Below, one piece after another: positions 1-64,000 of a stretch of 64,000 bases of DNA. This DNA is from a virus. The DNA lies in IMG/VR virus record IMGVR_UViG_3300035703_000020, positions 62,001 to 126,000 of that record; one strand, 5' to 3'. Position numbers and translations under genes: made by a program. The notes beneath the pieces are model-generated. The model worked only from the letters and a program-made list of their open reading frames with translations, was not told where the DNA came from and searched no databases. Numbering within the stretch: position 1 is the stretch's first letter; the number at the start of each line of letters is the position of its first letter.

Positions 1-2049
1 TTCACCAAGAGCGACCTGAAGCAGATCGCCGACTCCTACACACCCGACGTCCACGAGGCCCCGATCCGAATCGGGCACGAGGACAACGACAAGGTGCCAG
101 CGTGGGGCTGGGTTAAAGGTGTCAAGGTGCGGGGCGACGAGCTCTTCGCCGAGATCGAGTTCTCCCCGCTCGCCGAGGAGTACATCAAGAACGGGCTGTA
201 CAAGAAGGTCAGCGCGTCGTTCTACTCCCCAGACTCTAAAATCAACCCCGAGCCGGGCAAGTGGTCCCTGCGCCACGTGGCGCTCCTGGGAGCCCAGCCC
301 CCGGCCGTAAAGGGCCTCAAGGGCTTCGCGTACGAGGAGGGTGCCGACGGCGTCCTCGACTTCGCTGTCGCGACGCTCTCGCCCGAAGCCGTGTTCGACG
401 ACGAGCTCGGACCAACACTCAAGCGGGACGTGGGACCGCTGGAGATCCTTAAAGAAAAACTCGACGAGGCCCGTTCACAAATGACAGCCGAACAGCAAGC
501 AGCCGCGCCGGAGCAGGAGCTCGAGGCGCAGACCCAACCCGAAGAGGTGACCGCCAAGGAGGAATTCGGCGAGAAGCCCGCCTTCCTGTCGAAGGGCAAG
601 AAGGTCAAGGGCGAAAAGATGGGCGAGGAGGAGGAGTCCGACGAGGAGGAGGAGGACGACACCATGATGGCGGCCGAGATGGCCGACAGCAAGCTCCCCG
701 ACGCCCTCAAGAAGAACGCCGCCAAGAAGATGGCCAAAAAGCGCGGGATCTCCGAGGAGGAGGCCATGGAGGAGAAGTCCGACTACGGGTCCTGCGGCAA
801 GAAGGGCATGAGTTACGAGGAGTCAGACTCCGAGGAGCACGGCGAGTCCGAGGCGATGCACGACGGCAAGGTCAAGGGCCTGAAGGCCCCGGCCGCCAAG
901 GGCATGTCCGGCATGTCCCCCGAGGAGGTGGACGGCGAGGGCCCCGTGGCCTCGAAGGTCAAGAAGAACGCCAAGTCCGGCGCCTGCGACCCCGAGTGCG
1001 AAGACGACGACAAGAAGTTCGAGGAGCCCACGATGGAGGCCTCCAAGCAGAAGCGCGGCACCGACGGCCTTAACAGCACCGGCGCCGGCGTCAAGGAGAC
1101 CGAGGGCGGCCCGGGCGGCCTGGTCCGCACCCGCTCCACCTCCAAGGGCGTCAACCTCGGCTTCGAGGAGGCCGACGAGCTCGAGGACGACGACGAGCAG
1201 CACGTCGAGACCGACGACAACAACTACGTCGGCAAGACCACCAAGCCCAAGCACGGCCACGACGGCAAGTCCGGCCGCAAGTCCAGCCCCTTCAACGACC
1301 AGTCCGGCCGTGGTGAGGTCGGCAAGGCCGGCGCCGACGGCGAGACCGGCCGCGGCAAGACCGGCAAGGCGCCCGAGATCAACGGCTACCCCGGCGCCAA
1401 GGGCGACGCCAGCAAGGTGGGCAAGGACGACGAGGACATGGAGGAGAACTACCACGGCAAGACCGGGAAGTCCTCCGCCCAGGACGCCGATCGCAAGAAG
1501 GTCGGTAAGCACGGGGACTCCAAGGGCTACCCCGAGAAGTACATGACCACCGGTCACGGCGGCGGCAGCGGCAAGCAGATCAAGGGCGGCAAGGTCCGCG
1601 TCATGGAGGTCAACCACTCCGAGGCCGATGACCGTCTCGGTCAGATGCTCGCCCGACTGGAGGAGCTCGAGGCCGCCAACGCCCGCCTCCGCGAGCAGGC
1701 CGAGTTCGCCGAGCGCCAGGCCAACCGCATGCGCCTGGAGCAGTTTGCCGAGGGTCTCTACGAGGCCGGCAAGCTGACCGAGGCCGTCGTCGGCATGGAC
1801 GAGCTCGTGGACTACATGGAGGGCCTCGAGCACGGCACCCTCGAGTTCGCCGAGGGCGAGAGCGCGGCCACGCCCCTGATCAAGATCCTGAGCAACCTGC
1901 CCTCGCAGGTCTGCTTCGAGGAGCTTGCCGGCGGTGAGGTCGTCGTGTCCGACGAGGCGCTCGACCCGCACGAGAGGGCGCTCAAGATGTCCAAGGAGCA
2001 GGACATCAGCTACACCGAGGCGCTGAAGCAGGTCCTCTACACGGCCTGA
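1..2049 (+). CDS. Capsid maturation protease fused to scaffold (Mu I-like), 5' partial
   Basis: The frame is open from base 1, so the start lies outside the window; 682 codons are visible. The first ~110 residues match the Mu-like I protease family: a G-H-E motif, the A-W-G-W-V-K-G-V segment, S-A-S-F-Y (candidate serine region) and R-H-V-A-L-L-G-A-Q-P-P-A-V-K-G-L. Such proteases cut the scaffold and head proteins inside the prohead. The middle (about codons 150-540) is a very charged low-complexity stretch, first Glu/Lys-rich and then rich in Gly-Lys pairs. A coiled coil (L-E-E-L-E-A-A-N-A-R-L-R-E) and a helical tail close the protein, as expected for a protease-scaffold fusion. The minor head gene follows 4 bases later. 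Family assignment is firm; catalytic residues are inferred. Confidence 0.85.
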   Translation, partial: FTKSDLKQIADSYTPDVHEAPIRIGHEDNDKVPAWGWVKGVKVRGDELFAEIEFSPLAEEYIKNGLYKKVSASFYSPDSKINPEPGKWSLRHVALLGAQPPAVKGLKGFAYEEGADGVLDFAVATLSPEAVFDDELGPTLKRDVGPLEILKEKLDEARSQMTAEQQAAAPEQELEAQTQPEEVTAKEEFGEKPAFLSKGKKVKGEKMGEEEESDEEEEDDTMMAAEMADSKLPDALKKNAAKKMAKKRGISEEEAMEEKSDYGSCGKKGMSYEESDSEEHGESEAMHDGKVKGLKAPAAKGMSGMSPEEVDGEGPVASKVKKNAKSGACDPECEDDDKKFEEPTMEASKQKRGTDGLNSTGAGVKETEGGPGGLVRTRSTSKGVNLGFEEADELEDDDEQHVETDDNNYVGKTTKPKHGHDGKSGRKSSPFNDQSGRGEVGKAGADGETGRGKTGKAPEINGYPGAKGDASKVGKDDEDMEENYHGKTGKSSAQDADRKKVGKHGDSKGYPEKYMTTGHGGGSGKQIKGGKVRVMEVNHSEADDRLGQMLARLEELEAANARLREQAEFAERQANRMRLEQFAEGLYEAGKLTEAVVGMDELVDYMEGLEHGTLEFAEGESAATPLIKILSNLPSQVCFEELAGGEVVVSDEALDPHERALKMSKEQDISYTEALKQVLYTA

Positions 2050-2053
2050 CCAG

Positions 2054-2773
2054 ATGGAGCTCCTGACATTCGTTGGTCAGGCGGCCAGGCGCAAGGGCGA
2101 CTACGTTGATCGCGCCGAGGGCCTGGCCGAGTCCGCTGGATCGCTCGAGAAGCTCGAGGAGGAGATGAACGGGAGGGCCGACGCGCTCTCCCGCAAGCTC
2201 GCCCTCGGCAAGATCACGCTCTCGGAGTTCCAGAGGGCCGCCGCGGAGGACACGCTCGTCAGCTCGCTCGCCGCCGTGCAGCTCGGCTACGGGCGCAAGT
2301 CCGGGCTCACCGACTCGGCCTACGCCGAGACGATGGGCGCCATGCAGTACCTGTGGCGGTTCTTCGAGGACATTAAAAGGGCGCTCGCGGAGGGTAAAAT
2401 CGAGTACGGCTCGGTCGGGCAAGACTTTGCTGACGCCGAGGAGACAGAGGACAGCATCCTCGACGAGATACCCGAGTCCGCGCTATCGCCCAAGCCAGGC
2501 GCCTCCATCCCGGCAACGTGGGGAGGGGTCAGGGAGCGCGTGAAACGCTACCTGGTCACGCCGGCCTACCGCTGGCACAACGCCGGCCGCATGGCCCGCC
2601 GGCAGGAGCTGGGCGCCAAGGAGATGCGCCGTGTGGCCCGCCGCGACAAGCGGACGTGCCGCGACTGCCTCGACTACGACGCCTCGGGGTGGCAGCCCAT
2701 AGGAAGCCTGCCCGTCCCCGGCACCCGCTGCAGATGCCACGACCGCTGCAGGTGCGTCCTAGAGTTCCGCTAG
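2054..2773 (+). CDS. Minor head / head morphogenesis protein (Mu F-like)
   Basis: 239 residues, mostly helical. The C-terminal ~50 residues carry the cysteine pattern of the phage Mu F / SPP1 gp7 head-morphogenesis family: C-R-D-C-L-D-Y, then W-Q-P, P-V-P-G-T-R-C-R-C and C-R-C-V-L-E-F-R, probably a small metal-bound or disulfide knot. Members sit at the portal and are needed early in head assembly. The protein is shorter than full Mu F, so it may be only the C-terminal type. It lies between the protease and decoration genes, the usual head-operon order. Start ATG is 4 bases after the upstream stop. Confidence 0.7.
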   Translation: MELLTFVGQAARRKGDYVDRAEGLAESAGSLEKLEEEMNGRADALSRKLALGKITLSEFQRAAAEDTLVSSLAAVQLGYGRKSGLTDSAYAETMGAMQYLWRFFEDIKRALAEGKIEYGSVGQDFADAEETEDSILDEIPESALSPKPGASIPATWGGVRERVKRYLVTPAYRWHNAGRMARRQELGAKEMRRVARRDKRTCRDCLDYDASGWQPIGSLPVPGTRCRCHDRCRCVLEFR

Positions 2774-2774
2774 C

Positions 2775-2781
2775 GGGTAAA
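2775..2781 (+). promoter_or_regulatory. Recurrent GGGTAAA intergenic element
   Basis: Copy of a GGGTAA(A/G) element that recurs in this window's intergenic gaps. This one ends 57 bases before the decoration gene. A late-promoter or mRNA-processing role is inference. Confidence 0.3.
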
Positions 2782-2838
2782 TCGTAACAAAGAGAACCCC
2801 TCACGGGGCCAGATTGAAACCCATTCGCCAAGTATAAA

Positions 2839-3279
2839 ATGGCTTCTCCCGTCTACGGCAAGCAGTACATCCGCTTTGCCGAAACCTTCCAGGTCGCCCA
2901 GGGCACCGTCGTCAACGAGTTCCGCGTGGTCGGCCTGACCGGCGCCCCCGGCGCTCACCCTCCCCTGCTCGTCGAGCAGTCCGGCGGCGGTGAGGCCGTC
3001 GGCGTGGCCCAGTACACCCTGAACGACAACGTGCCCCCGACCGGCTTCGCAACCGACGAGGTGCGCATGCTGACCGTGGCCACCAGCGGCCTGCTGCTGG
3101 TCGCCGGCGACGGCACCAACGTGGCCGGCGACATCGGCCAGCCCCTCGAGGTGGACGCCGACGGCCAGGCTACCCTGACCGGCTCCGGCAGCGGCGTGCT
3201 GATGAACGGCACCACCCCCATCGTTCGCGACGTGATCGCGATCGGCGGCGAGGCCTTCGTGCTCGCAAGCTTCAACTGA
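2839..3279 (+). CDS. Head decoration / capsid-stabilising protein (DUF2190-like)
   Basis: 146 residues, rich in Gly, Val and Thr and predicted all-beta, with no membrane segment. Size, composition and place directly before the major capsid gene fit the small trimeric decoration proteins of the DUF2190/lambda gpD-like type that bind the outside of the expanded capsid. The central G-V-A-Q-Y-T-L-N-D-N stretch and the alternating D-A-D-G-Q-A-T-L segment suit a beta-barrel. No motif is decisive, so the call rests mainly on gene order. Confidence 0.55.
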   Translation: MASPVYGKQYIRFAETFQVAQGTVVNEFRVVGLTGAPGAHPPLLVEQSGGGEAVGVAQYTLNDNVPPTGFATDEVRMLTVATSGLLLVAGDGTNVAGDIGQPLEVDADGQATLTGSGSGVLMNGTTPIVRDVIAIGGEAFVLASFN

Positions 3280-3298
3280 TCATAGCTGATCCTGTCCT

Positions 3299-3335
3299 GG
3301 CCTTGGCTTCGGTCGCACCGTGTAAGCCCAAGGCC
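3299..3335 (+). other. Hairpin upstream of the major capsid gene
   Basis: GGCCTTGG (3299-3306) pairs perfectly with CCAAGGCC (3328-3335) around a 21-base loop that itself contains GGT-CGC-ACC. There is no T-tract, so it is not a standard terminator. A role in mRNA processing or stability for the abundant capsid message is possible. Confidence 0.4.
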
Positions 3336-3353
3336 GTCTCTAACCTTCTGCAG

Positions 3354-3359
3354 AAGGAG
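3354..3359 (+). promoter_or_regulatory. Strong ribosome binding site of the major capsid gene
   Basis: AAGGAG lies 11 bases before ATG 3371 and 14 before the second ATG at 3374, which favours 3371. It is one of the few strong Shine-Dalgarno sites in the window, in line with high capsid expression. Confidence 0.6.
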
Positions 3360-3370
3360 ACTTAAAGTCA

Positions 3371-4426
3371 ATGATGAATCTTCGTGACACCTACGGTGGT
3401 GTCGACCCTATTCTGACTACGCTGGCGCAGGGCTTCATGCTGCCCGAGACCAGCATCGCCAACTTCATCGCTCCCGTGGTGGACACCCCCACCCGGGCCG
3501 GTAAGATCCTGCGCTTCGGCAAGGAAGCCTTCGCGATCCAGGACTACCGCCGCGCCTACGGCACCAACATCCCCGCCGTCCAGAGCCGCTTCGACACCGA
3601 CGCGTACGCCCTGGAGCAGGAAGTGATCGCTTGGGAACTGCCCGAGGAAGTGATCGAGAACGCTGGTGAGGGCCCTGCTCAGGTCGACCTGCGCGCCATC
3701 GAGACGCGCAACGCCATGAGCCGCCTCATGAACAGCTACGAGGTGACCGTGGCCAGCGCCGTGGCTACCACCGGCAACTACGAGCCCGGCGTGATCGCTC
3801 CCGGCGGCACCCTGGGCCTCGGCTACGCCGACTGGACCACCTACGCCGCTGACGCGACCGCGATCGGCATCAACAATGGCGGCAACCCCTGGGGCACCGG
3901 CGTCAACAACCCGATTGTCGACGTCCTGAACTGGAAGCGCGCCGTCTCCAACCAGATCGGCATCCGCCCCAACAGCGCTGTGATCGGCACCGCTGTGTTC
4001 GACAGCCTGCTGACCAACGCCGCGATCCTGGACCGCATCCAGTTCACCACGGCTGACAGCATCGACGTCGACGTGCTGGCCCGCTACTTCGGCCTCGAGC
4101 GCGGCATCCGCGTCGCCGAGGGTCGTCGCCTGGCCGATGACGGCACGCTGACCCCCGTGTTCCCCGAGAACGCCGTCCTGCTGTTCTACAGCCCGCTGGC
4201 CGCGTCCGAGTCCGTGATGCCCGCCGGCGGTGCCAACGCCGCCACCCCCGCCTTCGCGTACACGTACCAGCTGACCGGCACCCCAGCCGTCCGCCCCGAG
4301 TACTACATCCGCGAGCGTCGCGTGGTGCGCGCTGAGATCACTGTCGAGCGCGCGGTGAACATCACCGGCCTCGGTGCAACTGGTGCCTTCGGTTCTGGCT
4401 TCTACATCGACGACGTGTTCGCCTGA
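3371..4426 (+). CDS. Major capsid protein
   Basis: 351 residues. It reads as a major capsid protein of the Mu-like group: the V-D-P-I-L-T-T-L-A-Q-G start, F-I-A-P-V-V-D-T-P-T-R-A-G-K-I, F-G-K-E-A-F, and then a long region ending with an R-R-V-V-R-A-E-I-T-V-E-R segment. These proteins build the HK97-fold shell. It follows the protease/scaffold, minor head and decoration genes in canonical order and has the best ribosome binding site nearby. Codon use is strongly GC-ending, as expected for a highly expressed gene here. Two start codons are adjacent (3371 and 3374); spacing to the AAGGAG favours the first. Confidence 0.88.
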   Translation: MMNLRDTYGGVDPILTTLAQGFMLPETSIANFIAPVVDTPTRAGKILRFGKEAFAIQDYRRAYGTNIPAVQSRFDTDAYALEQEVIAWELPEEVIENAGEGPAQVDLRAIETRNAMSRLMNSYEVTVASAVATTGNYEPGVIAPGGTLGLGYADWTTYAADATAIGINNGGNPWGTGVNNPIVDVLNWKRAVSNQIGIRPNSAVIGTAVFDSLLTNAAILDRIQFTTADSIDVDVLARYFGLERGIRVAEGRRLADDGTLTPVFPENAVLLFYSPLAASESVMPAGGANAATPAFAYTYQLTGTPAVRPEYYIRERRVVRAEITVERAVNITGLGATGAFGSGFYIDDVFA

Positions 4427-4447
4427 TCCTTCTTTACTCTCACCCCT

Positions 4448-4455
4448 AAAGGAGG
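4448..4455 (+). promoter_or_regulatory. Strong ribosome binding site of the tail-tube gene
   Basis: AAAGGAGG sits 6 bases before ATG 4462 and fixes that start. Confidence 0.6.
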
Positions 4456-4461
4456 ATCCCG

Positions 4462-4884
4462 ATGCCCATTCTAGTACCCATTCCGAAGTCCGCCTTTATC
4501 GTCACCATCTCCGGGATGGAGACGATCTGGACGACCTTCTCCGGGATCTCGGATACCGCTGAGAGCGGTCAGTACGCCAACGCAACCGGCAATCGGATCT
4601 ACAAAGTTGTCGGGCCGCGGTCCGTCGACGATGTGACCCTCTCGGCCCCATACGATCCCGCCCTCGCGTCTGCCATCGAGCAGATCTGGCTCAACTACAA
4701 CTGTGAGTTCCTCACGATCACGGTCCAGCCCACGACCTGTAACGGCACCTCCAACAACGGTTCCGCCTACACGCTCAACGGCGTCCAGCTCCAGCAGCTG
4801 ACCGTGGCCGAGATGGACCGCGAGTCAGGCGACGTGGGCACCATCGAACTGGTGTTCACCGTCAACTCCTGGACCCGCGCCTGA
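4462..4884 (+). CDS. Probable tail tube protein
   Basis: 140 residues, predicted mostly beta. Segments such as V-V-G-P-R-S-V-D-D-V-T-L-S-A-P-Y-D-P, followed by I-T-V-Q-P and a late V-A-E-M-D-R-E-S-G-D-V-G-T-I-E-L-V-F, match the general pattern of gp19-like tail tube subunits, in which beta strands build the inner ring of the contractile tail. The gene has a strong ribosome binding site and is followed directly by a rho-independent terminator, so it ends the head/tube transcription unit. No tail sheath gene is next to it, which is unusual for a myovirus. A head-tail joining protein is the alternative. Confidence 0.55.
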   Translation: MPILVPIPKSAFIVTISGMETIWTTFSGISDTAESGQYANATGNRIYKVVGPRSVDDVTLSAPYDPALASAIEQIWLNYNCEFLTITVQPTTCNGTSNNGSAYTLNGVQLQQLTVAEMDRESGDVGTIELVFTVNSWTRA

Positions 4885-4907
4885 TCGACCGAGATCAACG
4901 CCCAGAC

Positions 4908-4932
4908 GGCCCCGCTCCGGCGGGGCCTTTTT
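4908..4932 (+). terminator. Rho-independent terminator after the tail-tube gene
   Basis: GGCCCCGC (4908-4915), loop TCCG, GCGGGGCC (4920-4927), then TTTTT (4928-4932). An 8-bp perfect GC stem with a T run is a textbook intrinsic terminator. Confidence 0.9.
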
Positions 4933-4940
4933 AGTTTCCG

Positions 4941-4947
4941 GGGTAAG
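4941..4947 (+). promoter_or_regulatory. Recurrent GGGTAAG intergenic element
   Basis: Directly after the terminator and 28 bases before ATG 4976; the bases following it (ACAC) are the same as at 38245. Placement after a terminator and at a fixed distance from a start supports a promoter role (inference). Confidence 0.4.
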
Positions 4948-4975
4948 ACACCCCGAGAACACCTACACGCTAGGC

Positions 4976-5407
4976 ATGGCCAAAACCCTTTTCGGGCCTG
5001 GTGTCATCGTCACCTCCCAGTGGCTGAACGGCGCGCGCGACATCAAGTTCGACGGAGCCGACCTCGACTGGCACTACCCGCCGCTCAACGCGAGCGACAT
5101 CCAGCGCGGCGGCGAGGGCGGCCTGGACAACGTCTACGTCACGCTCAACACCGACCAGACGTACGGCTCGACCCCCGTCGTCGGCCCGAAGAGCTTCATG
5201 GGGCCGGTCGCGTTCGGCGATCAGGCCAACACGAACCCCAACTACGCGCCGCTCTCCTGGAACACGAACGCCAAGTTCAACCAGGGCGGCACGGAGCAGA
5301 ATTTCACGACCAAGTTCTCTCAGCTGACGGACGCCGACGTCGTCACGAAGGCCGTCCTGACCGAGCGCATCGCCAACTTCCCGATCATCGACGAAGGCTC
5401 CTTCTGA
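4976..5407 (+). CDS. Uncharacterised virion protein upstream of baseplate wedge
   Basis: 143 residues with no family I recognise. It is rich in Asn, Gly and Thr, low in Cys, and has no signal peptide or membrane segment. The C-terminus reads P-I-I-D-E-G-S-F, one of several proteins in this block that end in a D/N-x-G-x-F/Y motif. The segment D-A-D-V-V-T-K-A-V-L-T-E-R resembles the T-K-x-Y-V-D linkers of fibre proteins. It starts a transcription unit after the terminator and is separated by one base from the baseplate J-like gene, so a baseplate or short-fibre role is likely. Confidence 0.5.
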   Translation: MAKTLFGPGVIVTSQWLNGARDIKFDGADLDWHYPPLNASDIQRGGEGGLDNVYVTLNTDQTYGSTPVVGPKSFMGPVAFGDQANTNPNYAPLSWNTNAKFNQGGTEQNFTTKFSQLTDADVVTKAVLTERIANFPIIDEGSF

Positions 5408-5408
5408 C

Positions 5409-8400
5409 ATGCCGCAGTACGCACCGCTCCCCAACATCGAGCTCGACCCACGCAACGAGACCGAGCTCGTGGCGGCCGCGGCGCAGAGGGTCTTCGAGGC
5501 GTCCGGCTCCACGATCAACGACTTCTCGGCCGGGTCGCCGATAGCGGCCCTGCTCGAGGGCCAGGCTTTCGCGCAGGCCGAGTTCCTGCAGTTCGCCAAC
5601 CAGTTCCCAGAGTCCGTCCTCGTCGAGTGGATCGGCCCGTTCCTCGGCGCGCAAAGGCGCGCGGGCGCGGGCGCCACCGTATCGCTGGAGTTCTCCATCG
5701 TCCCCCGCGACAGCGAGTTCGTCGTCTTCCCGGGCTTCGAGGTGTCGACCGACTCGAACCTGACGGGCGGCCAGTCGATCACCTTCATCACGACCGAGCA
5801 GGTCACCATCCCGGCCGGCGAGAGCACCGGCCGCGGCACCGCCCTGTCCCTGCTCAAGGGCGCCGCGATGAATGTCGCCGCGAACACGATCACCAGGGTG
5901 CTCACGAGCCTTGACGGCGTCGAGTCCGTCGTCAACCCCGAGCCCGCCTACGGCGGGGAGGACCCGGAGCTCCTGGACGAGGTCAAGCAGCGTTTCTTCA
6001 CGCTGATCCGCCGCCGCAACCCCGTCTCCGCCGAGGACTGGCAGAGCTTCTTCGAGGACGCGCTGGGCGCTGGCGCCGCCGTCAACGTGCTCCCGCGCCG
6101 CTCGGAGAAGGAGGTCTACCGCTACGAGGCGGACTACGTCACCTCCAACCCCTCGGTCTCGTTCTTCGCGCTCAACCCCGACGGGACCCCGCTCACACTC
6201 GCGCAGCGCAACGGGCTGCAGAACCTGATCAAATTCAGCCTCCCGATCGAGTTCACCGGCAACGTGTACTCGATGGAGGTCGACGACGTTGACGTGAACA
6301 TCACGATCGCGTACGACCCAGCCAAGAATTACGCCACCGACCTGCGCAACTTCAGCCGCACGGTGCGGGACAGCCTGTTCGGGATCATGACGCCGAACGC
6401 GGTGTTCCCCATCAGCTACGCCCCGTCGGTGTCGGACGTCGAGGGCGCCCTGACCAACTCCTTCCCGGCCGTGTTCGGCTCGGGCAACCAGTTCGTCGAC
6501 CCGGACGTCGAGGCGATCTACGCCTACTACACGCCGCGGAACATGTCCTCGGCGACCTTCACCCGCGTCGTCCCCAAGCCGTTCGTCACGGACTACTCGC
6601 TGAACCAGAACGACCTGGTGGTGGACGCGACCGGCGTCGAGCAGAGGTTCTATCCTGTTGCTACGGGCTTCAACCCCGTCACGGGCTCCAAGGTCTACCA
6701 TAACAACCTCGGGGACCTGTCGCTGGTCATCATCCAGGACCTGACCGCGTCGACCTACAGCACGGGCGACGTGATCTCCATCGGCATCGAGGGCGACGCC
6801 ACGCTGCACGTGGTGCTCGCGCCGTTCACCTACAACGCCAGGAAGACTATCCCCCAGCTCGTCTCCGAGGGCCTGCTCAGCGAGGCCAAGGAGTTCACCG
6901 AGTTCCTGGTCAACAACGAGTACGTGGCGACCGACTCGCAGGGGCGGTACAACCCGCAGCTCATAGAGTTCGAGCGCGGCGACACCGACTTCGAGACGTT
7001 CGAGCCGCGCAACCCGGCCGGCGTCCCGCCGTCCAGACGCGCGGGGTGGCCCGTGTGGGTCGTGGCGCGCAACTTCACGCGCGTGACCAACACGACCAAC
7101 CTCTCGACCGCCCAGGCCGAGGGCTTCGTGTCAACCTTCCCCGAGGAGGTCCTGCTGCTCGAGCCTGGCGTCGAGTACGTCGCCGGGGCGTACGTGTCGA
7201 CCCCCTCGCCCGAGGAGGCGCTGCTGCGATCCATCCTCGCCGAGGTGTGCTATACCGACGTCCTGCGCGGCGCCGCCAAGGTGTACGCCAAGGTGCTCAA
7301 CACCTTCACCTTCACGCTGGGCGCGGACCAGACCTACAAGGAGGAGATCGACGGCCTCGTCGCGGCGGGCATCATCGAGATCATCGACGTCGTCGACTTC
7401 GTGGACTGCGCCGGCAGGTCCTCGTTCAAGGACCGCCCGTTCCGCTACTCGGCCAGGTTCCGCACAGGCGAGTACCTCCGCTACCGCCCCGAGGGCGGGT
7501 TCGACGCGAAGCAGCTCGAGGAGTGCTTCCGCGAGTCCGCGACCTGCCCCAACCTCTCGTCCGGCTGCAAGCGGCTGATCGAGCAGAACCTCCCGCTCCC
7601 GTCGTACTACTACGTCCTCAAGGACTTCACGCCGAACACGGTGAGCATCAAGGACCTGGTCGACCAGGGCCTGATCATCGAGGTCCCGTCCACCTACTTC
7701 TTCACCAAGTACGCGGTCACCGTGTCGACGGCGACGGAGCTGGTCACGGCCGAGATGATCACCAACCTGATGATCTCACAGGGGCTGATCGACAGCACCT
7801 CCGACCTGTCCGTCGGCGATAACGTGACGCTCAAGGACATCTCCGGGCGCGACGTCAGGATCTACTTCTGGGACGGCGAGAGCTGGAGCATGGACGTCGG
7901 CGGGATCCCGACCTACCGCGACATCTTCCGCTTCGCGCCGCGCGACGCGGCCAGCTTCCGCAGTGGGAGCGTCGTCCGCCAGTACGAGGCGACACAGCAC
8001 GTCACCCCGATCCTCGACCTGGAGACCTACTACGACAACGGGGTCTTCGTCGCGTCCGAGCGCACCGAGAACGTCAAGTACACCGACCCGCTCTACCACT
8101 ACGAGGACGTTGTCGCCGACGTCACGGACAAGCAGGCCCGGTTCTACAGGGCGATCAGGTCGTTCACGCCGCCAGCCACCGTCACGACGTGGGTCGGCCC
8201 GGATCAGCCCAACACCGAGCGGGTGGAGGAGGTCTTCGGCAACCTACTCAAGTTCGTCGTGCAGGCCGAGGGCCAGGACGACATCTACTCCAGGCTCGGC
8301 CCGCAGGTGTCCACCACGAAGCTGGGCGTGGCCAACATCAAGCTGCGCTCGCAGGCCAACAAGAACCCGGAGAACAACTTTGTGTGGGAGTCGACTGACG

Positions 8401-8492
8401 CCGCGCTGACGCCGCCGCAGCTGTCGTTCTTCACCGGCACTCAGTTCCAGTACAAACCAGTCGACTACGGCAGCGGCACGCTCGCCCTATGA
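5409..8492 (+). CDS. Baseplate J-like wedge protein (gp6-like)
   Basis: 1027 residues. The first ~350 match the baseplate J family: a helical start with D-F-S-A-G-S-P-I-A-A-L-L-E-G-Q-A, then the beta region, V-N-P-E-P-A-Y-G-G-E-D-P-E-L-L-D-E-V-K and a long R-R-R-N-P-V-S-A-E-D-W helix. In T4 gp6 and P2 gpJ this forms the wedge ring that opens on contraction. The remaining ~650 residues are not part of the core family and are beta-rich with repeated Y-x-x-E/D-D-Y segments; they may hold fibre-attachment or decoration domains. It overlaps the next gene by ATGA. Confidence 0.82.
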   Translation: MPQYAPLPNIELDPRNETELVAAAAQRVFEASGSTINDFSAGSPIAALLEGQAFAQAEFLQFANQFPESVLVEWIGPFLGAQRRAGAGATVSLEFSIVPRDSEFVVFPGFEVSTDSNLTGGQSITFITTEQVTIPAGESTGRGTALSLLKGAAMNVAANTITRVLTSLDGVESVVNPEPAYGGEDPELLDEVKQRFFTLIRRRNPVSAEDWQSFFEDALGAGAAVNVLPRRSEKEVYRYEADYVTSNPSVSFFALNPDGTPLTLAQRNGLQNLIKFSLPIEFTGNVYSMEVDDVDVNITIAYDPAKNYATDLRNFSRTVRDSLFGIMTPNAVFPISYAPSVSDVEGALTNSFPAVFGSGNQFVDPDVEAIYAYYTPRNMSSATFTRVVPKPFVTDYSLNQNDLVVDATGVEQRFYPVATGFNPVTGSKVYHNNLGDLSLVIIQDLTASTYSTGDVISIGIEGDATLHVVLAPFTYNARKTIPQLVSEGLLSEAKEFTEFLVNNEYVATDSQGRYNPQLIEFERGDTDFETFEPRNPAGVPPSRRAGWPVWVVARNFTRVTNTTNLSTAQAEGFVSTFPEEVLLLEPGVEYVAGAYVSTPSPEEALLRSILAEVCYTDVLRGAAKVYAKVLNTFTFTLGADQTYKEEIDGLVAAGIIEIIDVVDFVDCAGRSSFKDRPFRYSARFRTGEYLRYRPEGGFDAKQLEECFRESATCPNLSSGCKRLIEQNLPLPSYYYVLKDFTPNTVSIKDLVDQGLIIEVPSTYFFTKYAVTVSTATELVTAEMITNLMISQGLIDSTSDLSVGDNVTLKDISGRDVRIYFWDGESWSMDVGGIPTYRDIFRFAPRDAASFRSGSVVRQYEATQHVTPILDLETYYDNGVFVASERTENVKYTDPLYHYEDVVADVTDKQARFYRAIRSFTPPATVTTWVGPDQPNTERVEEVFGNLLKFVVQAEGQDDIYSRLGPQVSTTKLGVANIKLRSQANKNPENNFVWESTDAALTPPQLSFFTGTQFQYKPVDYGSGTLAL

Positions 8493-10159
8493 CCGAAGCA
8501 CTCCCACAGTCGCAGATAGGGCCGCTGGCAACGACCCTCTACGCCGAGACGCAGCCCGTTGTAAAATTCCTCAACCCCGACGCAGCGAGGGTCATCGGCT
8601 TCTCGCCCGTCCCCACAGTCTGGGGGAGGGCGACCGGACGCCCCATATACGACCGCCTGCCGTCCGCGAGCGAGGCCTACGTCACAGACTACGAGGCCGG
8701 GAACAGGGTCAAGATCTTCATTGGCGACCAGAACGTCGCCACCGGCTCGGGCACGCTCCAGGTCGGAGCTTGGCAGCCCGATCCAGGCATCCTGGTCGTC
8801 CAGAGCGGCACCCTCGTGTGGAGGAACGGCCCGGTCGACGTCGAAGCCCTCGCGATCAAGCTCTCGGCCCTCAACGAGGGCGGCGGGCTGCAGGACGGCG
8901 AGTACCAGGTCGGCTACATCATGCGGTACGAGGCGGACACGTCCGCCAAGTACAAGGAGTACAAGGTCGAGGACTACTCCCTGGCCGCCAGCGCGACCGT
9001 GTACGGCGCGACGGCCGCCGCCGAGCAGTACCCGGTGGAGGTGGCGTTTACCGACGAGCTCGACACGAGCTGGAGGCCCTCGGACAGCGGGTACGTCGGC
9101 GGTTACGACGACGGCCAGGCGCTCATCCTCGACTTCACGCAGCCCGTCAAGGCCGAGAGGTTCACGCTGACCGCCTCGGCGGTCGAGTACGCCACCGCGA
9201 AGTGCTCGGCCTACTGGTCCGACGACGGCATCATCTGGCACCTCGACGACAGGGTGTGGGAGCCCAAGGGCGGCCGGTGGGACATCACCGTGTCCACGCA
9301 GGAGCGCCATAGGTATTGGCGCCTGTACTTCTGGTCCGGCGTCGTCGACGTGCAGCAGTTCGCGTACACCGGGACCGCGCTGTACGCCGACCAGCGCCGC
9401 ACCGGCGCGGTGTCGGTCGCGGAGCCGTACCTGGACGAGCTCTACGAGCAGGTCGACGGCGCGCACATCATGCTGGCCGCGATCGAGGTCCGCGGCAACG
9501 AGGTCGTGCGCGTCGAGGACTACCGCCTCTCGCAGATCACCTACCAGCAGTTTCAGCCGGTGGCGTCCTGGATCACGTCGTTCCAGGACGAGTCGCTGCG
9601 CAGGTACTTCACCGACGTGGAGAAGTACGCGGAGCGGTGGATGGCCCCTCCCACGGCGGCGTACGGGATCTACGACGAGCTGCTGTACGACAACACGTTC
9701 GAGATCGGGTCAGACCTCGACTATCCGAGGTTGGAGCTGCCGTCGGTGGTCCGCCTCGAGGCCGGGTACTACTTCACGTACGACGACATAGACATCCGGA
9801 TAGACGGGGAGCAGAACTACTACCAGAACCCGGTCCTGCTCGACATCCCGACGCCGGAGATAACGACGGAGACCGGCATCCCGATCGCCACGACCGACAA
9901 CCGGGCCCTCGCGATCGACCGGCCAAGGTCGACGATGATGTACTCGTTCAAGGGTAAGAGTGATTCGCTCGGCCTTGCGACCAACCCCGGCGATCTCCAG
10001 ATCCAGGGCGATGAGGTCACCGTGTACGAATCGTCAAGCGCGATCGCACCGTACCACGTGACCAACGTCGCGGCCCCAGAGGACGACAGCGACCTGTCCA
10101 CGAAAGCGTACGTGGACGCCGCACTCATCGTGAATATGGACAATGGCGCATACGACTGA
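8489..10159 (+). CDS. Baseplate-associated protein with F5/8C-like carbohydrate-binding region
   Basis: 556 residues. About residues 190-300 resemble a discoidin / F5/8 type C jelly roll: L-D-T-S-W-R-P-S-D-S-G-Y, L-I-L-D-F-T-Q-P-V-K-A-E-R-F-T-L-T-A-S, Y-W-S-D-D-G-I-I-W-H and H-R-Y-W-R-L-Y-F-W. Such domains bind glycans, so surface recognition is plausible. The last ~40 residues (E-D-D-S-D-L-S-T-K-A-Y-V-D-A-A-L) form the T-K-x-Y-V-D fibre module, and the protein ends M-D-N-G-A-Y-D. It is translationally coupled upstream by ATGA and overlaps the next gene by 17 bases. The exact baseplate position is unknown. Confidence 0.6.
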   Translation: MTEALPQSQIGPLATTLYAETQPVVKFLNPDAARVIGFSPVPTVWGRATGRPIYDRLPSASEAYVTDYEAGNRVKIFIGDQNVATGSGTLQVGAWQPDPGILVVQSGTLVWRNGPVDVEALAIKLSALNEGGGLQDGEYQVGYIMRYEADTSAKYKEYKVEDYSLAASATVYGATAAAEQYPVEVAFTDELDTSWRPSDSGYVGGYDDGQALILDFTQPVKAERFTLTASAVEYATAKCSAYWSDDGIIWHLDDRVWEPKGGRWDITVSTQERHRYWRLYFWSGVVDVQQFAYTGTALYADQRRTGAVSVAEPYLDELYEQVDGAHIMLAAIEVRGNEVVRVEDYRLSQITYQQFQPVASWITSFQDESLRRYFTDVEKYAERWMAPPTAAYGIYDELLYDNTFEIGSDLDYPRLELPSVVRLEAGYYFTYDDIDIRIDGEQNYYQNPVLLDIPTPEITTETGIPIATTDNRALAIDRPRSTMMYSFKGKSDSLGLATNPGDLQIQGDEVTVYESSSAIAPYHVTNVAAPEDDSDLSTKAYVDAALIVNMDNGAYD

Positions 10160-10349
10160 GGTAGTTTCCGCGGACGTCCAGGTGACTGGCGTCCTCGACA
10201 TGCGCACGAACCGCATCACCGGGCTCGATCTGGACCTCGACTTCTACCCGCAGCTCCCAGAGGACGGCGCGAGCAAGAAGTACGTCGACTTCACGCGCAA
10301 CGCGATCATAGAGGCTCTGCCAGCACTCGTCAACAACGGGACGTTCTGA
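10143..10349 (+). CDS. Short fibre-module protein (68 aa)
   Basis: 68 residues: M-R-T-N-R-I-T-G-L-D, then P-E-D-G-A-S-K-K-Y-V-D and a C-terminal N-N-G-T-F. This is the common fibre element 'N-N-x-I-T-N-L ... A-T-K-K-Y-V-D', here as a free-standing gene. It is a close structural copy of the C-terminus of the preceding protein, which it overlaps by 17 bases. It is probably a small spike or linker component; the function is inferred from the module only. Confidence 0.6.
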   Translation: MAHTTEVVSADVQVTGVLDMRTNRITGLDLDLDFYPQLPEDGASKKYVDFTRNAIIEALPALVNNGTF

Positions 10350-10353
10350 AGAG

Positions 10354-13300
10354 ATGCCTCGCCAGATATTTGATGTAGAGCAATACGAACTCCGCGGGAC
10401 GCTCCCGCAGACCTACACCGAGGGCCAGAAGACGGTTCTCAACAGGGTCGTCTCGCGCGTAAACGGCCAGCTCGACTGGACCGCCCAGCTGCTCGGCTTC
10501 AACGGCCCGCGCTACTGGGGCAACGCGTCCACCGACGCCGAGGGCAACTACGAGTTCATCGGCCTGCCGCAGACGGTCGCGGAGAAGCGCGCGCTGCAGG
10601 TCGGCGCGTTTGGCGTCTACAGTAAGGACAAGCCGTACGAGTCCTGGCCGGCGCCGTTCAACCGCAAGGCCGTCGGCGCGTCGGCCGACCTGACCTTCTC
10701 GGCGGAGGACCGCGACGGGCAGGTAGCCGTCTGGCCGTTCGCCCAGGACCGCAATTTCACCTTCGAGAAGTCCCCCTACCTGGTGGTGGGCGGGGCCTAC
10801 ACGTTCGACCAGCTCGTCGACGTCTCGGTCTTCAACGCCGACCCCGACACGGTCGAGGTCATCCAGGATCTCGACCAACGCGTGACGCGCGTCCGCGTCC
10901 TGAGCGACGACGTCCAGTTCATCTCGGTGTTCCTGACCGAGTCGCCCGACGCCAAGCCCTTCACCTTCACCACGCGAAAGTGGGAGGACCCGTCCGACTG
11001 GGACGACGACCAGGTCCGGGAGCAATTCCTAGGCGCCTGGGGCAGCAAGGGCAACCAGCTGTCGATGCACTTCGCGTTCGACGCCCTCGACCTGCACGGC
11101 TTCAACGAGGTCGAGGCGCTCTCGCTCGACAAGATCACCGGGGCGCTCAAGATCGAGCGGCTGCTCGGGCTGATCGGACTCAAGCCAGGGCCGATGGCCG
11201 CCCTGGTCTCCGCCCCGTACGCGTTCGAGGTCGAGGGCTGCGAGGTGACGGGGCCCTTCAGCCCGTCCGTCGACTTCGAGTCCACGTCGGTCACGATCAC
11301 CACCAATGACTTCTTCGACATCGTCACGGAGGACGGCCGCGTCATAGCCACCGACGAGGGGTCGTGCGGCGTCCAGGATTACATCTTCATGCTCACCGAC
11401 GGCAACGACGGCGAGGGCGGGCTGGTAGACTTCGACAACGGCTTCTTCCCCGACGAGGGGAACGTGGGCTGCTTCACCGATAACGGGACGCTCGAGCTGC
11501 CGGGGTCGGCCACCGGCGAGATGAACAACGGGGAGTACGAGCTGATCGGCGACTTCCCGACAGAGGCCAACGGGATATACGACCAGAACCCACTCTCGAT
11601 CTGCCAGACAGACCCCGACACAACCCCGACAGGTACCCTGTCCAACGGCGAGTACCCGGGCGACTACTACCCCAACCCCGGCGGCTCGGTCGATAACGAC
11701 GGCACCTACGACATCAGCATCGAGCAGCTGATGACGGAGGACCTGAGGCTCATCTCCGCCAACAACGAGTCCTTCGACTACAGCGGCTGCTACAGGGAGC
11801 CCGACGAGACCTACGGGGTCTGCGAGACCTGCGACTACACCCTCACGCTGCGCCAGACGTACGACACGACCCCGAACGAGATCGCGACGGACCCCGGCCC
11901 CGAGGCCAGCATCCCGATCGGACTCAACGGGTTCATGCGCGACGAGCCGATCTCCTGCGGGCTGGACAACGGCACGTTCGAGGACGCGGTCCTGACGAAC
12001 TTCTACCTCGACCGCGCGCGGACGGTCCTCTGGGAGGACATCGTGCCGGTGAACTCCTTCACCGTCGAGACAAGGGCGCAGGGCACGTTCACCATCACCG
12101 AGGTCGGGGGCCTGTTCGAGTTCCTGGCGCGCGACCGCTTCGTGGCTATCCCACCGCCCTCAAACGCTACGAACGGCGGGGTCGTCGACGACGGCTCCTA
12201 CGGGGATCTCAACCCGAACGCGCTGACGCGCTTCGACCTCAACCTGCCGGACCAGGACATCTTCGGGGGCATCCTCGACCTGGGCGACCTGTCGCCCGCG
12301 GTCGGCACCACCGCGTGGGACTGGGGCGTCGTCTACACGGTGCCGTTCAACGGCGTGGTCGACCAGCAGCAGGCGGACTACGCCATCTACGACGGCATCT
12401 ACGACCAGGACCCGGCGCTCAACTGCCCCGAGCCGCAGGCGCCCGAGATCAACATTAACTACTTCGACCTGGTCACCGACGTGCTCGGCGAGCCGGGCCC
12501 CATCCTCGTGTCCGACTCCGGGGTGGACAACGAGATCGTGCTCACCGCGTCCGGGGACGAGGAGGACGGGTACGACGGGATGACCATCGCCTTCGACGGC
12601 CTGGAGCTCGCCGAGCTCGCCTTCGACTACGAGGCGAAGACGCCGTTCGCGATGACGGAGTTCCCGTCCATCGAATGGGTGGTCGACCTGCAGTTGAACA
12701 ACGGGACCTTCTACCCCGTATCCGACCAGGGGGCGTGGATGGGCACCGACGACGGAGACTTCGACGAGCGCATGGAGTTCGTGCAGCTCGGCTCCATCGC
12801 GTCCGAGTTCGACTCAGAGCTCGACGCCATAGGCCTGAACTTCCGCGGCGGCCTCCTGACCTTCGACGACGGCGAGTTCGACCAGCTCGTCGAGCCCAAC
12901 TGCGACTTCGAGGGCGGCAGCCCGTGCGCGCTCGTCGACGGAGGGGTCCTCATCGAGGGCGTCGACTACAATGAGCCCGACACGAACTGCTTCGAGGAGT
13001 GCGGCAAGATCGACAGCGGCCTGTACCAGTTCTACGGCTTCATCCCGCCGGCCTTCCCGGTCATCGACGGCCAGGGGTCGCGGGTCATCCCGGACTCCTG
13101 CGTCCTGTACGACAACTCGACCTACGACCGCGTCCCGCGCCCTGACGTGGCCGGGGGCGGTTACTACTCGTGCACCACGTACGACAACTCCGTCTACCCG
13201 TTCACCGGGATCTACGACTGCAACCTCGAGGAGTGGGGCGAGTTCGGGCTCAGCCCGAGCGGCGTCTACGCGGACCAGGGCGAGTACACCGACGCGTTCC

Positions 13301-15411
13301 CCGAGAGCTGCGCGCCGTGCGGCTCGGACGAGGAGGGTTTCGACTGCTACGTCAACAACGGCACGATGGAGGACGTGATCCCGTCCTTCACGGCCGACGA
13401 GGGCTTCTACGACAACGCGTTCGAGATCTGCACGCCGTGCACCGCCGAGCCTGAGCCCGTGGTGCCGTGCTACGTGCCGCCCGTCCGCGTGCGGCTGGAC
13501 AAGGTCGTCTATGCCAGCCCCCTCTGGAAGTTCAATCCCTCGGTGATGAATTCCACCACGCCCCTGAGGGTGTGGAAGAACCACGTGCTGGAGGTGGTGG
13601 ACGACGCGTCGGACGAGATCTCGAACGAGAACGTCTCAGAATTCCTGGAGTCCAAGGCGTACCACAACGCGCTCGTTGCCGACCACAACACAGGGCCGGA
13701 GCGGGAGAACTCCTACCGGTACTTCGTGCGCCTCCCGGCCGAGTACTCGAGGAACAGCCGCCAGTGGAACAAGGCGACGAACATCGTCGGCTCGTACGGC
13801 TACTTCTCCTCGGTCTACCCGCTCGCGGACACCGCGGTCAGGCCCTACGACCTGCGCCCGTACCTGTACGACGACGTCTACTGCCAGTGCGCCGCGGACC
13901 TGCCAGACTACGCGATCTTCTACCAGGAGGACTACCTGGTCTCGACGATCAAGGAGGCCCGCATCAACGCCCAGGCCGGCTTCGCCGACTCGCGCATAGA
14001 GTTCGAGGACGCGGCCGAGGTCTTCCCGTTCCAGGCAGGGCTCATCACTGAGTACGACGCGTACGACGAGCGCGAGATAGTTAACGGCGACGGCGAGTGG
14101 GCGGGTACCTACTTCAAGTGGCAGCGGCGTGGCCCGCTGACCGGCTACCTGATCACGGACGTCCTCGACAGCCGCATCCGCGCGGTGGAGTACTCCGAGC
14201 AGCCGGAGGGCGACTACTCGTTCATCAAGGCGCCGAACACGGAGTTCCCGGACGACGTCGACGTGGCGAACTTCGCCAACTACGTGGTCGGCTACGCGTA
14301 CTTCACCGCCGACCTGTCGGCGGCGGACGAGCCCGTGTTCGACCCGGCCGTCAAGTACAGCTGGCGCGAGTGCAACATCCCCAAGTGCGACGACGCGACG
14401 CCGGTGTTTGCCACGGACATCACCAATCTGGAGATCCTCACGGAGGGCGGCTTCAGTATCGGCATCGGCGGCCCGCCGGTCTACGTCGAGGGCGCGGTGG
14501 AGTCTCGCACGGCGTACCTGCTGAACAGGTGCGAGAAGTTCGAGGCCCCGGAGGTCAACATCCAGCAGATCATCGAGCAGCCGTTCTCAGGCGGCAGGCC
14601 GGGTCAGCAGGGGCCCGCCCCGCGGCCCACTGCTCCCCCGTCTGTGTCCATCGACGCCCTGCCCAACGGAGAGCTAAGCGGCCCGGCGCTTTTGACCGGC
14701 TCCGTCTCCGACGCCGGCTCCGTCGACCTCTGGATAGGGACCGACGTGCAGGCGGCCATCTCCGGCTCCTCGTGGTCGTACCAGATGACCAACGAGGACT
14801 TCAACGCCATGCTCGCCCTCGCGCAGGGCAACCCGGCCGAGTTCACCATCCAGGCGACCGCGACGTCGGCCACCGACGCCCGCAGCGCTAAGGCGCGCTA
14901 CAAGGTGGTCGTCAAGCAGCCGGCGGCGCAGGCCGACTTCTTCGTCATCACCTACGGCTTCACCAACGGCAGCGACCTCGACACGCGCACCGGCTTCGTC
15001 GACCCGGTGATCCCTGGATACGTGGGCTGGGGGCAGGGTACCAACCTTGCCCAGCTGACCTGGGGCGGAGACAACACGGGCACGGGCGTGGAGAGCGTCC
15101 TGTTCGACCGCGACACCTTCGAGGCCCAGAACCCCGGCCGCACGACGGTCTCGCTCGACCTCAGGGCGATGTGGTACGGCCCCGTCGGCACCGACCCCGT
15201 GACGATCACCGTGACATCGTACAAGGGCGGCCAGATGGTCAAGAGCGGCCTCACGTGGACCAACCCGACCGCGGAGGCGACCTACACGAACTTCACGTCG
15301 ACCGCGAAGGTCATCAACCTGTTCTCGCGCCAGGGCAGCAACATCGGCCAGCGGGTGGCTATAATCGATCTGGACTACGTGGCCGGCACGGTAAATTACA
15401 GGGACTCGTGA
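10354..15411 (+). CDS. Giant structural protein with about 20 D-N-G-x-Y/F repeats
   Basis: 1685 residues, acidic. The start (Q-T-Y-T-E-G-Q-K-T-V-L-N-R-V-V-S-R-V-N-G-Q-L) is helical and linker-like. Residues ~355-1030 hold about 20 copies of a short [DN]-[ND]-G-x-[YFL] motif (for example D-N-G-T-L, N-N-G-E-Y, D-D-G-S-Y, D-Q-G-E-Y) and many cysteines in C-x-x-C pairs. Residues ~1000-1400 are Tyr-rich. From ~1420 comes a Gln/Pro-rich linker and two beta-sandwich-like regions, the first Ig-like (P-S-V-S-I-D-A-L-P-N-G-E-L-S-G-P). No enzyme motif is visible. It lies between wedge and OB-fold spike genes, so it is probably a baseplate or long side-fibre protein. Confidence 0.6.
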   Translation: MPRQIFDVEQYELRGTLPQTYTEGQKTVLNRVVSRVNGQLDWTAQLLGFNGPRYWGNASTDAEGNYEFIGLPQTVAEKRALQVGAFGVYSKDKPYESWPAPFNRKAVGASADLTFSAEDRDGQVAVWPFAQDRNFTFEKSPYLVVGGAYTFDQLVDVSVFNADPDTVEVIQDLDQRVTRVRVLSDDVQFISVFLTESPDAKPFTFTTRKWEDPSDWDDDQVREQFLGAWGSKGNQLSMHFAFDALDLHGFNEVEALSLDKITGALKIERLLGLIGLKPGPMAALVSAPYAFEVEGCEVTGPFSPSVDFESTSVTITTNDFFDIVTEDGRVIATDEGSCGVQDYIFMLTDGNDGEGGLVDFDNGFFPDEGNVGCFTDNGTLELPGSATGEMNNGEYELIGDFPTEANGIYDQNPLSICQTDPDTTPTGTLSNGEYPGDYYPNPGGSVDNDGTYDISIEQLMTEDLRLISANNESFDYSGCYREPDETYGVCETCDYTLTLRQTYDTTPNEIATDPGPEASIPIGLNGFMRDEPISCGLDNGTFEDAVLTNFYLDRARTVLWEDIVPVNSFTVETRAQGTFTITEVGGLFEFLARDRFVAIPPPSNATNGGVVDDGSYGDLNPNALTRFDLNLPDQDIFGGILDLGDLSPAVGTTAWDWGVVYTVPFNGVVDQQQADYAIYDGIYDQDPALNCPEPQAPEININYFDLVTDVLGEPGPILVSDSGVDNEIVLTASGDEEDGYDGMTIAFDGLELAELAFDYEAKTPFAMTEFPSIEWVVDLQLNNGTFYPVSDQGAWMGTDDGDFDERMEFVQLGSIASEFDSELDAIGLNFRGGLLTFDDGEFDQLVEPNCDFEGGSPCALVDGGVLIEGVDYNEPDTNCFEECGKIDSGLYQFYGFIPPAFPVIDGQGSRVIPDSCVLYDNSTYDRVPRPDVAGGGYYSCTTYDNSVYPFTGIYDCNLEEWGEFGLSPSGVYADQGEYTDAFPESCAPCGSDEEGFDCYVNNGTMEDVIPSFTADEGFYDNAFEICTPCTAEPEPVVPCYVPPVRVRLDKVVYASPLWKFNPSVMNSTTPLRVWKNHVLEVVDDASDEISNENVSEFLESKAYHNALVADHNTGPERENSYRYFVRLPAEYSRNSRQWNKATNIVGSYGYFSSVYPLADTAVRPYDLRPYLYDDVYCQCAADLPDYAIFYQEDYLVSTIKEARINAQAGFADSRIEFEDAAEVFPFQAGLITEYDAYDEREIVNGDGEWAGTYFKWQRRGPLTGYLITDVLDSRIRAVEYSEQPEGDYSFIKAPNTEFPDDVDVANFANYVVGYAYFTADLSAADEPVFDPAVKYSWRECNIPKCDDATPVFATDITNLEILTEGGFSIGIGGPPVYVEGAVESRTAYLLNRCEKFEAPEVNIQQIIEQPFSGGRPGQQGPAPRPTAPPSVSIDALPNGELSGPALLTGSVSDAGSVDLWIGTDVQAAISGSSWSYQMTNEDFNAMLALAQGNPAEFTIQATATSATDARSAKARYKVVVKQPAAQADFFVITYGFTNGSDLDTRTGFVDPVIPGYVGWGQGTNLAQLTWGGDNTGTGVESVLFDRDTFEAQNPGRTTVSLDLRAMWYGPVGTDPVTITVTSYKGGQMVKSGLTWTNPTAEATYTNFTSTAKVINLFSRQGSNIGQRVAIIDLDYVAGTVNYRDS

Positions 15412-15412
15412 T

Positions 15413-16054
15413 ATGAAGGGCGGGCGCAATCTGGAACTCCTCGGCAGGCTGCTCAACAACTACAACCAGGCCGCCCAGTACGCCCGCGATAACGCGGGCA
15501 AGCTGCAGGAGACCGTCGGCCGCGTGGTCGACGTCGATGACCCGAAGGAGGAGGGGCGCATCAGGGTCGTGATCAACGAGGTCGACCCGAAGGTGCTCGA
15601 GGCGCAGGGCTTCCCGCAGGGCGACGCGAAGGAGACGGAGAGCGACTGGATCGAGCCGAACCCCGCGTTCAAGGGCAAGCAGCCCAAGTCGCTCGTCGGC
15701 CTGAAGGTGAAGATCCAACCCAAGCAGGGCGACCCGAACCAGATGGTGTTCGGCGACGTCGTGTACGACAAGGCCGACGACCCAAAGGCCAAGATGCCGG
15801 ACTCGTCGAACATGACGAGGCTCCCGGTGTACAAGGCGGGCGAGCTACCGCCGGCGACCAAGGAGAACGTGGGCTGCGTGATCGTCGAGAGTGGCGGGCC
15901 GCAGGGCTACGACTGGCTCATGGTGTGCCTCAACCGCGGCGGTTACAAGTGGGTCAGGCACATCGATAGGCTGCACATCCACCAGAGCCAGGAGCCTGAC
16001 AGCCACGGGGACAGCGAGGGCAAGGTCAACGACGACGTCGAGGCGACGACCTGA
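15413..16054 (+). CDS. Baseplate spike / hub OB-fold protein (gp5/gpV-like)
   Basis: 213 residues. After a short N-terminal helix comes an OB-fold signature: V-G-R-V-V-D-V-D-D-P-K-E-E-G-R-I-R-V-V-I-N-E-V-D, as in gp5/gpV/VgrG spike bases. A second beta part (G-L-K-V-K-I-Q-P-K-Q-G-D-P-N) follows, and the tail is polar. There is no lysozyme domain and no visible triple-stranded beta-helix repeat, so a separate tip protein or a plain adaptor is likely. Start ATG is 1 base after the upstream stop. Confidence 0.65.
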   Translation: MKGGRNLELLGRLLNNYNQAAQYARDNAGKLQETVGRVVDVDDPKEEGRIRVVINEVDPKVLEAQGFPQGDAKETESDWIEPNPAFKGKQPKSLVGLKVKIQPKQGDPNQMVFGDVVYDKADDPKAKMPDSSNMTRLPVYKAGELPPATKENVGCVIVESGGPQGYDWLMVCLNRGGYKWVRHIDRLHIHQSQEPDSHGDSEGKVNDDVEATT

Positions 16055-16061
16055 CCCCGTC

Positions 16062-16068
16062 GGGTAAA
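16062..16068 (+). promoter_or_regulatory. Recurrent GGGTAAA intergenic element
   Basis: Ends 29 bases before the GTG start at 16098, the same spacing as at 4941, 38245 and 41565. Confidence 0.4.
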
Positions 16069-16097
16069 TCCAAGGGGACAGACCGTCCGACCGTGAC

Positions 16098-17090
16098 GTG
16101 CGCAATAAGTACGCGGTAGACCCGGACGACACCACCTCGGCGGCCCGGGTCAAGTGGTGGGAGACCCTCCCGCTCAATGACGCCGAGCCATACGCCACCG
16201 CCGCCTGGGCCTACACCCAGACCGTGGTCGAGGTGGAAGAGGACTCCGACGAGCCGGGCCCGCTCGGCGACCAGGACGACCTCGACGTTGAAGGAACCCC
16301 GTGGTGGGAGACCATCGGCGGGGAGGGGCCGAAGCCCTACGCGGCGGCGGCGTGGACTTACATCTACGACTCGGACCTCGTCATCGAGCTGGTCGCGGTC
16401 TCCACCACGGAGCTGACCAGGATCGACGCGGGCTACGTCGACGACCCCGAATTCCGCGGGGACTACGACGCCGGGACGTTCGGCAACCCCGCCGACATCT
16501 ACATCGACGGGGTCTTCTACACATCGACGGGGTACGCGATAGAGGTGAAGCGCACATTCGCCGAGATCAAGGTATACGACTCGCTGGCGTCGTCCCCGGG
16601 GCCGCTGCCACTGATCGCCGAGCCCATCGGCAACCTCGTGACCGAGCCCAACGGCGGCGGGGACATCGTTCTCCTCGACCCGTCCACGCTCGGCGACACG
16701 GACCTCGGGACGGACCCGAACGTAGTCCAGCTGGAGACCGACATCCCGCCGCTGGAGTCCCAGGAGGTGCTGGTCAACGGCGGCGGATTCGACGGCTTCG
16801 CCATCGAGTTCCAGCGCCCCTCAACCAGTCAGGACGACATCCCGCCGGGCCAGCTGCTCGGCCAGATCAACTACGAGATATTCGGCTCCGTGGCCACGGT
16901 GACCTCCTGGGAGCACTACAACTGGGAGGACGACACGCCCATCCGCAAGGCCGTCGAGGCGATGCTGAACGGGCTGCCGGAGTCGGTGATCGAGGTCCGG
17001 GTGCTCGACGACCCGACGGCGTTCTGGCAGTCGCTGGGCTTCAACAGGGCCTACAAGGGCGACCCGTACATCCACTACTTCCCGGGCTGA
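16098..17090 (+). CDS. Baseplate-region protein with tandem W-W-E-T repeat and GNAT-like C-terminus
   Basis: 330 residues from a GTG start; no ATG lies near the N-terminus in this frame. The first ~100 residues contain two copies of a W-W-E-T ... P-Y-A-x-A-A-W-x-Y unit (about residues 20-40 and 70-92). The last ~85 residues (from P-P-G-Q-L-L-G-Q-I-N-Y-E-I to F-W-Q-S-L-G-F-N-R-A-Y-K-G-D-P-Y-I-H-Y) read like the end of a GNAT acetyltransferase, including the F-x-x-S-L-G-F signature. The acetyl-CoA pyrophosphate loop (R/Q-x-x-G-x-G/A) is not evident, so it may be a binding fold rather than an enzyme. Its place among baseplate genes suggests a virion component. Confidence 0.5.
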   Translation: MRNKYAVDPDDTTSAARVKWWETLPLNDAEPYATAAWAYTQTVVEVEEDSDEPGPLGDQDDLDVEGTPWWETIGGEGPKPYAAAAWTYIYDSDLVIELVAVSTTELTRIDAGYVDDPEFRGDYDAGTFGNPADIYIDGVFYTSTGYAIEVKRTFAEIKVYDSLASSPGPLPLIAEPIGNLVTEPNGGGDIVLLDPSTLGDTDLGTDPNVVQLETDIPPLESQEVLVNGGGFDGFAIEFQRPSTSQDDIPPGQLLGQINYEIFGSVATVTSWEHYNWEDDTPIRKAVEAMLNGLPESVIEVRVLDDPTAFWQSLGFNRAYKGDPYIHYFPG

Positions 17091-17093
17091 CGA

Positions 17094-18137
17094 ATGGCCG
17101 CTCCGCAACTCTCAGAAGCTATCGTCAGGGACCAGACCAAGGTGCGTCTGGTGTTCGACCAGGCGCTTGACAGCACCGTAGCCGTGCCGGCGACGTGCTT
17201 CCAGATCAACTACGGCAAGACCCCGATCGCCGACCGGAGGTACGTCGACACCAACGAGCTCGAGCTCGTGCTCTCGCGCAATCTCACGCCGGGCGACAAG
17301 GTCTTCCTCAACTACACGCCGCCCGACGACGTCAACCTCGCGCTCAGGGCACCGGTGAAGCAGGGCGCCAGCGTGGCCACCATCAGGCGCAACGTCGTCA
17401 GGGCCCTGTTCAAGTTCCCCTGCCGCAACTTCCTCAAGATCAACGAGAAGTCCGCCGGGTGGGACGCCGACTCGAACCTCGGGGCATACGCCGACGGCAA
17501 GCCATACTCCAGGCGCGACCGCCCGGCCAACCCGCGCTCGGCAGGCGTGGACGACTTTGTCCTGGCCTTCGGCCTGAAGGAGGCGATCCAGATCACCAAC
17601 ATCGACGACGCCGACGCGACCCAGCCGAACGAGGTGCGGCTGATGATGGCGATCCAGGACGCGAACGCGCTGATCGACTCCTACATCAACCAGTCGACGA
17701 AGGCCGGCAAGCTGCTCGTCAGCTCCAACCGCCGTCGGACGTCGCTGATCATCGCCAGGTACTACCTGGACTCCGTGCGCCGCCGCGAGGACGTCCTCAA
17801 GGACTACGAGCGCTGCATCAAGGAGCTCGAGGCCGCGACCACCTACAATATGGCGGTCAGGCCCGACGCCGAGATGGCGATCAACTCCAAGGCCGGGCTC
17901 CTGCGCTCCTGGCGCATCCCCCAGTACTACAACGGCGTCAGCGGCAAGGGCCTGAGTGGCTGGTGGACCGACTCCGCCGCCGACATGACGCGCGACTGGC
18001 GCTACAACCGGATCAACGCGGAGGTCAACAACCGCGAGAACAACTGGCGCGCCGAGCCAACGAACGAGGGCCGCACGCCGGAGCAGCCCGCGGACGACTC
18101 CGCGACGATCGTGTCCGGCAACTCACAGACATCCTGA
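17094..18137 (+). CDS. Swm-type beta domain fused to gp36-like (DUF1320) connector
   Basis: 347 residues with two parts. Residues ~1-90 (V-R-L-V-F-D-Q-A-L-D-S-T, then Y-V-D-T-N-E-L-E-L-V-L-S and G-D-K-V-F-L-N-Y-T-P-P) look like the SwmB-type repeat, an Ig-like beta sandwich first named in a Synechococcus motility protein. Residues ~175-260 (A-I-Q-D-A-N-A-L-I-D-S-Y, I-I-A-R-Y-Y-L-D-S-V, Y-E-R-C-I-K-E-L-E-A) match the helical DUF1320 / Mu gp36 family of head-tail completion proteins. The tail is disordered and Asn/Glu-rich. A connector carrying an extra outward-facing sandwich is the simplest reading. Confidence 0.6.
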   Translation: MAAPQLSEAIVRDQTKVRLVFDQALDSTVAVPATCFQINYGKTPIADRRYVDTNELELVLSRNLTPGDKVFLNYTPPDDVNLALRAPVKQGASVATIRRNVVRALFKFPCRNFLKINEKSAGWDADSNLGAYADGKPYSRRDRPANPRSAGVDDFVLAFGLKEAIQITNIDDADATQPNEVRLMMAIQDANALIDSYINQSTKAGKLLVSSNRRRTSLIIARYYLDSVRRREDVLKDYERCIKELEAATTYNMAVRPDAEMAINSKAGLLRSWRIPQYYNGVSGKGLSGWWTDSAADMTRDWRYNRINAEVNNRENNWRAEPTNEGRTPEQPADDSATIVSGNSQTS

Positions 18138-18143
18138 CGCAAG

Positions 18144-18560
18144 ATGGCCCTCAACTTCCCGTCCAGCCCGGTCAACGGGCAGATCTACACCGTCGGCGAC
18201 CAGTCGTGGCAGTACAGCGCCGCGACGACCAGCTGGAACGTCGTATCGCAGGCCGAGGCCCTAGGCCCGGTCTACATCGGCTCCCTCCCGCCCACGTCGC
18301 CCGTCGAGGGCGGCCTGTGGTGGAATTCCAACAGCGGCCAGCTGTACATCCGGTACGTCGACGACGACGGCGGCCAGTGGGTCAGCGCGACCGTCAACCC
18401 GCCGGTCACCAACCTGGACTCAGACGCGGTGGTCGACGCGCTGGTGGGGGAGCTCACGCAGTACGCTGATCAGGCGGCGGCGGTCGCCGGCGGCGTGCCG
18501 CTCGGCGGCCTGTACCGCGTCGCCGGGTCCGGCGTCGGCTGCATCCGAGTCGTTGTCTGA
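18144..18560 (+). CDS. Small tail-fibre protein
   Basis: 138 residues. The N-terminus (A-L-N-F-P-S-S-P-V-N-G-Q-I-Y-T-V-G-D-Q-S-W-Q-Y) is the fibre box that recurs at 46917. The middle (P-V-E-G-G-L-W-W-N-S-N-S-G-Q-L-Y-I-R-Y) is a short beta repeat also present in other fibre genes here. The end (A-A-A-V-A-G-G-V-P-L-G-G-L-Y-R-V-A-G-S-G-V-G) is a fibre C-terminal cap seen in many marine phages. It opens the first fibre cluster. Confidence 0.7.
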   Translation: MALNFPSSPVNGQIYTVGDQSWQYSAATTSWNVVSQAEALGPVYIGSLPPTSPVEGGLWWNSNSGQLYIRYVDDDGGQWVSATVNPPVTNLDSDAVVDALVGELTQYADQAAAVAGGVPLGGLYRVAGSGVGCIRVVV

Positions 18561-18564
18561 TCCT

Positions 18565-18570
18565 GGAGGT
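18565..18570 (+). promoter_or_regulatory. Strong ribosome binding site
   Basis: GGAGGT sits 5 bases before ATG 18576 and fixes the start of that fibre gene. Confidence 0.55.
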
Positions 18571-18575
18571 AGGGG

Positions 18576-19250
18576 ATGACCCTCGCGGCTGTTCAAAATC
18601 TTCGCTCCTTCACGCAGGACGAGCACCCCACGGACCTGGAGCCGGGCCAGATCGCCTTCAATCTGGCTCAGGGCAACATCAACCTCAGCGAGGGCGACGC
18701 CAACATCTACATGTACGTCGGCAACCAGTCCGACATCAGGATGGACGAGGACGGCACGGTCCTCGTCGGCGGCGGCACCGCGGGCAAGGGCTGGATCAGG
18801 TACAGTCTCCGCGGGACTAGGGTCACGGGCGACTCCATCTACGGCGATCTGGACATCATCGGCGCTAGCGTAAAAATACGGAAGAGCGGCCCCGACTACG
18901 CCGAGCTCGTCATCCCAAAAGTAGCCGACACACCGTCCTCGAGCTCCGAGGTCGGGTCGATCCGTTGGAATTCCAACTTCGGAAAGCTACAAGCGTGGGA
19001 CGGCGCCAAGTGGGACAACACCTCGAAGGTGTTCGTGGACACCGTAGCGCCGGCAAACCCCTCGAACGGCGACCTGTGGCTCAGCCCGTCGCCGATAGCC
19101 ACCCTCTACGTCTACGTCGTCCCGACATCGGGCCCCGCGGCGTGGGTGGTTACGTCCAGCGCGGCGTCGGTCACTGCCCTGCAGCCCGGCAACGGCGTGA
19201 CGGCCAACGCCTCCAACGAGATTGACATCATCGACCAAGGACCCTTCTAA
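18576..19250 (+). CDS. Tail-fibre protein
   Basis: 224 residues. The N-terminal box (V-Q-N-L-R-S-F-T ... L-E-P-G-Q-I-A-F-N-L-A-Q) is a divergent form of the one at 19256 and 45241 that probably mounts fibres on the baseplate or on each other. Residues ~125-160 hold the S-I-R-W-N-S-N-F-G-K-L-Q-A-W-D-G-A-K-W repeat. The end (D-I-I-D-Q-G-P-F) shares the D-x-G-x-F terminal signature with several proteins of this block. Confidence 0.68.
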   Translation: MTLAAVQNLRSFTQDEHPTDLEPGQIAFNLAQGNINLSEGDANIYMYVGNQSDIRMDEDGTVLVGGGTAGKGWIRYSLRGTRVTGDSIYGDLDIIGASVKIRKSGPDYAELVIPKVADTPSSSSEVGSIRWNSNFGKLQAWDGAKWDNTSKVFVDTVAPANPSNGDLWLSPSPIATLYVYVVPTSGPAAWVVTSSAASVTALQPGNGVTANASNEIDIIDQGPF

Positions 19251-19255
19251 AAGCC

Positions 19256-21430
19256 ATGGCAGTTAAGATTCAACATCTACGCTCCGACGTAGCAAGCAAG
19301 AGGCCTACAGGCGCGGGTCTGTTGGCCGGTGAGATCGCGCTCAACATCGACAGCGGTACCCCGGGTGCCTTCTTCAAGGACGAGCTCGGTGGTATCATTA
19401 AAGTCGGCCCCGCTGAGGTGGGCAGCTCCGCCCCCAACGCCTCTCCGGCGTCTGGCGGGTCGAGCGGCAATACCACCGGTGAGTTTTGGTACGACACGTC
19501 TAACACCGGGGGCAACAGCCAGGCGGCGCTGAAGGTCTACAACGGCTCGGCCTTCGCCTACATCGGCAAGGTGACCATCGGCAGCACGAACATCGAGCTC
19601 GGCGCCGCCGCGACCACGACGATCACCGGTTTGACGTCGCTGACCTCAGCCACGCTCGACGCGACAACCAGCGTCGATCTGGAGAACCAGGCGGACCTGC
19701 GATTCTTCGAGGCCACGGCCAACGGCTCGAACTACGTCGGCTTCCAGGCGCCATCGGCCATCACGACGAACGTCCTGTGGACGCTCCCCGGCGCCGATGG
19801 TACGGCCAACCAGGTCCTGACCACGGACGGCGCGGGCGCCCTGAGCTGGACCGAGGCCCGCACCAATGACATCACGCAGGGCAACACCAGTGTCACCGTC
19901 ACCGACACTGGTGTCGACGGCACGGTGACCTTCGTGACCGAGGGCTCCACCCGCTGGACGATGAGCTCCGCGGGCCACCTCCTGCCAGGCGCCGACTCCA
20001 CCTACAACATCGGCGCGAGCGGCAACGAGGTCAGCAACATCTACGTCGACACGCTGAACGTCGGCGCGATCACCGCCAGCGGCACCCTGACGCTCAACGG
20101 CGACGTCGACCTGGGCAACGCGACCACCGACACCGTGACCTTCACGGCACGGGTCGACTCCAACATCCTGCCCTCCGCCGACAACACCTACACCCTCGGC
20201 ACCGCGGCCAACCGCTGGTCCGAGGTGCGCGCGACCACCCTCTACGGCACGGTCAACGAGGTCACCGTCGTCAAGTCGATCACCGGCGACAGCGGCACGG
20301 CGACCCCGACCGCCCAGACCTTCAAGATCTCCGGCGGCACCGGCCTGACGTCCACCGCCGGTAGTACCACGGTCACGATCGACCTGGACAACACCGCGGT
20401 CACGCCGGCCGCCTACGGCTCGGCCTCCCAGGTGGCGACCTTCACCGTCGACGCCCAGGGCAGACTGACCGCGGCCGCGAACACGTCGATCAGCATCACG
20501 GCGTCGCAGGTCTCCGACTTTAACACCGCCGTCCGGACGAACCGCCTCGACCAGATGGCGGCCCCAACCGCCGCGGTCTCGCTGAACAGCCAGAAGATCA
20601 CCAACCTGGCGACCCCGACCCTCGACACCGACGCCGCCAACAAGGGCTACGTCGACAGCGTGGCGCAGGGCATCGACGTCAAGGGCTCCTGCCGCGTGGC
20701 GACCACGGCCGCGCTGCCCACGGTCACCTACGCTAACGGCTCCTCCGGCGTCGGCGCCACCCTGACCGCCTCCGCGGTTGGCGTCCTGACGATCGACGGC
20801 GTGGCGACGGTCCTCGGCGACCGCATCCTGGTGAAGAACCAGGCGTCGCAGCTGCAGAACGGCATCTACACCGTGACGACGGCCGGCGCGGCGGGCACGG
20901 CGTTCGTGCTGACCCGCTCGACCGACATGGACCTGGCGGCCGAGTTCCCCTCGGCGTTCACGTTCATCGAGGAGGGCACCACCAACGCCGACAGCGGCTG
21001 GGTGTGCACCACCAACGCCCCGGTGACGGTCGGCACGTCGAACATCACGTTCGACCAGTTCTCCGGCGCCGGCCAGATCACTGCCGGGAACGGCCTCTCG
21101 AAGACCGGCAACACGCTGGACGTCAATGTCGACTCCCGCGCGTCCGGCACCAAGACGACCGCGATCGTGTCCGACGAGGTCCGGATCGACTCGGCGTGGA
21201 CCGGCCAGACGTCCCTGACGACTCTCGGCACGATCACGACGGGCACCTGGAACGGCACCATTATCGGCCGGGCCTACGGCGGCACCGGCGTGGACAACAC
21301 CTCCATCGCCCAGAACTACGCCTACCTTGGCCCCAACACCGGCGGTGCTGGCACGCCGACCTGGCGCGAGATCCTGACCAGCGACATCGCCCCGGTCACA
21401 GGCGGCAGCTTCGACGCCGGCACCTACTGA
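19256..21430 (+). CDS. Large tail-fibre protein
   Basis: 724 residues, Thr/Ser/Ala/Gly-rich and almost lacking Cys. It carries the fibre N-box (I-Q-H-L-R-S ... K-R-P-T-G ... L-L-A-G-E-I-A-L-N-I-D-S-G-T-P-G-A-F-F), the L-R-F-F-E-A-T-A-N-G-S-N-Y-V-G-F-Q-A-P module (~150-200), repeated L-P-S-A-D-N-T-Y-T-L-G-T-A-A-N-R-W strands, the K-I-T-N-L ... A-N-K-G-Y-V-D linker (~440-465) and a Y-G-G-T-G-V-D-N-T-S element. This architecture is a trimeric receptor-binding fibre. The protein ends G-S-F-D-A-G-T-Y. A terminator follows. Confidence 0.75.
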   Translation: MAVKIQHLRSDVASKRPTGAGLLAGEIALNIDSGTPGAFFKDELGGIIKVGPAEVGSSAPNASPASGGSSGNTTGEFWYDTSNTGGNSQAALKVYNGSAFAYIGKVTIGSTNIELGAAATTTITGLTSLTSATLDATTSVDLENQADLRFFEATANGSNYVGFQAPSAITTNVLWTLPGADGTANQVLTTDGAGALSWTEARTNDITQGNTSVTVTDTGVDGTVTFVTEGSTRWTMSSAGHLLPGADSTYNIGASGNEVSNIYVDTLNVGAITASGTLTLNGDVDLGNATTDTVTFTARVDSNILPSADNTYTLGTAANRWSEVRATTLYGTVNEVTVVKSITGDSGTATPTAQTFKISGGTGLTSTAGSTTVTIDLDNTAVTPAAYGSASQVATFTVDAQGRLTAAANTSISITASQVSDFNTAVRTNRLDQMAAPTAAVSLNSQKITNLATPTLDTDAANKGYVDSVAQGIDVKGSCRVATTAALPTVTYANGSSGVGATLTASAVGVLTIDGVATVLGDRILVKNQASQLQNGIYTVTTAGAAGTAFVLTRSTDMDLAAEFPSAFTFIEEGTTNADSGWVCTTNAPVTVGTSNITFDQFSGAGQITAGNGLSKTGNTLDVNVDSRASGTKTTAIVSDEVRIDSAWTGQTSLTTLGTITTGTWNGTIIGRAYGGTGVDNTSIAQNYAYLGPNTGGAGTPTWREILTSDIAPVTGGSFDAGTY

Positions 21431-21450
21431 TAGGCGCCCGCTCACAATCT

Positions 21451-21457
21451 GGGTAAG
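21451..21457 (+). promoter_or_regulatory. Recurrent GGGTAAG intergenic element
   Basis: Intergenic copy 55 bases before ATG 21513. It lies before the terminator at 21464, which weakens a simple promoter reading for this copy. Confidence 0.25.
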
Positions 21458-21463
21458 TCACGG

Positions 21464-21487
21464 GGGAGCTACATAGCTCCCTCTTTT
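21464..21487 (+). terminator. Rho-independent terminator inside the fibre cluster
   Basis: GGGAGCT (21464-21470), loop ACAT, AGCTCCC (21475-21481), then TCTTTT. A clear stem with a T-rich tail, dividing the fibre cluster into two transcription units. Confidence 0.85.
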
Positions 21488-21512
21488 CGTAAGCCCCTAC
21501 ATAGGGCCGAGC

Positions 21513-22523
21513 ATGGCAATCAATTTCCTGCTGAAGCGGTCAGCGGTCGCGAGCAAGCGCCCGACGCCCGCGCAGCTAGACATAGGCGAGCTCTCGCTGA
21601 ACTACGACCAGGGGACGCCAGGCCTCTTCTTCGAGGACGACGCGGGCGCGGTCCGGAAGATCGGCCCGACGGAGGTCGGCGGCACCGCCCCCAACGTGTC
21701 CCCTGCCGGCCAGTCCGGCAACAGCATCGGCGAGATGTGGCTCGACACGTCCGTCACGATCCCGCTGCTCAAGACGTGGGACGGGTCCGCGTGGAAGGTC
21801 CCGGGCGCGACCACGATCGGATCGACCTCCATCTCCGTCGGCTCGACGTCCACGACGCTCGCGGGCCTGACGTCGGTGACCTCGGCCGACATCAACGCGA
21901 CGACGTCCGTCGACCTCGAGAACCGGGCCGACCTCCGCTTCTTCGAGGCCACGGCCAACGGCGCCAACTACGTGGGCTTCCAGGCGCCGGCGGCGATCGG
22001 GTCGGACGTCCTGTGGACGCTTCCCTCGGCCGACGGGACTACGGGCCAGGTCCTCAGAACCGACGGGGCCGGCGTGCTGAGCTGGGTCAGCCCCGGGGCG
22101 GCGTCGGCCGGCGGCTCGAACACGCAGATTCAATACAACAGCACGGGCACGCTCGCGGGCTCAGCCAACTTCACTTTCGACGGGTCCAATGTCCAGATCG
22201 GGGCCCAAGGCGACCTGAGACTGGCGGACTCCGACTCGTCCCACTACGTGGCCCTGCAGGCGCCGGCGACGGTCGCGGCGAGCATCACCTTCACCCTGCC
22301 GTCCGCCGACGGAACGAGCGGGCAGGTCCTGACGACGAACGGGAGCGGCGCGCTCTCCTTCCAGTCGATCAACCAGAACTACCTTCAGAGCACGAAGGTG
22401 GTGTCGTCCAACACGACCGTGCCCACTGCCGGTTACAACCAGGCGGCGCTCTACGATTTGGAGATCGCCTCCGGGGTCACATTCGAGGTCTCCGCCGGGG
22501 AGACATTCGCGATCATCGACTAA
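21513..22523 (+). CDS. Tail-fibre protein
   Basis: 336 residues. It is built from the same blocks as 19256: N-box (L-L-K-R-S-A-V-A-S-K-R-P-T-P ... D-Q-G-T-P-G-L-F-F), two copies of the N-Y-V-G-F-Q-A-P / L-W-T-L-P-S-A-D-G-T module (about residues 130-190 and 230-280), a G-G-S-N-T-Q-I-Q-Y-N-S-T-G-T-L-A-G-S-A-N linker and a beta C-terminus (G-V-T-F-E-V-S-A-G-E-T-F-A-I-I-D) of the receptor-tip type. It is the first gene after the terminator at 21464. Confidence 0.72.
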   Translation: MAINFLLKRSAVASKRPTPAQLDIGELSLNYDQGTPGLFFEDDAGAVRKIGPTEVGGTAPNVSPAGQSGNSIGEMWLDTSVTIPLLKTWDGSAWKVPGATTIGSTSISVGSTSTTLAGLTSVTSADINATTSVDLENRADLRFFEATANGANYVGFQAPAAIGSDVLWTLPSADGTTGQVLRTDGAGVLSWVSPGAASAGGSNTQIQYNSTGTLAGSANFTFDGSNVQIGAQGDLRLADSDSSHYVALQAPATVAASITFTLPSADGTSGQVLTTNGSGALSFQSINQNYLQSTKVVSSNTTVPTAGYNQAALYDLEIASGVTFEVSAGETFAIID

Positions 22524-22529
22524 TTAACC

Positions 22530-22922
22530 ATGCCATACGGAACACTCAAGGCGGACACGATCGAGAGCACCGCCGGCCTAACGCTCACCCAGAGCGGCAC
22601 GAACAAGGTGCTGACCCTGGGAGGCAACCTCACGACCTCCGGCGCCTTCGCGACGACGCTCACCGTCACCGGCACGACCAACGTGACCCTGCCGACGAGC
22701 GGCACGCTGCTGTCGGACACTTCGATCATCACCGGGGCGCAGGGCGGCACCGGCGTCAACAACTCAGGTAAAACCATCACACTGGACGGCAATCTGACAA
22801 CGTCCGGCGCCTTCGCGTGCACTCTCACGCTGACTGGCTCTACCAACGTGACACTCCCGACCAGCGGCACCCTCGGCACGAAGGGCCTCACGGCGGCCTT
22901 CGGCATCATCTTCGGCTTCTGA
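22530..22922 (+). CDS. Short fibre protein with T-N-V-T-L-P-T-S-G-T-L repeats
   Basis: 130 residues. Two near-identical units of L-T-T-S-G-A-F-x-x-T-L-T-x-T-G-x-T-N-V-T-L-P-T-S-G-T-L lie at about residues 35-65 and 87-115, separated by a G-G-T-G-V-N-N-S-G-K linker. The same repeat appears in the 638-residue fibre at 23577. The C-terminus (K-G-L-T-A-A-F-G-I-I-F-G-F) is hydrophobic, like that of the 47312 protein. It is probably a fibre tip or shaft segment. Confidence 0.65.
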   Translation: MPYGTLKADTIESTAGLTLTQSGTNKVLTLGGNLTTSGAFATTLTVTGTTNVTLPTSGTLLSDTSIITGAQGGTGVNNSGKTITLDGNLTTSGAFACTLTLTGSTNVTLPTSGTLGTKGLTAAFGIIFGF

Positions 22923-22933
22923 TCTGACGCGCT

Positions 22934-23572
22934 ATGCCAACACAGGTACAGTTCAGGCGGGGGACCACCGCCGAGAACCTGGCGTTCGCCGGGGCTCCCG
23001 GCGAGATCACCGTCGACACGAGCATCAACACCGTCCGCGTGCACAACGGGGCCACGGCCGGCGGGTTCGAGCTGGCCTCGTGCGTGGCGGCGCAGACACT
23101 CACCAACAAGGTGCTGCAGAGCCCGCTGATGCAGACCCCGTCCGTCACGGGCGACGGGATGAACTTCCAGGGGTCGACCAGCGGCGTCATGCGGTTGAAG
23201 GCGCAGGCGATCACCGCGACCGGCACCATCTTCCTCCCGAGCTCCGGCGGCACCCTGCTGACGACGGGCGGGATCGGGAGTATCACGGGCTCGATGATCG
23301 CGAACGACACGATCACGGACGCCAACATCAGCGTGTCGGCCGCCATCTCCAGCTCGAAGCTCAGCTTCGACGCGGACGTCCTGCCCGACGCCGACAACAC
23401 GATCAACCTCGGGTCCCCGTCGCTCCGCTTCGCCAACATCTACACCGGCGACCTGCACCTGCGCAACGACCGCGGCGACTGGACCGTGGTGGAGGAGGAG
23501 CACGCCCTGACGCTCCGGAACAACAAGACGGGCAAGCGATACGAGTTCGTCCTGAAGGAGATCGAAGACTGA
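22934..23572 (+). CDS. Tail-fibre protein with NERGDWT-type C-terminal cap
   Basis: 212 residues. The N-box (V-Q-F-R-R-G-T-T-A-E-N ... G-E-I-T-V-D-T-S-I-N-T-V-R-V-H-N-G) is the form common in many phage fibres. The last ~60 residues are the cap shared by four proteins of this window: L-P-D-A-D-N-T-I-N-L-G-S, then R-F-A-N-I-Y-T-G-D-L-H-L-R-N-D-R-G-D-W-T and E-E-E-H-A-L-T-L-R-N-N-K-T-G-K. The cap may be a trimerisation or chaperone-type end. The next fibre starts 4 bases on. Confidence 0.7.
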   Translation: MPTQVQFRRGTTAENLAFAGAPGEITVDTSINTVRVHNGATAGGFELASCVAAQTLTNKVLQSPLMQTPSVTGDGMNFQGSTSGVMRLKAQAITATGTIFLPSSGGTLLTTGGIGSITGSMIANDTITDANISVSAAISSSKLSFDADVLPDADNTINLGSPSLRFANIYTGDLHLRNDRGDWTVVEEEHALTLRNNKTGKRYEFVLKEIED

Positions 23573-23576
23573 CGCC

Positions 23577-25493
23577 ATGGCAAACCGCTTCCCGCTCACG
23601 CTAGACCCAATCGCGCAGCAGATCCGGGAGATCTCTGTAGGCGACAGCTTCGACCTCACGGGCAACACGGTCTCGTCCGACCTCATCCCGCTGATCCCCA
23701 ACACGTACAGCATAGGCGGCGTCGGGTTCCAGTGGCTCGACGTGCACGCCCAGAACATCTACGGCGCGCTGCAGACCGGGTCGCAGCCGTCGATCTTCGA
23801 GGTCGGCACGATCAGCGCCGGGCAGTGGCAGGCCAGCCCGGTCTCGACGCAGTACGGGGGCACCGGCGGGGCCCTGTCCCCGGTCGCCGGCGCGGTCCTG
23901 TACTCGCAGGCGGGCCAATTCAACGTGACGGCCGTCGGGGCCAGCGGGCAGGTGCTGAGATCCAACGGCGGCGCTGCCCCAAGCTGGACGAGCTCGCTCG
24001 ACCTGACCGACCTGAACATCTCATCGTCCCTGCACCTGCTTGACCAGAAGGCGATCCGGTTCTACGAGGGCGGCGGCGGGCCGAACTACGTCGAGATGCG
24101 GGCGCCCCTGACGATCGGCTCGGACTACGTGCTGACGCTCCCGGCCGACGACGGCAATCCCGGCGAGGTCATGGCGACCGACGGCTCCGGCAACCTGTCC
24201 TGGACGAGCCCGGTCGGCACCTTCATCTCGGCCGGCGACTCCGGCGTCTACGTGACGGACCCGGGCGTCGGCGGCCAGATCGCGTTCAAGACCGACAACC
24301 TCACCCGCTGGGAGCTCAACACTGCTGGGCACCTCATCCCGAGCACCGACAGCACCTACGACCTCGGCCTAAACGGCCAGCGCGTCGCGAACGTCTACGC
24401 AGACAGCTACCACGGCGAGATCGCGACCAACAACCAGCCGAACATCACCGGGCTCGGGACCGTCTCCAGCGGCACGTGGAGCGCGACGGTCATCGACCCG
24501 CTGTACGGCGGGACCGGCGTGTCCAACCCGTCCGGGCGCACGATCACGCTCGGTGGATCGATCACGACCGCCAACTCGTTCCAGACGTCGGGCAACTTCC
24601 CCATCACCCTGACGGCCACCGGCAACACGAGCATCACGCTGCCCACGAGCGGCACGCTGGTGTCGTCGTCGGTCACGACGCTCAGCAGCCTGACCACCGT
24701 CGGCAGCCTGCTCAGCCTGACGTGCCAGGGGACGACCAACCTGCAGGCCGGCGTGACCCTGGGCAGCAATGCCACCGACACGCTCACGATCAACAGCCGC
24801 CTGGCCTCGGACATCATCCCGAGCACGGACAACGCCAGGGACCTCGGCGGCGCCGGCTACCGCTTCGCGGAGGTTTGGGCTAGCCTGGCCTACCTCAACG
24901 AGGTCCGCCTCCCGACCGAGGGCCCGGTCAAGTTCTACGAGGCGGCGGTCAACGGCACCGACTATGTGGGCTTCCAGGCCCCGACGAGCATCACTGGGAC
25001 CGTCATCTGGAAGCTGCCGCCCGCGGACGGCGGCGCCAACCAGGTGCTGAAGACGGACGGCGCTGGCAACCTCTCCTGGGCAGCGGGCAGCGCGGTCGCG
25101 GCGGGCGGCTCCACCACGCAGGTCCAGTACAACTCGGGCGGATCGCTGACCGGCTCCGCGAACATGACGTTCGACGGGTCGACGCTGACCGTGCTTGGGC
25201 TGACTGTCAACAACGCCGCCAGCTTCAACGGTTCCACGACCACGTTCGGCAACGCCACGAGCGACGCCGTCGTCTTCAACGCGCGGGTCAACTCCGACCT
25301 CCTCCCCAGCACGGACAACACGCGCAACCTCGGCAGCGCGTCCAACCGCTGGGCGAACATCTACACCGGCGACCTCCACCTCAAGAACGAGAGGGGAGAC
25401 TGGACGATCATCGAGGAGGAGGACGCGCTGACCATCCGCAATAACAAGACGGGCAGGGTCTACGACATCATGATGACGCCGAGGGGGTCCTGA
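23577..25493 (+). CDS. Large tail-fibre protein with NERGDWT-type cap
   Basis: 638 residues. The N-terminus (N-R-F-P-L-T-L-D-P-I-A-Q-Q-I-R-E-I) differs from the usual box. Two N-Y-V-x-F/M-x-A-P ... L-P-A-D-D-G/P-P-A-D-G-G modules lie near residues 150-210 and 440-500, Y-G-G-T-G elements near 95 and 310, and the N-T-S-I-T-L-P-T-S-G-T-L repeat near 350. The shared cap ends the protein (A-N-I-Y-T-G-D-L-H-L-K-N-E-R-G-D-W-T-I-I). Its last codon overlaps the next ATG (TGATG). It is the largest fibre after 19256. Confidence 0.72.
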   Translation: MANRFPLTLDPIAQQIREISVGDSFDLTGNTVSSDLIPLIPNTYSIGGVGFQWLDVHAQNIYGALQTGSQPSIFEVGTISAGQWQASPVSTQYGGTGGALSPVAGAVLYSQAGQFNVTAVGASGQVLRSNGGAAPSWTSSLDLTDLNISSSLHLLDQKAIRFYEGGGGPNYVEMRAPLTIGSDYVLTLPADDGNPGEVMATDGSGNLSWTSPVGTFISAGDSGVYVTDPGVGGQIAFKTDNLTRWELNTAGHLIPSTDSTYDLGLNGQRVANVYADSYHGEIATNNQPNITGLGTVSSGTWSATVIDPLYGGTGVSNPSGRTITLGGSITTANSFQTSGNFPITLTATGNTSITLPTSGTLVSSSVTTLSSLTTVGSLLSLTCQGTTNLQAGVTLGSNATDTLTINSRLASDIIPSTDNARDLGGAGYRFAEVWASLAYLNEVRLPTEGPVKFYEAAVNGTDYVGFQAPTSITGTVIWKLPPADGGANQVLKTDGAGNLSWAAGSAVAAGGSTTQVQYNSGGSLTGSANMTFDGSTLTVLGLTVNNAASFNGSTTTFGNATSDAVVFNARVNSDLLPSTDNTRNLGSASNRWANIYTGDLHLKNERGDWTIIEEEDALTIRNNKTGRVYDIMMTPRGS

Positions 25494-26674
25494 TGGAGCT
25501 CCGGTCGATCACGAAGATCGAGCAGTTCATGACCAACGCGCTGCTGTCCTCGCCGCTCGTCCCGCTCGGGGTGAACGTGGTGAGGCTGGCGGACGTGTCC
25601 GACGAGGAGGGCATCTTCCAGATGGTCAACTCGATGGTCGTGCGCTACACCGACTCGAGCGTGAACATCGTCAGCCGCGCACCACTCTCGATGGAGCGCA
25701 CGCTGAACTTCGAGGTGAACATCGCCTGCCAGAGCTACCTCAGCAACTCCGGGCACGATTTCGCCGTGCAGCTGCTGGCCGCGGCCCACGAGACGCTGAT
25801 CAACCAGGTGCCGTGCGACACCGGCCTGGAGGTGATCGAGCCGCTGGTGATGTCGAGCGAGCGCTTCACCGGGCTCACGGACTCCACGCACTACACCTAC
25901 ACGCAGACCTGGTCGCTGGTGGTGCAGGACTACTACCGCGGCATCGCCCTCGACCCGTGCGTCGCCCGCGGCAACTGCAGCAAGCTGTGGCCGGCGTACC
26001 TCAACCAGAGGCTCCTCCCCGGCGAGTTCGTCGCGAGCGGCAGGATCACCGCCCCGGTGCTGCCGCCGCCGAACGACTCGATCGACTACGACTGCGAGTA
26101 CGCCGGCGTCGTGGTGAACGAGGCGGGCGACTGGGTCTACAAGTGGGACCCCACCAAGGTGTTCATGTCCGCCGGCGAGATCGCGAACTGCGAGGTCATC
26201 TACACCGGCCAGACGGACGAGTCGGGCAAGTTCTACATCTATAACATCAAGTGCGGCGGCGAGTTCGTCAGGTTCTTCTTCGCCTGCGACACCGGCAAGA
26301 GGCTGCTGCAGGTGAGCGAGACCCTGTTCAGGTCGCCGAACCAGCTCGTCGGGCTGCCGCGGGTCTCGGATCCAGGAGAGAGGATCGTGCCCAACACGCT
26401 GCTGCCCCGCAACGGGTACGGCTTCGTGGCGCCGGCCAAGGCGTTCATCTACAAGGACCCGACCGACCCCGACGCCATCGCCATCCTCGTGCAGAACGGC
26501 GACCTGTTCCCGACCGAGGAGGGCACGGTGCTGGCGGTCGACGACGCCTCGTACTACCGCATCGGCGGCACCCCGATTGGCAAGGCCTGGATCGACACGC
26601 GCGACTTCAGCCTGCTCGAGCCGAACCAATACCTGCCCCGGGTGGACGCGTCCGGGCCGGAGATCGAGGAGTAG
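25493..26674 (+). CDS. Candidate tail terminator / gp37-like tail protein
   Basis: 393 residues. The first ~150 (I-E-Q-F-M-T-N-A-L-L-S-S-P-L-V-P, M-E-R-T-L-N-F-E-V-N-I-A-C-Q-S-Y, L-L-A-A-A-H-E-T-L-I-N-Q) resemble the gp37/DUF1834-type proteins that cap the tail tube. The rest is a Cys-containing beta region without a family I can name. It directly precedes the terminase block and follows fibres by a 1-base overlap. The length is roughly double the usual terminator, so the C-terminal half is an addition. Assignment is tentative. Confidence 0.45.
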   Translation: MELRSITKIEQFMTNALLSSPLVPLGVNVVRLADVSDEEGIFQMVNSMVVRYTDSSVNIVSRAPLSMERTLNFEVNIACQSYLSNSGHDFAVQLLAAAHETLINQVPCDTGLEVIEPLVMSSERFTGLTDSTHYTYTQTWSLVVQDYYRGIALDPCVARGNCSKLWPAYLNQRLLPGEFVASGRITAPVLPPPNDSIDYDCEYAGVVVNEAGDWVYKWDPTKVFMSAGEIANCEVIYTGQTDESGKFYIYNIKCGGEFVRFFFACDTGKRLLQVSETLFRSPNQLVGLPRVSDPGERIVPNTLLPRNGYGFVAPAKAFIYKDPTDPDAIAILVQNGDLFPTEEGTVLAVDDASYYRIGGTPIGKAWIDTRDFSLLEPNQYLPRVDASGPEIEE

Positions 26675-26688
26675 GGTAAGAGCCGCTG

Positions 26689-26904
26689 ATGGGAACAGCC
26701 GCGCGGGTGGACCTCTCCGACCTGAGCAACGAAGTGGACGCATCGCGCTACAGGCGCATGAGGCGGACCTACATCAACATGCTGGCCTCGGAGGTCCCCG
26801 AGTCCTTCCTCCTCCGCTTCGACAGCGAGGAGACGGCGCTCGAGGAGCTGCTAGACGCCATCTACGGCACAATGGAGGCGGACGACGATGAACAACGGGC
26901 GTGA
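26689..26904 (+). CDS. Small acidic protein before terminase genes
   Basis: 71 residues, helical, with an acidic C-terminus (M-E-A-D-D-D-E-Q-R-A). No recognised family. GGGTAAG (26674-26680) overlaps the upstream stop and sits just 8 bases before this ATG. The gene overlaps the next one by 17 bases, in the tight cluster that leads to the large terminase, so a packaging accessory role is possible. Confidence 0.55.
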   Translation: MGTAARVDLSDLSNEVDASRYRRMRRTYINMLASEVPESFLLRFDSEETALEELLDAIYGTMEADDDEQRA

Positions 26905-27073
26905 CATCCTCTGGAAGGAGTACTACGCCGCGGTCAAGGCCGGCAACGCCGACCGCGCCAAGCTGATTCTGAAGAAGCTGCACTCGGGCCCCTCCGGGAC
27001 GTCCGGGTCGGTGTACATGCCCAACGGCGCGCAGGCGCCGGGTGGGTGCAAGCGATGCAGGAGGACGATCTGA
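26888..27073 (+). CDS. Small basic protein with C-x-x-C ending
   Basis: 61 residues. An amphipathic N-terminal helix (W-K-E-Y-Y-A-A-V-K-A-G-N-A-D-R-A-K-L) is followed by a Gly-rich turn and a basic cysteine pair (G-C-K-R-C-R-R-T-I), perhaps half of a metal site. It overlaps its upstream neighbour by 17 bases and its downstream neighbour by TGATG. No known family; DNA contact is a guess from charge. Confidence 0.55.
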   Translation: MNNGRDILWKEYYAAVKAGNADRAKLILKKLHSGPSGTSGSVYMPNGAQAPGGCKRCRRTI

Positions 27074-27366
27074 TGGCCGACAGGAACGAGCGGATCATCG
27101 AGCAGAAGAGCAAGCTCGCCGAGAAGGTGCTGAAGGTGGCCGAGCAGGCGCTCGGCGACATCGAGGCGACCATGGGCGAGGCGCCCGTGCGCGACCTGAT
27201 CAGCATCTTCAACTCCTCGATCAAGGTCCACCGCGACCTCATGAGCGACATCGTCGCCATCCAGGAGAGCGAGACGAAGGCCGAGAAGGAGCTGGCCAAG
27301 GACAAGGAGTACACCTCCAAGGTCGACGACCTGCTCAAGAAGCTGGGGCAGGGCAAGCAGGAATGA
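27073..27366 (+). CDS. Possible small terminase subunit
   Basis: 97 residues from ATG 27073, which overlaps the upstream stop (TGATG); an earlier in-frame ATG at 27046 lies inside the previous gene and is less likely. The protein is all-helical, with heptad-like L-A-E-K-V-L-K-V-A-E-Q-A-L and a Lys-rich end, and it overlaps the large terminase by ATGA. Position, size and helical oligomer-like character fit a small terminase, but no helix-turn-helix is obvious. Confidence 0.45.
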   Translation: MADRNERIIEQKSKLAEKVLKVAEQALGDIEATMGEAPVRDLISIFNSSIKVHRDLMSDIVAIQESETKAEKELAKDKEYTSKVDDLLKKLGQGKQE

Positions 27367-29051
27367 GGCCCATCATCACGCACGCGTCGCAGCTGGAGGA
27401 GCACTCGAGCTGGCGCGTGTACAAGCGCGGGCTCCGCGAGCTGGAGCTCATGGAGGCGCCGAAGAGCGTGCTGCAGGACTACAGGTTCCGCGCGGCGCGC
27501 TCTTGCTTTCTGGCGTTCGCGGACGTCATGCTCGACGGCAAGCTGCAGGTCGCCGACTTCCACGAGATCATCGGCTCCGCGTTCGAGGACGTCGCCCAGC
27601 TGCGCTACCAGAGGCTGATCGTCAGCTGCGCGCCGCGCTCGGGCAAGTCAATGCTCGCCCAGCTGTTCGTCGCATGGCTCCTCGGCCACGACGAGCAGAC
27701 GCAGCACATCATCGCGTCGTACGGCCAGCTCCTCTCGAACAAGTTCAACCGCGGGGTCAACGGCTACCTCCGCCACAAGCACTTCCAGCGCATCTTCCCC
27801 GAGTGGAGCGGCTTCCACCCGGACTCCAAGTACGACATGCGCGGCGGCGGGTTCATCCTCGCGACGTCCGTCGGCGGGGTGCTCACAGGCTTCACGGCCG
27901 GGACGCCGCACGAGGACAGCCCCGGCGTCGGCGCGATGGTCATCGACGACCCGCTGAAGGGCTCGGACTCCCGCGCCGCGTTCGAGGAGTTAGAGGACTG
28001 GTGGGGCGAGCAGGCGTCCACCCGGCGCACGAACCGCTGGGCCCAGCTCGTCATCGGCACCCGCTTCGGCGAGAAGGACCTCCACGGCCTCCTGATGGAC
28101 GGCGACGGCCTCTGGGACCCCGACGACAACCCGAAGGGCTGGCGGTGGGTGAACATCGAGGCGCTCTGCGAGAACGAGGCGACCGACATCCTCGGCCGGA
28201 AGAACGGCGAGTCGCACTGGCCCGGTAACGGCACCTTCACCGTCGACATGCTCCTCTCGCAGAAGAGGATCATGGGCTCGGACAAGTTCTCCGCGCTCTA
28301 CCAGGGCAGGCCGACGGCGCAGGAGGGCTCGATCGTCAAGGCGGGCTGGATCAGCGTGAAAAGGCCCGAGGACTGCCCGGAGTTCGACATCACCTACCTG
28401 TCGCTCGACACGGCGTTCTCCGAGAAGCAGAGCGCGGACGAAAGCGTGATCGCGGTGATGGGCTACTCGCGCAAGCACAAGGACGACGTCTACGTCCGCG
28501 AGATCATCAGCGGGCGGTGGGGCTTCCCAGACCTGCTCGCCATGCTCGAGCAGACGCGGAAATACTATGGGGCGAAGTTCCTCACGATCGAGCAGGCGGC
28601 GTCCGGCCAGTCGCTGATCCAGATGCTCGAGCGGGAGAGCAAGATACACATCCACGGATTCAAGCCGCTGCGGTCCAAGACGATCCGCCTGCAGACGGTG
28701 TCCCCGCTGTGGGAGGCCGGGCGCGTGCACTTCGTCGAGGGCGCCTGGACGGACGACTTCATTAAGGAGCTCACGGCCTTCCCCTTCGTGCCGCACGACG
28801 ACCGGACTGACGCGGTCGTTTACGGGTTGACGTACTACATGTTCCACCTCGACGGTGGAACGCACGGCGACACGCTCCAGGCGATTGTCGGCGCCAAGGG
28901 CAAGTCACCAGGCCGCGGGCAGCTCACGGGCGAGTTCACGGAGCTGCGGAGCGGCAGGAAGCGCGAGCTGCTGACGCACGGCGAGAGGGCACTGTACTTC
29001 GGCAAAGGCGGCAAGCGGTCGGGGCTCTCGTACGACATAGGCATGGACTGA
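27363..29051 (+). CDS. terL: Terminase large subunit
   Basis: 562 residues from ATG 27363, which overlaps the upstream stop (ATGA). The motor of DNA packaging: ATPase Walker A at ~89-96 (C-A-P-R-S-G-K-S), Walker B near 190-198 (G-A-M-V-I-D-D-P), a T-R-F-G-E coupling-like segment (~G-T-R-F-G-E-K-D) and an RNase H-fold nuclease from ~345 (L-S-L-D-T-A-F, E-Q-A-A-S-G-Q-S, and a late D-D-R-T-D-A-V-V-Y-G). Acidic residues of both active sites are present, so it should be functional. The low-GC homing-endonuclease insert begins right after its stop. Confidence 0.9.
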   Translation: MRPIITHASQLEEHSSWRVYKRGLRELELMEAPKSVLQDYRFRAARSCFLAFADVMLDGKLQVADFHEIIGSAFEDVAQLRYQRLIVSCAPRSGKSMLAQLFVAWLLGHDEQTQHIIASYGQLLSNKFNRGVNGYLRHKHFQRIFPEWSGFHPDSKYDMRGGGFILATSVGGVLTGFTAGTPHEDSPGVGAMVIDDPLKGSDSRAAFEELEDWWGEQASTRRTNRWAQLVIGTRFGEKDLHGLLMDGDGLWDPDDNPKGWRWVNIEALCENEATDILGRKNGESHWPGNGTFTVDMLLSQKRIMGSDKFSALYQGRPTAQEGSIVKAGWISVKRPEDCPEFDITYLSLDTAFSEKQSADESVIAVMGYSRKHKDDVYVREIISGRWGFPDLLAMLEQTRKYYGAKFLTIEQAASGQSLIQMLERESKIHIHGFKPLRSKTIRLQTVSPLWEAGRVHFVEGAWTDDFIKELTAFPFVPHDDRTDAVVYGLTYYMFHLDGGTHGDTLQAIVGAKGKSPGRGQLTGEFTELRSGRKRELLTHGERALYFGKGGKRSGLSYDIGMD

Positions 29052-29112
29052 TCCCCCTTCACATGCTTAGCCGACGAGCGGGGCATCTTATTCAATAAGT
29101 AAAAGAAGACAT

Positions 29113-29124
29113 GGGTAATATAAT
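29113..29124 (+). promoter_or_regulatory. Promoter-like site: GGGTAA joined to TATAAT
   Basis: GGGTAA (29113-29118) runs straight into a perfect TATAAT (29119-29124) in an AT-rich gap after the terminase gene. No good -35 lies at 16-18 bases upstream. It would serve the low-GC insert genes. Confidence 0.4.
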
Positions 29125-29144
29125 GACGTTCGCGTCTTACACTC

Positions 29145-29441
29145 GTGCCGAATAATAGATTCCAGAAGAAACGCACCTTCATGAAGACTCAGCCAATGGA
29201 CGACCGATTCATAGAGGAGCGCATCCCCGTAGAGGCCAAACCACCGCGTAATTACCTTCGTGATCGCGGCAAGCGACTCACTAATCGAGCCACCGGACGC
29301 CGCATAACCGTGCAGGGCGGTGTCGGTTGGAAAGAGATCTGCGAAGAGATCCTCCGCGATGGTACGCATCCGAAATCACTCGCCCAGGTTGCGGCTGGAA
29401 AATGGAAAACTGCCAATGGGTGGGAGGTCGAGGTATTGTGA
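29145..29441 (+). CDS. Small protein of the low-GC insert with NUMOD-like helix-turn-helix end
   Basis: 98 residues from GTG 29145; an ATG at 29181 is a shorter alternative. The basic N-terminus is followed by a C-terminal part (G-W-K-E-I-C-E-E-I-L ... H-P-K-S-L-A-Q-V-A-A-G-K-W-K-T-A-N-G-W) that resembles the small DNA-binding helix-turn-helix modules found next to homing-endonuclease domains. Base composition is far lower in G+C than the neighbours. It is coupled to the HNH gene by a GTGA overlap, so it may be a separate DNA-recognition part of that endonuclease. Confidence 0.55.
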   Translation: MPNNRFQKKRTFMKTQPMDDRFIEERIPVEAKPPRNYLRDRGKRLTNRATGRRITVQGGVGWKEICEEILRDGTHPKSLAQVAAGKWKTANGWEVEVL

Positions 29442-29875
29442 AACACAAGCACAGAATCACGCCAGGCTACGAAGGTGGTGAGTACGTAGAGGGGAATGTA
29501 GTCGAGCTGACACCGACGCAGCACGCAATGTGGCATTTCGCCGAATGGCAACGCAAAGGCAATTGGCAAGATAGATTAGCGTGGCAGTGCTTGACCGCGC
29601 AATGCACGAGGGGGGAAGCTGTAAGAAAAGCTCAATCAGAAGGCGGTAAACTGGGAGGCAGATCAAGACCATCGGCTGAAGCTAGAGAGAAAATGAGCGC
29701 GTGGCAACGTGGTGAAAGGAGCCCGAGTTACGGAAAATGTAAGAGCGAGGAAACGCGGAGGAAAATTTCGGCAAGTAGCAAGGGAAAGAAACTGAGCGAG
29801 GAAACACGCCGCAAAATAAGCGAGGCCAGTAAAGGTAGAACACCATGGAATAAGGGCTTGCGTCTGCGGGGGTAA
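29438..29875 (+). CDS. HNH homing endonuclease with NUMOD3 repeats
   Basis: 145 residues from GTG 29438, which overlaps the upstream stop (GTGA) and has GGGAGG about 10 bases before it; an upstream ATG at 29402 is possible. The HNH part is at the start: K-H-K-H-R-I-T-P-G-Y-E-G-G, E-G-N-V-V-E-L-T-P-T-Q-H-A-M-W-H. Two or more NUMOD3-type repeats follow (S-E-E-T-R-R-K-I-S-A-S-S-K-G-K and a second copy, then P-W-N-K-G), which bind DNA. This is a typical free-standing phage homing enzyme. Its low G+C points to recent transfer into the terminase-PhoH gap. Confidence 0.85.
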   Translation: MKHKHRITPGYEGGEYVEGNVVELTPTQHAMWHFAEWQRKGNWQDRLAWQCLTAQCTRGEAVRKAQSEGGKLGGRSRPSAEAREKMSAWQRGERSPSYGKCKSEETRRKISASSKGKKLSEETRRKISEASKGRTPWNKGLRLRG

Positions 29876-29905
29876 GCTCGGGACATACCTTGGCAAGAAT
29901 ATGCC

Positions 29906-30706
29906 ATGGCAAAAATTAAAGGGGGTGAGCCGCATGATCACCTAGAGTTCGCATTGGTCGAATCTCAAACCTTTGTCACCGATACAATGCCAGCTTGCAA
30001 AGAGCGTCGCAAGGAACGCAGGGCTAACGTGGCCCGCGCCGAGCTCGACACCCACCGCAACATGGACCTCATGCCGTTCATCCCGAGGACGGACAGGCAG
30101 GAGGAGCTCTGGACATGCCTCAACAAGAACACCGTCACGATCGCCGTCGGCCCGGCCGGCGTCGGTAAGACCCTCGTGGCCCTGCACTGGGGCCTCAGCT
30201 CGATCAGGGTCAACCAGATCGACAAGATCTACTACCTGCGCTCCGACGTCGGGGTCATGCACCAGCGGGGCCGCGGCGCGCTGCCGGGCACGATGGAGGA
30301 GAAGATGGCGCCGCTCGTCGGCCCGGTCTTCGACAACCTCAACGTGATCATGCGGTCGCACGGCGCCGCCGAGTACCTCGTCAACAAGAAGGTCGTCGAG
30401 CCGATCCTGCTCGAGGACGTCCGCGGCCGCTCGCTGTCGAACTGCCTGATCGTCTTTGACGAGGCGCAGAACGCCACGCCCGACCAGTGCAAGACCGTGC
30501 TGAGTCGCGTCGGCGAGAACGCCAAGGTGGTCCTCACGGGCGACACCAGGCAGATCGACCTCGACGTGTTCCAGACCAACTGCGGGCTGATCGACGCCTA
30601 CCAGCGCCTCGCGGGGCTCGACCAGGTCGGCAGGGTCCGGTTCACGGCCGACGACATCGTGCGCAACTCGGTGATCGCACACATCCTCAGAAGGTATGAC
30701 GACTGA
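29906..30706 (+). CDS. phoH: PhoH-like ATPase
   Basis: 266 residues. Walker A at 82-89 (G-P-A-G-V-G-K-T), Walker B C-L-I-V-F-D-E-A-Q-N, and the L-T-G-D-T-R-Q-I-D sensor segment are all present, as in PhoH of the superfamily 1 helicase-like ATPases. PhoH is common in marine phages and its role in infection is unsettled. The first ~30 codons are low in G+C like the upstream insert, while the rest is GC-rich. The true original start may be ATG 29987 (M-P-A-C-K-E-R-R), with the insert having supplied a longer N-terminus. It overlaps the next gene by 11 bases. Confidence 0.85.
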   Translation: MAKIKGGEPHDHLEFALVESQTFVTDTMPACKERRKERRANVARAELDTHRNMDLMPFIPRTDRQEELWTCLNKNTVTIAVGPAGVGKTLVALHWGLSSIRVNQIDKIYYLRSDVGVMHQRGRGALPGTMEEKMAPLVGPVFDNLNVIMRSHGAAEYLVNKKVVEPILLEDVRGRSLSNCLIVFDEAQNATPDQCKTVLSRVGENAKVVLTGDTRQIDLDVFQTNCGLIDAYQRLAGLDQVGRVRFTADDIVRNSVIAHILRRYDD

Positions 30707-31472
30707 CGCGGACAGGTACGCATCCTCGTTCGACGGTGGGTCCCGGGAGGTTCTCGGGGCCCTCTTCGACTTCGCGGCGTGCGAGAGGCCGGACGGGTCC
30801 CGCTACGGGATCGCGGCCGGCAGGCGGTGCAGGAAGGGCCGCGAGGTCGACATCGAGGGCGCCGAGTGGGAGTACCTCACGAAGGGCAACTACGGGGCCG
30901 TCGAGATCGACCGAAAGCAGGGGCTGATCCGCAAGACCAACGTGCCGGGCCGGAGCTTCGGCGAGCACGAGGCGGAGCTGCAGAGGATGATGGGCGACGC
31001 GGGCCACAGCCCGAAGCTCCACAGGGCGTCCGACAGCGAGATCGTCATGGACCTGGCGCCCGGGAAGACGATCTGGAAGGACTACAGGCCGTCCGAGGGC
31101 GAGAAGGGCGTGAGGTTCAACGAGGCGCAGGCCTCGGCCGCGGCGAAGGCCGTGCTGTTCCTCCACCGCAAGGGCTTCTACCACGGCGACATGCACAGCC
31201 TGCAGTGGATGGTGGACGGCGACAGGCCCATGCTGATCGACTTCGGCCTGAGCGGTAAAACGGCCTCGGACCCGAGGAAGGCGCTGCAGGACTGGACGAA
31301 GGGCGCGGCGTTCATGAACCTCGACGCCGTCGGCGGGGAGGGCGGCAGGCGCGTCCGGGACTACGTCGGGCGGTACAGGGAGGCGGGGGCGTCCAAGCCC
31401 GCGAAGGACAGGCAGGCCAAGCAGGAGCAGGTCGCCAGGGAGTACCTGGACTGGGTCGGCTCGCTCGGGTAA
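30696..31472 (+). CDS. Tagged protein A: tag plus degenerate protein-kinase-like domain
   Basis: 258 residues. Residues ~24-50 carry the shared tag (F-D-F-A-A-C-E-R-P-D-G-S-R-Y-G, then C-R-K-G-R-E). A kinase-like fold of the RIO/Bud32 kind follows: G-N-Y-G-A-V-E loop (~64-70), I-R-K-T lysine, E-H-E-A-E helix, catalytic loop H163-G-D165-M-H-S-L-Q170, and D182-F-G. The metal-binding Asn after the catalytic Asp is Gln here, so activity is uncertain. It follows PhoH with an 11-base overlap. Phosphorylation of host or virion proteins is inference. Confidence 0.72.
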   Translation: MTTDADRYASSFDGGSREVLGALFDFAACERPDGSRYGIAAGRRCRKGREVDIEGAEWEYLTKGNYGAVEIDRKQGLIRKTNVPGRSFGEHEAELQRMMGDAGHSPKLHRASDSEIVMDLAPGKTIWKDYRPSEGEKGVRFNEAQASAAAKAVLFLHRKGFYHGDMHSLQWMVDGDRPMLIDFGLSGKTASDPRKALQDWTKGAAFMNLDAVGGEGGRRVRDYVGRYREAGASKPAKDRQAKQEQVAREYLDWVGSLG

Positions 31473-31473
31473 A
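31467..31473 (+). promoter_or_regulatory. Recurrent GGGTAAA element
   Basis: Overlaps the stop codon of the kinase-like gene and ends 42 bases before ATG 31516. Confidence 0.25.
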
Positions 31474-31515
31474 CCCTACGAGGCGGGCTCCCGTCCCGCG
31501 TTAAAGCAGACTGCC

Positions 31516-32124
31516 ATGAGAAAAGACCGCTTCACCGACGAGGCCCTGCGGAACGCGCGGGCGCTCGCCGAACTGAAATACTCCGAGAACCCCGAGGAGC
31601 AGACGGCCTTCGCGGAGGCCTACGACTTCGCGCGCTGCCAGCGGCCCGACGGCACCTTCTACGGCACCAGCGGCCAGTGCCGCAAGGGCCAGGAGGCCGG
31701 CGCCAACAAGAAGCTCAAGACGGACTTCCGCAAGGAGGTGGCCGCCGGCGCCGCCAAGCGCAAGGTGCGGGACGAAAAGATCACGGCCAGGCAGGGCCGC
31801 GACGCCGAGCTGCGGACGCAGATCCGCGACGCGATCGTCGCGCAGCGCCCGATCAAGGCCGAGCTCGACCGCCGCGAGCGGGCCCTCCGCGAGGTGGAGC
31901 GCCGCGTGAAGAAGGACCCCTCGAAGGAGAACAGGGCCAACATGAGGACGCTCGCCGCCGCCGTGCGGGAGAAGGAGCGCGAGTACAACAAGGCCGAGCG
32001 GGAGATCGAGAAGATGGCGCGCGAGCGGGCGCGCCTCGAGCGGCAGCGGCAGCGCGAGCTGATGACCCCGGCCCAGAGGGCCGAGGAGCGCCGCGTCGGC
32101 AAGATCATCAAGGAGCGCGGCTGA
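31516..32124 (+). CDS. Tagged protein B: tag plus basic coiled coil
   Basis: 202 residues. The tag is at ~36-60 (Y-D-F-A-R-C-Q-R-P-D-G-T-F-Y-G-T-S-G-Q-C-R-K-G-Q-E). The rest is one long, strongly basic helix or coiled coil (R-R-E-R-A-L-R-E-V-E-R-R-V-K-K-D, then E-I-E-K-M-A-R-E-R-A-R-L-E-R-Q-R-Q-R). No enzyme motif is seen. A basic helix beside packaged DNA, or a scaffold part, fits. The stop overlaps the next ATG (TGATG). Confidence 0.7.
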   Translation: MRKDRFTDEALRNARALAELKYSENPEEQTAFAEAYDFARCQRPDGTFYGTSGQCRKGQEAGANKKLKTDFRKEVAAGAAKRKVRDEKITARQGRDAELRTQIRDAIVAQRPIKAELDRRERALREVERRVKKDPSKENRANMRTLAAAVREKEREYNKAEREIEKMARERARLERQRQRELMTPAQRAEERRVGKIIKERG

Positions 32125-32717
32125 TGGCCAGGGTACACAGCAACATCTTCGACAACTTCAGCGAGGAGGCCCTCGAGGCGCTGGACTTCGCCCGTTGCCA
32201 GCGGGCCGACGGCTCCTACTACGGGACCTCGGGCCAGTGCCGCAAGGGCAAGGAGGCGGGCGACAAGACAGCTGAGCAAAAGAAAGTTCCAACGGCGAAG
32301 CCCAGCGGAGTAAGCAACGAGCAGGCGATGAAGCTCCGCGCCTCCCTCACCAAGCAGATCGGCGACGCAGCAAAGTCCCGCGACCTGAACAAGACCAACA
32401 ATCTGATGCAGGCGCTCGCGGCCGTCGAAGGTCAGCTCAAGGCCAGAGGCGTTAATCTCGCCGGAGGCGGGGCGATGGCCGAGGCCAAGGCCGGCGAGCG
32501 CGAGATCGCCCGCGGCGAGAAGTTCATCGGCCGCGCCCGCGTCGCGATGAAGAAGCTCTCCAACGAGCGCAATGTCGCCCAGATGCGCCTGCAGATCGGG
32601 CGCATGAACCAGATCGACGAGGCCATGAAGCGCCTCCGCAAGAAGGCTGAGCAGGTCGGCGGGCGGCTCGACGAGCTGACCGGCACCAAGGGCCAGGGCA
32701 AGTACTACGTCCCCTGA
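32124..32717 (+). CDS. Tagged protein C: tag plus basic helical domain
   Basis: 197 residues from ATG 32124 (overlap TGATG). Residues 1-20 (N-I-F-D-N-F-S-E-E-A-L-E-A-L) form an amphipathic helix before the tag at ~21-44. The DNA for residues ~7-47 is a perfect copy of that in the next gene. The C-terminal ~130 residues are basic and helical (A-R-V-A-M-K-K-L-S-N-E-R-N and later R-L-R-K-K-A-E-Q), ending G-K-Y-Y-V-P. Function of the domain is unknown. Confidence 0.72.
   Translation: MARVHSNIFDNFSEEALEALDFARCQRADGSYYGTSGQCRKGKEAGDKTAEQKKVPTAKPSGVSNEQAMKLRASLTKQIGDAAKSRDLNKTNNLMQALAAVEGQLKARGVNLAGGGAMAEAKAGEREIARGEKFIGRARVAMKKLSNERNVAQMRLQIGRMNQIDEAMKRLRKKAEQVGGRLDELTGTKGQGKYYVP
32141..32265 (+). 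repeat. 125-bp perfect direct repeat, copy 1
   Basis: Identical base for base to 32739-32863 (offset 598). It covers the N-terminal helix and tag of protein C; sequence on both sides of it differs between the copies. Confidence 0.97.
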
Positions 32718-32724
32718 GGCCGGC

Positions 32725-33243
32725 ATGGCGATACACGACAACATCTTCGACAACTTCAGCGAGGAGGCCCTCGAGGCGCTGGACTTCGCCCGTTGCCAGC
32801 GGGCCGACGGCTCCTACTACGGGACCTCGGGCCAGTGCCGCAAGGGCAAGGAGGCGGGCGACAGGCCGGCCGAGGCGCCCAAGGGCGACCGGGCGCCGGT
32901 GCTCAAGGACCGCATCGCCAAGGCTAAGGCGTCAGGTGACAAGAAGAAGCCTGAGATCGACGAGAGCAAGCTCTACAGGCTGAATCAGAAGCAGAACCAG
33001 CTGGCCGAGAGAATCGGGCGCGAGCGGTCCATGCTGGCCCGCATGAGCACGGGCAAGGCGGCTGCCGAGCTCCGCAAGCGGCGCGAGGACCGCATCAAGA
33101 AGCTCTCGCGGTCGCTCAAGCGGCTGGGCGAGCTGCGAACCGAGGCGAACAGGCGGCTCGACAAGGGCGCCAGGAAGTCCGGCAGGCCGAGGCCGCTGAT
33201 GGCCCCCAACTGGGGTACCAGCCCCGGGAGACCCACCAAGTAG
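32725..33243 (+). CDS. Tagged protein D: tag plus basic coiled coil
   Basis: 172 residues. The N-terminal 43 residues (helix plus tag at ~20-43) are the same as in protein C. The rest is unrelated to C: a basic coiled coil (L-N-Q-K-Q-N-Q-L-A-E-R-I, R-K-R-R-E-D-R-I-K-K-L-S-R-S-L-K-R-L) and a short disordered basic tail. The pair C/D shows the tag moving between different partners. It starts 7 bases after the stop of C. Confidence 0.72.
   Translation: MAIHDNIFDNFSEEALEALDFARCQRADGSYYGTSGQCRKGKEAGDRPAEAPKGDRAPVLKDRIAKAKASGDKKKPEIDESKLYRLNQKQNQLAERIGRERSMLARMSTGKAAAELRKRREDRIKKLSRSLKRLGELRTEANRRLDKGARKSGRPRPLMAPNWGTSPGRPTK
32739..32863 (+). repeat. 125-bp perfect direct repeat, copy 2
   Basis: Partner of 32141-32265. 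The lack of any synonymous change over 41 codons means a recent duplication or ongoing conversion. Confidence 0.97.
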
Positions 33244-33247
33244 GCCC

Positions 33248-33667
33248 ATGAACAACTTCGGACGCATCAACCCCGAGGCCCTCGAGTGGGCCGAGAACCC
33301 CGAGTGGGCCGAGAAGTACGGCGGCATCGACTTCCGCCCGCCCCAGTCCGTGGCTGACGCGGCGGCGCGCGGGCTCGAGCTGCGCAAGAAGACGGGCCGC
33401 GGCGGCTTCAGCACGAAGCAGGCGGCCGCCGAGGGCGTGGGCTCCGGCGTGCAGCGCGCCGCGTCGCTGAAGAACAGGCAGTCGCTGTCGCCGGCGACCA
33501 TCGGCCGCATGGTGAGCTTCTTCGCCCGCCACTCGGCGTACAAGAAGGACCACACGACGGACCCCCCGTCCAACAGCCTCATCTCGTGGCTGCTCTGGGG
33601 CGGCGACCCGGGCAGGGCCTGGGCCGAGAAGGTCAAGGCGCAGATGGACCGGGCCGATGAGAAGTAG
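33248..33667 (+). CDS. Small protein with a phage structural-module domain
   Basis: 139 residues. The region G-R-G-G-F-S-T-K-Q-A-A-A-E-G-V-G-S-G-V-Q-R-A, then L-S-P-A-T-I-G-R-M-V-S-F-F-A-R-H and I-S-W-L-L-W-G-G-D-P-G-R-A-W-A belongs to a small domain that I recognise from many phage head-region proteins, often fused to proteases, but cannot name or assign a role. It has no cysteine tag. It lies among the tagged genes and overlaps the next by 11 bases. Confidence 0.6.
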   Translation: MNNFGRINPEALEWAENPEWAEKYGGIDFRPPQSVADAAARGLELRKKTGRGGFSTKQAAAEGVGSGVQRAASLKNRQSLSPATIGRMVSFFARHSAYKKDHTTDPPSNSLISWLLWGGDPGRAWAEKVKAQMDRADEK

Positions 33668-35096
33668 GCTACCGCAGCACGGCGGCTGGGACACCGGCCT
33701 CGAGGCGAAGGCCAGGGAGGTCCTCGCGCTCCGCTACTCTGAGTCGAACGGGCACCTGGACTACACGATCTGCCAGCGCGCGGACGACTCCCGGTACGGG
33801 ATCGGCGAGGGCAAGGAGTGCCGCAAGGGGAAGGAGGTCAGTCGCGAGGAGGTGCTCACGATGCTGACGCGCGAGGGGCTCGTGCGCACGGACAAGCAGC
33901 GCGAGAGGCTCAGGCAGCTCGACGACAAGACCCTTGCGAAGGTCGCCGACAGGGCGGTCACCCGCGCCGAGCAGGGCACGCTGAAGATCGCCGGGAAGAT
34001 CCAGGAGAAGCAGGGGCTCGACGAGGGGCAGGCCAAGCGCGCCGCCACGGCCGTCCGCGCGCTGAAGTACGACCCGTCCGGCAGCAAGAAGGAGGGCGGC
34101 GCCAACCTGCAGGACCCGGGCGAGGCCGCGAAGTACGCCGAGTTCTACGCGAACAAGCAGGACCTCAAGTACAAGTCGCCCTTCGACACCGACCCCAAGG
34201 TGGTCAAGGCGACGCTAGCGCAGCTCAAGGAGGAGATGCCGGCGTCCGACTACCAGAAGCTGATGACCGCCCTCGGCGGCAAGGGCAGCCCGACCAAGGA
34301 GCAGCTCGATGCCGCCGGTTGGAAGGGCCGCGGCGAGCGCGCCGAGGCCGTGCTCAAGTCCCTCATGGACAATGACTTCAAGGACGTCATGGGCAAGGAG
34401 CTGTCATGGCGCCAGGGCCTGCAGCTCGACCACAAGCGCGCCGGGTCCACCGGCGGCAGCGACCGCCCGGACAACTGGATCTGGATCTCGACCGCGTCGA
34501 ACCAGGTCAAGGGTGGCATGGAGGCCGCGGCCAAGAAGCGCCAGGGCACCGCGGTCGAGAAGGAGGACTTCATCCGCCGCGGGCTGATCGAGAAGCTCCA
34601 GGCCAACGCCAGGATGACGCCCGACCAGGTCCGCGAGGCCAAGGCCGCCGGGTCGATGGGCGCCTCGGCCAAGGCCGAGAAGGCCGCCGCCATGCGCGAC
34701 AATCTCCCGCTGATGACCCCGCAGCAGCGGGCAGAGCGGATCCGGGACGCCAGCATCGACGACCTGAAGGCCATGCTGAAGGGCTCCGTCAACCCGGACA
34801 AGACCAACCCGGCGACCGGCCGCAAGCCGTCCTACCGCCCCGTCCTCAGCGGCGGCGGCGGCGCGCGGGTCCGCAAGGACTACGGCACCGGCCCGCAGAT
34901 GAAGTCGCTGATGCGGCTGCGCTGGGGCGAGAAGCTCGAGGAGAACGACATCAAGAACATCGGCGCCATGCTCGGGGCGTCGACCGGCAGCACCAAGAGC
35001 GCCAAGGACAAGCTCGAGGAGCTCCTGGGCAACTTCCCGCCGACCAGTGGCCTGACGGCCGCCGAGCGGGTCGCGATCATCAAGGAGGCAGGCTGA
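33657..35096 (+). CDS. Tagged protein E: tag plus HNH-like nuclease domain
   Basis: 479 residues. The tag is at ~35-60 (D-Y-T-I-C-Q-R-A-D-D-S-R-Y-G-I, then C-R-K-G-K-E). The central region has an HNH-like pattern: L-D258-H259-K-R, G-G-S-D-R-P-D-N273-W-I-W-I-S, N282-Q-V-K-G-G. The residues between (~60-240) are helical and basic, and the C-terminal ~150 residues contain a poly-Gly turn and further helices. A DNA-cleaving effector is the natural reading, but the metal site is judged by pattern only. It overlaps the upstream gene by 11 bases. Confidence 0.68.
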   Translation: MRSRLPQHGGWDTGLEAKAREVLALRYSESNGHLDYTICQRADDSRYGIGEGKECRKGKEVSREEVLTMLTREGLVRTDKQRERLRQLDDKTLAKVADRAVTRAEQGTLKIAGKIQEKQGLDEGQAKRAATAVRALKYDPSGSKKEGGANLQDPGEAAKYAEFYANKQDLKYKSPFDTDPKVVKATLAQLKEEMPASDYQKLMTALGGKGSPTKEQLDAAGWKGRGERAEAVLKSLMDNDFKDVMGKELSWRQGLQLDHKRAGSTGGSDRPDNWIWISTASNQVKGGMEAAAKKRQGTAVEKEDFIRRGLIEKLQANARMTPDQVREAKAAGSMGASAKAEKAAAMRDNLPLMTPQQRAERIRDASIDDLKAMLKGSVNPDKTNPATGRKPSYRPVLSGGGGARVRKDYGTGPQMKSLMRLRWGEKLEENDIKNIGAMLGASTGSTKSAKDKLEELLGNFPPTSGLTAAERVAIIKEAG

Positions 35097-35098
35097 CC

Positions 35099-37444
35099 AT
35101 GGCTAAACTGACGCAGCACGGCGCCTTCGACGCCGACAGTGAGAGGAGGGCCCGCGAGGAGCTCCTCACCGAATTCACCGAGGGCCGGTCCTGGGCGGAC
35201 GCTTGCGGCGACTGGTCGGCAGAGGACTTCGGCGAGATCGCGGACGGATTCGACTTCGCGCAGCTCTGCCAGAAGCCGGACGGCAAGATCTACGGGACCC
35301 AGGGCCAGTGCCGCAAGGGCACGCCCATCTCCTACCGCCCGGGCGACCGCCAGGGCGACGTCTACAACAAGGGCCGCGCGGCCGGCATGCGGGTCGAGTC
35401 GATCCTCGACGAGAACAAGCGCCTCCGCCTCGAGAAGGGCCTCAAGATGGTCAAGGGGCCCGAGGCGGTCCAGTCGCTCGTCCGCAGGCTGAACCAGCGG
35501 ATGGGCGTGGCGCAGAAGCCCGACGACCAGAAGAACGTCAAGACACCGGAGCAGGCGGCCAAGGCGGCCAAACCTCCCGAGACCCCGTCGCGCCAGGCGT
35601 CCCAGGCGCTGCGCGACCTAGTCAAGGCCGGCGACCGCCTCGACGCCAGGGCCGCGCAGAGCGCCGCAGACCGCCTTCAGGCGGCGAGGGCGGCGGCCGA
35701 GAAGCCCGCGTGGCAGCGGGAGCGGGACGTGATGAACAGGGGCCCAGCGGACCCCGCGGGGCAAGAAAAGCAGCTGAAGTTCAACCTCAGGGTCGCCCAG
35801 AACAAGGGGACGCAGTCGCAGATAGTCAGGGCGCAGAACGAGCTCCGCGAGTTCCGCAAGCAGCAGCGGATGGTCAAGGAGGCAGCCAGGCCAGGGGCCA
35901 AACCCGCGGCCGCCAAGCCCGCGGCTAACGCGGCGAAGGAGAAGCCCTCGATGCAGGTCAACGCGCGGTTCCTGAAGAAGGAGACGACGCAGAAGCTGCA
36001 GGAGTACCTCGACGGCCGCAAGCTGTACGCCTACCAGCGCAAGGCGATCGAGGAGGAGCTCAAGCGCCGCGAGAAGGCCGGCCAGGCCGACGTGCGCGTC
36101 CGCCGCGAGGCCCCCAAGGCAGCTGCCCCGAAGGCGTCTCTCGGCGACAGGGCGGCGCGCAAGGCCGCCATCGACGACGTCAACCGCCAGATCGAGGCCA
36201 TCCGCCGCCGGCGCAACGAGCCGGCCTACCAGAAGCCCGACCAGAAGAAGTTCCTCGACAGCCTGGAGATCGGGCTGGTCCGCCGCCGCATGGACATCGA
36301 GGCCGGCGTCGCCCTGCCGAAGGCCGGCGCGAAGTCCCTCAACGACACCTCAGCCCTGGCGAAGCGCGCGCTCCAGCCCGGCTCCGCCGGCCGCGAGGCC
36401 CGCCTGAAGCTCGGCGAGAAGGTCAGGCTCGAGCGCGCCAAGGCCGGCATCGGCCCGGAGGTCGCGTCGGCCAAGCCTGCCCGCGTCGACCAGAAGCTGC
36501 TCCAGGCTCCCACCGACAAGCTCCAGGCGATCCTCCGCCGGGGCGACCTCGGCGCCGGTCAGCGCAAGAAGATCGAGGAGGAGCTCGGCGGCCGCGGCGT
36601 GACGCCCGCAAGGCCCGTGAAGATCACCGCCGGCATGACCACCGACGCGGCCGTCAAGGCGGGCTGGAAGCTCGACCGCGCGGTCAGGGACTACGACCCG
36701 ATCGCCGTCTACAGCCAGACAGGCAACCAGCTGCTTGCGAAGGGCGCGTTCGGCGCCGCCTACCGCACCGACGGCCCGCCGCCCGGCGTCATCAAGCAGG
36801 GCAAGATCGGCGAGCACGAGGCGGAGGTCTGGCAGAAGCTGCAGGGCACCGGCCGCGTCCCCGAGTTCCACGGCGCCGTCGTCAGCCCGAACATGCGCGT
36901 CGTCGGCTCCGGCTACGGTGGCCACGTGAAGGAGGGCAGCGGCTACCTGGGCATCGGCGAGGCGAAGGGCGTCCCCGTGGCGAAGTACAGCCCGCGCACG
37001 AACGAGGAGAGGAACAAGGTCCTCGAGGAGTACATCCGCGCCCGCCGCGACATCCACCTAGCCGGCGTCGCCCACAACGACATGCACGGCAACAACGTCT
37101 TCTATGACAAGGCGACCGGCAGGATGCAGCTCATCGACTTCGGCCTGGCGCAGCCGAGCTACAAGGCCGCCCTCATGGAGGCCTTCGGCACCAACCAGGG
37201 CGACTGGCAGTCCGAGCGGTTCATCGGGAACTACTCGGGGCGCGGGGGCGAGGCGCCCGCCTACTACCGCTTCCGGCGGAACCAGGAGCGGGTCAACCGC
37301 GCGCTCGAGGAGCTCGACATCGACACCAACCGCATGCGCGGGATGGGCATCCGGAACAAGCCGGAGCACATCGACCGGGTCCTCAACGGGATGTCCGAGC
37401 AGGCCGCCAAGGCGTACGTAGAGATGCTGTACGAGGGCGTCTAG
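35099..37444 (+). CDS. Tagged protein F: tag, long helical linker, intact kinase-like domain
   Basis: 781 residues from ATG 35099, 2 bases after the upstream stop. The tag is at ~51-75 (F-D-F-A-Q-L-C-Q-K-P-D-G-K-I-Y-G-T-Q-G-Q-C-R-K-G), with one extra residue. About 430 basic, Ala-rich helical residues follow. The C-terminal ~230 residues are a protein-kinase fold: G-A-F-G-A-A-Y loop, G-E-H-E-A-E-V-W helix, H659-N-D661-M-H-G-N-N666 catalytic loop, and D680-F-G. All catalytic positions are present, unlike protein A. This suggests an active kinase, possibly a virion-delivered effector (inference). Confidence 0.75.
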   Translation: MAKLTQHGAFDADSERRAREELLTEFTEGRSWADACGDWSAEDFGEIADGFDFAQLCQKPDGKIYGTQGQCRKGTPISYRPGDRQGDVYNKGRAAGMRVESILDENKRLRLEKGLKMVKGPEAVQSLVRRLNQRMGVAQKPDDQKNVKTPEQAAKAAKPPETPSRQASQALRDLVKAGDRLDARAAQSAADRLQAARAAAEKPAWQRERDVMNRGPADPAGQEKQLKFNLRVAQNKGTQSQIVRAQNELREFRKQQRMVKEAARPGAKPAAAKPAANAAKEKPSMQVNARFLKKETTQKLQEYLDGRKLYAYQRKAIEEELKRREKAGQADVRVRREAPKAAAPKASLGDRAARKAAIDDVNRQIEAIRRRRNEPAYQKPDQKKFLDSLEIGLVRRRMDIEAGVALPKAGAKSLNDTSALAKRALQPGSAGREARLKLGEKVRLERAKAGIGPEVASAKPARVDQKLLQAPTDKLQAILRRGDLGAGQRKKIEEELGGRGVTPARPVKITAGMTTDAAVKAGWKLDRAVRDYDPIAVYSQTGNQLLAKGAFGAAYRTDGPPPGVIKQGKIGEHEAEVWQKLQGTGRVPEFHGAVVSPNMRVVGSGYGGHVKEGSGYLGIGEAKGVPVAKYSPRTNEERNKVLEEYIRARRDIHLAGVAHNDMHGNNVFYDKATGRMQLIDFGLAQPSYKAALMEAFGTNQGDWQSERFIGNYSGRGGEAPAYYRFRRNQERVNRALEELDIDTNRMRGMGIRNKPEHIDRVLNGMSEQAAKAYVEMLYEGV

Positions 37445-37486
37445 CCCGCATAATACCACGAAGAGCACCGACACCCACACCACACC

Positions 37487-37642
37487 ATGGCCAGCAAGTA
37501 CGTGGAGCTGATGACCAAGCGCAAGGAGGCCCTGTTCAGGGGCGACGAGGCCACGGCCGAGAAGCTCCTGACCCTCGCCGAGAAGCTCGCGGAGCGCGGC
37601 AAGGTCTCCGACGACGAATTCCTCGCGGCAGCGTACCTATGA
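37487..37642 (+). CDS. 51-residue helical protein
   Basis: Small gene of 51 codons plus stop, starting M-A-S-K-Y-V-E-L-M and ending E-F-L-A-A-A-Y-L. It is an all-helical, charged protein (E-K-L-L-T-L-A-E-K-L-A-E-R-G) with an acidic end. The stop overlaps the next start (ATGA), which supports it as real. No family recognised. Confidence 0.6.
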   Translation: MASKYVELMTKRKEALFRGDEATAEKLLTLAEKLAERGKVSDDEFLAAAYL

Positions 37643-38250
37643 GCGGCCGAGCACCAGAGCAGCAGGTAGTCGACTACCTCGAGGCGGCCGGCTACAGGCC
37701 CGACTCCATCATCCGCTACCTCGAGGCGCAGGTCGCCCGCGAGTGGGCGTCCGCCGACTTCGCCGAGTGCGGACCGGGCGAGAAGATGACGTTCGGCGTC
37801 TGCCGCAAGATCGGTGAAGCCCCCGCGGCCCAGCCCGCGCAGCAGGGCGCCACGCCGGCGCAGCCCCGGGCTCAACAGCCAGGGCAGAGGGCGGCGGGCC
37901 AGCAGCCCAAGCCGAAGGAGGCGCAGAAGTCCGGCATGGAGGAGAAGCTCGAGAAGGCCGCGAAGGCTCAGGGCTCCGACGCCACCAACAACCGCAAGGT
38001 GGTGATCGACGGCAAGGCGTACGGCTGGGCGATCCAGAACGGCAAGCCGATCATGGTCGAGTGGGGCGCCGTCGCCGGCATCAAGAAGGTCGGGCCAAAG
38101 CAGGCCAAGCCCAAGCGCGGCGGCCGCCGCGGTGGCGCTGGCGGCGACAACGCGGGCCGCATCGCGGGACTGAAGAAGGCGCTCGAGAAGCAGGTCAACG
38201 AGGCCGGGCGCCAGGCCATCCTGAAGCAGATCCAGGAGCTGGGCGGGTAA
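37639..38250 (+). CDS. Tagged protein G: divergent tag plus basic tail
   Basis: 203 residues. A predicted helix (Y-L-E-A-A-G-Y-R-P-D-S-I-I-R-Y-L) precedes a divergent tag at ~40-60 (D-F-A-E-C-G-P-G-E-K-M-T-F-G-V-C-R-K-I-G-E). Both cysteines and the C-R-K turn are kept, but the R-P-D-G-S core and the G-x-x-C spacing are not. The middle is a Gln/Pro/Ala-rich linker, then a V-V-I-D-G-K-A-Y-G-W-A-I-Q-N-G-K-P-I-M-V-E-W small beta region and a basic helix. It is the outlier that shows the tag cysteines matter more than its core. Confidence 0.6.
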   Translation: MSGRAPEQQVVDYLEAAGYRPDSIIRYLEAQVAREWASADFAECGPGEKMTFGVCRKIGEAPAAQPAQQGATPAQPRAQQPGQRAAGQQPKPKEAQKSGMEEKLEKAAKAQGSDATNNRKVVIDGKAYGWAIQNGKPIMVEWGAVAGIKKVGPKQAKPKRGGRRGGAGGDNAGRIAGLKKALEKQVNEAGRQAILKQIQELGG

Positions 38251-38251
38251 G
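38245..38251 (+). promoter_or_regulatory. Recurrent GGGTAAG element
   Basis: Ends 29 bases before ATG 38281 and overlaps the upstream stop. The following bases (ACAC) match the copy at 4941. Confidence 0.35.
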
Positions 38252-38280
38252 ACACGCGGGTACCAACCCACGGAAACAAC

Positions 38281-39012
38281 ATGTCCGGATTCGGGAGCTT
38301 CTCGCAGGAGGCCTACGAGCAGCTGCGGCAAGCATACTCTGACCAGCTCCAGCGCGCAGACGAGATCGAGGAGGCCGGCGTCCAGATCGGCCAGGACAAG
38401 CTCGGCGTCGAGACCGCGCCCGTCCGCAGCGACTGGCTCGACAAGACCGGCCTCTGGAAGTACCCCGACGGCCGCGGCGAGCGCCAGGACGTCGAGCAGC
38501 GGCAGCAGGACCTCCTGGCCGCCCTCCGCGACGAGGACGGTAACCTCCCCGACAACGATGACGACGAGCAGGACCTCGACGCGATGTCCGACGAGGAGAT
38601 CGACGCCCTGATCAGCCAGGTCCTCGACGAGATCGACGGAGACGACGACGAGGAGGAGGAGGAGCCCGGCGGCGACGACCTCGTCTCCAGGATCCTCGAG
38701 GCCATCGGCGACGGCGGGCTGAGCGACGAGGAGATCGACGCCGCGATCGACCAGATCCTGGGCGAGGGCGACGCCGCCGAGGATGACGACGACGAGGGGG
38801 AGGAGAGCGACGAGCCGTCCGCCGACGAGATCGCGTCCAGGATCGCCGAGCTCAGGGCCGAGCTGGCCGCACTGTCCGAGGGCGGCGGGGACGAAGAAGA
38901 GGACGAGGACTACGAGCCCGAAGAAACTCAGGGCGACGAGGAGGAAACCGAACCCGACAACGACACCGACATCGAAGACGAGGAGGTGACCTCCGATGAT
39001 GAACCTAACTGA
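38281..39012 (+). CDS. Very acidic repeat protein
   Basis: 243 residues, of which a large share are Asp or Glu. The N-terminus (F-G-S-F-S-Q-E-A-Y-E-Q-L) resembles the leading helix of tagged proteins C and D, but no cysteine tag follows. Two repeats of the form M/L-S-D-E-E-I-D-A-x-I-x-Q lie at about residues 100-115 and 140-155, separated by acidic runs. The end is nearly all D/E. Candidates are a DNA mimic, a histone-like chaperone or a scaffold filler in the head. It overlaps the next gene by 17 bases. Confidence 0.65.
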   Translation: MSGFGSFSQEAYEQLRQAYSDQLQRADEIEEAGVQIGQDKLGVETAPVRSDWLDKTGLWKYPDGRGERQDVEQRQQDLLAALRDEDGNLPDNDDDEQDLDAMSDEEIDALISQVLDEIDGDDDEEEEEPGGDDLVSRILEAIGDGGLSDEEIDAAIDQILGEGDAAEDDDDEGEESDEPSADEIASRIAELRAELAALSEGGGDEEEDEDYEPEETQGDEEETEPDNDTDIEDEEVTSDDEPN

Positions 39013-39481
39013 TACGCTCGTGGGGCAGGTCATCCCCGTCGACGCGCTCGAGGCCAACAAGAAGCGCCGCGAGCGGGTCGAAGCCCTGATCCCCAAGGAC
39101 CGCGACAACTACATCGTCGGCGACGACGTGATGCGCGAGATCATGGGCCGCAAGCGCGCCCGCATGGAGATGGCCCGCCAGAACCGGGTCAACTACCAGG
39201 AGGAGGCCTACGGCATCAACCACCGCGAGTGGTCCGGCGACATGCGCAAGGCGCTGTCCGAGGGCAAGATGAAGGGCGGCTTCGCCGGCCCCGACACGTC
39301 CTTCCCGATCGCGTCCCCAGGCGACGTGGCGGCGGCGTGGTCGTCCGTCGGCCGCGCCAAGGACCCCGACGCCACGATGCGGAAGATCATCAAGATCGCG
39401 AAGGACAACGGCTGGGAGCAGGGCCTGCCTAAGTCCGTCCGGGACCGCTTGAAGGCGGGCAAGTCCGGGCTCCCCGAGTAA
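38996..39481 (+). CDS. Small protein with a DUF6582-like phage domain
   Basis: 161 residues. The first ~80 are basic and helical (R-K-R-A-R-M-E-M-A-R-Q-N-R). Residues ~90-145 (G-G-F-A-G-P-D-T-S-F-P-I-A-S-P-G-D-V-A-A-A-W, then R-K-I-I-K-I-A-K-D-N-G-W) look like the compact domain often found in or beside phage protease/head proteins (DUF6582-like; name from memory, not checked). Together with the 33248, 40480 and 41088 genes it makes a cluster of such domains as separate ORFs. Confidence 0.5.
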   Translation: MMNLTDTLVGQVIPVDALEANKKRRERVEALIPKDRDNYIVGDDVMREIMGRKRARMEMARQNRVNYQEEAYGINHREWSGDMRKALSEGKMKGGFAGPDTSFPIASPGDVAAAWSSVGRAKDPDATMRKIIKIAKDNGWEQGLPKSVRDRLKAGKSGLPE

Positions 39482-39497
39482 CACACTGGAGGCAGCC

Positions 39498-39962
39498 ATG
39501 CCAACTTTCCTCGAACCACTCTACCCGGCCCTCGCCGGCATCCTGATCGGCGTCGCCACGATGGGCGCCAAGAAGGTGCTGGAGAAGGTCAACGCGCGCA
39601 AGTACGCGCCGCTCCTGGCCAAGGTCTACGACGTCGTCGACCCGCTGTTGGACAAGTACTACACAGGCTGGGACGGCAGCACGATCGACACCGTGCTGGA
39701 GCTCGCCTTCTACTCCGTCGGCGACGGCCAGCTGAGCAAGGAGGAGGCCCAGGCCGCCGTCCAGATGGCCAAGGAGAAGTTCCTGCCGGACGTCGCCAAG
39801 TCCAAGAAGCTCGACCCCAATACGCCTGAGGGCCGCAAGTCCCTCGAGATCGCCGAGATGGTGCTCAAGATGGAGGAGGGCGTGGACAAGGACAAGCTAG
39901 TCGACCTAGCCAAAGCATCGGTACCCCTCGAGCCCGCACAGCGGCTGCTCGGGCTGTTCTGA
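39498..39962 (+). CDS. Small protein with one N-terminal hydrophobic segment
   Basis: 154 residues. Residues ~8-25 (Y-P-A-L-A-G-I-L-I-G-V-A-T-M-G-A) form a hydrophobic stretch that could be a membrane anchor, and the remainder is a charged helical domain. GGAGG about 8 bases before the ATG fixes the start. Next to another single-span protein, it could belong to the lysis or virion-membrane functions; neither is proven. Confidence 0.5.
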   Translation: MPTFLEPLYPALAGILIGVATMGAKKVLEKVNARKYAPLLAKVYDVVDPLLDKYYTGWDGSTIDTVLELAFYSVGDGQLSKEEAQAAVQMAKEKFLPDVAKSKKLDPNTPEGRKSLEIAEMVLKMEEGVDKDKLVDLAKASVPLEPAQRLLGLF

Positions 39963-39982
39963 TCTTGGAGACTTAGGCCACA

Positions 39983-40312
39983 GTGGAAGCGCTCGTTCTG
40001 CAGTTGATCGGCTCCGTCGTGCTCCCGTCCGTCATAGCGGTGGGCGGCGCGATCGGCTGGTTCAACATGGTGTCGTCCAAGCACATGGACGACAAGTTCA
40101 AGACGATCTCAGGCCAGATCACCTCCAACGACACTAAGATCGAGCGCGTCGAGCGGGACCTCCTCGAGATGCAGATGAAGCTCCCCAAGGAGTTCGTCAT
40201 GCGCGAGGAGTTCATCGCCCGGATGAGCGACGGCGCCAAGAAGATGGACTACCTCGTGGAGCAGGTCGACGCCATCAAGAACATGCTGATGTTCGGGAGG
40301 GAGAAGCAGTGA
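39983..40312 (+). CDS. Single-span membrane protein with coiled coil
   Basis: 109 residues from a GTG start. Residues ~5-28 (V-L-Q-L-I-G-S-V-V-L-P-S-V-I-A-V-G-G-A-I-G-W-F) are a transmembrane segment; the rest is a coiled coil (I-E-R-V-E-R-D-L-L-E-M-Q-M-K). This layout is common for phage lysis-associated proteins such as i-spanin-like or holin-like ORFs. No lipobox partner was seen nearby. Start is supported by TTGGAG about 13 bases upstream; the stop overlaps the next ATG (TGATG). Confidence 0.55.
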   Translation: MEALVLQLIGSVVLPSVIAVGGAIGWFNMVSSKHMDDKFKTISGQITSNDTKIERVERDLLEMQMKLPKEFVMREEFIARMSDGAKKMDYLVEQVDAIKNMLMFGREKQ

Positions 40313-40473
40313 TGCGCGACATCTGCGCGAGGAGCAAGTCCTCGGGCAAGACGTGGGAGCAGCGCCGCGACTCCCTCAGGAAGAACCTCTCGGCGCAGGG
40401 CTTCGCGCCCGACTCAGTTGAAAAGGTTCTCTCGATGCTCTTCGAGAGGTGCATTAAAAAATTGCCCCAGTAG
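40312..40473 (+). CDS. 53-residue basic protein
   Basis: A gene of 53 codons plus stop whose ATG overlaps the upstream stop (TGATG). It reads M-R-D-I-C-A-R-S-K-S-S, then helical W-E-Q-R-R-D-S-L-R-K-N-L and F-A-P-D-S-V-E-K-V-L-S-M-L. Two cysteines, no known family. Coupling and codon use support expression. Confidence 0.55.
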   Translation: MRDICARSKSSGKTWEQRRDSLRKNLSAQGFAPDSVEKVLSMLFERCIKKLPQ

Positions 40474-40479
40474 CACACC

Positions 40480-41094
40480 ATGCCAGTCAAGAAGGGAAAG
40501 GGCTGCGTCGCCGACGTCATGCGTGAGTGGAAGGCAGGCCAGCTCCACTCCGGCGAGGACGGCAAGGTCGTCAAGGACCAGAAGCAGGCGGTCGCCATCG
40601 CCCTGTCGATGTGCGGCGGCAGCCGCGAGAAGGCCAAGTCGTACGAGGAGTACGCCAACAGCCTGGTCGACGAGGTGAAGGACACCTACGCCGAGAAGTG
40701 CGGCTGCAAGCACAAGAAGGGCACGAAGGAGTACGGTGAGTGCAACTGCGGCTGCAAGGGCTGCAAGCGCCGCGCGATGGCCATCGGCTACCCCACCCCG
40801 ACCTTCGGCGAGGAGGAGACGATCGGCATGATCCGCACCCGCCTCAAGGTCATGCACGGCCGCCTGTCCGACATCGAGCGGGCGATCGAGATGGCGATGA
40901 TGCGGGGTAGCGAGATCGAGATGGAGCCCTGGATGATCGACAAGATCACCCTGGCCGCAGACTACCTCTCGGCGGTCGCCGATAACGCCGTGTACGGCGA
41001 CGGCATCGAGGTCGAGATGGAGAACGAGGGCGAGGAGGAGGAGGGCGGTTACGCGCAGTTCCGCCGCTTCGGGTACGCCGAGGGAAAGGGCTGA
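40480..41094 (+). CDS. DUF6496-like protein (0-frame product of a probable -1 frameshift)
   Basis: 204 residues. Residues ~8-48 (V-A-D-V-M-R-E-W-K-A-G-Q-L-H-S-G-E-D-G-K, K-D-Q-K-Q-A-V-A-I-A-L-S-M-C-G-G) match the small DUF6496 domain common in phages (name from memory). A cysteine-rich patch (C-G-C-K-H-K, C-N-C-G-C-K-G-C-K-R-R) follows at ~68-94, then a helical part and an acidic end. The gene ends E-G-K-G-stop over a slippery GGGAAAG, and the -1 frame continues open without its own start. The stop-terminated protein is then the major product and the fusion the minor one. Confidence 0.65.
   Translation: MPVKKGKGCVADVMREWKAGQLHSGEDGKVVKDQKQAVAIALSMCGGSREKAKSYEEYANSLVDEVKDTYAEKCGCKHKKGTKEYGECNCGCKGCKRRAMAIGYPTPTFGEEETIGMIRTRLKVMHGRLSDIERAIEMAMMRGSEIEMEPWMIDKITLAADYLSAVADNAVYGDGIEVEMENEGEEEEGGYAQFRRFGYAEGKG
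41082..41088 (+). promoter_or_regulatory. Programmed -1 frameshift site GGGAAAG
   Basis: The heptamer is in the right phase (0-frame G-GGA-AAG) and the 0-frame TGA follows at 41092. This is the same heptamer used for the lambda G/GT tail chaperone. The -1 frame has no ATG, GTG or TTG between its upstream stop at 40983 and 41199. Confidence 0.65.
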
Positions 41095-41546
41095 AGCCGG
41101 ACTACGCCAAGGGTCTCACGAAGCGGGAGCAAGCCATCGCAAAGCGCGAGGCCGAGGAGACCCAGGAGAAGGCGAAGTCCGGCAAGGGCGCCAAGAGCGT
41201 GTACGAGGACTGGAAGTCCGACAAGGCGTACCGCAACAGGAAGAAGGGCGAGATGCCCAAGTCGAAGGCCACGGAGGCCTACGAGCGGATGTACGGCAAG
41301 AAGGACGCCGAGGACATGGCCGAGGGCGGCTCCGGCAAGGCCCTGGCCGCGAAGGCGAAGGAGTCCGGGATCCCACTCGGCGTGCTCCGGCAGGTGTACG
41401 AGCGCGGCATGGCCGCGTGGCGCGGCGGCCACAGGCCGGGCGTGTCGCCGCAGCAGTGGGCGATGGGCCGCGTGAACTCTTTCATCACCGGCTCCGGCGG
41501 GGCCAGGAAGGCCGACGCGGACCTATGGAAGAAGGCCGGCAAGTAG
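41088..41546 (+). CDS. DUF5824-like domain, reached by -1 frameshift
   Basis: Open frame of 152 residues read as G-L-K-P-D-Y-A-K-G-L-T-K-R-E-Q after the slip. The C-terminal part (S-G-I-P-L-G-V-L-R-Q-V-Y-E-R-G-M-A-A-W-R, H-R-P-G-V-S-P-Q-Q-W-A-M-G-R-V-N-S-F) matches a DUF5824-like domain (name from memory). An initiation at GTG 41199 would begin inside the conserved region and drop its first third, and CTG 41091 is the only other start. Fused to 40480 the product is about 355 residues. Confidence 0.6.
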   Translation, partial: GLKPDYAKGLTKREQAIAKREAEETQEKAKSGKGAKSVYEDWKSDKAYRNRKKGEMPKSKATEAYERMYGKKDAEDMAEGGSGKALAAKAKESGIPLGVLRQVYERGMAAWRGGHRPGVSPQQWAMGRVNSFITGSGGARKADADLWKKAGK

Positions 41547-41564
41547 ACGCACTGGCCACCGCCG

Positions 41565-41571
41565 GGGTAAA
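41565..41571 (+). promoter_or_regulatory. Recurrent GGGTAAA element
   Basis: Ends 30 bases before ATG 41602, the same spacing as at 4941, 16062 and 38245. Confidence 0.4.
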
Positions 41572-41601
41572 AGATAGAGCAACCACACGCCGGCGGTTGC
41601 C

Positions 41602-41766
41602 ATGCCAAAGTCGTTCCAGGAGGCCTTCAACGAGTGGAAGGCCGATGACCGGTACAAGATCGGGGACGACATAGGCTGGGAGTTCGCCGACGCGAAAGAG
41701 GCCGGTCCTACGCCGGCCGACAGTTCCTCAACGACACAGCAAGATGGCCCAGCGCATCCAGCATAA
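41602..41766 (+). CDS. 54-residue protein upstream of the second fibre cluster
   Basis: A gene of 54 codons plus stop: F-Q-E-A-F-N-E-W-K-A-D-D-R-Y-K-I-G-D-D, then a Ser/Thr/Pro-rich end. It is in phase with an element at 41565 and overlaps the next gene by 23 bases. The predicted helix is acidic. No family; support is moderate. Confidence 0.45.
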   Translation: MPKSFQEAFNEWKADDRYKIGDDIGWEFADAKEAGPTPADSSSTTQQDGPAHPA

Positions 41767-44700
41767 GCGCTCCTCGATCCTCGGGAAGCGCCCGGCCGAG
41801 CAGTATTTGGAACCCGGGGAGCTGGCGCTCAACACCAACGCCAGCGACCCGGGCGTCTTCTTTGAGACCAACAACGGCGAGATCGCCAAGGCCGGCCCGA
41901 CGTCGATAGGCCCGCAGCCCCCGGTGAGCGAGGTCGGCTACGGCCCGGGCGAGTCGTGGTACGACAGCGGCAACGGCACACTCAACCTGTGGGTGCCGGC
42001 GCTGGAACAGTGGGTCCCCGTGTCGTCCCCGTTCTTCGGCGGCTCCATCACGGCCATCTTCGTCGGCTCGGAGTTCCCCCAGGCCACCGACGACCTCTCG
42101 AACGACGGCTACGCGCGCCCGTTCGTGTCGCTGAACCGCGCGATGATAGAGGTGGCCAGGCGCTCGATCCTGCGCGGCCGCCCGGACGACGCGTTCAACG
42201 CCAGGTTCTCGGTGTTCCTGCTGCCGGGCAACAACGTCGCCTATAACGAGCCGGGTCTGACCTTCTCCGAGTTCGAGGCACAGACCGAGGTCTTCGTCGA
42301 GGACCAGGCGCTCACGCAGAAGCAGCTGGCCCAGTTCAACTCGCCCACCGGCGGCGTGATCGTCCCGAGGGGCACCACGATCTTCGGCCTCGACCTGCGG
42401 AAGACGATCATCAACCCGACCTACTACCCGGTCTGGACGCGCGACGCGTACGAGAACGAGCCCGAGACGCTAGCCGCCCGCTCCGCCGTCCTGCGCTGGA
42501 CCGGCAACTCGTACTTCACGTCGTTCACCTTCCGGGACAAGGTCTCGGAGTGCTCGGTCACCGAGATCACCGGCCAGAGCTTCGAGGTCGCCGTGCTGCG
42601 CACCCTGCGGCCGCACGGCTTCCGCTCGCTCGTGACCACGCTGGAGGACGAGGACCAGATCCTCGACGGCGACAAGGCCGAGCTGGTCTACCCCGACGGC
42701 ATCTCCCGCTTCTACAACGGCGTCCCCACGGTGCCGCAGGAGGAGTACTACGCCGAGCCGATCGACGCCTACCGGTTCAGGCTGCGAAAGGTGCAGAGCG
42801 GTCTCGCCGTGCTCCGCAGCGAGCTGCCGGAGGCGCCCGTGGCCGGCACGTCGCCGAGCCTGTTCCTGAACTTCCGCGTAAGGCTCGGCACCGCCCACCG
42901 CCTCACCGCCATCGAGTACGCGGAGGACCTGGACCTCAACTCCCTCTACGACAAGGTGCAGCGCGCCTTCTCGACCCTCTCGTTCTCCGGCACGGCGTCC
43001 AACGCCGAGATCTCCGGGGGCGAGACCATCATCGTCGCCAGCACGCCAGAGACCCCCAACGTAGAGACCAACAGCGTCGACAACGCGTCCCCGTACGTCT
43101 TCAACGTCTCGCTGCGGTCGCAGTGGGGGATGTCGGGCATGTGCGTCGACGGCGGCGAGATCGGCGGCTTCAAGTCGGCCCTCAGCTGCAATTACACGGC
43201 GGTGTCCGTCAACAACGACCCCGACGTGTACGAGGTCTACGACGACCAGCAGTGGAAGTCACTCCGCGAGGCCTACGCCGAGTCCGTCGGGTTCCCGGTC
43301 TCCGAGACCACGCGCGAGCAGGCGATGAACTACCTCGTGCGGACCGTCAAGACCGACGACATCCGGTTCTTCCTCAGGCAGGCGTATGACATCCCGGGCC
43401 AGGACGGCAAGTCCTCGGGCCAGGTCAGCGAGCTGTCGGACACCCGGCACTACGCGACACTGGCGACGAACGGGGCCTTCGTGCAGATCGTGTCGTCGTT
43501 CGCCATCGGGCTGGCCGTGAACTACTGGACAAAGGCCGGCGGCGAGATCGCCGTGACCAACGCCAACTCCAACTTCGGCGGCGTCGCCCTCCGCGCCGAG
43601 GGCTTCTCCGGCATCGGGACCACCGGCGGCGCGCTCGACCCCGACCGCGGCTTCACCGTGCAGGGCGTGCGGCGCCCGTCGGTCGTGACGCAGAAGATGG
43701 TCGAGGACAGCGTGGTCAAGCGCGCCGTCAACTCGCGCATCGCCTCGACCACGAGCACCACCATCACCCTGGCCGAGCCCTTCTACGGGCTGACCATCGC
43801 CCCGTTCACGCTGCGCAACGGGACCTTCATCTACGTCCAGGACTCGCGCGATGGCACGGAGTACAGGGCCCAGCTGGCCACGACCGGGGCCGTCGTCAGC
43901 GAGGACGGGCTGACGATCTCCGTGGTCGACACGACCAGCCAGATCCACACCGCCATCGTCGGCGGGCTCAACCCGGACTTCCTGACGCTGCCCTACATCA
44001 AGCGCTTCAAGGACCCGCGCGCGCCGATCGACCGGCAGTACAGCCTCTGGGTGCAGAACACATCGCAGTTCCACCGCCCGCCGCAGCAGCAGTTCGTCCT
44101 CCGCTTCGCCGAGAAGCCCCAGACGGGCGTGGCCAACCTGGTCCGCCCCAACATGCAGCTCGACCCGGGCGAGAAGGGCGGCTGGGCGCACCTGTTCCAG
44201 ATCACCGACGCCAGGACCAAGCGCGAGGGCGATAACCCGAACGGGATCGAGCCCCTGATCACGCCGATCGTCGGCACCGAGAGCTACTACGTGACGATCG
44301 CGCTCGTCGACGGCTTCCGCCCGTACGTGACCGTCTCCGACAATGGCTTCACCGACGACGCGACCATCGACCACGCGTCCGGCCAATACTGCACCTACAA
44401 CGACCGCCTCTTCTACCCGCAGGACAACGACCTCGCGCCCGCCGCGCTGAAGCTCGACCCCACGAACGACCGCTCCGTGTGGACGCGCTCGAAGAACTTC
44501 GAGCTGTGCTCGCCCGTCGACGAGGCGTGGTACGGCGCTGACTCGCTCAGCACGGCGACGGAGGACGTCTACGTGGCGGCCTACCCCGAGAACGCCACCT
44601 ACCCCCGCGGCCTGCAGTACGAGATCCAGGACATGTCGGCCGACCTCGTCGTCGACGAGGACGACGGCACCCCGACCCTCGGGATCGTGACGGGCGGCGT

Positions 44701-45193
44701 CGCCGACGTGGACAAGTACGACCCGTGGTGGTCGCCCTCGAAGCTCTCGATGGCACGCCTGCTGCAGCTGCTCGGCTTCACGTTCGCGGACATCGGCTCG
44801 ATGCTGGTCCCGCAGTTGTGGTCCTCGAGGAACCTCCCGGTCACCTCCATGCCCGACGTCACCGGCGGCGGCTACGCGATCACCACCGGCACGTGGCCCG
44901 TCGAGTTCAACCGGCCGTCGACCATCCGCTGCGGCAACCACACGTGGGAGTGGTGCGGCTACATCAACTACACCAAGGGCCTCCCGCAGTACCAGACCAC
45001 CCAGCTGTCCGTGCGCGAGCGCTTCGACTTCATGCAGACGGCCCTCTGGGGCGGCCAGGTGTACTCCACGGGCACGAACGAGAAGGGCGAGTACGTCTTC
45101 TCGGGTAAGACAGTGGCTGCCGGGACAGGCGACATCCTGCTGAACACCAACGTACCGCTGGTGCCAGCCGCGCCCCCAGCCCCAATCAGCTAG
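41744..45193 (+). CDS. Large structural protein with fibre N-box
   Basis: 1149 residues. The N-terminus is the fibre box (I-Q-H-K-R-S-S ... K-R-P-A-E ... L-E-P-G-E-L-A-L-N-T-N-A-S-D-P-G-V-F-F). The following ~1000 residues are unique in the window, beta-rich and Tyr/Trp-containing, including G-G-V-I-V-P-R-G-T-T-I-F-G-L-D-L-R-K-T, which suggests a right-handed beta-helix. The C-terminus has a W-E-W-C-G-Y-I-N-Y-T-K-G motif. Similar proteins in cyanophages are annotated only as virion structural. I infer a tailspike-like or neck/collar fibre. It opens the second fibre cluster. Confidence 0.65.
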   Translation: MAQRIQHKRSSILGKRPAEQYLEPGELALNTNASDPGVFFETNNGEIAKAGPTSIGPQPPVSEVGYGPGESWYDSGNGTLNLWVPALEQWVPVSSPFFGGSITAIFVGSEFPQATDDLSNDGYARPFVSLNRAMIEVARRSILRGRPDDAFNARFSVFLLPGNNVAYNEPGLTFSEFEAQTEVFVEDQALTQKQLAQFNSPTGGVIVPRGTTIFGLDLRKTIINPTYYPVWTRDAYENEPETLAARSAVLRWTGNSYFTSFTFRDKVSECSVTEITGQSFEVAVLRTLRPHGFRSLVTTLEDEDQILDGDKAELVYPDGISRFYNGVPTVPQEEYYAEPIDAYRFRLRKVQSGLAVLRSELPEAPVAGTSPSLFLNFRVRLGTAHRLTAIEYAEDLDLNSLYDKVQRAFSTLSFSGTASNAEISGGETIIVASTPETPNVETNSVDNASPYVFNVSLRSQWGMSGMCVDGGEIGGFKSALSCNYTAVSVNNDPDVYEVYDDQQWKSLREAYAESVGFPVSETTREQAMNYLVRTVKTDDIRFFLRQAYDIPGQDGKSSGQVSELSDTRHYATLATNGAFVQIVSSFAIGLAVNYWTKAGGEIAVTNANSNFGGVALRAEGFSGIGTTGGALDPDRGFTVQGVRRPSVVTQKMVEDSVVKRAVNSRIASTTSTTITLAEPFYGLTIAPFTLRNGTFIYVQDSRDGTEYRAQLATTGAVVSEDGLTISVVDTTSQIHTAIVGGLNPDFLTLPYIKRFKDPRAPIDRQYSLWVQNTSQFHRPPQQQFVLRFAEKPQTGVANLVRPNMQLDPGEKGGWAHLFQITDARTKREGDNPNGIEPLITPIVGTESYYVTIALVDGFRPYVTVSDNGFTDDATIDHASGQYCTYNDRLFYPQDNDLAPAALKLDPTNDRSVWTRSKNFELCSPVDEAWYGADSLSTATEDVYVAAYPENATYPRGLQYEIQDMSADLVVDEDDGTPTLGIVTGGVADVDKYDPWWSPSKLSMARLLQLLGFTFADIGSMLVPQLWSSRNLPVTSMPDVTGGGYAITTGTWPVEFNRPSTIRCGNHTWEWCGYINYTKGLPQYQTTQLSVRERFDFMQTALWGGQVYSTGTNEKGEYVFSGKTVAAGTGDILLNTNVPLVPAAPPAPIS

Positions 45194-45240
45194 TATATCC
45201 CTAAGCGAAACTTCACTTTGGCCTGTAAAGGTGTCATGCA

Positions 45241-46917
45241 GTGACTACTAACATCCAGCTCCTGCGGTCTTCGGTCGCCCAGAAAAGACCGAACCCCGCC
45301 TCGCTGCTTGATGGTCAGCCCGCGGTCAACATCAACGTTGACGAGCCCGGGCTGTTCTTCAAAGCGACGGACGGCACACTCTTCAAGGTAGGCCCGGCCG
45401 CCATCACTTCGAGCGGCTCCCCACCGAACGCATCCGCTGTCGGCCCCGTCGGCAACGTGAAGGGCGAGCTCTGGCTCGACGGCCGCGCGGCGTACTCCAA
45501 CGCCGTGATGAAGATCTACAACGGCACCCAGTGGGTACCGGCGAGCGGCTTTCAGGTCAACGACACCACCGGCAACTTTACGCTGTCGAAGGCCCTGACC
45601 GTCTCGACGCTGATCGCGAACGGCTCAGGCGCCAGCAGCTACATCCGGGTGCCGCAGGGCCCGAATACGGACGAGTCGCTGATCCCGGCTGTCGCCGGCA
45701 TGATCCGCTTCGACACGACGCTCGACGTGTTCCGCGGCTACGATGGCACCACCTGGTCCGACCTCGGCACCGGTAACATCGCCGGCAACCTGACCGTCGG
45801 CGGCAACGGTACGATCGCGGGCAACCTGACGGTCGACGGCAGCGTCACCCTCGGCAACGACTGCACGAGCGACATCGTCACGGTGAACGCCACGGCGAAC
45901 TTCGCCTGCAATGTGACTGTCGGCAACGCCGCGACCGACACCCTGACCGTCGCCTCGATCAGCGACTTTCAGAACGCTCTGCGGCTGTCCAACCAGAACG
46001 ACCTGCGCTTCCACAGCGGCTCCGTCGGCTCCTCGAACTACGTCGGCTTCCAGGCGCCGGGCTCCATCGCGTCCAACGTGCTCTGGACCCTCCCGGCCCA
46101 GGACGGCACCCTCGGGCAGGCCCTGATCACCAACGGCTCCGGCGTGCTGAGCTGGGGCGCCGCCGGTGGCGGCGGTGCGCAGGTGACCGTGAGCGACAGC
46201 GCGCCCACCTCCCCGGCCCCGCAGGAGGGCGACCTCTGGTTCAACTCCGCGTCCGGCCGCCTGTACGTCTTCTACGAGGACGGCACCAGCGACCAGTGGA
46301 TCGACGCCGCGCCCAACAGCTCCGGCGCCGCGGCCATCCGGACCCTGGACGACATCTCGGCCTCGTTCGACGGCGTCACGTCGACGTTCAACCTCACGAT
46401 CGGCGGCTTCGCGTTCACCCCGGTGAACCCCCAGCAGCTGATCGTCCACAAGGCTGGCGTCTACCAGGACCCCTCCACGGCGTACACCGTGGTCGGCTCG
46501 ACGATCGTGTTCGCGGCGGGCAACATCCCGACCTTCGGCCAAACGTTCTCCGGCGTGGTCCTCGGCGCGGCGGTGACCCAGAACACCGTCGCCGACTTGT
46601 CGATCAACACGCTGAAGCTGGCCAACCTGGCCGTGACGGACGCCAAGATCGCCAACAACTCGATCACTGGCGCCAAGCTCGCGCCTGGCTCCGTCCAGGT
46701 CTCCAAGCTGAGCATCGACGGCAACCTCCTGCCCAACTCGGACAACGCGTTCAACCTGGGCTCGCCGACGTTCCGCTGGGCTAACATCTACACGGGTGAC
46801 CTTCACCTCCAGAACGAGCGCGGCTCGTGGACTGTGATCGAGGAGGAGGAGTTCCTGACCCTCAGGAACAACAAATCGGGTAAAACCTTCAAAATCGTTA
46901 TGGAGGCGATCGACTGA
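45241..46917 (+). CDS. Large tail-fibre protein with N-box and NERGSWT cap
   Basis: 558 residues from GTG 45241, with AAAGG about 9 bases upstream. It has the N-box (I-Q-L-L-R-S ... K-R-P-N-P ... D-E-P-G-L-F-F), the W-L-D-G-R-A-A repeat, an L-R-F-H-S-G-S ... N-Y-V-G-F-Q-A-P module (~260-310), a G-D-L-W-F-N-S-A-S-G-R-L-Y-V-F-Y-E-D-G repeat, and the shared C-terminal cap. A GGGTAAA sits inside its 3' end, 32 bases before the next start. It is coupled to the next gene by TGATG. Confidence 0.75.
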   Translation: MTTNIQLLRSSVAQKRPNPASLLDGQPAVNINVDEPGLFFKATDGTLFKVGPAAITSSGSPPNASAVGPVGNVKGELWLDGRAAYSNAVMKIYNGTQWVPASGFQVNDTTGNFTLSKALTVSTLIANGSGASSYIRVPQGPNTDESLIPAVAGMIRFDTTLDVFRGYDGTTWSDLGTGNIAGNLTVGGNGTIAGNLTVDGSVTLGNDCTSDIVTVNATANFACNVTVGNAATDTLTVASISDFQNALRLSNQNDLRFHSGSVGSSNYVGFQAPGSIASNVLWTLPAQDGTLGQALITNGSGVLSWGAAGGGGAQVTVSDSAPTSPAPQEGDLWFNSASGRLYVFYEDGTSDQWIDAAPNSSGAAAIRTLDDISASFDGVTSTFNLTIGGFAFTPVNPQQLIVHKAGVYQDPSTAYTVVGSTIVFAAGNIPTFGQTFSGVVLGAAVTQNTVADLSINTLKLANLAVTDAKIANNSITGAKLAPGSVQVSKLSIDGNLLPNSDNAFNLGSPTFRWANIYTGDLHLQNERGSWTVIEEEEFLTLRNNKSGKTFKIVMEAID

Positions 46918-47312
46918 TGGCGATCAACTTCCCCGCGGCGACCGTTGTGGGACAGACGTACACAGACCCCGCCTCGGGTAACACGTACGTGGTCGTCGCA
47001 GTCGGTCCACCGGCCCAGTGGGTCGGGTCGGGCAGCACCAACAACCTGGACGGAACCTACTTCCGCGTCGACGCATCTAACGGCCCTCTGGGCAACACGG
47101 TCTCGGTGGACGGCAACATCCTCCCCAACACCGACAACGTCCGCAACCTCGGCTCTGTCACGCAGCGCTTCGCGAACATCTACACGGGTGACCTCCACCT
47201 GAAGAATGAGCGCGGGGACTGGACGATGATCGAGGAGGATGAGTTCCTCACTCTGCGGAGCAACAAGACCGGCAAAGTGTTCAAGCTCCTCATGGAAGAG
47301 GTCCAAGACTAA
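46917..47312 (+). CDS. Short fibre protein: N-box plus NERGDWT cap
   Basis: 131 residues. The N-terminal box (A-I-N-F-P-A-A-T-V-V-G-Q-T-Y-T-D-P) matches the one at 18144. The cap follows from ~70 (L-P-N-T-D-N-V-R-N-L-G-S ... N-I-Y-T-G-D-L-H-L-K-N-E-R-G-D-W-T). It is the smallest complete cap-bearing protein here, so it shows that the cap can be mounted on a bare N-terminal box. The stop overlaps the next ATG (TAATGG). Confidence 0.7.
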   Translation: MAINFPAATVVGQTYTDPASGNTYVVVAVGPPAQWVGSGSTNNLDGTYFRVDASNGPLGNTVSVDGNILPNTDNVRNLGSVTQRFANIYTGDLHLKNERGDWTMIEEDEFLTLRSNKTGKVFKLLMEEVQD

Positions 47313-47641
47313 TGGCGATCATCAGCACTACATCCCTCATCTCGTCCGTCAACGGTCAGAACCGTCTGGTGGTCGACAACGCCGGCAACGTGGAGATCCT
47401 GGGTAACTCGTCCCAGGCCGGTACCCTCAAGATCTTCGAGGATAGCGACAACGGCACCAACTACGTTGCCCTGCGCGCCCCCAGCTCCGTCGCCTCCAAC
47501 GTCACCTTCACCCTGCCGAACGCGGACGGCTCCGCGGGCCAGGCGATCGTGACCGACGGCGCCGGCAACCTGAGCTTCTCCAGCAGCCCCATCTCGACGA
47601 CAGGTAAGTCGATCGCGATGACCCTGATCTTCGCTATCTGA
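47312..47641 (+). CDS. Short fibre module protein
   Basis: 109 residues. It consists mostly of one N-Y-V-A-L-R-A-P-S-S-V-A-S-N-V-T-F-T-L-P-N-A-D-G-S-A-G-Q module, plus a short hydrophobic end (I-A-M-T-L-I-F-A-I). The end is like that of 22530. It is a minimal fibre segment. Confidence 0.65.
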   Translation: MAIISTTSLISSVNGQNRLVVDNAGNVEILGNSSQAGTLKIFEDSDNGTNYVALRAPSSVASNVTFTLPNADGSAGQAIVTDGAGNLSFSSSPISTTGKSIAMTLIFAI

Positions 47642-47675
47642 TCAACCCCCTTCATTCCGATTAGAGGACCGAACA

Positions 47676-48068
47676 GTGCCTATCAACATCGTTAACGTTG
47701 CCACCATCAACGGCAAGACCGTCGGCGCAGCCCTGACCGCCGCCGCCCCCACCCCAGCCCAGGCGGTTCTGACCAACCCCGGAGCTCCGGCAGCTGAGAA
47801 GCTGTTCAAGGTCAACTCCGTCTACGTGGCCAACGTCGACGGCACCACCGCGGTGGACGTGACCTGCTTCTTCTACGACGCCAGCGCCACCCCAGCCGCG
47901 ACGAGCTACAAGGTCGCCAACACGATCTCCGTGCCCGCCGACGCCACCCTGGTGCTCGTCGACAAGACCGCGCCCCTCTACCTCGAGCAGGGCGACCGCC
48001 TCGACTTCATCACCTCCGACGCCACCAGCGGCCTCGAGGTCGTGATCAGCTACGAGGAGATCAGCTGA
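47676..48068 (+). CDS. Virion-associated beta protein
   Basis: 130 residues from GTG 47676, with AGAGGA 7 bases before it. Predicted beta-sandwich (V-N-S-V-Y-V-A-N-V-D-G-T-T-A-V-D-V-T-C-F-F-Y-D). It resembles small virion or receptor-contact proteins in fibre clusters of marine phages, but I cannot name the family. It lies between fibre modules and their chaperone gene, which supports a fibre-accessory role. Confidence 0.5.
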   Translation: MPINIVNVATINGKTVGAALTAAAPTPAQAVLTNPGAPAAEKLFKVNSVYVANVDGTTAVDVTCFFYDASATPAATSYKVANTISVPADATLVLVDKTAPLYLEQGDRLDFITSDATSGLEVVISYEEIS

Positions 48069-48103
48069 GCAAGCTGACGCAAAGCAAACAAGCAGTCTAA
48101 TCA

Positions 48104-48613
48104 ATGGCGGACCTGTATTCCCTGCAGGGCCGCGAGCCGGAGCCGCTACCCGAGAAGGTGCGGCTCCTCGACTCCGGCCTGACCGTCCGTGTCGTCGACG
48201 ACATGGACCCCGAGATTCTGAAGCAGTGCGGCTACACCGGCCCGCACGCTCCCCTGACGGACTTCGACCAGAACACGCACAAGTGCGTGTGGTCCCCCGA
48301 GGATACCGCGTACGTGGTGATCGAGAAGAGCTCGATCGAGCTACGCAACGCCGTAAACAGCGCGTGGGCCCAGCTCCGGGTCGACCGCAACTCCCTGCTC
48401 GCCGACAGCGACAAGCGGATCATGCAGTGGCTCGAGAAGGGCCAGCCCGCGCCCGAAGCCTGGCAGAAGTACAGGCAGGCGCTGAGGGACCTGCCGGCAA
48501 ACACCGAGGACCCCTTCCGCGTCATGTGGCCGATGGAGCCTCTGCCCGAGCCGCAGTCGGGCGGCGAGGAGAAGCCGAAACCTAGGACCTCCCGCCGCCG
48601 CAAGACCACCTGA
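48104..48613 (+). CDS. Tail-fibre assembly chaperone
   Basis: 169 residues. Residues ~85-145 carry the phage tail assembly chaperone signature: W-A-Q-L-R-V-D-R-N-S-L-L-A-D-S-D-K-R, then W-Q-K-Y-R-Q-A-L-R-D-L-P and F-R-V-M-W-P. These chaperones help fibres trimerise. The basic C-terminal tail (R-T-S-R-R-R-K-T-T) is unusual for the family. Its position in the fibre cluster agrees. Confidence 0.75.
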   Translation: MADLYSLQGREPEPLPEKVRLLDSGLTVRVVDDMDPEILKQCGYTGPHAPLTDFDQNTHKCVWSPEDTAYVVIEKSSIELRNAVNSAWAQLRVDRNSLLADSDKRIMQWLEKGQPAPEAWQKYRQALRDLPANTEDPFRVMWPMEPLPEPQSGGEEKPKPRTSRRRKTT

Positions 48614-48629
48614 CCTGGGATAGCCCGAA

Positions 48630-49025
48630 ATGTCTTTCACCGTTCAGCACATCCGCTCGGCGGACTACGGCAGGCGCCCGACGCCCGACTCGCTCGCGGC
48701 CGGTCAGCTGGCGGTCAACTACAACTCCCAGTCCGTCGGCCTGTTCTTCAAGACAGACACCGGCGGCCTGGTCAAGGTGGGCCCCACATTCGTCGGGAAC
48801 GACCCGCCCCCGCTGAGCAACTACCTCGAGCGGTCAGTGGGCGAAATGTGGCTCGACACGTCCACCAACCCCACGCCACTCCTCAAGGTGTGGCTCGCGT
48901 CCGGCTGGGCCACGGTCAGCACGCAGGTGACGCAGACGAGCGTCTTCATCCCGCCCACCTCCCCGACCGGTCTGCCGTCCGGCGCCGTGTGGAATAACAA
49001 CGGCATCCTGACGATCGTCCCCTGA
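48630..49025 (+). CDS. Short fibre protein with N-box
   Basis: 131 residues. The N-box is complete (V-Q-H-I-R-S ... R-R-P-T-P ... A-A-G-Q-L-A-V-N-Y-N-S-Q-S-V-G-L-F-F, K-V-G-P-T-F-V), followed by a G-E-M-W-L-D-T-S repeat and a very short end. It lacks the N-Y-V-G-F-Q-A-P modules. It could be an adaptor that anchors another fibre. Confidence 0.65.
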   Translation: MSFTVQHIRSADYGRRPTPDSLAAGQLAVNYNSQSVGLFFKTDTGGLVKVGPTFVGNDPPPLSNYLERSVGEMWLDTSTNPTPLLKVWLASGWATVSTQVTQTSVFIPPTSPTGLPSGAVWNNNGILTIVP

Positions 49026-49036
49026 GCGCGGTGTAG

Positions 49037-50764
49037 ATGTCGACGCAGATACAGTTCCTCCGCACCGACCAGTCGCAGCTGCGGCCGGATCCCAACGTCC
49101 TCGCCAACGGGATGCCGCTGCTCAACTTCAACGAGCAGGAGCCCGGGCTGTTCTTCAAGGCGAGGGACGGCTCGCTGTTCAAGGTGGGCCCCACGGCCGT
49201 GGGTGGCCTGGCCCCCAATTCCGGCGCAAACGGCTACGCCGGCAACACGGTCGGCGAGATGTGGCTCGACACGAGCGGCGCCGTCGCTGAGCTCAAGGTG
49301 TACGACGGCGCCGACTGGGTGATCCCGGGCGCCGGGGACACTCGCGTGTCCAGCGTCGGGCTCTCGATGCCACCGTCGATCTTCGACGTCGAGGGGACCC
49401 CGATCACGACCGCGGGCACCTTCGACGTCAACCTGCAGCCCCAGGCGCGCAATCGCTTCCTGGGCGGCCCGACCGAGGGCTCGGCCCAGATCCCCACCTT
49501 CCGCGCGCTCGCCGGCGACGACATCCCCGGCCTCGACGCGACCAAGGTCGTCTCCGGCCTGTTCAACCAGGCCCGTATCCCCAGCCTCGACGCAACGAAG
49601 ATCACGAGCGGGGTGTTCAACAGCGCCCGGATCCCGGGCATCGACGCGACCAAGATAATCTCCGGCGTCCTCCCGTACTCCTTCGGCGGCACCGGCGTCG
49701 GCGCCTACCCCGGCCCCGGCGAGCTGCTCATCGGCGGCATGTCGACGGGCTGGAACAAGACGACCCTGACCGCCGGCCCGGCGATCGGCATCACCAACGG
49801 GGCGGGGAACATCACCCTGCGCGTGTCCCCTCCCGGGGCGGGCGGCGAGGTGATGTTCAACAACCAGGGGTCGCTTGGGGCCGACTCGAGCTTCTCGTAC
49901 GACGGCGTCTCCAACACTCTGCAGCTCGACGGCCAGCTCTGGCTCCGCTCTGGCACCGGGCTCCGGCTGCGCGAGAGCGGCGGCACGCCGACCCCGGCCC
50001 TGTTCGAGTCGGGCAACGGCAACGCCATCACCCTCCGCGCCCCCACGTCGGGCATCGCCGCCCCCTACACGCTGGTCCTCCCGCCGAGCATCCCGGGGAC
50101 CTCGGCCGAGAACATCCTCAAGGTCAGCGGGTCCGGGACCCTCAGCTTCACGGACTCCGTGACGCTCAACAACCTGGACGTCAGGGACACCCTGGCGGTG
50201 CAGAACTCCTCCACCGGGTTCGAGACGCGCGTGCGCGCCGGGTCCGGCCTGGCCTCCAACCTCGACCTTACGCTCCCGACGTCGTACGGCGCGTCTGGCG
50301 GCTACCTGAAGACGGACCCATCCGGCGTCCTGTCGGTCTCCGAGAACGTCTCCGCGCCCATCGTCGAGCCAGGCCAGCTGCGCATGATCTCGTCGAGCCC
50401 GAGCCGCACGTTCATCTCCGACGTGGCGTCGCTGGCCGTCAGCTCCAACGGGACCTACAACCTGATCGAGATAACTGCAAACGGCTCGCCGGCGTCGGTG
50501 AGCTTCACCGTGTTCGTCCACGACGAGAGCGCCGCGATCGGCACCGGCACGCTGACGGTCTCGTACAACGCGCACTACAACGGGTCCGCGGCGGTCCTCA
50601 GCGCGGCCGGCAACAAGGTCGACAGCTGGACCGGCACCGAGCCCACGTTCGCCGCGACCTATTCCGGTGGCGTCCTCATGGTGCAGACGACGACCGCGAG
50701 CGGCAGCAACCAGCTGCGCTTCATGGTCGACTACACCTACGTCATCAACGTCAGCCCGACCTAG
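49037..50764 (+). CDS. Large tail-fibre protein with I-D-A-T-K-I triple repeat
   Basis: 575 residues. N-box at the start (I-Q-F-L-R-T ... L-R-P-D-P ... E-Q-E-P-G-L-F-F). About residues 165-215 hold three copies of L/I-D-A-T-K-[IV]-x-S-G, the first two followed by L/F-N-x-A-R-I-P. Two modules of the L-R-A-P / L-P-P-S-I-P type follow. The last ~130 residues are a beta-jellyroll-like tip (G-T-Y-N-L-I-E-I-T-A-N-G). It ends the cluster, and its stop overlaps the stop of the convergent gene (CTAG). Confidence 0.72.
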   Translation: MSTQIQFLRTDQSQLRPDPNVLANGMPLLNFNEQEPGLFFKARDGSLFKVGPTAVGGLAPNSGANGYAGNTVGEMWLDTSGAVAELKVYDGADWVIPGAGDTRVSSVGLSMPPSIFDVEGTPITTAGTFDVNLQPQARNRFLGGPTEGSAQIPTFRALAGDDIPGLDATKVVSGLFNQARIPSLDATKITSGVFNSARIPGIDATKIISGVLPYSFGGTGVGAYPGPGELLIGGMSTGWNKTTLTAGPAIGITNGAGNITLRVSPPGAGGEVMFNNQGSLGADSSFSYDGVSNTLQLDGQLWLRSGTGLRLRESGGTPTPALFESGNGNAITLRAPTSGIAAPYTLVLPPSIPGTSAENILKVSGSGTLSFTDSVTLNNLDVRDTLAVQNSSTGFETRVRAGSGLASNLDLTLPTSYGASGGYLKTDPSGVLSVSENVSAPIVEPGQLRMISSSPSRTFISDVASLAVSSNGTYNLIEITANGSPASVSFTVFVHDESAAIGTGTLTVSYNAHYNGSAAVLSAAGNKVDSWTGTEPTFAATYSGGVLMVQTTTASGSNQLRFMVDYTYVINVSPT

Positions 50765-51510
50765 AAGTCCAGGTCGACCTCCTCCTCGCTCGTCTTCTCG
50801 AACGAGCCCAACACCCCGACGGGCGTCTCGTATCCCGAGGCGCCCTTCGATCTATTCGCCGCCGCGCAGACGGCGATCAGCCTGGCGTTGTCCTCGTGGA
50901 ACATCGGCCAGGCGTCGTTGTACTTGGGCTCCTTGAAGCGCTTGAGGTTCGGCGGCCCGACCAGCGCGAGGTCGCAGTACGTCAGCCCTAGCGACTCGAC
51001 CCACTCGTCGGCCAGCTGCACGAACGGCTTCCCGAGGTGGTCGATGTCGACGCGCATTCCAGGCCTCAGCTGCTTCCCGGTCACGTAGCACTCGACCGGG
51101 TACTGCAGAGTCTTGCGGTAGGAGCGGAGCTGGCAGTCGACGAGCTGGCGCATGGCCGCGCGGACGGCCGTGACGTGCTTACGCTCCGTGTTCGGGGCCC
51201 TCTTGGTGACGCGGGGCGGGTACAGCTGGTCGACGAGCTGATTCTTCGGGATCGGGTACTCCTTCCCGTCCTTGCGCTTCATCACGGCCATCTTGACCTT
51301 GCGCGGGCCGCAGGGCCACATCTTCACCCTCAGCTCCACGTCCGGCTCGTTCGCGACGGTCGAGAACCTGTCGGCCAGCCGCGCGGCGGTGATGATGAAG
51401 TTCCGGGGCTCGCCGATGAGCTTCGACCCGGCGCGGTGGGCCTCGATGATCCGAGACAGCTTGTCCGAGAACTCGCCCTTGTTGAGGCCGAAGGTCTCCT
51501 TTCCGATCAT
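50761..51510 (-). CDS. HNH / DUF3223-like protein, only minus-strand gene
   Basis: 249 residues, start ATG at 51510 with AAAGGA just upstream. The region C-Y-V-T-G-K-Q-L-R-P-G-M-R-V-D-I-D-H-L-G-K-P-F-V-Q-L is an HNH-like or DUF3223-like metal-finger pattern, and A-R-L-I-A-V-C-A-A-A-N-R-S-K-G-A is its second helix with the N-x-x-K-G end. It ends E-E-E-V-D-L-D-F, an acidic tail with terminal Phe. It faces the + strand fibre genes, with overlapping stops, and is divergent from the next block. A DNA-binding early protein is likely. Confidence 0.6.
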   Translation of the reverse strand: MIGKETFGLNKGEFSDKLSRIIEAHRAGSKLIGEPRNFIITAARLADRFSTVANEPDVELRVKMWPCGPRKVKMAVMKRKDGKEYPIPKNQLVDQLYPPRVTKRAPNTERKHVTAVRAAMRQLVDCQLRSYRKTLQYPVECYVTGKQLRPGMRVDIDHLGKPFVQLADEWVESLGLTYCDLALVGPPNLKRFKEPKYNDAWPMFHEDNARLIAVCAAANRSKGASGYETPVGVLGSFEKTSEEEVDLDF

Positions 51511-51515
51511 GGTCC

Positions 51516-51543
51516 TTTACCGCGGCCGGCCGCGGCGCATAAT
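51516..51543 (+). promoter_or_regulatory. Candidate sigma70-like promoter
   Basis: TTTACC (51516-51521), 16-base spacer, CATAAT (51538-51543). Four of six and five of six bases match the consensus. It would start transcripts about 25 bases before GTG 51575. It lies in the only divergent gene gap of the window. Confidence 0.5.
51520..51535. promoter_or_regulatory. 16-bp perfect palindrome in the promoter spacer
   Basis: CCGCGGCCGGCCGCGG is its own reverse complement and sits between the -35 and -10 of the candidate promoter. It is a good operator candidate for a dimeric repressor, though GC-rich palindromes do occur by chance. Confidence 0.45.
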
Positions 51544-51574
51544 GTGGGCGTATAACGCAGGAAGCGATGGGTCC

Positions 51575-52138
51575 GTGAGCCACTTCTCCCCCGTCCCGCC
51601 GGGAGAGAGGAAGTACGCCCCGAACTACAGGAAGGAGCTGCAGCCGCTCGAGGCCCAGCTTGTCAGGGTCAGCGGCCGGGTCAAAGAGTTCAGGGACCAC
51701 CCCGAGCGCTCGGACCTCCGATCGCTGCTCCTGGTGAACCTGATCATAACCCCCGTCCCGAGGGGCAGATCGATCAAGCTCTCGCACCTGTGGGTGCTCG
51801 AGAAGCACGTCAGACGCACCGGGATCGAGCCCAAGCAGGGCCGCAGGGTGACATTCGTCGGGTCGGTCTACGCGTACTTCAGACTCGGCGGGAAATCAAA
51901 GCAGCGCGGGCTTCTGGGCTCGCACGACTTCTCAATCCTCCCGATGCACAGGGACCAGATCGAGACGTTCAAACCAGGCATAAAACAACGCTATGAAATT
52001 GAAGACGAAAGAGCCCTCGACGGCGGAGATGGCGGAGGCGAAGGCCGAGGCGACCGCGTGGGCGAAGCAGCGGCTGTCGGACCCGCGGACGGTCATCGTC
52101 GACGTCGAGACGACCGGCATCCTATCCCGAGACCCTGA
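51575..52138 (+). CDS. Uncharacterised protein of the divergent early block
   Basis: 187 residues from GTG 51575, which has AGGAAG about 10 bases upstream and follows the predicted promoter; ATG 51542 lies within the -10 and is less likely. Visible segments: P-N-Y-R-K-E-L-Q-P-L-E-A-Q-L, L-L-L-V-N-L-I-I-T-P-V-P and G-S-V-Y-A-Y-F-R-L-G-G-K (beta, OB-like). The last ~48 residues, basic and Gly-rich, overlap the exonuclease gene by 146 bases and may not be conserved. No family named. Confidence 0.5.
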   Translation: MSHFSPVPPGERKYAPNYRKELQPLEAQLVRVSGRVKEFRDHPERSDLRSLLLVNLIITPVPRGRSIKLSHLWVLEKHVRRTGIEPKQGRRVTFVGSVYAYFRLGGKSKQRGLLGSHDFSILPMHRDQIETFKPGIKQRYEIEDERALDGGDGGGEGRGDRVGEAAAVGPADGHRRRRDDRHPIPRP

Positions 52139-52622
52139 TACCGAGATCTGCCAGCTCTCGATGATCAACACGGCCGGGCGCCCGCTGCTCTCGATGCTGA
52201 TCCAGCCCAACCGGCCGATCCCGCTCGAGGCGACCAGGATCCATGGGATCGAGCAGCGCGACGTCGCCCACTGCCCGCCCTTCCAGGTGGTCGGCGACCT
52301 CGTCGCCGGGCTGATGCAGGGGCGCCACGTGGTGGCGTACAACGCCGCCTTCGACGTGCACCTGATCACCCACATGCTCGCGAAGTACGGCATCGAGGTC
52401 CCGGACTTCGACACGTCGTGCTGCATGGAGGAGTACGCCCGCTGGTGCGGCCAATGGGACTCCCGCAAGGACGACTGGAAGTGGCAGAAGCTGCCAAAGT
52501 TGGCCTACGGCAATGCACACGACTCGCTCACGGACTGTATGTCGACCCTGCTGCTGATGCGGAAGATGGTCGGGGACTTCTCTGACGAGCCGTCGGCCGA
52601 CGATCTCGACCTGGACTTTTGA
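51993..52622 (+). CDS. DnaQ-like 3'-5' exonuclease (DEDDh)
   Basis: 209 residues. Exo I: V-I-V-D37-V-E39-T-T-G. Exo II: N-A-A-F-D121. Exo III: H176-D-S-L-T-D181. All four acidic residues and the DEDDh histidine are present, so 3'-5' exonuclease or RNase activity is expected, as in proofreading subunits. It ends D-D-L-D-L-D-F, like the minus-strand gene. ATG 52029 is an alternative start that would shorten the overlap with the upstream gene. Confidence 0.85.
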   Translation: MKLKTKEPSTAEMAEAKAEATAWAKQRLSDPRTVIVDVETTGILSRDPDTEICQLSMINTAGRPLLSMLIQPNRPIPLEATRIHGIEQRDVAHCPPFQVVGDLVAGLMQGRHVVAYNAAFDVHLITHMLAKYGIEVPDFDTSCCMEEYARWCGQWDSRKDDWKWQKLPKLAYGNAHDSLTDCMSTLLLMRKMVGDFSDEPSADDLDLDF

Positions 52623-52631
52623 GGTGCACCA

Positions 52632-52799
52632 ATGCTGAGACTCCTGGAACTGCTCATCCGTGGCCACATCCACGACTGGGAGACCATTGACCAGCGCAGA
52701 TTCAACTGGTCCAACGACTTCGGGGAGCAGGGGACCTGCACCCGCTTCTACCTCCGCTGTAAGAAATGCGGCTGGATCCGCAAGATCGACTGCAGATGA
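52632..52799 (+). CDS. 55-residue cysteine protein
   Basis: A gene of 55 codons plus stop. It reads H-I-H-D-W-E-T, then F-G-E-Q-G-T-C-T-R-F-Y-L-R-C-K-K-C-G-W-I-R-K-I-D-C. The C-x-x-C pair and outer cysteines suggest a small zinc ribbon. The stop overlaps the next ATG (ATGA). Such small ribbons are common in phage early regions. Confidence 0.65.
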   Translation: MLRLLELLIRGHIHDWETIDQRRFNWSNDFGEQGTCTRFYLRCKKCGWIRKIDCR

Positions 52800-53020
52800 G
52801 GCACTTCGCGAGCTGGTACTACACCGCCCGCGCGGGCACTATACTATACGGCTGGGCGTGCCTCAGGCTGGCCGTCCGCTACTGGAGGTTCCTCGTGTTC
52901 GGCTCGGACAAGTACGGGCCCCGCGAGGTGGAGGGCGCCAGGATACAGTTCTTCGAGTCGCTCGACCCCAAGTCGATCTCCGACGACTTCATACGCAACA
53001 ACCACCTGAGACTGCAATGA
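52796..53020 (+). CDS. 74-residue membrane-associated protein
   Basis: 74 residues from ATG 52796 (ATGA overlap on both sides). Residues ~5-35 (A-S-W-Y-Y-T-A-R-A-G-T-I-L-Y-G-W-A-C-L-R-L-A-V-R-Y-W-R-F) are aromatic and hydrophobic, perhaps a membrane-lying segment. It is the immediate upstream partner of the halogenase. No family recognised. Confidence 0.55.
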   Translation: MRHFASWYYTARAGTILYGWACLRLAVRYWRFLVFGSDKYGPREVEGARIQFFESLDPKSISDDFIRNNHLRLQ

Positions 53021-54567
53021 CGTCCAAGCTCAACAGGATAGCGATAGTCGGCGGCGGGTCCGCTGGCTGGATGTCCGCGGCGACGATGGTCAGGGCGCTG
53101 CCGGACGCCGAGGTCGTCATCATCGAGAGCCCGGACCACCCGGTCGTCGGGGTCGGCGAGAGCACGCTGGGATCGATTAGGGACTGGACGAATTGGCTCG
53201 GGCTGGACGAGGACGAGCTCATCCGCGGCACCGACGCGTCGATCAAGCTCAGCATCCGGTTCACCAACTTCGAGACCGAGAGCTCCGGGTCGTTCCATTA
53301 CCCGTTCGGGCAGGTCGTCCTCCCCGAGAACCACGACAATGGCACGTCCGACTGGTACCTCCGCAAGGCCATGGACCCGTCGCTGCCGGTCCAGGACTAC
53401 GCCAGGACCTACTTCCCGAACATGGCGCTCGTGGAGGCCAACCGGGTCTCCCGCGACGCGCGTGCACTCGACGGGTTCCTCTACAGGAGGGACACCGCCT
53501 TCCACTTCGACGCGATCAAGTTCGGCCAGTGGCTCAAGACCGGCTACTGCCTGCCGCGCGGGGTCGAGCTCATCCAGGACTCCGTCGAGCACGTCAGCAC
53601 CTCTGACGGCGCGGTGACGTCCCTCCGCCTGAGCCGCGGCGGCGAGGTCTCGGCCGACCTGTACATCGACTGCACGGGGTGGAAAGGGCTGCTCATAGGC
53701 GAGGCACTCGGCGTCGGCATGCGGCCGTTGAGGGACCTGCCCAACAACAGGGCCATCGCCACGCGCGTGCCCTACGTCGACAAGCGCTCGCAGCTGGTGC
53801 CGTACACGGACTGCACCGGGCTCAAGAACGGGTGGGTGTGGAACATCCCGCTGTGGTCGCGCATGGGCATCGGCTACGTGTACAGCGACGCGCACACGTC
53901 CCACGACGGCGCGCTCTCGGAGCTCGAGGGCTACCTGGCCGGGCTCGGCGTCAGGGATTTCGACAGCCTGGAGTTCCGGCCGATCGAGATCGGCACGGGG
54001 CTGCGGCACGAGATCTGGAGCTCCAACGTGGTCGCCATAGGCCTGTCGGCGGGGTTCATCGAGCCCCTCGAGAGCAACGGGCTCTTCACCGTGCACCAGT
54101 TCCTGCTCAAGCTGGCGACGCTCGTCCAGCGCGGGGACGTCAACCAGTGGGACCGCGACTGCTTCAACTGGGCGGCGAGGCGCCAGTTCGAGTCGTTCGA
54201 GGAGTTCGTCGCGCTCCACTACGCCCTCAGCCGCCGGGACGACTCGGAGTACTGGCGCGACGTGACCGAGATGAGCCGCGCGTCCAACCTGGCGGCGAGC
54301 GTCGGCGACTACATGTTCTACGCCGACCAGCGGCTGGTCTCCAAGCGCTTCGACCCCGTGGCCGGCATGCAGTGCATCGCGACCGGGATGAACCGCTTCC
54401 CCCTCAGCGAGATCGAGCTGCTGCCCATCTTCGAGATGCACGGCGTGGATCCACGCCACAACGCCGCCGCCTACGATAGGGCGGCGGCTGTGCAGAGGGC
54501 TCGGTGGGACTCCGCCGCCGCATCCCTCCCCACGCTGCACGAATTCCTGGAGAGAATCCACAGATGA
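53017..54567 (+). CDS. Flavin-dependent (tryptophan-type) halogenase
   Basis: 516 residues from ATG 53017 (ATGA overlap). All diagnostic motifs are present: FAD fold G-G-G-S-A-G (12-17), conserved Lys77 in A-S-I-K-L-S-I-R-F, the halogenase W273-V-W-N-I-P278 signature, and F-I-E-P-L-E352-S-N-G (probable catalytic Glu). The family uses FADH2, O2 and chloride or bromide to halogenate aromatic rings, the lysine passing on HOX. Length fits PrnA/RebH. No flavin reductase gene is near, so a host reductase would be needed. The natural substrate is not predictable. Phage halogenases are known only from a few cyanophage-like genomes. Confidence 0.9.
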   Translation: MTSKLNRIAIVGGGSAGWMSAATMVRALPDAEVVIIESPDHPVVGVGESTLGSIRDWTNWLGLDEDELIRGTDASIKLSIRFTNFETESSGSFHYPFGQVVLPENHDNGTSDWYLRKAMDPSLPVQDYARTYFPNMALVEANRVSRDARALDGFLYRRDTAFHFDAIKFGQWLKTGYCLPRGVELIQDSVEHVSTSDGAVTSLRLSRGGEVSADLYIDCTGWKGLLIGEALGVGMRPLRDLPNNRAIATRVPYVDKRSQLVPYTDCTGLKNGWVWNIPLWSRMGIGYVYSDAHTSHDGALSELEGYLAGLGVRDFDSLEFRPIEIGTGLRHEIWSSNVVAIGLSAGFIEPLESNGLFTVHQFLLKLATLVQRGDVNQWDRDCFNWAARRQFESFEEFVALHYALSRRDDSEYWRDVTEMSRASNLAASVGDYMFYADQRLVSKRFDPVAGMQCIATGMNRFPLSEIELLPIFEMHGVDPRHNAAAYDRAAAVQRARWDSAAASLPTLHEFLERIHR

Positions 54568-54770
54568 GCTACGCCGACCGTAGAGACAGGGCGATCGGGA
54601 TCCTGATGGAGGCCATCCGCGCCATCCCGCAGGACGCGATCGTCTCGGCCGTGCTGCACGGCTGCAACAGCGAACTTCACGAGGTGGCCGAGGAGACGTA
54701 TGAGTGGCTCGCCACGCTGCGACGCTTCCCTGTGTACCCCAAAAGAGAGGGCGGCAATGGGGATGTTTGA
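54564..54770 (+). CDS. 68-residue protein after the halogenase
   Basis: 68 residues from ATG 54564 (ATGA overlap). Helical: A-I-G-I-L-M-E-A-I-R-A-I-P, then H-E-V-A-E-E-T-Y-E-W-L-A-T-L. The end overlaps the next start. No family; it may be a partner of the halogenase or simply co-transcribed. Confidence 0.55.
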   Translation: MSYADRRDRAIGILMEAIRAIPQDAIVSAVLHGCNSELHEVAEETYEWLATLRRFPVYPKREGGNGDV

Positions 54771-55158
54771 CTGGGTGCGTTGCGGGTGTCTTCACACACA
54801 CGACCCGCGTGTGGACACACACACGACGTACCAGACCAAGGACCTCGACTGCTGCCTCGACGACTACTGGGTCGACCCGGCCGGGCAGATCTGGCGGGTC
54901 GACTACTCTGGCACGCACGACTACGTTGAGGAGCCGCCAGAGGAGGTGGAAAAAGCCAGGCTGGAGAAGCGCTGGCTACCGCCATTCACCCCAGTGCCGA
55001 ACGGCAACCGAGGGAGGGTGAGGCCGCTCGACCTCACGCGCACCATCCGCCTCCACCCAGCACAGTGGAAGCACCACAAGCCCGACCACAGCGACTGGCC
55101 GGAGTACGAGCTAACGTTCAGAGACGGAAAAGTCATCCTCATCCAATGCTTAAAGTAA
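54757..55158 (+). CDS. Conserved phage protein (M-G-M-F-D-W type)
   Basis: 133 residues from ATG 54757 with GAGAGGG before it. The M-G-M-F-D-W-V-R-C start, the Y-Q-T-K-D-L-D-C-C-L-D-D-Y segment and the W-R-V-D-Y-S motif are a widespread phage family of unknown function that I recognise from many siphovirus and myovirus genomes. CA-repeats at 54795-54835 encode T-H-T-H/T-H-T-T and can form a CACACG/CGTGTG stem. It overlaps the ThyX start by 13 bases. Confidence 0.6.
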   Translation: MGMFDWVRCGCLHTHDPRVDTHTTYQTKDLDCCLDDYWVDPAGQIWRVDYSGTHDYVEEPPEEVEKARLEKRWLPPFTPVPNGNRGRVRPLDLTRTIRLHPAQWKHHKPDHSDWPEYELTFRDGKVILIQCLK

Positions 55159-55880
55159 CCGAAGACGCAATCACCAATGACGCCCACTGGGTCATCTCAG
55201 GATCGTCCAAAGCCCGACTGGTCAACGCGACTCCACACCTTGATGAGACTGTGGGCTACGTGGCACGTGTATCGAGCAAGGCTCAGGAGAATCCATCCGT
55301 CGAGCGGCTGCTCGGGTACTGCGCCAAGCACGGGCACTGGAGCGTCTTCGAGCAGGGGTCGATCACGGTAGAGGTCGTCACGCCGCTAGCTATCGCGATC
55401 CAGGCTCTGCGGCACCGGAGCTTCTGCTTCCAGCAGTTCAGCGGCCGGTACCAGGACCACTCCGAGATGGCGGGCATGACGCTCGGCCTGCCGGCGCTGT
55501 CCGGCATGTTCTACATGCCCGAGGTGGCGCGCCTGCAGGACCCCAAGAACAGGCAGAACAGCGTCGCGACCGACGACGAGGGGCTCACGGCTGAGATGCG
55601 CGCCGACATGACGATGGCCTACGAGGTCGCGATCGCCTGCTACGCGTCGCTCATCGAGAAGGGCATCGCGAAGGAGATCGCCAGGTTCGTGCTCCCGGAG
55701 GGCGTGTACACGCGGCTCTACGTCACCGGCAGCCCGCGCTCGTTCATCCACTACTGCGGCGTCCGCGACGACGAGGGCGTGGCGCAGCTCGAGCACGTCG
55801 AGCTGGCGCGCGCGGTCCGAGCGGTGTTCTCGCAGGCGTGCCCGGTCATCGCCAGATCTATCTGGGGAGGGGCCGTCTAA
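55146..55880 (+). CDS. thyX: Flavin-dependent thymidylate synthase ThyX
   Basis: 244 residues. R89-H-R91 + 7 + S99 (R-H-R-S-F-C-F-Q-Q-F-S-G-R-Y) is the ThyX signature. The enzyme makes dTMP from dUMP with methylene-THF, FAD and NADPH. Other conserved parts (Q-E-N-P-S-V-E-R-L, H-W-S-V-F-E-Q, L-P-E-G-V-Y-T and S-F-I-H-Y) are present, so it looks intact. It supplies thymidine for phage DNA synthesis, and needs reduced flavin, like the halogenase upstream. Confidence 0.93.
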   Translation: MLKVTEDAITNDAHWVISGSSKARLVNATPHLDETVGYVARVSSKAQENPSVERLLGYCAKHGHWSVFEQGSITVEVVTPLAIAIQALRHRSFCFQQFSGRYQDHSEMAGMTLGLPALSGMFYMPEVARLQDPKNRQNSVATDDEGLTAEMRADMTMAYEVAIACYASLIEKGIAKEIARFVLPEGVYTRLYVTGSPRSFIHYCGVRDDEGVAQLEHVELARAVRAVFSQACPVIARSIWGGAV

Positions 55881-55904
55881 GATAGGTTGGTATAGGCAAA
55901 CACA

Positions 55905-56861
55905 ATGGCGCTGCGAGAGGAGTCCTTCGAGCTCGATCTCGAGCCTGCGCCCCTGGTCGTCTTCGACTTCATGGTCGCGGCCTGGGGCGTGTTCGGCTAC
56001 CTACAATCGATCGAGCACCTCTACACGCCGGAGATGCTGCAGAAGATCACCAAGGCCCTGTGGGCGATCAAGGCGAACCGCGGGCCGGACATGCTACCGC
56101 GGCACGGCTACAACATCGTGGTCGTCTCGGACAAGAGGTACGAGGCCTACGGCACGTACTGGCGCGGCGTGGAGATACGCAAGGACGAGCGGATGGAGGT
56201 GGTCTGGGAGGAGTACTGCGAGGCCAAGGGCCTCGACCAGGCCGGCACCGCGACCGGCTACAAGGGCAACCGCCGCGAGAAGGACGACAACTTCTACCAG
56301 GTCGTGGAGACCGGCTGGGAGTACTGCCAGCGGTACTTCCCGTGCTTCAAGGAGGAGGGGCTCGAGGCCGACGACTGGGCCGGCGCCATCTTCCGCGTGT
56401 CGAGGGACACGAAGGGCGTGTGCCGCGACCGCCAGGTCCTGCTGAGCACGATCGACCGCGACTGGTCGATGCTCGTCGACGAGTCGCACCGCGTCTACTG
56501 GGCCAACACGCGCATCCCGGGGCCGAAGGAGCGCATCCAGGAGCGGCTGGCGGGCGAGGATCAGGTGCTGCTTCACACGGAGATGAAGTTAGGAGTAAAA
56601 ATAAAGCACCCGCGCTTCCTGGCGCACGCCAAGCAGGAGCAGGGCGATCTCGGCGACAACCTCCCGCCGGGCTCCCCGCTCGAGTACTTCGACCTCTGCG
56701 AGCCCCACCCCAAGTACCGGGTGGAGGAACTGGAGGACTACCCTCGTCTCGTCGAGGCGCTGAACGACCCGGCGCCGAACGTGATCCACGAGCACATGGA
56801 CAAGGCGCTGGCGGCCTTCAGGAAGATCGGGCTCGAACCGCCTCCGTACTCCTTCTGCTAG
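55905..56861 (+). CDS. FEN-like 5'-3' exonuclease / RNase H
   Basis: 318 residues. It has the FEN/T4 RNase H pattern: V-V-F-D-F-M near the start, E-G-L-E-A-D-D-W-A-G (~152-161) and L-S-T-I-D-R-D-W-S-M-L-V (~180-191), and G-D-L-G-D-N-L-P-P-G (~246-255, helix-hairpin). These residues bind two Mg ions and remove RNA primers or flaps. The N-terminal part is longer and more divergent than in T4 RNase H. It closes the early island. The next gene is structural and starts after 1 base. Confidence 0.75.
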   Translation: MALREESFELDLEPAPLVVFDFMVAAWGVFGYLQSIEHLYTPEMLQKITKALWAIKANRGPDMLPRHGYNIVVVSDKRYEAYGTYWRGVEIRKDERMEVVWEEYCEAKGLDQAGTATGYKGNRREKDDNFYQVVETGWEYCQRYFPCFKEEGLEADDWAGAIFRVSRDTKGVCRDRQVLLSTIDRDWSMLVDESHRVYWANTRIPGPKERIQERLAGEDQVLLHTEMKLGVKIKHPRFLAHAKQEQGDLGDNLPPGSPLEYFDLCEPHPKYRVEELEDYPRLVEALNDPAPNVIHEHMDKALAAFRKIGLEPPPYSFC

Positions 56862-56862
56862 C

Positions 56863-58170
56863 ATGCCGAACTTCCTGGCCGGACTGACGAGCGGGCAATC
56901 CCAGAGCGCCCTGAACGCGGCCGGGTCGTCCTTCGGCGTCGGCAACGTGGGGTCGCTCGCCTACTCCGGCTCGGCGGCCGTCGCCGCCCTGCAGAACACG
57001 AACGGGCAGGCGCTGCAGCAGGCGGGCTTCAACGCCGCGATCAGCCTGACCAGCGGCGCGTCGCTCGGCACCGTCGCGTCCAACGCCCTCTCGAGCCTGA
57101 CCGGCGTGAGCTTCGGGCCCCTGAGCGGGCTCCTGGGCGGTGGCGGCGGGCTCAGCGGCGTCAAGCCCGTGGCCCTCCACACCGAGTTCGCGGCAGGGCC
57201 CGCGGAGATGGGCCGCACCTACGGTGAGCAGGACCTGGTCTTCTACCTGCTGAGGGCAGACCAGGGGGCCGCGTCCGCCACCACCAAGATCGAGGACCAG
57301 ACGGCCGCCGCGGGCGGCGGGCAGCTGGGGACGCTCGGGACGCTGGCCTCCGTCGCGACAGTCGCCGGGGCGATCACGGGCAACGCCGTCGTGCAGAACG
57401 TGGCGACGGGCCTGGCGTTCGCGAAGGCGGCAACGGGCCTGTTCAACAAGGGGCCCGCGGCCGCGATTTCAGCCCTGGCGGGCGGCGGCGGCTCCGGCAA
57501 CCTGGCCGCCAAGGACATCCAGAACACGGACCTCCCGGGCACGATGCCCACGGAGTGGTACTTCATCACGCCGCCGCAGGACGTCAACTGGTCCAAGGAC
57601 TCGAAGAGCGGCGCGGTGGAGACCTACGGCACGAACTCGCCGTACGTGACCTACGCCGCGACGGGCCTGAGGAAGCTGTCGCTCGGCAACGCGATGCTCG
57701 AGGGCTTCTCCAACGGCAAGCAGGTCGAGGGCAACGTCACGCAGCTCGAGGCGTCGATGAACATGGTGCTGCAGAGCGGCTACACCGCCCCCTTCTGCTG
57801 GAAGGTGTACTGCGGCCCCACGAAGGAGTACGGGACGTTCATCATCTCCTCCGTGAAGGTGAAGGAGGCGATGAGAGACATGAGCGGTTACGCCACGCGG
57901 GCCTTCGTCGACGTTGACCTGATAGAGGTCCCGTCGTACCAGGTGTCCGGCGGCATCGACCTGGCTGGCGGGAGCATCCTCAGCTCCGGGCTGTCGAGCG
58001 CCGCCAAGGGCGCTAGCGCGGCGTCCTCCAACTCGTCCGCGTCGCAGAACGCGGCGGCCGCGTCCGCCACGCCCAAGCCACCGGCGAGTACGGCTAGCAC
58101 GGCTGCAGCCGCCGCGAAGGCGCCCGCGGCACCGGCCGCGGCCGCGCCCGGCACCAGACTCGCGCAGTGA
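56863..58170 (+). CDS. CIS-tube-like / baseplate hub-tube adaptor protein
   Basis: 435 residues. Residues ~225-365 (E-W-Y-F-I-T-P-P-Q-D-V-N-W-S-K, L-R-K-L-S-L-G-N-A-M-L-E-G-F, F-C-W-K-V-Y-C-G-P-T-K-E-Y-G-T-F-I-I-S-S-V, T-R-A-F-V-D-V-D-L-I-E-V) match the contractile-injection tube / XkdP-like fold that links tube and hub. The flanks are Ala/Gly/Ser-rich and low complexity, with a ~60-residue Ala-Pro tail. Directly upstream of the tape measure, the standard place. Confidence 0.6.
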   Translation: MPNFLAGLTSGQSQSALNAAGSSFGVGNVGSLAYSGSAAVAALQNTNGQALQQAGFNAAISLTSGASLGTVASNALSSLTGVSFGPLSGLLGGGGGLSGVKPVALHTEFAAGPAEMGRTYGEQDLVFYLLRADQGAASATTKIEDQTAAAGGGQLGTLGTLASVATVAGAITGNAVVQNVATGLAFAKAATGLFNKGPAAAISALAGGGGSGNLAAKDIQNTDLPGTMPTEWYFITPPQDVNWSKDSKSGAVETYGTNSPYVTYAATGLRKLSLGNAMLEGFSNGKQVEGNVTQLEASMNMVLQSGYTAPFCWKVYCGPTKEYGTFIISSVKVKEAMRDMSGYATRAFVDVDLIEVPSYQVSGGIDLAGGSILSSGLSSAAKGASAASSNSSASQNAAAASATPKPPASTASTAAAAAKAPAAPAAAAPGTRLAQ

Positions 58171-58184
58171 GGAACTAGACTGAC

Positions 58185-61100
58185 ATGGCAGACAAGGAAA
58201 TCAGGCTAGTTGGGTCGTTTAAGGACGACATCACGCCGAAGCTGGCGAAGCTGTCGAAGGAGATCGACGCCGTCACAAAGAGCTTCACCAAGATGCAGGG
58301 GAAGCTCAGGCCGATCGCGCGCGACATGGGCGTCCTCGCCATGGCCTCAGAAAGGCTCGGCGACGGCCTGCGCTCGCAGCGCACCGGGTTCGAGACCAAC
58401 ATCCGGGCGATGCAGCAGTACCGCTCGGAGATGGGCAAGGTCGCCCGCGCCCAGCGCGCGATCCGGCCGACGACGCTCTCGGCCCCTCGCGGCGGGGGCG
58501 GCGGCACCCCGCGCGTTCGCGGCGGCGGTGGCGGAGGGACCGGCATAGGCGAGATCGCCATCGGTAGCGCCATCGGCGGCGTGGTGACCAGCGCGATCGT
58601 CGCCGGGTTCCAGACCGGCGTCCAGCTGATGACGAAGCCGTTCGAGATGTTCGGACGCGCGTTCGCCGAGAGGATCGGCGACGAGATGGAGGACATCAAG
58701 TCGGCCGGCGGGATGTTCGCGCTCGACAAGAAGTCGAAGACCCCGTTGTTCACGTCCTTCGAGGACGCGATGAAGATGCAGGAGGGGCTCAACAGGTCCC
58801 TCGCCAAGTCCGCCGCGGCGCTGCCCGGCGCGACGAGCGACTACGTGAAGGCGGCCCGCGGCCTGACCGACACGGTGATGGGCGCGTTCACCAAGAACGA
58901 GGAGGCATTCAAGAAGTTTGCCACCGAGCTCGGTGCGCGCCAGGGCGCGACGTCCGAGGAGGCCATCACCAAGGTGCTCCAGCGGTTCACCGAGCAGACG
59001 GTGCTGCTGGGCCAGGGGCAGAAGGGCGGCATGCCCCTCACGATGCTGATGGAGCAGCTCGTCACGCGCGAGTCGGTCAACATCACGGGCATGGCAGCCC
59101 GCTACGCCCAGCTCAGGAGCAACCCGCTGCTGGCGGGCATGCTCAAGGACGCCGAGGCGGAGATCAACAAGACGACGGCGGGCACCGCCGAGCGCTTCAG
59201 GGCCGTGATGAAGGCCCTCGACGCCGCACTGCCGCAGGAGGTCGTCAACAAGATGCGCAGGTCGGTGAGCGGCCTGATCGAGGCGACCCGCTCGGCGTTC
59301 CTCGACCCCGACACCGGCCTGTTCGGCCTGTCGCGCGAGCTGCAGATGACGGTCCCGGCCGTCAACCAGTTCGGCCAGTACGTCGACGAGAACGGCAAGG
59401 CCGTCCGCGACGCGGCGCTGGCGGCGCGCGAGTCGACGTCGCTGTTCAAGATCCTCAAGGAGACGCTCGCGAACTTCGCGGTGCCCATCCTCGAGCTGCT
59501 CAGCACGCTGCCCCAGATCTTCGACCCGTTCAAGAAGATCGCGGAGCAGTTCAAGGAGCTGCGCGAGACTTCGAACCTGTTCTACCGCAACTTCAACTCC
59601 TACACGAAGTGGTTCGAGAACCAGTCCGCCAACTTCATGAAGCAGGCGGAGAAGATCACCGACCCCAAGGCGGCCGCGGACCTCAAGCGCCGGGCCAACA
59701 TGCTCAAGGAGCAGGCCGGCGGGCGCGGCGCGCTCGCGACCCTCAACAACGCGCTGGCGTCCATCGGGGCGATCGACGACAAGCAGTTCAAGGCCAACGC
59801 CGCCAAGCTCGCCGACACCAGCAAGGCCGGGATCGAGTCCTTCGGGGCCAAGGGCATGGCGGAGATGACCAAGACCCTCCTCGTGCAGTTCGGCAACTCG
59901 AAGTACATCGCCGACCTGGCCGAGACGCTCGGCAAGGCGATGGGCGCGTTCATCGACACCGTGTTCACGATGCTCGACGGCGCGCTGTCAGGCGTTGAGA
60001 GCAAGACCGGCAACAAGATCGTCGAGGCGTTCGGCCGCGGCTTCGCCAGCGTGATCAACAAGCGGCGCGCGGACGAGATCGCTGAGATCATCGACAGGCT
60101 GCTGACCAAGGTCTTTGATATGGCCGCCAACATCCTGATCACGAAGGTGATCCCGGCGATCGGCGTGGCCATCATCAAGTCGATCGAGGCCGCCTGGAAG
60201 GCGGGCCCGCTCGGGAAGTTCCTGGTCATCGTTGGCGTGCTGACGACCTTCCAGCGAGCCGTGGTGGCCGCGACGGCTGCCATGAAAGCCCTGGCACTGC
60301 TGAGGGCGCTCGGCGGCGGTGGCCTCCGGGGTCTGGGCGGCGTTGCCGGCCCGGCGAGGACGGCGGCCGGAAGCAGAGCGATGGCCATCGGGGCCGGGAT
60401 ACGTGGATCGTTCCGCGGGTCGCTCATGGGGCGGGCCGGGACGGCGATGGCCGCGCGGGGCATGCCAGCGATGCCTGGCTTCATGGGCGGCGCGATGCAG
60501 GGCGTCCGCGGGGCGGGGGCCCGGATGACCAAATTCATGCGCAGCCCGGTGGGCGGGGGAATCGGGGCCGGCGCCCTGACCGCCGTGTTCTCCGGGCTCG
60601 AGACCCTCTCGCAGCTTGAGGGCATCGACGCCGAGCGCTCGCAGCTCGAGAAGGAGCGCAAGGAGGCGCTGAAGCAGGGCGACTACCAGCGCGTGGCCGA
60701 GATCGGCAAGGAGCAGTCCGCGCTGGCCGACCTCAAGGGCAAGACCCAGGCCGAGGGCGTTGGCGGCATCGCCGGCTCGCTCGCGGGTGGGGCGCTGGGC
60801 GGCCTGATCGGCGGCCCCATCGGCGCCATGATCGGCGCGCAGGTGGGCAACGCCATCGGCACGAAGTTCGGCCCGGCCATCGGCAACTGGTGGAACAGCA
60901 CCGCGGCGCCCTTCCTGTCCAACCTCGGCGCCACGATCGGCAACTTCTTCACCCAGACCATCCCCGCCTGGTGGAGCGGCACCGCGTGGCCCGGGATCCA
61001 GAACGCCTTCAACCTCCTCAAGGACGGCATCGGGCTGGTCTTCAAGGTGCTGTTCTGGCCGCAGACGATGGCGCTGAACCTGATCCGCGGCCTCGCCCAG

Positions 61101-61901
61101 AACATCTACACCGCGGCGCAGAACATCGTCCCGGGCATAGGGAAGTTCTTCGTCGACCTCCCGGGCAAGATCGGGTCAGCCATCAAGGGCATGTTCGGCT
61201 TCGGCGGCGGGTTCGCCCGCGGCGGCGTCGGCGGGTTCCCCAAGACCTCCGGGTTCGGCATGCGCTGGGGCCGGATGCACTCCGGCAACGACTACGGGAT
61301 GCCGACGGGCACGAAGCTCGGGCTCGGCGGGCCCGGCAAGGTCAAGTACGCCGGCTGGGGTGGCGGCTACGGCAACATGGTCGACATCCAGGGCGCCGAC
61401 GGCGTCCTCTACCGCTTCGCCCACCTGAGCAAGATCAACGCGCCCGTCGGCGCGGTCCTGCCCCCGGGAGCCGTGTTCGGCCTCTCCGGCAACACGGGCA
61501 ACTCTACCGGCCCGCACCTGCACTTCGAGGCGCGCCCCGGCGGGGGCGCCGCGGTCAACCCCGACCGCTACGCTGGCATGATCCGGGCCAACTTCGGCGG
61601 CACCGACCTCGGCGGCATGCTGGCGGCGGCGCAGCTCGAGGCGGGCAAGATGCCGTACGGCGCCAACCTCGCGATCGGCAACTCGGACGAGATCTTCATG
61701 AAGCCCATCCAGATGTCGTCGCTTGTGGAGAGCGCGACGCGGGCGGGCGTCAACGGGGCGGGCAACTTCGACGTGCAGAAGGTCGAGGTCACCGTCGTCG
61801 ACAACACGGGCAACATAGCGCAGGTGGCCGACCAGGTCGCCGAGCAGTTCCTCACGCACATGTACAAGGCGTCCCTCAGCGTGGACGGCCGGGCGGGATA
61901 A
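58185..61901 (+). CDS. Tail tape measure protein with M23 peptidase domain
   Basis: 1238 residues. The first ~650 are helical coiled-coil. Residues ~675-720 and ~860-905 are hydrophobic and Gly-rich, the second a glycine zipper (G-G-A-L-G-G-L-I-G-G-P-I-G-A-M-I-G). Residues ~1020-1125 are an M23/LytM endopeptidase: H1032-S-G-N-D1036 and H1111-L-H1113. Such domains cut peptidoglycan during DNA entry. Length sets tail length; by the usual 1.5 A per residue the tail would be in the 150-190 nm range (rule, not measured). Gene order (tube, tape, hub) is canonical. Confidence 0.88.
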   Translation: MADKEIRLVGSFKDDITPKLAKLSKEIDAVTKSFTKMQGKLRPIARDMGVLAMASERLGDGLRSQRTGFETNIRAMQQYRSEMGKVARAQRAIRPTTLSAPRGGGGGTPRVRGGGGGGTGIGEIAIGSAIGGVVTSAIVAGFQTGVQLMTKPFEMFGRAFAERIGDEMEDIKSAGGMFALDKKSKTPLFTSFEDAMKMQEGLNRSLAKSAAALPGATSDYVKAARGLTDTVMGAFTKNEEAFKKFATELGARQGATSEEAITKVLQRFTEQTVLLGQGQKGGMPLTMLMEQLVTRESVNITGMAARYAQLRSNPLLAGMLKDAEAEINKTTAGTAERFRAVMKALDAALPQEVVNKMRRSVSGLIEATRSAFLDPDTGLFGLSRELQMTVPAVNQFGQYVDENGKAVRDAALAARESTSLFKILKETLANFAVPILELLSTLPQIFDPFKKIAEQFKELRETSNLFYRNFNSYTKWFENQSANFMKQAEKITDPKAAADLKRRANMLKEQAGGRGALATLNNALASIGAIDDKQFKANAAKLADTSKAGIESFGAKGMAEMTKTLLVQFGNSKYIADLAETLGKAMGAFIDTVFTMLDGALSGVESKTGNKIVEAFGRGFASVINKRRADEIAEIIDRLLTKVFDMAANILITKVIPAIGVAIIKSIEAAWKAGPLGKFLVIVGVLTTFQRAVVAATAAMKALALLRALGGGGLRGLGGVAGPARTAAGSRAMAIGAGIRGSFRGSLMGRAGTAMAARGMPAMPGFMGGAMQGVRGAGARMTKFMRSPVGGGIGAGALTAVFSGLETLSQLEGIDAERSQLEKERKEALKQGDYQRVAEIGKEQSALADLKGKTQAEGVGGIAGSLAGGALGGLIGGPIGAMIGAQVGNAIGTKFGPAIGNWWNSTAAPFLSNLGATIGNFFTQTIPAWWSGTAWPGIQNAFNLLKDGIGLVFKVLFWPQTMALNLIRGLAQNIYTAAQNIVPGIGKFFVDLPGKIGSAIKGMFGFGGGFARGGVGGFPKTSGFGMRWGRMHSGNDYGMPTGTKLGLGGPGKVKYAGWGGGYGNMVDIQGADGVLYRFAHLSKINAPVGAVLPPGAVFGLSGNTGNSTGPHLHFEARPGGGAAVNPDRYAGMIRANFGGTDLGGMLAAAQLEAGKMPYGANLAIGNSDEIFMKPIQMSSLVESATRAGVNGAGNFDVQKVEVTVVDNTGNIAQVADQVAEQFLTHMYKASLSVDGRAG

Positions 61902-61904
61902 CCT

Positions 61905-63215
61905 ATGGCGGTTCTACCAGGCCTACTCATCCAGCCCCTCGTCTGGGTCAAGTGGGGCGACACGGACCTCACGCAGTACCCCGTCGGCTCCGGCCTGGAG
62001 CCGGTGGTCTACGGCGTCTCGATCACGATCCCGGAGAAGGACAACGTCCCGACGTGCGAGTTCAACTTCGCGCCGACGCCGGCGGGCTTCACCGCGTTCC
62101 AGAAGTGCGTCACCTCGGACAAGGACAAGCCGGTCACCGTCACCATTGGCTACCAGGGCGGGCCGGAGTTCAAGATGAAGTTCTTCTTCACCGGCCTGAC
62201 GTTCTCCACCGGAGTCGACACCAGCGCGAGGGTGTTCCTGACGGTCGCGACCAAGGGCGCCTGGACCGACAACAGGATCTCCTTCACGATGACCGAGAAG
62301 GAGAAGGTCACGCTCGACGCCTTCCCGGACTTCATCAAGAAGAAGATCGGCGACGCCGGCAAGGACATCAACATCGAGTTCGCGGGCCAGCTGAAGGAGG
62401 ACGCGCCTAAGATCGAGGTGCAGCTCAACGTCATCCAGCAGACGCCGATGCAGATCATCGAGGGGATGGCCAGGTCCATGGGCTTCGTCATCAGCAACGG
62501 CGACACCGTCATCGAGGGCGGCCCGCTGGTGCTCAGCTACTCCCCCAACTACGAGCCCGACAAGAAGAAGGACGCGCCGATCGTGCTCGGGAAGCCCGGG
62601 ACGCCGAAGCCCGCCGAGCGCAAGGTCTACATTGTGGGCCCCGGCCTGATGGAGACGTTCCAGAGGGAGATGAAGTTCACGACGAGCATCTCCGGCTTCG
62701 ACATCGGCAAGTCGTTCAAGGAGCCCGGCTCGTTCGACTCCGACTCGGAGAAAATCCTCGACACGAAGACCGAGGCCGGCAAGAAGAAGGTGGAGGGCAC
62801 CAACACGAAGGGCACTACGGGCAACGCCGGAGGCAAGACCCCGGCCCAGCGCGGCGCCAAGAAGTCCGCGGGCGTGGAGAAGGAGGCCCGCTCGAAGAAG
62901 GAGCAGATCGGCAACATCAAAGCGAGCGGCGAGTTCTTCATGGTCCCCTACATGGTCGGGATCAAGCCCAGGGACTTCATCGCCATCCCCTCGCTCGCGC
63001 TGCCGTGCGCCTACGTCGAGGACTGGGCCGTCGAGCAGGTGACGTACACGCAGACGGACGAGGGCGGCGTGCGCGTGGGCGTCGAGTGCACGCGGGAGTT
63101 CATCGGCACAGAGAACATGATGGACAAGGACCCCGTCGACGCCGTCAAGAAGATCGCCGACGCGAACCACGCCGGCGGTACCTCCTTCTGGCACCGGATG
63201 TACTGGGAGGCCTGA
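61905..63215 (+). CDS. Baseplate hub protein (gpD/gp27-like)
   Basis: 436 residues. N-terminal W-V-K-W-G-D-T-D-L and the alternating beta regions, L-N-V-I-Q-Q-T-P-M-Q-I-I-E-G-M-A-R-S-M-G-F (~185-205) and the late Y-M-V-G-I-K-P-R-D-F-I-A-I-P-S resemble the late-control gpD / gp27 / VgrG-N hub family. The central ~250-330 stretch is Lys-rich and disordered. It follows the tape measure by 3 bases, the typical order. The spike partner is the OB-fold gene at 15413. Confidence 0.68.
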   Translation: MAVLPGLLIQPLVWVKWGDTDLTQYPVGSGLEPVVYGVSITIPEKDNVPTCEFNFAPTPAGFTAFQKCVTSDKDKPVTVTIGYQGGPEFKMKFFFTGLTFSTGVDTSARVFLTVATKGAWTDNRISFTMTEKEKVTLDAFPDFIKKKIGDAGKDINIEFAGQLKEDAPKIEVQLNVIQQTPMQIIEGMARSMGFVISNGDTVIEGGPLVLSYSPNYEPDKKKDAPIVLGKPGTPKPAERKVYIVGPGLMETFQREMKFTTSISGFDIGKSFKEPGSFDSDSEKILDTKTEAGKKKVEGTNTKGTTGNAGGKTPAQRGAKKSAGVEKEARSKKEQIGNIKASGEFFMVPYMVGIKPRDFIAIPSLALPCAYVEDWAVEQVTYTQTDEGGVRVGVECTREFIGTENMMDKDPVDAVKKIADANHAGGTSFWHRMYWEA

Positions 63216-63246
63216 CGGGACTCACCCCTAGGGCGCCCAGCTATGA

Positions 63247-63304
63247 TGGTCTCGAGCGCCACCGGCAACAGGGCCGGACCGAGAGCGCTCTACACGAGAG
63301 ACCA
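63247..63304 (+). promoter_or_regulatory. Three-stem hairpin leader of the last gene
   Basis: Nested perfect stems: TGGTCTC (63247-63253) with GAGACCA (63298-63304); GAGCGC (63254-63259) with GCGCTC (63285-63290); CCGGC (63262-63266) with GCCGG (63273-63277). The GAGAG ribosome-binding-like site falls in the 3' arm just before GTG 63308, so the structure should control translation. Confidence 0.55.
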
Positions 63305-63307
63305 AAC

Positions 63308-64000
63308 GTGAAGAACGTCAAGATCAACATCGCACTGGACGAGCGCAACCGCGCGCGCCTCGAGACCAAGTCGTACGACCGGGCCTACGTGGACGTGCCG
63401 AACCGCGCGCTGCCCGCAGGCCTCAAAGAGGAGCTGAGCGTCATCCACGCCGCGCTGACCGGCGATGAGCTGTCCGACGAGGGCAGCACCTTCACCGTGC
63501 GCGCCGACGCCGCGGGCACCTTCAAGCGCCTCTACAGCCCGACGGTCTTCTCCACCGAGGAGAAGGGCCTGATCATCCGCTGGGGCACCGACGACATCCC
63601 ACTGGCCGTGACCAACGGCAAGATCGGCGCGCCAACCGCCGACAAGAAGGCCAAGTTCGCCTTCAAGGAGGAGCAGGTCGGCAAGTACAACGAGACCGTG
63701 CTGAGCGTCTCGATCGCCAAGGACGGCACCCTCTACACGATGCCCTTCCCCGTGAAGGCGGCTGACTGGGAGGCGGGCGTGAGCCCCGACGTGCTCGACG
63801 TGCTGCTCGAGGAGAACCCCGACGCCATCGCCGACCAGATCGCGGTCGCCGGCGACCCCACCAAGCGCGGGGAGGGCGGCGGGCCCCGGCTGCAGGGCCA
63901 CATCATCAAGGTGGCCGAGCTGCCGATCGGCACCTACACCGTGACCGGCTACCGCTCCCGCGAGACCTCCTACGGCACCGACTACATGATCCAGGCCGTG
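63308..64000 (+). CDS. Uncharacterised protein, 3' partial
   Basis: 231 codons from GTG 63308, open to the end of the window. N-terminal M-K-N-V-K-I-N-I-A-L-D-E-R-N-R-A-R-L; then beta-rich segments (S-T-F-T-V-R-A-D-A-A-G-T-F-K-R-L-Y, L-I-I-R-W-G-T-D-D-I-P-L) and P-I-G-T-Y-T-V-T-G-Y-R. The last part might be an OB-like barrel, as in ssDNA-binding proteins, but no motif decides it. Preceded by a hairpin leader, so it may regulate itself. Confidence 0.55.
   Translation, partial: MKNVKINIALDERNRARLETKSYDRAYVDVPNRALPAGLKEELSVIHAALTGDELSDEGSTFTVRADAAGTFKRLYSPTVFSTEEKGLIIRWGTDDIPLAVTNGKIGAPTADKKAKFAFKEEQVGKYNETVLSVSIAKDGTLYTMPFPVKAADWEAGVSPDVLDVLLEENPDAIADQIAVAGDPTKRGEGGGPRLQGHIIKVAELPIGTYTVTGYRSRETSYGTDYMIQAV

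Follow-up and report, generated by a model that had tools for sequence, protein, structure and literature searches.

The source of the sequence is a 149,878-bp virus record, positions 62,001-126,000 of which make up the 64,000-nucleotide window analysed here, and the virus is placed in the Synechococcus-phage S-CBWM1 group. In this window, which yielded no tRNA or Rfam matches, a block of genes on the plus strand follows the order 4976, BW2, 8489, 10143, P0001 and 15413 (Table 1). The large protein P0001 was given by the initial annotation as a frame of 1685 residues at 10354-15411, and these limits proved correct. The BW2 gene is kept in relatives, and orthologues of ORF 10143, 59-70 aa in length, end in DNGTY, NNGTF and similar sequences. 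The start codon of ORF 10143 sits within the terminal D-N-G codons of ORF 8489. Residues ~60-338 of the latter constitute a large domain inserted in the presumed N-terminal half of BW3, and 1 of 26 members of the ORF 8489 family gave an F5/8 type C match (E 1.4e-6).

Table 1. Features of the baseplate and fibre gene block, in coordinates of the window
Feature	Coordinates	Strand	Remarks
143-aa protein	4976..5407	+	ends I-I-D-E-G-S-F, motif 5390-5404; orthologues VVDEGFF, VIDEGSF, VVDNGTY
BW2, T4 gp6-like baseplate wedge (Baseplate_J), 1027 aa	5409..8492	+	PHROG 6 E 3.5e-23; Pfam Baseplate_J E 9.7e-12
ORF 8489, probable N-terminal half of a split BW3, 556 aa	8489..10159	+	profile matches to PDB 8kea_c gp32; ends MDNGAYD
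ORF 8489 core blocks, residues 38-60 and 338-400	8600-8668, 9500-9688	+	~280-aa domain in between
C-terminal motif D-N-G-A-Y (then D) of ORF 8489	10139..10153	+	overlaps ORF 10143 start codon
ORF 10143, 68-aa fibre-like protein	10143..10349	+	ITGLD...ASKKYVD...VNNGTF; motif 10332-10346
P0001, probable C-terminal half of a split BW3, 1685 aa	10354..15411	+	core profile matches to gp32
P0001 BW3 helical core, part 1, residues 20-90	10411..10623	+	aligns to gp32 68-102
P0001 beta-sandwich interrupting the helical core, residues ~105-208	10666..10977	+	AlphaFold2 pLDDT mostly 85-93, confident
P0001 BW3 helical core, part 2, residues 205-262, G-A-W-G-S-K-G-N	10966..11139	+	aligns to gp32 98-123
P0001 lineage-specific insertion, residues ~290-1045	11221..13488	+	D-N-G-x-Y/F repeats, 20 Cys; motif span 11434-13410; sister clade without this insertion
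P0001 conserved C-core, residues ~1062-1345	13537..14388	+	1113-1137 align to gp32 152-175, marginal
P0001 exchangeable C-terminal domain, residues 1525-1682	14926..15399	+	PHROG 24956
Possible hub/spike protein	15413..16054	+	next gene after P0001; Phage_base_V E 0.019, below cut-off; PHROG 430 E 0.0025
224-aa protein	18576..19250	+	ends I-I-D-Q-G-P-F, motif 19233-19247; orthologues IIDQGPF, IIDQGSF, LIDTGSF
724-aa tail-fibre-type protein	19256..21430	+	ends S-F-D-A-G-T-Y, motif 21413-21427; PHROG 8745 tail fibre and PHROG 2647

ORF 8489 and P0001 were both found to be related to gp32, the wedge protein of Anabaena phage A-1(L). The family profile of ORF 8489 matches gp32 (PDB 8kea_c), and the HMM of its core scores 30.2 bits over gp32 6-69, while none of 2000 shuffles exceeded 8.9. 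Once its beta-sandwich is excluded, the N-core of P0001 matches gp32 68-102 and then 98-123 (12.1 versus 8.3 bits; by hhalign, 37.5 for this core alone versus 20.7 for the top of 200 shuffles), and the match of the C-core to gp32 152-175 is marginal, with 1 of 200 shuffles scoring higher. When the spliced core profile of both ORFs was compared with the whole PDB, A-1(L) gp32 was the top match (E 6.5e-5, the next being at 0.38), and hhalign aligned the spliced core end to end over gp32 6-123 with a probability of 96.7%. Since the joined cores find gp32 first, ORFs 8489 and P0001 are best read as two BW3 halves, and on profile evidence they very probably constitute one BW3 of the T4 gp7/P2 gpI type, the wedge identity being strong for 8489 and good for the P0001 N-core. 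Relatives that show both ORFs 8489 and 10354 likewise have the BW3 core divided between them, and the gene order, with BW2 (Baseplate_J/gp6) followed by 8489 and P0001, parallels that of gp31 followed by gp32. Neither P0001 nor 8489 nor their spliced core matched Pfam Tail_P2_I (PF09684), and neither of the two ORFs reached any Pfam wedge family directly; this weakens formal membership and not the wedge relation, and gp32 is assigned to Tail_P2_I by a score of 18.7, just under the 20.6 cut-off. The earlier description of the large protein as an assembly backbone is borne out insofar as P0001 would be a wedge component of BW3 type, a class carrying fibres, and needs revision insofar as it would be half of a split BW3 instead of an anonymous backbone.

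Foldseek gave no convincing wedge match. The search with the model of P0001 residues 1-1150 was discarded as wedge evidence because it reflects the N-terminal beta-sandwich alone, and that with an AlphaFold2 model of fair quality (pLDDT 75) of the 685-aa minimal relative L038 returned mainly Ig-like domains and S-CBWM1 gp84. Kinship to the A-1(L) fibres gp33/gp34 was also considered and rejected.

In A-1(L), gp32 forms a (gp31)2-gp32 wedge, and its loop Val129-Glu151 together with gp31B anchors the shoulder of the long tail fibre (LTF) (PMC10966104). The gap between the two gp32 matches of P0001 corresponds to gp32 124-151, from which it follows that the repeats would occupy the position of this fibre-holding loop, with an insertion of ~750-850 residues in P0001 versus a gp32 loop of ~25 residues. 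This placement is probable from the alignments, the insertion point being good on the N-terminal side and marginal on the other side, and such a position of the repeats within a BW3 would lend support to the idea of an assembly or docking function. Likeness to A-1(L) gp32 (PDB 8KEA, PMC10966104) extends to a helical core that is related in sequence and follows the same order, to the location of the gene after BW2 and to the agreement of the LTF-holding loop 129-151 with the insertion position; however, gp32 is one 191-aa chain with no inserts and no D-N-G repeats, whereas here two ORFs total 2241 aa. Enlargement of BW3 by inserted and C-terminal beta-rich modules is also seen in Gp119 of the Bacillus phage Vp4 (PMC11406892), although Gp119 is unsplit and has recognisable CBMs as inserts instead of D-N-G/Cys repeats. 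The wedge position would be that of Milano BW3 and T4 gp7 in the (BW2)2-BW3 heterotrimer, and the available part of the Milano description (PMC10811340) presents a cysteine-linked, fibre-contacting wedge, with neither a repeat arm nor a shared C-terminal motif in that part. A narrow literature search found no precedent for a split BW3 or for ~800 residues of repeats inserted at the fibre loop; what would be new here is the split, hypertrophied BW3 with a lineage-specific C-terminal motif, the BW3 wedge itself being already known. The BW3 wedge, which A-1(L) makes as one chain, would thus be able to exist split over two genes with an insert of ~800 residues at its fibre-holding loop, which also suggests a likely function for a family of large proteins so far unannotated or, in S-CBWM1, called lectin.

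The repeat unit of P0001 can be written as hydrophobic-[DN]-[NDEQS]-G-x-[YFL]-[DE]. Nine copies of the strict form [DN][ND]G.[YFL] are found in P0001, all within residues 361-842, when 0.38 are expected, and 2000 shuffles of the region 355-1060 gave at most three; with a relaxed motif the number rises to 13-17 copies, reaching residue 1019. The recurrence reported by the initial annotation is hence real, while its count of about 20 requires very loose variants; the spacing is irregular overall, as had been proposed, though distances of 14-17 residues and about twice that are preferred across relatives. The abundance of cysteines pointed out at the same time is also found, with 20 of the 27 Cys of P0001 falling in the repeat region, but there are only three C-x-x-C pairs (0.6 expected). 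Many of these cysteines are invariant in close relatives and ~6 nearly so across the clade, and several of them persist, along with motif positions, where identity is down to 32-48%. The copies differ at the third positions of their codons, which rules out a DNA-level repeat and means that conservation lies in the peptide. By simple longest-ORF calling, no other ORF in the whole 149,878-bp record contains an internal motif cluster; the repeat region gave no matches in Pfam, PHROGs or NCBIfam, and its best E in a phage tblastn was 0.6. In a close relative (L002:6655-11871), ~70 additional residues hold a further three copies of the motif, and hence the repeats can expand or contract. In the AlphaFold2 model of residues 1-1150 the repeats are unfolded, with pLDDT <50 across most of them, from a shallow alignment of 32 sequences with only ~11 spanning the repeat region; such a prediction would be expected of an arm that is flexible or folds only with a partner, or else of too little information. 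This monomer model, with the repeats at pLDDT <50, shows no incomplete fold for a donor strand to complete.

The same motif terminates the proteins of 4976, 8489, 10143, 18576 and 19256, exactly the five neighbours for which this had been claimed. They belong to the structural block and are mostly fibre-like, and in 8489, 10143 and 4976 the motif is preceded by a fibre-like segment, for example DLATKAYVD..L. Its presence at 5 of 20 neighbouring C-termini corresponds to p ~2.5e-10 when the frequency of this pattern inside those 20 proteins is taken as background, and a scan of the whole 149,878-bp record by simple longest-ORF calling found these five only. Both the terminal and the internal form are thereby confined to one 17-kb genome block. 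Across the family loci, the motif terminates 64 of 687 ORFs versus 3 expected, a count in which orthologues are not independent. Orthologues keep the terminal motif while their bodies diverge (SLDNGKY and ALDDGFF for 8489, ADNGTY and LLDNGNF for 10143, SFDAGTY, SFDAGTF and SFDGGSF for 19256), which argues against coincidence. A lineage-specific C-terminal motif accompanies the probable split BW3. As a general cyanophage feature the motif was rejected, a scan for D-x-G-x-Y/F-stop giving no excess in P-SSM2, S-PM2, Syn9, S-CRM01, S-SSM7, HTVC008M and T4. In the marine Kyanoviridae Melnitz-3 and Mosig, some tail-fibre proteins end in IDGGTYS, IDGGSF or LNGGTF, and a wider C-terminal motif may exist among marine myovirus fibres. 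At L086:6646-8891 (Melnitz-3) and L087:6864-8831 (Mosig), small neighbours share such endings with the fibres (LNGGTF, IDGGTYS, INAGAF, IDGGSF).

Relatives of P0001 comprise S-CBWM1 gp84 and 63 IMG/VR loci, and none were found in bacterial and archaeal genomes. They have the N-terminal part in common, plus the C-core where complete, and exchange the part beyond residue ~1400. In the BW2 tree the loci form two well-supported groups, the monophyly of both hinging on the midpoint root. Clade A contains the repeats, the fibre-like tail of 8489 and ORF 10143 together, whereas the sister clade B has a different P0001 middle without the motif and lacks the 8489 tail and ORF 10143, a co-occurrence that is confined to one clade and is effectively one event. 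The terminal motif of 4976 is present in both clades, and since phages of the sister clade have a repeat-free P0001, that C-terminus does not need the repeats. The isolated Synechococcus phage S-CBWM1 falls in the repeat-free group. Its gp84 (L001:14992-18621), annotated as a concanavalin A-like lectin/glucanase, is homologous to P0001 over the N-terminal and C-core regions, but differs by its repeat-free middle, by a C-terminal domain to which its lectin-like character is restricted and by the lack of adjacency to an 8489 partner; its remainder is a P0001-type wedge half, remote from that partner.

A split BW3 with an enlarged fibre-holding arm, for which the motif serves as a connector, explains these observations with a probability of about 0.5. 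The insertion would form the enlarged arm at the baseplate edge, the holding of fibres being presumed, and D-N-G-x-Y/F-D/E would be a short connector peptide, with many copies on the arm and one at the end of each partner. Joining could proceed by homotypic pairing of strands or by way of a common acceptor, and the joined parts might be locked by disulfides. That the motif joins parts at all is put forward tentatively, at somewhat less than even odds. As P0001 and its partners carry the same motif, a plain key-and-lock does not follow, and direct docking needs homotypic pairing or else a third acceptor; for the candidate binding of motif to repeats, a shared third acceptor is as possible as direct homotypic docking. 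Parts of this scheme have precedents in A-1(L), where the C-terminal tail of gp16 adds to the tube-initiator sheet (PMC10966104), in the disulfide-joined wedges and fibres of Milano (PMC10811340) and in the CBMs inserted in the BW3 of Vp4 (PMC11406892). A baseplate that uses one peptide code throughout, in which the split wedge arm bears ~15 D-x-G-x-Y/F connectors and several fibre and accessory proteins carry one copy at the C-terminus, clipped like-with-like or via a common acceptor, is a more doubtful extension. The shared motif, which is lineage-specific, hints at a common way of joining tail parts and gives a handle by which the assembly of baseplate and fibres could be tested in these viruses.

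The strongest competitor, though unlikely, regards the arm as a flexible acidic spacer in which D-N-G-x-Y is a favoured beta-turn, with the C-terminal motifs having arisen separately in fibre-type proteins, where they cap the last strand. The low pLDDT over most repeats agrees with this, as do the terminal motifs of the repeat-free sister clade and the similar fibre endings in marine Kyanoviridae, phages in which an arm homologue was not found. However, the motif counts far exceed what composition gives, several Cys and motif positions are conserved at low identity, and the restriction of both motif forms to a single 17-kb block is left unaccounted for.

Binding of host-surface glycans by the repeat arm, its motif being unrelated to the C-termini of the neighbours, appears improbable. 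Vp4 Gp119, an 831-aa BW3 in which CBMs are both inserted and C-terminal, does bind the host surface (PMC11406892); in P0001 a beta-sandwich is inserted and the C-terminal domain is exchangeable, with a lectin-like domain at that place in S-CBWM1. However, no CBM or lectin family was found in the repeats, which AlphaFold leaves unfolded, and five neighbours ending in the same motif would go unexplained. To a similarly low degree it is likely that the cysteines are decisive and that the arm disulfide-bonds wedge and fibre subunits, locking the baseplate as in phage Milano, where disulfides occur among BW1-BW3 and to its fibres (PMC10811340). The number and conservation of the cysteines in the repeat region, and a cysteine-bearing C-terminal extension past the motif in some 4976 orthologues, would fit such a lock, but the five terminal motifs in the window are without cysteine and the C-x-x-C count is barely above chance. 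Finally, it is very improbable that the conserved gene-end codons are translation signals (Shine-Dalgarno or an overlapping start codon for the next gene) with no protein motif. The ATG of ORF 10143 does lie inside the D-N-G codons of 8489, and AAGG-like stretches within the codons of 4976 and 18576 precede the next start. However, a gap of ~80 bases comes after 19256, no start codon coincides with the end of 10143, the terminal codons of sister-clade 4976 orthologues, such as GACAACGGCGAATAC, lack an SD-like core although the peptide class is unchanged, and the internal copies are not covered.

In S-CBWM1 gp177 (L085:6001-6546) and some sister-clade 4976 orthologues, the terminal motif is followed by the cysteine-bearing extension VDNGFYYSIENPACNNYSVNGTSLVICPA, which resembles internal units of P0001. 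The C-terminal domain of P0001 is replaced by another type in the loci L005 and L010 and in S-CBWM1 and is absent from L007 and L012, and this domain (PHROG 24956) also occurs in crAss-like phage tail proteins and in S-SSM7 and Stenotrophomonas phages.
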